Positions 1 to 9,339 of a stretch of DNA of 9,339 nt are shown here, in pieces. The notes beneath the pieces were generated by a model that did no database searches, was not told the origin of the DNA, and saw only the letters and a list, made by a program, of their open reading frames with translations. The stretch is from Candidatus Undinarchaeales archaeon (GTDB taxonomy: Archaea > SpSt-1190 > JASMDC01), in NCBI GenBank assembly GCA_030753015.1, contig JASMDC010000038.1:25962-35300 (forward strand). The letters run 5' to 3'. Made by a program: the position numbers and the translations under genes. Every line of letters starts with the position of its first letter. The stretch's first letter is position 1.

Positions 1-20
1 TGCCAAATCCCTTAGAAAGG

Positions 21-30
21 TTTAAATATT
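21..30 (+). promoter_or_regulatory. TATA box of the hsp20 gene
   Basis: The AT-rich element TTTAAATATT follows a purine-rich stretch (GAAAGG, 15-20) that could be a BRE. A transcript start about 25 nt downstream, near 50, would leave a leader of roughly 40 nt before the ATG at 88. The call rests on motif and spacing only. Confidence 0.6.
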
Positions 31-87
31 GGATTGAACTAATAAGGGTATGTTGGGTAAACAAAGTTTGTTAACAAGGTGCTAAAC

Positions 88-543
88 ATGGTGTGGTATT
101 GCGACCCATTCAAGGACATGCGAAGGATGCAAGGGGATATGGATCGGATCTTCAGAGGCACCCTGCTTCTTCCCGAGGTATCCGGCAGGGATGGTGGACA
201 CGTCTCCGCGGGTGAGCGGTTCCGGAATCCTTTGGCATCCCTCCGCGAGACCGAAGAGGGCTTCGAGGTGACGGCCGAGATCCCGGGCGCCTCGAAGGGG
301 GAGATCGACCTACAGGTCAATCCCGACTCCCTCGTCATCAAGACCGAAAAGAAGGAAGAGAAAGAGGAAACGAGCGATGAGAGGACGTCACGGAACATCT
401 CGCACCGGGGCTTTTACAAGGCCATCGGCTTCCCTGTTTCGATCGATCCCGAGAAGGCCACGGCCTCGTACGAGAACGGTGTTCTCAAGGTCACTGTGCC
501 TCGGCTCGCCGAGTCCAGGGGGCGCAAGCTTCTCATCGAATGA
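88..543 (+). CDS. hsp20: Hsp20 family small heat-shock protein
   Basis: This 151-residue protein is a small heat-shock protein (alpha-crystallin family), an ATP-independent cytoplasmic chaperone that forms oligomers and holds unfolding proteins. The N-terminal arm (about 1-45) is followed by an alpha-crystallin domain (about 48-140) with the family hallmark GVLKVTVPR at 131-139, and by a short tail ending KLLIE, whose LLI resembles the I-x-I oligomerisation motif. Length is normal for archaeal Hsp20. A GTG at 79 would add three residues, but AAGGTG (76-81) is a good ribosome binding site six bases before ATG 88, so I chose 88. The gene has its own TATA box upstream and a terminator-like hairpin downstream, so it looks monocistronic. 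A perfect 10-bp palindrome lies in the leader at 68-77 and might be an operator. Family assignment is firm; regulation is inferred. Confidence 0.95.
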   Translation: MVWYCDPFKDMRRMQGDMDRIFRGTLLLPEVSGRDGGHVSAGERFRNPLASLRETEEGFEVTAEIPGASKGEIDLQVNPDSLVIKTEKKEEKEETSDERTSRNISHRGFYKAIGFPVSIDPEKATASYENGVLKVTVPRLAESRGRKLLIE

Positions 544-607
544 GAGCCGCCCTCTTTTCATCATACCTTATGATTGACCATGACCGAATATACTGCCTTC
601 CCTACCT

Positions 608-659
608 GGAGCGGGACCACTGCCACTCCTTTTAATGTGTCCCGCTCCCCCCTTTTTTT
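608..659 (+). terminator. Hairpin plus T-run terminator after hsp20
   Basis: A perfect 10-bp inverted repeat, GGAGCGGGAC (608-617) and GTCCCGCTCC (639-648), with a 21-nt loop is followed by seven T residues at 653-659. Archaeal termination needs mainly the T-run; the hairpin is an added feature. It lies 65 nt after the hsp20 stop and before the next promoter. Confidence 0.6.
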
Positions 660-702
660 CCCGATATTTCCGTGGGAGAAGGGGCCCGGCGCCAGGCAAA
701 CG

Positions 703-713
703 CTTAAGTATTT
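703..713 (+). promoter_or_regulatory. TATA box for the Trm112-like / tRNA-Ser / deoA cluster
   Basis: CTTAAGTATTT lies about 35-44 nt before the ATG at 747, placing a transcript start near 733-736, just before the GGTGA ribosome binding site (737-741). I see no other TATA-like element before the tRNA or before deoA, so this may serve all three genes. Confidence 0.5.
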
Positions 714-746
714 GGCTCGCATCCCGGCACGTTCTCGGTGAACCCG

Positions 747-911
747 ATGCCAATCAAAAAGGAACTATTGGAAATCCTCGTCTGTCCGCTCTGTAAGAAC
801 AAAGTGAAGATTGTCGGGGCAGATAAGCTCATCTGCACGAACGATGAGTGTGGAACGATCTATCCGATAGAGGACGGCATCCCTAACATGCTACCGCCTG
901 ACCTTCGGTAG
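747..911 (+). CDS. Trm112-like small zinc-binding protein
   Basis: This 54-residue protein has two cysteine pairs, C13-P-L-C16 and C30/C35, followed by the pattern IYPIEDGIPNMLP. That is the signature of the Trm112p / UPF0434 family. Trm112 is a small partner that stabilises and activates SAM-dependent methyltransferases acting on tRNA, rRNA and release factors. Archaeal members are about 55-65 residues, so this looks complete. GGTGA at 737-741 lies five bases before the ATG and supports the start. The gene ends 12 nt before tRNA-Ser, which is followed by deoA, suggesting one transcript. The family match is good; which methyltransferase it partners cannot be told from here. It could instead be a generic UPF0434 zinc ribbon. 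Confidence 0.85.
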   Translation: MPIKKELLEILVCPLCKNKVKIVGADKLICTNDECGTIYPIEDGIPNMLPPDLR

Positions 912-923
912 GAAGGGCATAGT

Positions 924-1039
924 GCCGGGGTGGCAGAGCGGCTAAATGCGCGGGTCTTGAAAACCCGTGGACGCGAGTCCTCCTGGGTTCAAAGTGCTGC
1001 GGGGAATACCCCCGTTGTATGAAAGTCCCAGCCCCGGCG
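924..1039 (+). tRNA. tRNA-Ser(UGA) with a T-loop intron
   Basis: Acceptor stem GCCGGGG (924-930) pairs perfectly with CCCCGGC (1032-1038); the discriminator is G1039 and CCA is not encoded. The anticodon stem CGGGT/ACCCG (951-955/963-967) encloses loop CTTGAAA, with anticodon TGA at 958-960. A long variable arm GGAC-gcga-GTCC (969-980) marks a class II serine tRNA. The T-stem is CTGGG (983-987) and CCCAG (1027-1031), but 39 bases lie between the halves instead of 7. Removing a 32-nt intron (994-1025) restores the loop TTCAAAT and an 84-nt mature tRNA. The gene sits between the Trm112-like gene and deoA without a visible promoter of its own. Confidence 0.95.
994..1025 (+). other. 32-nt tRNA intron in the T-loop (position 59/60) with a canonical BHB
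   Basis: The splice junctions fold as a full archaeal bulge-helix-bulge. The outer helix is the T-stem (983-987/1027-1031). The 4-bp central helix is TTCA (988-991) with TGAA (1020-1023). The two 3-nt bulges are AAG (992-994) and AGT (1024-1026). Cutting after the second base of each bulge gives A993/G994 and G1025/T1026. The intron interior forms its own hairpin: 995-1004 pairs with 1010-1019, with one T-T mismatch and two G-U pairs, around loop AATAC. This is the structure cut by archaeal tRNA splicing endonuclease, but at a non-canonical position rather than the usual 37/38. Confidence 0.9.
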
Positions 1040-1081
1040 CCTCACCCTTTTCGGGTCATCGGGTGAATTGGAGGTACTGAC

Positions 1082-2608
1082 ATGGACATCCACGAAACCG
1101 TTCTCAAGGCCCGACCGGTCGATCTTGACCTCGGTCCGAACTCAGTCCTGCTCAATGCAAAGGACGCCAAAGCCATGGGCATACGGGCCCGTGGTCGTGT
1201 CCGTATCAGCGGGGGTGGGACCATCACGACAGCGACCGCCTTCATCACCGGCACACTGGTGAGATCTGGTGAGGTAGGCATCCTCCCCGACATCGGCCGA
1301 ATGCTGAACGTGAAGGGGCGTACGGAGCTGGCACTTGAACCCGTCGGGCTTCCCGAGTCGACCCTCCTCATCAGAAGGAAGGTCCTCGGCGAAAAGCTCG
1401 ATAAGAGCGAGATCGCGAGCATCGTCAACGATGTTGTCGAGCGCAAGCTCACGGACATCGAGCTCTCCGCGTTCGTATCGGGCCTCTCTTCTCATGGCAT
1501 GGACATGGAGGAGGTCGCAAACCTCACCATGTCGATGGTGAATACCGGAAAGCGCATCGAGCTCAACATTGGACGCGTGTTCGACAAGCACTCCATCGGT
1601 GGCGTTCCCGGCGATAAGACGACCCTCCTCGTTGTCCCCATCGTCGCGGCCGCCAACCTCGTCATCCCCAAGACGTCATCGCGCGCCATCACAAGTGCTG
1701 CCGGCACGGCGGACGTCATGGAGGTGCTCGCGCCCATCGAGTTCGGGGCAGACCAGATCGAGGAGATCATCAAGAAGGCCGGGGGCTGCCTCGTGTGGGG
1801 GGGCACCATGGACCTCCTTCCCGCCGATTCTATGCTCATCGAGATCGAGCGACCCTTGTCCTTGGACCCAGAGTGCCTCGTGCTCGCATCGGTCCTGGGG
1901 AAGAAGAAGGCCGCAGGAAGCAATTACGTGGTCATCGATATCCCCGTAGGGAACGGTTGCAAGGTGACGAACGATGACGATGCACGTAATCTCGGCATCA
2001 AGTTCATCGAGCTCGGACAGCGCCTGGGCATGCAGGTGGAATGCGCCATCACGTTCGGTGGGCAGCCCGTCGGGCGTGCCGTTGGGCCCGCGCTCGAGGC
2101 GCGAGAGGCCCTGGAGGCGCTCAACGGTAAATACCGCGGGAGCTTCACGGAGAAGGCGACCTCGCTCGCAGGCATCCTCCTTGAGCTCGGAGGCGCTGCT
2201 GCTCACGGTAAGGGGAAAGCGCGTGCTGAGGAGCTCCTCGAGTCAGGCCAGGCCCTGAAGAAGTTCAAGCAGATAATCAAGCTACAGGGCGGTAATCCCG
2301 ACATCAAGCCCGAGGACATCGAGCTGGGTAAGTTCAAACAGACCGTGAACGCTTCACACGAGGGCTACGTCACCTCGCTCAACAATGCCGTCATCAACCG
2401 GACCACGCGGTTGGCCGGTGCTCCAAGGGACAAGAAGGCAGGTATGTATCTCCATGCCAAGAAAGGGCATCGGGTCGAGATGGGAGCACCCCTCTTCACC
2501 ATCTACTCGTCCAGCGAGTCCAACCTCGACCGCGCCGTGAAGTATTCCACTGGCGCCCATCCGCTCAGGGTCGAGGGCATGGTGCTCCAGCGAGTGAATA
2601 CCGGCTAG
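1082..2608 (+). CDS. deoA: AMP phosphorylase
   Basis: This 508-residue protein belongs to the thymidine/pyrimidine phosphorylase superfamily, archaeal AMP phosphorylase branch. That enzyme splits NMPs (AMP, also CMP and UMP) with phosphate into the base and ribose-1,5-bisphosphate, feeding the pathway through R15P isomerase to type III RuBisCO. An extra N-terminal domain (about 1-85) precedes the helical and catalytic domains and distinguishes the archaeal enzyme from the roughly 440-residue bacterial DeoA. Phosphate-binding signatures are visible at KHSIGGVPGDKTT (169-181) and KTSSRAITSAAGTADVMEVL (197-216). The C-terminal domain with HEGYV and the HAKKGHRVEMG segment is typical. GGAGGT (1070-1075) sits six bases before the ATG. 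The gene starts 42 nt after tRNA-Ser and has no visible TATA box, so it is probably cotranscribed. R15P isomerase and RuBisCO are not in this window, so the full pathway is inferred. Confidence 0.95.
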   Translation: MDIHETVLKARPVDLDLGPNSVLLNAKDAKAMGIRARGRVRISGGGTITTATAFITGTLVRSGEVGILPDIGRMLNVKGRTELALEPVGLPESTLLIRRKVLGEKLDKSEIASIVNDVVERKLTDIELSAFVSGLSSHGMDMEEVANLTMSMVNTGKRIELNIGRVFDKHSIGGVPGDKTTLLVVPIVAAANLVIPKTSSRAITSAAGTADVMEVLAPIEFGADQIEEIIKKAGGCLVWGGTMDLLPADSMLIEIERPLSLDPECLVLASVLGKKKAAGSNYVVIDIPVGNGCKVTNDDDARNLGIKFIELGQRLGMQVECAITFGGQPVGRAVGPALEAREALEALNGKYRGSFTEKATSLAGILLELGGAAAHGKGKARAEELLESGQALKKFKQIIKLQGGNPDIKPEDIELGKFKQTVNASHEGYVTSLNNAVINRTTRLAGAPRDKKAGMYLHAKKGHRVEMGAPLFTIYSSSESNLDRAVKYSTGAHPLRVEGMVLQRVNTG

Positions 2609-3055
2609 TTCACCGGATATTACAGTCAATCGGTAGGGTAACGGTCCCTGAGCGACCTCTCATTACTCTGTAGGGGGCCTGAGAATGTGCAAGGGGAGCT
2701 GCGACGTACGAGGTCCTACAATCCACCTTTTGTACCGAGCACTACAACAAATGGATGAACGTGGGTCGTGTGTATGTCGGAGCAGAGCTCCGTATCGTCT
2801 GGAGGAGTACCCTCTTGAAGGTGGAATCCCCGGATCCGGGTCTCAAGGGAGATGTCCTCCTCGGGCAGATGGTCCGTGAGCTTATTATCGAGTATCTCTG
2901 CGAGGTCCAATCCTCGATGTTTCGTCAGGATCATGATGCTAAGACGGCCAAATAACTAGGCTTAAATATATTACAGATTTAATAATATTAGAGCTAATAT
3001 AATTTAATTATATATATGAGACCCTATGATGGCCTATCAGAGATCTCTCTTCGAA
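2609..3055. other. Intergenic region between convergent deoA and the MTI-type phosphorylase
   Basis: These 447 bases hold no confident gene. 2609-2682 shows no clear terminator. 2683-2955 is open in one plus-strand frame (see the doubtful ORF at 2755), and a 72-codon minus-strand ORF (2716-2934) overlaps it. 2956-3030 is very AT-rich, with several TATA-like stretches (for example 2962-2970) and a 7-bp inverted repeat (2985-2991/2994-3000). It may contain termination signals for both convergent genes or a promoter for the minus-strand ORF. Confidence 0.5.
2755..2955 (+). CDS. Doubtful small hypothetical protein, possibly a gene remnant
   Basis: I do not recognise this 66-residue ORF. Codon use resembles the neighbours: many GAG, CTC, GTC and ATC codons, G-rich first positions, and about 63% GC at third positions. 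The product would contain a hydrophobic stretch (VYVGAELRIVW) and a helical segment (LLGQMVRELIIEYL). However, ATG 2755 has no ribosome binding site. The same frame stays open and coding-like back to a TGA at 2680-2682 without any start codon, which suggests a lost start or frameshift and hence a decaying gene. A minus-strand ORF (2716-2934, 72 codons) covers the same DNA and has a TATA-like element about 30 nt upstream of its ATG, so it is a real alternative. At most one of the two is likely to be a gene. Confidence 0.35.
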   Translation: MNVGRVYVGAELRIVWRSTLLKVESPDPGLKGDVLLGQMVRELIIEYLCEVQSSMFRQDHDAKTAK

Positions 3056-3847
3056 TTAGATCTCCGCGTCGTCCAGGGCCTTGGCGCAGTCACAGCCACC
3101 CCCGCGCTCCTCTGGGAGGCGGTCGATCACCCGTGAGAACACGCTCTTGAGGACCTCGATGTTCTTTTTCATGAGCTCTACTACCTCTGTCGTTCCAAGG
3201 GGGCTGTCCGCCATGCCTGCGGCCCAGTTCGTGACCAGGGCAAGGGATGAGTAGCACATGGACTTCTCCCTTGCGAGGACGACCTCGGGGACGTTTGTCA
3301 TCCCGACTACATCGGCGCCTAGTACGCGGATAGCGTTGATCTCTGCTGGTGTCTCGTACCGCGGGCCCTCCATGCAGGCATAGGTCACCTCGGGGAACAC
3401 CTCGCGGTTGGTCACGCTCTTCGCTTCCTCAAGGAGGAGCTTACCCATCTCGGGGCAGTAGGGCGTTGTCATGTCCACATGGAACACGCGGCCTTCGTCA
3501 CCTTCGTAAAAGGTCGTGATTCGGTTCTTTGTAAAGTCCAAGAACTGATCGAGAATGGCCAGGGAGCCTGGGGGCATCTGATTGTGACAGGAACCTACGG
3601 CGGTGGTCGACATGATCCGTTCTACACCGAGCTTGTGGAGAGCGAAGATGTTGGCGCGGAAGTTGATACGGTGTGGCGGTATCGAGTGGCCGCTACCATG
3701 GCGCGGAAGGAACACGACATCGATCCCACCGATGGTACCGGTCCGGACCTCCTTGACACGGCCGAAAGGAGTGTCCACGTCCACGACCTTGGTCTTCTCC
3801 AACAGCGTGTACACCCCTGACCCGCCGATGATACCTATGTGACTCAT
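3056..3847 (-). CDS. mtnP: S-methyl-5'-thioinosine-type purine nucleoside phosphorylase (MTAP/MTIP family)
   Basis: This 263-residue protein is a family 1 purine nucleoside phosphorylase of the MTAP/MTIP type, splitting 5'-methylthio-nucleosides with phosphate into base and 5-methylthioribose-1-phosphate in methionine/purine salvage. Visible motifs are GGSG (8-11), RHGSGH (49-54), PHRIN (58-62), ACMEGPRYET (157-166) and GMTNVPE (182-188). At 205-211 it reads VTNWAAG: where human MTAP has two aspartates that select adenine (D220, D222), this protein has N207 and A209, the pattern of 6-oxopurine enzymes such as methylthioinosine phosphorylase. Inosine or guanosine are other possible substrates. 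Upstream in-frame GTG 3856 and ATG 3853 exist, but AGGTGA lies five bases before ATG 3847, supporting that start. The C-terminal tail has a CDC pair (252-254). It follows the rqcH half-gene on the same strand but has its own promoter. Confidence 0.9.
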   Translation of the reverse strand: MSHIGIIGGSGVYTLLEKTKVVDVDTPFGRVKEVRTGTIGGIDVVFLPRHGSGHSIPPHRINFRANIFALHKLGVERIMSTTAVGSCHNQMPPGSLAILDQFLDFTKNRITTFYEGDEGRVFHVDMTTPYCPEMGKLLLEEAKSVTNREVFPEVTYACMEGPRYETPAEINAIRVLGADVVGMTNVPEVVLAREKSMCYSSLALVTNWAAGMADSPLGTTEVVELMKKNIEVLKSVFSRVIDRLPEERGGGCDCAKALDDAEI

Positions 3848-3861
3848 GACCATCACCTATT

Positions 3862-3889
3862 CCCTTATAAGGGGTTCTTATCATTTAAA
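3862..3889 (-). promoter_or_regulatory. Promoter of the MTI-type phosphorylase gene with a 12-bp palindrome
   Basis: Read on the minus strand, TATTTAAATG (TTTAAA core, 3884-3889) is a TATA box that would set a start near 3860, about 13 nt before the ATG. The perfect 12-bp palindrome CCCTTATAAGGG (3862-3873) lies between the TATA box and the predicted start, where a repressor dimer could block transcription. The TATA call is fairly safe; operator function is inferred. Confidence 0.55.
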
Positions 3890-3914
3890 TAAGCACGACC
3901 GCGACATGCACCCT

Positions 3915-4754
3915 TCATCGTATCGCTCGTCGTGGTCCTTTCTCCAGGGCGCCCTTCCCTGCGGGGATGACACGTTGAATGTCGTCCACGCCCAGTGCCT
4001 TCACCTTGTCCCGGTCCCCGTCACCGATACCTGCGTGGAACTTGGCGATGATATCGCGGGCCAACTGACCGGACTTCTTATGCCCGGGGACGATGACCAC
4101 ATGGCAGATGGTGTTCGCTATGACTGCCTCCACGGGGCCGCTCACGATCTCCCCATCATCGGTCATCCCGATGGCGAGCCTGAGGTCGGCGTTATGGAAG
4201 TAGTTCTTCTTCCCGTAGATCATGAAGCTTCCCTTGGTCAGGTACTCGCCTGCGGGTGCGCTCTTGGATACCTGGGAGCCCAGGACCCAGAACACGTCCA
4301 AGGTGGTGTATCCCATGCCCCAGGCCTTCGAGTAAGATGCGGTGGCTTGCGCGACCTGGTTGAGCACATCCTCAGATATCTCCTCGTCACCCTCCACTTT
4401 CACGGTCATGAATGGCGAGCCTGCCAGGTTGGAGTGGAACACGATGTCTTTGTCGGCAGTGTGCTTCTTGATGATGATCTCGTTGGTCGTGGCGTCCCGA
4501 CCGCCGATGACGAGCCTACCGTCTGTCGCCTTGAACCACCTGAAGACCTCGTACCAGGCACGTTCTTTCTGGACCCGGAGGCGTACCGGTGCAGCGACCT
4601 CGATCTCAGCAGTGCGTGCGTCCTCCAGCTTTGAACGGGTGCGGGTGATGGCCTTCTCGGCCCCCTTGATCTTCTCACGTGACTTCTTTGCCCGCTTGTA
4701 GTAATGCTGTGCGTTCTCCACCGCGCTCTTGCTCAGATCGACGATCACGCGCAC
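3915..4754 (-). CDS. rqcH: C-terminal half of RqcH/NEMF (coiled coil + NFACT-R), no N-terminal domain
   Basis: The 279-residue product matches the C-terminal half of the archaeal NFACT protein RqcH, which binds 60S/50S-peptidyl-tRNA complexes and adds alanine tails to stalled chains. Residues 3-48 match the end of the coiled-coil region (KSAVENAQHYYKRAKKSREK). NFACT-R (DUF814) follows, with WYEVFRWF (67-74), GGRDATTNE (84-92) and SAPAGEYLTKGSF (165-177). An extension similar to the family C-terminus completes it. Full-length archaeal RqcH is roughly 600-700 residues; the NFACT-N domain with its tRNA-contacting residues is absent. The reading frame stays open to 5030, but translation upstream of the start is low-complexity antisense of trm5, not NFACT. 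I chose GTG 4754 because GGTGA lies four bases before it; ATG is not available. It may be one half of a split gene, a standalone NFACT-R protein, or a truncated remnant; good codon use argues against decay. Confidence 0.85.
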   Translation of the reverse strand: MRVIVDLSKSAVENAQHYYKRAKKSREKIKGAEKAITRTRSKLEDARTAEIEVAAPVRLRVQKERAWYEVFRWFKATDGRLVIGGRDATTNEIIIKKHTADKDIVFHSNLAGSPFMTVKVEGDEEISEDVLNQVAQATASYSKAWGMGYTTLDVFWVLGSQVSKSAPAGEYLTKGSFMIYGKKNYFHNADLRLAIGMTDDGEIVSGPVEAVIANTICHVVIVPGHKKSGQLARDIIAKFHAGIGDGDRDKVKALGVDDIQRVIPAGKGALEKGPRRAIR

Positions 4755-4777
4755 GGAATCACCGTCCCTGTCAAACG

Positions 4778-4783
4778 TTATAA
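4778..4783. promoter_or_regulatory. Shared palindromic TATA box for divergent rqcH half-gene and trm5
   Basis: TTATAA is its own reverse complement and is the only TATA-like element in the 52-bp gap. Its centre (4780.5) is 26.5 bases from the first base of ATG 4807 on the plus strand and 26.5 bases from GTG 4754 on the minus strand. That is the archaeal TATA-to-start distance, so both transcripts could begin at or near their start codons (leaderless). Positions are seen directly; bidirectional use is inferred. Confidence 0.55.
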
Positions 4784-4806
4784 GGGTTGCCGACCGTCCC
4801 GGGAGC

Positions 4807-5835
4807 ATGCTCGTCCGGTTCGTCCGCGTTCCCCAGCAGGACACCGAGCGGGTACGCAGAGAGCTCGATACCAAGGGCCAGGTACTCCGCGGTGTCAGGT
4901 TCCTCCACAAGGACGACGATGTGCTCATCCCCGTGAACTGTGATGTACAGGGAATGGAGATGGTCGAGCGCGACGTCGAGGTCGTGCAGCGTCCGCGAAG
5001 CCTCTCTGAAGCGCTCGAGGGAGTCCTCACCGACGAGCAGATGGCTCAGCTCCGTACCTCGTTCGACGTGGTCGGCGACATAGCCGTCGTGGAGGTTCCC
5101 GAGGGGCTCGAGGACATGGAAGCGACCATCGGTGATGCCCTTCTCTCGGTCATCGGGGGCGTGCGCGTGGTATGTCGTAAGATGGGGCCGACGGCCGGTG
5201 AGTTCCGCGTGAGACCCGTGCGTGTCATCGCCGGTGAGCAGCGGACCACGACCGTATACCGTGAGCATGGGTGCAACTACGAGCTCGACCTTTCCCGCGT
5301 GTACTTCTCTCCGCGGCTCGCTACCGAGCGTGCACGCGTCGCCTCGCTCGTCCGTCCCGGTGAGACCGTTATGGGGATGTTCGCTGGCGTTGGCCCCTTC
5401 ACCATCCTCACGGCCCGCGTCCAGCCCGCGGTCGAAAGGATCTGGTCAGTGGAGCTGAATCCCGAGGCGGTCACCTATATGAAACGCAATATCAAACGGA
5501 ACCGGGTGACGGGGACCGTGCTCGCGGTCCAGGGGGACGTACGTGAGGTCGTCCCTGCATTGGGGCGGGCCGACCGTGTGTTCATGCCGTTGCCTAAGGG
5601 AGCTCATGCGTTCCTCGATGTCGCCATGGCGGCAGCTGCGGATGATGCCATCATCCACTTCTATCACTTCACCCCCGAGGATGTGCGGTTCGAGGAGGGG
5701 GCCGCGCTCATTCAGGCCGCAGCAGAAGAAGCAGATATGGGTGGTGAGGTCGTGTTCCAGCGCCAGGTCCGTTCCTTCTCTCCTGGTATCTGCCAGGTAG
5801 TCGTGGACTTCAGGGTGACCCGCAACGCTCCGTAG
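4807..5835 (+). CDS. trm5: tRNA (guanine37-N1)-methyltransferase Trm5
   Basis: This 342-residue enzyme transfers methyl from SAM to N1 of G37, 3' of the anticodon, preventing +1 frameshifting. The length matches archaeal Trm5b (about 330-350). A small N-terminal D1-like domain (about 1-62), D2 (about 65-175) ending in VYFSPRLATER (165-175) with the catalytic-region arginine, and a class I SAM fold follow: motif I MFAGVGPFTI (191-200), ELNPEA (216-221), the NPPY-like region MPLPKGAHAFLD (260-271), and the family C-terminal VRSFSPGICQVVVDF. An in-frame ATG at 4729 would extend into the rqcH half-gene; I chose ATG 4807, leaderless from the TATA at 4778-4783. The motif Asn of NLPK is Pro here (PLPK), if my alignment is right. 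Forty-five bases downstream lies tRNA-Leu(CAG), which has G37. Confidence 0.92.
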   Translation: MLVRFVRVPQQDTERVRRELDTKGQVLRGVRFLHKDDDVLIPVNCDVQGMEMVERDVEVVQRPRSLSEALEGVLTDEQMAQLRTSFDVVGDIAVVEVPEGLEDMEATIGDALLSVIGGVRVVCRKMGPTAGEFRVRPVRVIAGEQRTTTVYREHGCNYELDLSRVYFSPRLATERARVASLVRPGETVMGMFAGVGPFTILTARVQPAVERIWSVELNPEAVTYMKRNIKRNRVTGTVLAVQGDVREVVPALGRADRVFMPLPKGAHAFLDVAMAAAADDAIIHFYHFTPEDVRFEEGAALIQAAAEEADMGGEVVFQRQVRSFSPGICQVVVDFRVTRNAP

Positions 5836-5841
5836 ATATTT

Positions 5842-5850
5842 TTTTAAATG
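5842..5850 (+). promoter_or_regulatory. TATA box for the tRNA-Leu / tRNA-Val pair
   Basis: TTTTAAATG, preceded by a T-run (5839-5845), begins 4 bases after the trm5 stop codon and 31-39 nt before tRNA-Leu. It predicts a start a few bases upstream of the tRNA. The same T-run could serve as terminator for trm5. Confidence 0.6.
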
Positions 5851-5880
5851 CTAGCACTTCTCCACACAGAATAGTAACGT

Positions 5881-5998
5881 GCGGGGGTGACAGAGCTGGC
5901 CAAATGTGATGGATTCAGGGTCCATTGGTTTAGTACCTGCGCGGGTTCGAAAACGATGCCGGTCAATCCCGGTACGTTCGGAAGTCCCGTCTCCCGCA
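5881..5998 (+). tRNA. tRNA-Leu(CAG) with a T-loop intron
   Basis: Acceptor stem GCGGGGG (5881-5887) pairs with CTCCCGC (5991-5997), with one G-U pair; the discriminator is A5998. The next bases read CCA (5999-6001), so CCA may be encoded. The anticodon stem ATGGA/TCCAT (5909-5913/5921-5925) holds loop TTCAGGG, with anticodon CAG at 5916-5918 and G37 at 5919. A long variable arm (about 5926-5940, stem GGT/ACC) marks a class II leucine tRNA. T-stem halves GCGGG (5941-5945) and CCCGT (5986-5990) are 40 bases apart; removing a 33-nt intron (5952-5984) gives loop TTCGAAT and an 85-nt mature tRNA. tRNA-Val follows after 7 nt, so the two are probably processed from one transcript. Confidence 0.93.
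5952..5984 (+). other. 33-nt tRNA intron in the T-loop (position 59/60), BHB-like
   Basis: The T-stem is the outer helix. Central helix TTCG (5946-5949) pairs with CGGA (5979-5982), including one G-U pair. The 3' bulge is AGT (5983-5985), identical to that of the tRNA-Ser intron, and the 5' bulge is AAA (5950-5952). Cuts at A5951/A5952 and G5984/T5985 restore a 7-base T-loop. A5952 could instead pair with T5978, giving a slightly relaxed 2-nt 5' bulge. The intron interior is a hairpin: CCGG (5959-5962)/CCGG (5969-5972) plus outer pairs AACG/CGTT (5952-5955/5975-5978). Confidence 0.85.
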
Positions 5999-6005
5999 CC
6001 ATAAA

Positions 6006-6079
6006 GGGCCTGTGGTCTAGCTGGTTATGACGCCGCCTTCACACGGCGGAGATCAGGCGTTCAAATCGCCTTGGGCCCA
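6006..6079 (+). tRNA. tRNA-Val(CAC), intronless
   Basis: Acceptor stem GGGCCTG (6006-6012) pairs with TGGGCCC (6072-6078) using two G-U pairs; the discriminator is A6079 and CCA is not encoded. The anticodon stem CCGCC/GGCGG (6033-6037/6045-6049) holds loop TTCACAC, anticodon CAC at 6040-6042. T-stem AGGCG/CGCCT (6055-6059/6067-6071) encloses an ordinary 7-base loop TTCAAAT. There is no intron, unlike the two class II tRNAs in this window. Confidence 0.95.
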
Positions 6080-6081
6080 TG

Positions 6082-6106
6082 AGGGAGGGGGTTGTGCCCC
6101 CTCCCT
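6082..6106 (+). terminator. GC-rich hairpin after tRNA-Val, possible terminator
   Basis: A perfect 10-bp stem, AGGGAGGGGG (6082-6091) with CCCCCTCCCT (6097-6106) and loop TTGTG, begins two bases after the tRNA. Only a short T-rich stretch (CCTTTCT, 6111-6117) follows. It may end the tRNA transcript or protect or mark its 3' trailer. Confidence 0.45.
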
Positions 6107-6153
6107 GACACCTTTCTATGAAGATCGTGCTCCGTCCGCCCACTGGGAAAGGG

Positions 6154-6164
6154 ATAAAAATAAT
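6154..6164 (+). promoter_or_regulatory. TATA box of the DUF5752-like gene
   Basis: ATAAAAATAAT lies 27-37 nt before ATG 6191. A start about 25 nt downstream would fall near 6184, close to or inside the GGAGGA ribosome binding site (6182-6187), so the leader is very short or the true start is slightly upstream. Confidence 0.5.
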
Positions 6165-6190
6165 GCGCATCGGCCCCTATTGGAGGAATC

Positions 6191-7150
6191 ATGATCGACC
6201 TCAAGCGGAAGGCACCGAAAGGTAGGGAGTTCGTGTTCAGGGCCAAGGACGGCCGTGAAGTGGGACGAGCGAGCACCCTCGCCCAGTTCCGTGAAATCCT
6301 CAGAGGCATCGACGAGGGGTGCCTTCTCAATCATGTGAATCCCGGAAGGAACGACTTCGCTGCCTGGCTCGAGGGAGCGTTCGACGAGCCTGACCTCGCT
6401 GCACGGATGCGTCGAATTCCACTGGACAGGGCGCCGAAGGTCGTACGGGCCCAGCTTCTACTCCTCTTTACTCGAAGTCACAGAACGGGATTATCCGTTC
6501 CATCCATCAAGCAAGCGGATAGGCCAAAGGCGTCACCTCCGCTTGTACGAGGTACGCGCGCGCCCGGCCTTGAGAAGCGCGTTGCGGAGCAAGCCCCCCG
6601 CGAAGTCAAGGGGCCCGCGTCCAAGATACCCGCTCCTGCTCGGCCAACGAAGGTTGGGAGTACAGCCCGAAAGGATGACGACGTCAAACGTATTCCTGTC
6701 CGGGACAAACCAAAGACACCTTCTCCTCGACGCAAGTTACCCCGGATTCGAGATGGTAAGGGGGGAACGAAACCGACCATATCTAGGGTTCCCACCCTTG
6801 AGGCGGCGATACGCGTGGCATCGTTCAGTTCGGGTTCGGGTGCCCTGATTCCAAGGCCCCCACCAGGAGGGCGACTCGATGGACTGCTCTGGGGGCTCGA
6901 GACCTATGCCCATCCCGCCGACGTGTTGGTAGACAAGCCAGGATTCATTGGATTCGTCCAGGTGTGCAGAGAGTACCTCTCCAATGCTGCAGGCGAACTC
7001 ACTCCCGAGGCACGGGTCGCATTGCGTCATCTCGTGGATAACTTCCCCGATGATGCAGCAGTGGTGCATCGAGCACAGGACTTCGTTGAGACCGTTCGAG
7101 CGGTCCGGGGTCTCGTCGAGCGGACCCCTGTCGTTGGCACACCGACCTGA
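6191..7150 (+). CDS. DUF5752-like protein with long basic proline-rich linker
   Basis: Function is unknown. The 319-residue protein has three parts. Residues 13-76 resemble the archaeal DUF5752 pattern: FVFRAKDGREVGRASTLAQF, then NHVNPGRNDFAAWLEGAF (48-64) and the DLAARMRRI segment (68-76). Residues about 100-205 are a linker rich in Lys, Arg, Pro and Ser, probably disordered and positively charged, so it could touch nucleic acid or acidic surfaces. Residues about 225-310 form a predicted helical domain that I do not recognise (LLWGLETYAHPADVLV, then EARVALRHLVDNFPDD). No signal peptide or membrane span is visible, so it is probably cytoplasmic. GGAGGA four bases before the ATG supports the start. 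It converges with the glycosyltransferase gene, with only 9 nt between the stop codons. The DUF5752 match is from memory of the family pattern. Confidence 0.8.
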   Translation: MIDLKRKAPKGREFVFRAKDGREVGRASTLAQFREILRGIDEGCLLNHVNPGRNDFAAWLEGAFDEPDLAARMRRIPLDRAPKVVRAQLLLLFTRSHRTGLSVPSIKQADRPKASPPLVRGTRAPGLEKRVAEQAPREVKGPASKIPAPARPTKVGSTARKDDDVKRIPVRDKPKTPSPRRKLPRIRDGKGGTKPTISRVPTLEAAIRVASFSSGSGALIPRPPPGGRLDGLLWGLETYAHPADVLVDKPGFIGFVQVCREYLSNAAGELTPEARVALRHLVDNFPDDAAVVHRAQDFVETVRAVRGLVERTPVVGTPT

Positions 7151-7159
7151 TGTTCTCGG

Positions 7160-8977
7160 TCAGGCGCGACTGAAAGGGTAACCATGAACGTAGTGATCCC
7201 GGGGATCAAGCGTTACCTTCATGATGTCGACGCCATTGCACTCGAGACCGCCCGCAGTCGACACGGAACAGAGCGCGGCCTGGCCTGCGCGGGCATGGAA
7301 TAAACCGGTCGTCGGTTCGTTACCGAATGGTATGAAAGTGACCTCGCTCAGCATCCCATCGGGCCCGTCGCCTGAATCGAGGAGCACCGTCGCCATGCCA
7401 CGTTCGTCCGTTCGGTAGTACCTTGCAGAGACGCCCTGTCGACGTACCATGATGCGAGCGCCCGGTAGCGGGCTTTCATCGTCCGATGAGATGAGGATGA
7501 CCTGGAGAGCGACGTGGCCTGGCATAGTGCTCTGGGTCACACCTGCAACATTTATTCGATAGAGGCTGCACTCAGTGCAGGATGTGAGGGGAACGCGCTC
7601 CGCGAACCCGCCATTCTCAAGGAACGGTAACGGACGATGGGAGAGCACCCACTCGGCTCCGAACTCCAGGATCATGCGAAATGCCATGTCCGGCTCCTGT
7701 GGTAGGCATTCGGTCTCGATGTCGGAGAACAGTGCTATCTCGCGGCACAAAGTCGGTGATAGAACGACGCCCGTGGGATTCTCAAGACGCTCGAGTTCGC
7801 GGACGACTGCAAGGTTCGTATTCCAGACCTCATCACTTTGTCCCATGTCGATGGGGAGGGATGCGAGCTGGGTGACCATGAGGAGGGCGAGCACTGCAAG
7901 TCCGGCCTTCGGCCCGTATCCCAGGTAGCGGGATATGTCCATGACAGCGATGACGGCGAGCGCGATGAGCGGCATGAGGACGGTCGCTACGAACTTCCAT
8001 TCGAAGTATATCGGTGAGACGAGGAACACGACCAGTGGGACGATCGCCCATGAGCCGAGGAGCAGCTTGGTGCTCCGTCGTCCGGGGATGACGAGAAGCA
8101 TGGCCAAAGATGCGAAAAGCACAGTAAATCCTGTGAAGTCATGGGCCGTGAGGAACGGATTGATGGACGCCTCGGAAGGATCGCGCCATTTGTCCTGGAA
8201 CTGGATGAGGTAACGTGCGACCTCGATGGTCGTGTCAAGACCATTGTAGTAAAGGTAAGCGTTCCATAAAAGGAAGGAGAAGGCACCCCCCGCCATAATG
8301 ATCCCTAGAAGGGCAAGACGTCGACGACCGTTCCCTGTTCTGGGTGCGTCAATGAGCACGAAGACCAGGAGCACGAGGTAGCATGGTACAAAGTTGAGCT
8401 TCGTGAACATCCCCACGGCGGACAGCACTGTACCGATGGCAAGATGGGGCATCGATCCTGCGCATGCCCTAAGATAACAGTAGATGACTGAGCTGTACAG
8501 GAAGCAGAGGATCATCGGATGCAGGATCGCCAGTGAGTACGAATAATAGGAGCTGTGGGTACCAAGGAGGAGCATGGAGATAAGGCCTGCGCGCTCCCCC
8601 GCAAGTTCTCGCACGAGGAGGCCGAAGGCCAAGAGCGCACCTATTGACGCGATTATTACCGCAAGGTGTCCTGCCGCGACCCAGTTCCCCGTGATCGTGT
8701 GGGCTGCGCCGATCAGCGCAAAGAACATTGGCGGATGGAGAATGAAGTTCTGACCGAAGATACGGGGACGGCCGTCCTCCATGATCGATCGGGCAACGAG
8801 CATGTCCCTGTACTGGTCATGGACCTTCGTCGCGTCGAAGGAAGTGATATCATTATCAGCTATCGGGGCGAGCATGCCGAAGTCCCACGTTGAGTAGGAT
8901 AATATCCCGAAGAGAATGGCCACAGTCGTGGCAATGGCCATCATAGAGGGCTTATCGTCGGCAACACTGTTCGTCAT
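7160..8977 (-). CDS. GT-C fold membrane glycosyltransferase with an Ig-like C-terminal domain
   Basis: The 605-residue protein resembles the PMT_2/ArnT (GT39/GT83) group, integral membrane enzymes that move a sugar from a lipid-phosphate carrier to protein or lipid on the outer face of the membrane. About 10-12 hydrophobic segments lie between residues 12 and 374. The first external loop holds the acidic motif DND (41-43), SFDATKVHDQYRDM (46-59) and FGQNFILHPP (74-83), as expected for the GT-C catalytic loop. Residues about 380-480 form a soluble outside region with C411, C424, C467 and C470. Residues about 486-535 (SPLPGARIMV, then TDERGMATVLL) look like a carboxypeptidase-regulatory or similar beta-sandwich domain. 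AAGGAG lies eight bases before ATG 8977. The donor and acceptor cannot be told; protein or surface-lipid glycosylation is inferred. Confidence 0.85.
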   Translation of the reverse strand: MTNSVADDKPSMMAIATTVAILFGILSYSTWDFGMLAPIADNDITSFDATKVHDQYRDMLVARSIMEDGRPRIFGQNFILHPPMFFALIGAAHTITGNWVAAGHLAVIIASIGALLAFGLLVRELAGERAGLISMLLLGTHSSYYSYSLAILHPMILCFLYSSVIYCYLRACAGSMPHLAIGTVLSAVGMFTKLNFVPCYLVLLVFVLIDAPRTGNGRRRLALLGIIMAGGAFSFLLWNAYLYYNGLDTTIEVARYLIQFQDKWRDPSEASINPFLTAHDFTGFTVLFASLAMLLVIPGRRSTKLLLGSWAIVPLVVFLVSPIYFEWKFVATVLMPLIALAVIAVMDISRYLGYGPKAGLAVLALLMVTQLASLPIDMGQSDEVWNTNLAVVRELERLENPTGVVLSPTLCREIALFSDIETECLPQEPDMAFRMILEFGAEWVLSHRPLPFLENGGFAERVPLTSCTECSLYRINVAGVTQSTMPGHVALQVILISSDDESPLPGARIMVRRQGVSARYYRTDERGMATVLLDSGDGPDGMLSEVTFIPFGNEPTTGLFHARAGQAALCSVSTAGGLECNGVDIMKVTLDPRDHYVHGYPFSRA

Positions 8978-9045
8978 GTCCGCAACTCCTTGAGTTTATA
9001 ATAATAATAGTGGTGTTTACCCTTCCGTACTGCGGTAGGATGGGT

Positions 9046-9059
9046 AAATTTATTTAAAG
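9046..9059. promoter_or_regulatory. Shared TATA region for divergent glycosyltransferase and repeat-protein genes
   Basis: AAATTTATTTAAAG contains a palindromic TTTAAA (9053-9058) and reads TATA-like on both strands. On plus it predicts a start near 9082 and a leader of about 28 nt to ATG 9110. On minus it predicts a start near 9029 and a leader of about 50 nt to ATG 8977. No other strong TATA element lies in the 132-bp gap, apart from TTATAATAATAATAG (8997-9010), which is too close to 8977 for the minus gene. Confidence 0.5.
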
Positions 9060-9109
9060 CAACATCGCCATATTCAGACTGTATCATCAATATGTAGGAG
9101 GGTATATTT

Positions 9110-9339
9110 ATGGGTCTATTCGATAAATTACGTGGAAAGAGTAGTGCACCACCGAAGCCTGGTGGTCCTCCTCCCGGTATGCCGCCTAAGCCCGGCATGG
9201 GTCCGCCGATGAAGCCCGGCATGGGTCCGCCGATGAAGCCCGGTATGGGTCCACCGATGAAGCCCGGCATGGGTCCGCCGATGAAGCCCGGTATGGGTCC
9301 ACCGATGAAGCCCGGTATGGGCCCTCCCGGAATGCCGCC
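9110..9339 (+). CDS. Pro/Gly/Met octapeptide-repeat protein (3' end outside window)
   Basis: The gene runs off the window, so only 76 complete codons are seen. The N-terminus MGLFDKLRGK is a short amphipathic helix of the kind that often lies on a membrane surface or docks to a partner. After a Pro/Gly-rich stretch, residues 27-66 are five tandem copies of KPGMGPPM, and a sixth diverges to KPGMGPPGMPP. The composition predicts a disordered or polyproline-like tail. GGAGGG (9097-9102) lies seven bases before the ATG and gives a strong start. It is divergent from the glycosyltransferase gene and may share its promoter. I do not recognise a family; similar short helix plus Pro-rich tails occur before zinc-ribbon or transmembrane domains in archaeal proteins, but what follows here is unseen. 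Confidence 0.8.
   Translation, partial: MGLFDKLRGKSSAPPKPGGPPPGMPPKPGMGPPMKPGMGPPMKPGMGPPMKPGMGPPMKPGMGPPMKPGMGPPGMP
9188..9339 (+). repeat. 24-bp tandem coding repeats with a 48-bp duplication
   Basis: Five 24-bp units (starting 9188, 9212, 9236, 9260, 9284), each encoding KPGMGPPM, are followed by a diverging unit at 9308. Units differ only at silent sites (GGC/GGT and CCG/CCA). Units 2+3 (9212-9259) and 4+5 (9260-9307) are identical over 48 bp, indicating a recent duplication of a two-unit block. Confidence 0.95.

Follow-up and report, generated by a model that had tools for sequence, protein, structure and literature searches.

A predicted T-loop intron in an archaeal tRNA-Ser(UGA) and the occurrence of introns at position 59/60 in other archaeal tRNAs

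The tRNA-Ser(UGA) gene and its T-arm

The window analyzed here, a DNA stretch of 9,339 nucleotides, carries on its plus strand a tRNA-Ser(UGA) gene with a T-loop intron at positions 924–1039. The gene starts 12 nt past a short ORF (738–911), the product of which looks like a Trm112-type protein when judged by eye, and it ends 42 nt before the start of the AMP phosphorylase gene at 1082; an inverted repeat, TCACCC...GGGTGA, is located between the tRNA gene and that start, at 1043–1067. Two features elsewhere in the window were recorded in passing. An NFACT-family ORF on the minus strand (3915–5030), overlapping the Trm5/TYW2 ORF, matches only the end of NFACT_N and the NFACT-R domain and is probably an N-terminally truncated gene. 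A 24-bp tandem repeat of 5.6 copies (9188–9321) results in GFIGGPMP-like repeats in a minus-strand ORF at 8974–9270.

The acceptor stem of the tRNA (GCCGGGG/CCCCGGC, 924–930/1032–1038), the anticodon stem and the T-stem (CTGGG/CCCAG, 983–987/1027–1031) are all intact; the anticodon is TGA, the discriminator base is a G at 1039 (G73) and the CCA end is not encoded. The 5' exon (924–993, tRNA positions 1–59) terminates in the T-stem strand CTGGG followed by TTCAAA (positions 54–59), and the 3' exon (1026–1039) opens with T60 and continues through CCCAG, CCCCGGC and G73, so that the intervening 32-nt intron (994–1025) is placed at 59/60 and the T-stem halves lie 39 nt apart. The T-arm displays a strict hBHBh' architecture: (i) the T-stem, (ii) a 4-bp central helix, in which TTCA at 988–991 (tRNA positions 54–57) pairs with the intronic TGAA at 1020–1023, (iii) 3-nt bulges, AAG at 992–994 and AGT at 1024–1026, and (iv) an intron hairpin with the core TGC.GCGGGG/CCCCGT.GTA. 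Following the rule derived from archaeal BHB substrates, cleavage is predicted between A993 and G994 and between G1025 and T1026, which would yield an exon junction of GGGTTCAAA joined to TCCCAG and a spliced T-loop of TTCAAAT. The coordinates, T-stem spacing, helix and bulges described in the first-pass annotation are thus right, and the sequence also bears out its intron length, its spliced loop and its statement that T-loop bases 54–57 are occupied by the central helix before splicing.

When the spliced sequence was submitted to ARAGORN, it was called as tRNA-Ser(tga), i.e. a standard tRNA of the expected isotype, and the unspliced gene received no call from either ARAGORN or the Rfam tRNA model. 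The minimum-energy RNAfold structure of the T-arm has an internal loop at the central helix, and the BHB fold lies 2.1 kcal/mol higher. Both exons are encoded on one strand in normal order, 32 nt apart, and together make a complete tRNA. Thermofilum pendens uses the same junction, 59/60, in its permuted or split tRNAs (PMC3218864; PMC3978253), but this exon arrangement leaves only a negligible chance that the gene forms part of such a tRNA.

Interrupted tRNAs within the genome

The source genome is a 3.85-Mb assembly of 117 contigs, estimated to be 98.9% complete (the closest relatives sampled belong to the same class and measure 0.6–1.1 Mb, and the genomes sampled include no second class of the phylum). 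The first-pass annotation had named another intact tRNA-Ser(UGA) as a finding that would speak against it. None was found in this genome by the Rfam tRNA model, a model of the 5' half of tRNAs, a T-loop-intron model or a search with the gene's own DNA, the last of which covers intact and interrupted copies alike. The Rfam and 5'-half models perform poorly on class II tRNAs with T-loop introns, which neither recovered as full tRNAs, but an intact Ser(UGA) is within their reach. In other genomes, including four of the same class in which it is uninterrupted, the orthologous Ser(UGA) gene mostly has no intron, and this lends support to the intron ends assigned here.

Five tRNAs of the genome are interrupted at exactly 59/60, namely Ser(UGA), Leu(CAG), Leu(CAA), Leu(UAA) and Gln(UUG), and these fill gaps in its listed tRNA set. 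The Leu(CAG) gene lies within the window at 5881–5998 on the plus strand and had gone unmentioned in the earlier reading. It consists of a 5' exon (5881–5951), a 33-nt intron (5952–5984) with the central helix TTCG/CGGA, and a 3' exon (5985–5998); tRNA-Val(CAC) follows directly at 6006–6079. The remaining introns measure 23 nt in Leu(CAA) on contig C23, 31 nt in Gln(UUG) on contig C56 and 39 nt in Leu(UAA) on contig C44. ARAGORN called Leu(UAA) as intronless with a false 3' end, and the other four genes were called neither by ARAGORN nor by the Rfam model.

All five introns possess a full 4/4 central helix and give spliced loops of the form TTCRAAT, and four of the five reside in class II tRNAs. 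Three of the five had been located from the 5' exon without recourse to the BHB motif, which therefore serves as an independent check. A full central helix occurred in 2.5–5.5% of shuffled introns, and the product of these frequencies over the five introns is about 1e-7; for the four introns other than that of Ser(UGA), the BHB fold lies 0–1.6 kcal/mol above the free minimum. Pairwise comparison of the five introns showed no relatedness.

Introns at 37/38 interrupt about seven further tRNAs of the genome. A tRNA-Ile with anticodon UAU (L021, 1501–1602) has a 28-nt intron at 37/38 and represents an uncommon way of reading AUA in archaea. In the tRNA-Ile(GAU) gene (L073, 101–207, minus strand), miscalled by ARAGORN as Thr(CGT), an apparent intron of 32 nt with a strict BHB lies near 30/31. 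The sole remaining gap in the tRNA set is tRNA-Ala(UGC), which was not found by a model search and two pattern searches.

The failure of standard tRNA finders to recognize the Ser(UGA) gene would fit a silenced pseudogene that received a chance insertion in its T-arm. This explanation is very improbable in view of the intact acceptor, anticodon and T stems, the finding of only this one Ser(UGA) gene, and the presence of four other single-copy tRNAs interrupted at the exact same bond with a full BHB. We are nearly certain, judging from the sequence, that 924–1039 is the working tRNA-Ser(UGA) gene of this genome and that it contains a protein-spliced archaeal intron at the noncanonical site 59/60, splicing being predicted.

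Introns at 59/60 across archaeal genomes

To survey archaea for similar genes, a covariance model was trained on four of the genome's own genes, with the variable arm and intron apex shortened by hand for alignment. It was applied to 297 archaeal genomes, our own among them, and matches were fetched and read from the strongest ones, hence the counts are lower bounds. At least 76 further 59/60 introns were identified in at least 54 of the 296 other genomes, distributed over many families; with our own genome included, the total is at least 81 cases in at least 55 of 297. With the predicted intron removed, each of the 76 genes read has 7/7 acceptor pairs and 5/5 T-stem pairs, and the central helix was complete in 71 of them, a share biased upward because the survey model included that helix. 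Four matches of short span, read as a control, proved to be plain tRNAs. Position 57 covaries with its intronic partner, as evidenced by A-U pairs in 37 of 39 cases with A57 and by 31 G-C plus 4 G-U pairs in 37 cases with G57; since this helix formed part of the model and the genomes share ancestry, the test is supportive rather than clean.

These data bear on whether the insert might be retained in mature tRNA-Ser as an extended T-arm, a reading that draws on the predicted folding of the insert into a lengthened T-stem. Excision is indicated by the exact BHB present at each junction and by at least 81 similar cases in which the helix partner tracks position 57, and a 39-nt T-loop would forfeit the D-loop contact and the standard T-loop features; we regard retention as most unlikely. 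The first-pass annotation had further considered 59/60 introns to be best known from Thermoproteales and unusual in a euryarchaeon-like genome. The implied rarity outside Thermoproteales agrees with the older literature (PMC4090602; PMC3218864), but it is weakened by the survey, with its at least 81 cases in many families.

The sites were also compared with the number of EndA matches per genome. Introns at 59/60 occur alongside no more than one EndA match in families f16, f17 and f32 and in the single-contig genome G087, and alongside two in families such as f35, f40 and f6. A review describes Euryarchaeota with α4 or α2 enzymes as carrying a single intron, which occupies the canonical position (PMC4090602). 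Our findings suggest that a single-gene EndA enzyme may limit the motif and not the place of the intron.

In the genus g22 (G022, G044 and G064), several T-loop introns, located in Leu, Ala, Cys, Pro and Glu tRNAs, clearly resemble one another, with z values up to 17. This likeness would be expected if introns moved from one tRNA to another at 59/60. Large-scale transposition of tRNA introns is known from Thermoproteales (Fujishima 2010, as cited in PMC4390854). The g22 loci with one intron sequence family are L184, L186, L188, L200, L202, L208 and L221, and each of their genomes gave one EndA match. A resemblance of the Ser(UGA) intron to two g22 introns was weak (z about 3.9) and was dismissed as chance-level given the number of comparisons. 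On balance we lean toward the broader interpretation that archaeal tRNAs recurrently use 59/60 as a second site for introns across many families, including families with a single M. jannaschii-like EndA, that the enzyme limits the motif rather than the place, and that in at least one such genus a T-loop intron has spread by copying among unrelated tRNAs.

Predicted processing and relation to known systems

The single EndA gene of the genome encodes a 193-aa protein that has both the N-terminal and the C-terminal endonuclease domain, and RtcB ligase is likewise encoded once; the splicing machinery expected for the intron is thus present. The best PDB match of EndA is the tRNA endonuclease 1a79 (E 4e-28), with the regions of the active-site Tyr, His and Lys aligned; we take this structure to be the M. 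jannaschii homotetramer. A single endA gene of about 170–200 aa related to that of M. jannaschii corresponds to the α4 type, and, judged by the number of genes, protein size and similarity, the enzyme would have an α4 quaternary form. A gene for a TnpB-like transposon protein (L079, 1962–3131, minus strand) adjoins the EndA gene. Enzymes of the M. jannaschii-like type have been described as cleaving the canonical BHB motif only (PMC4033280), and the strict motif in all five 59/60 introns of the genome matches that description.

In the processing that we propose, the single EndA, which most resembles the homotetrameric enzyme of M. jannaschii, would cleave each bulge 3' of its second base, RtcB would join the Ser(UGA) exons and the intron would be released. 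Only a local motif is needed, and the intron can therefore sit in the T-arm. Archaeal tRNA transcription is not known to depend on an internal B box, which would make an intron in the T-loop tolerable. Because the central helix engages bases 54–57, the T-loop fold would be impossible before splicing, and the site would thus impose an order on maturation in which T-loop modification and D-loop/T-loop docking wait until the intron has been removed. Two wider consequences may be drawn. Because ARAGORN and the Rfam model miss or misname genes with T-loop introns, uncultured archaea seem to have gaps in their tRNA sets, and the occurrence of 59/60 introns across single-EndA families offers a test of the textbook view that intron position goes with enzyme architecture.

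Among known systems, the canonical archaeal BHB introns at 37/38 share the BHB rule and the enzymes with the introns described here and differ in position, since in Ser(UGA) the T-loop rather than the anticodon loop provides the helix. The permuted tRNAs of Thermofilum pendens (PMC3218864) have their junction at the same T-loop bond, whereas the Ser(UGA) exons are unpermuted. A T-arm intron with a BHB has also been described in pre-tRNA-Ile(UAU) of the red alga Cyanidioschyzon merolae, where it is reported to block formation of pseudouridine 55 by Pus4 before splicing (PMC9602550); that case differs in being eukaryotic, in interrupting bond 53/54 and in belonging to a multi-intron precursor. 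Closest are the noncanonical 59/60 introns reported by Sugahara, Chan and others, which, as summarized in a review (PMC4090602), agree in position, BHB motif and expected processing. The site itself is therefore known, being already listed as a noncanonical archaeal tRNA intron site in that review, and the Ser(UGA) case is real and well supported at the sequence level. Known examples come mainly from Crenarchaeota and Nanoarchaeota (PMC4090602), whereas the genome studied here has five, all with strict motifs, together with one EndA gene; a distribution that appears broader than described is the most interesting part of these observations.
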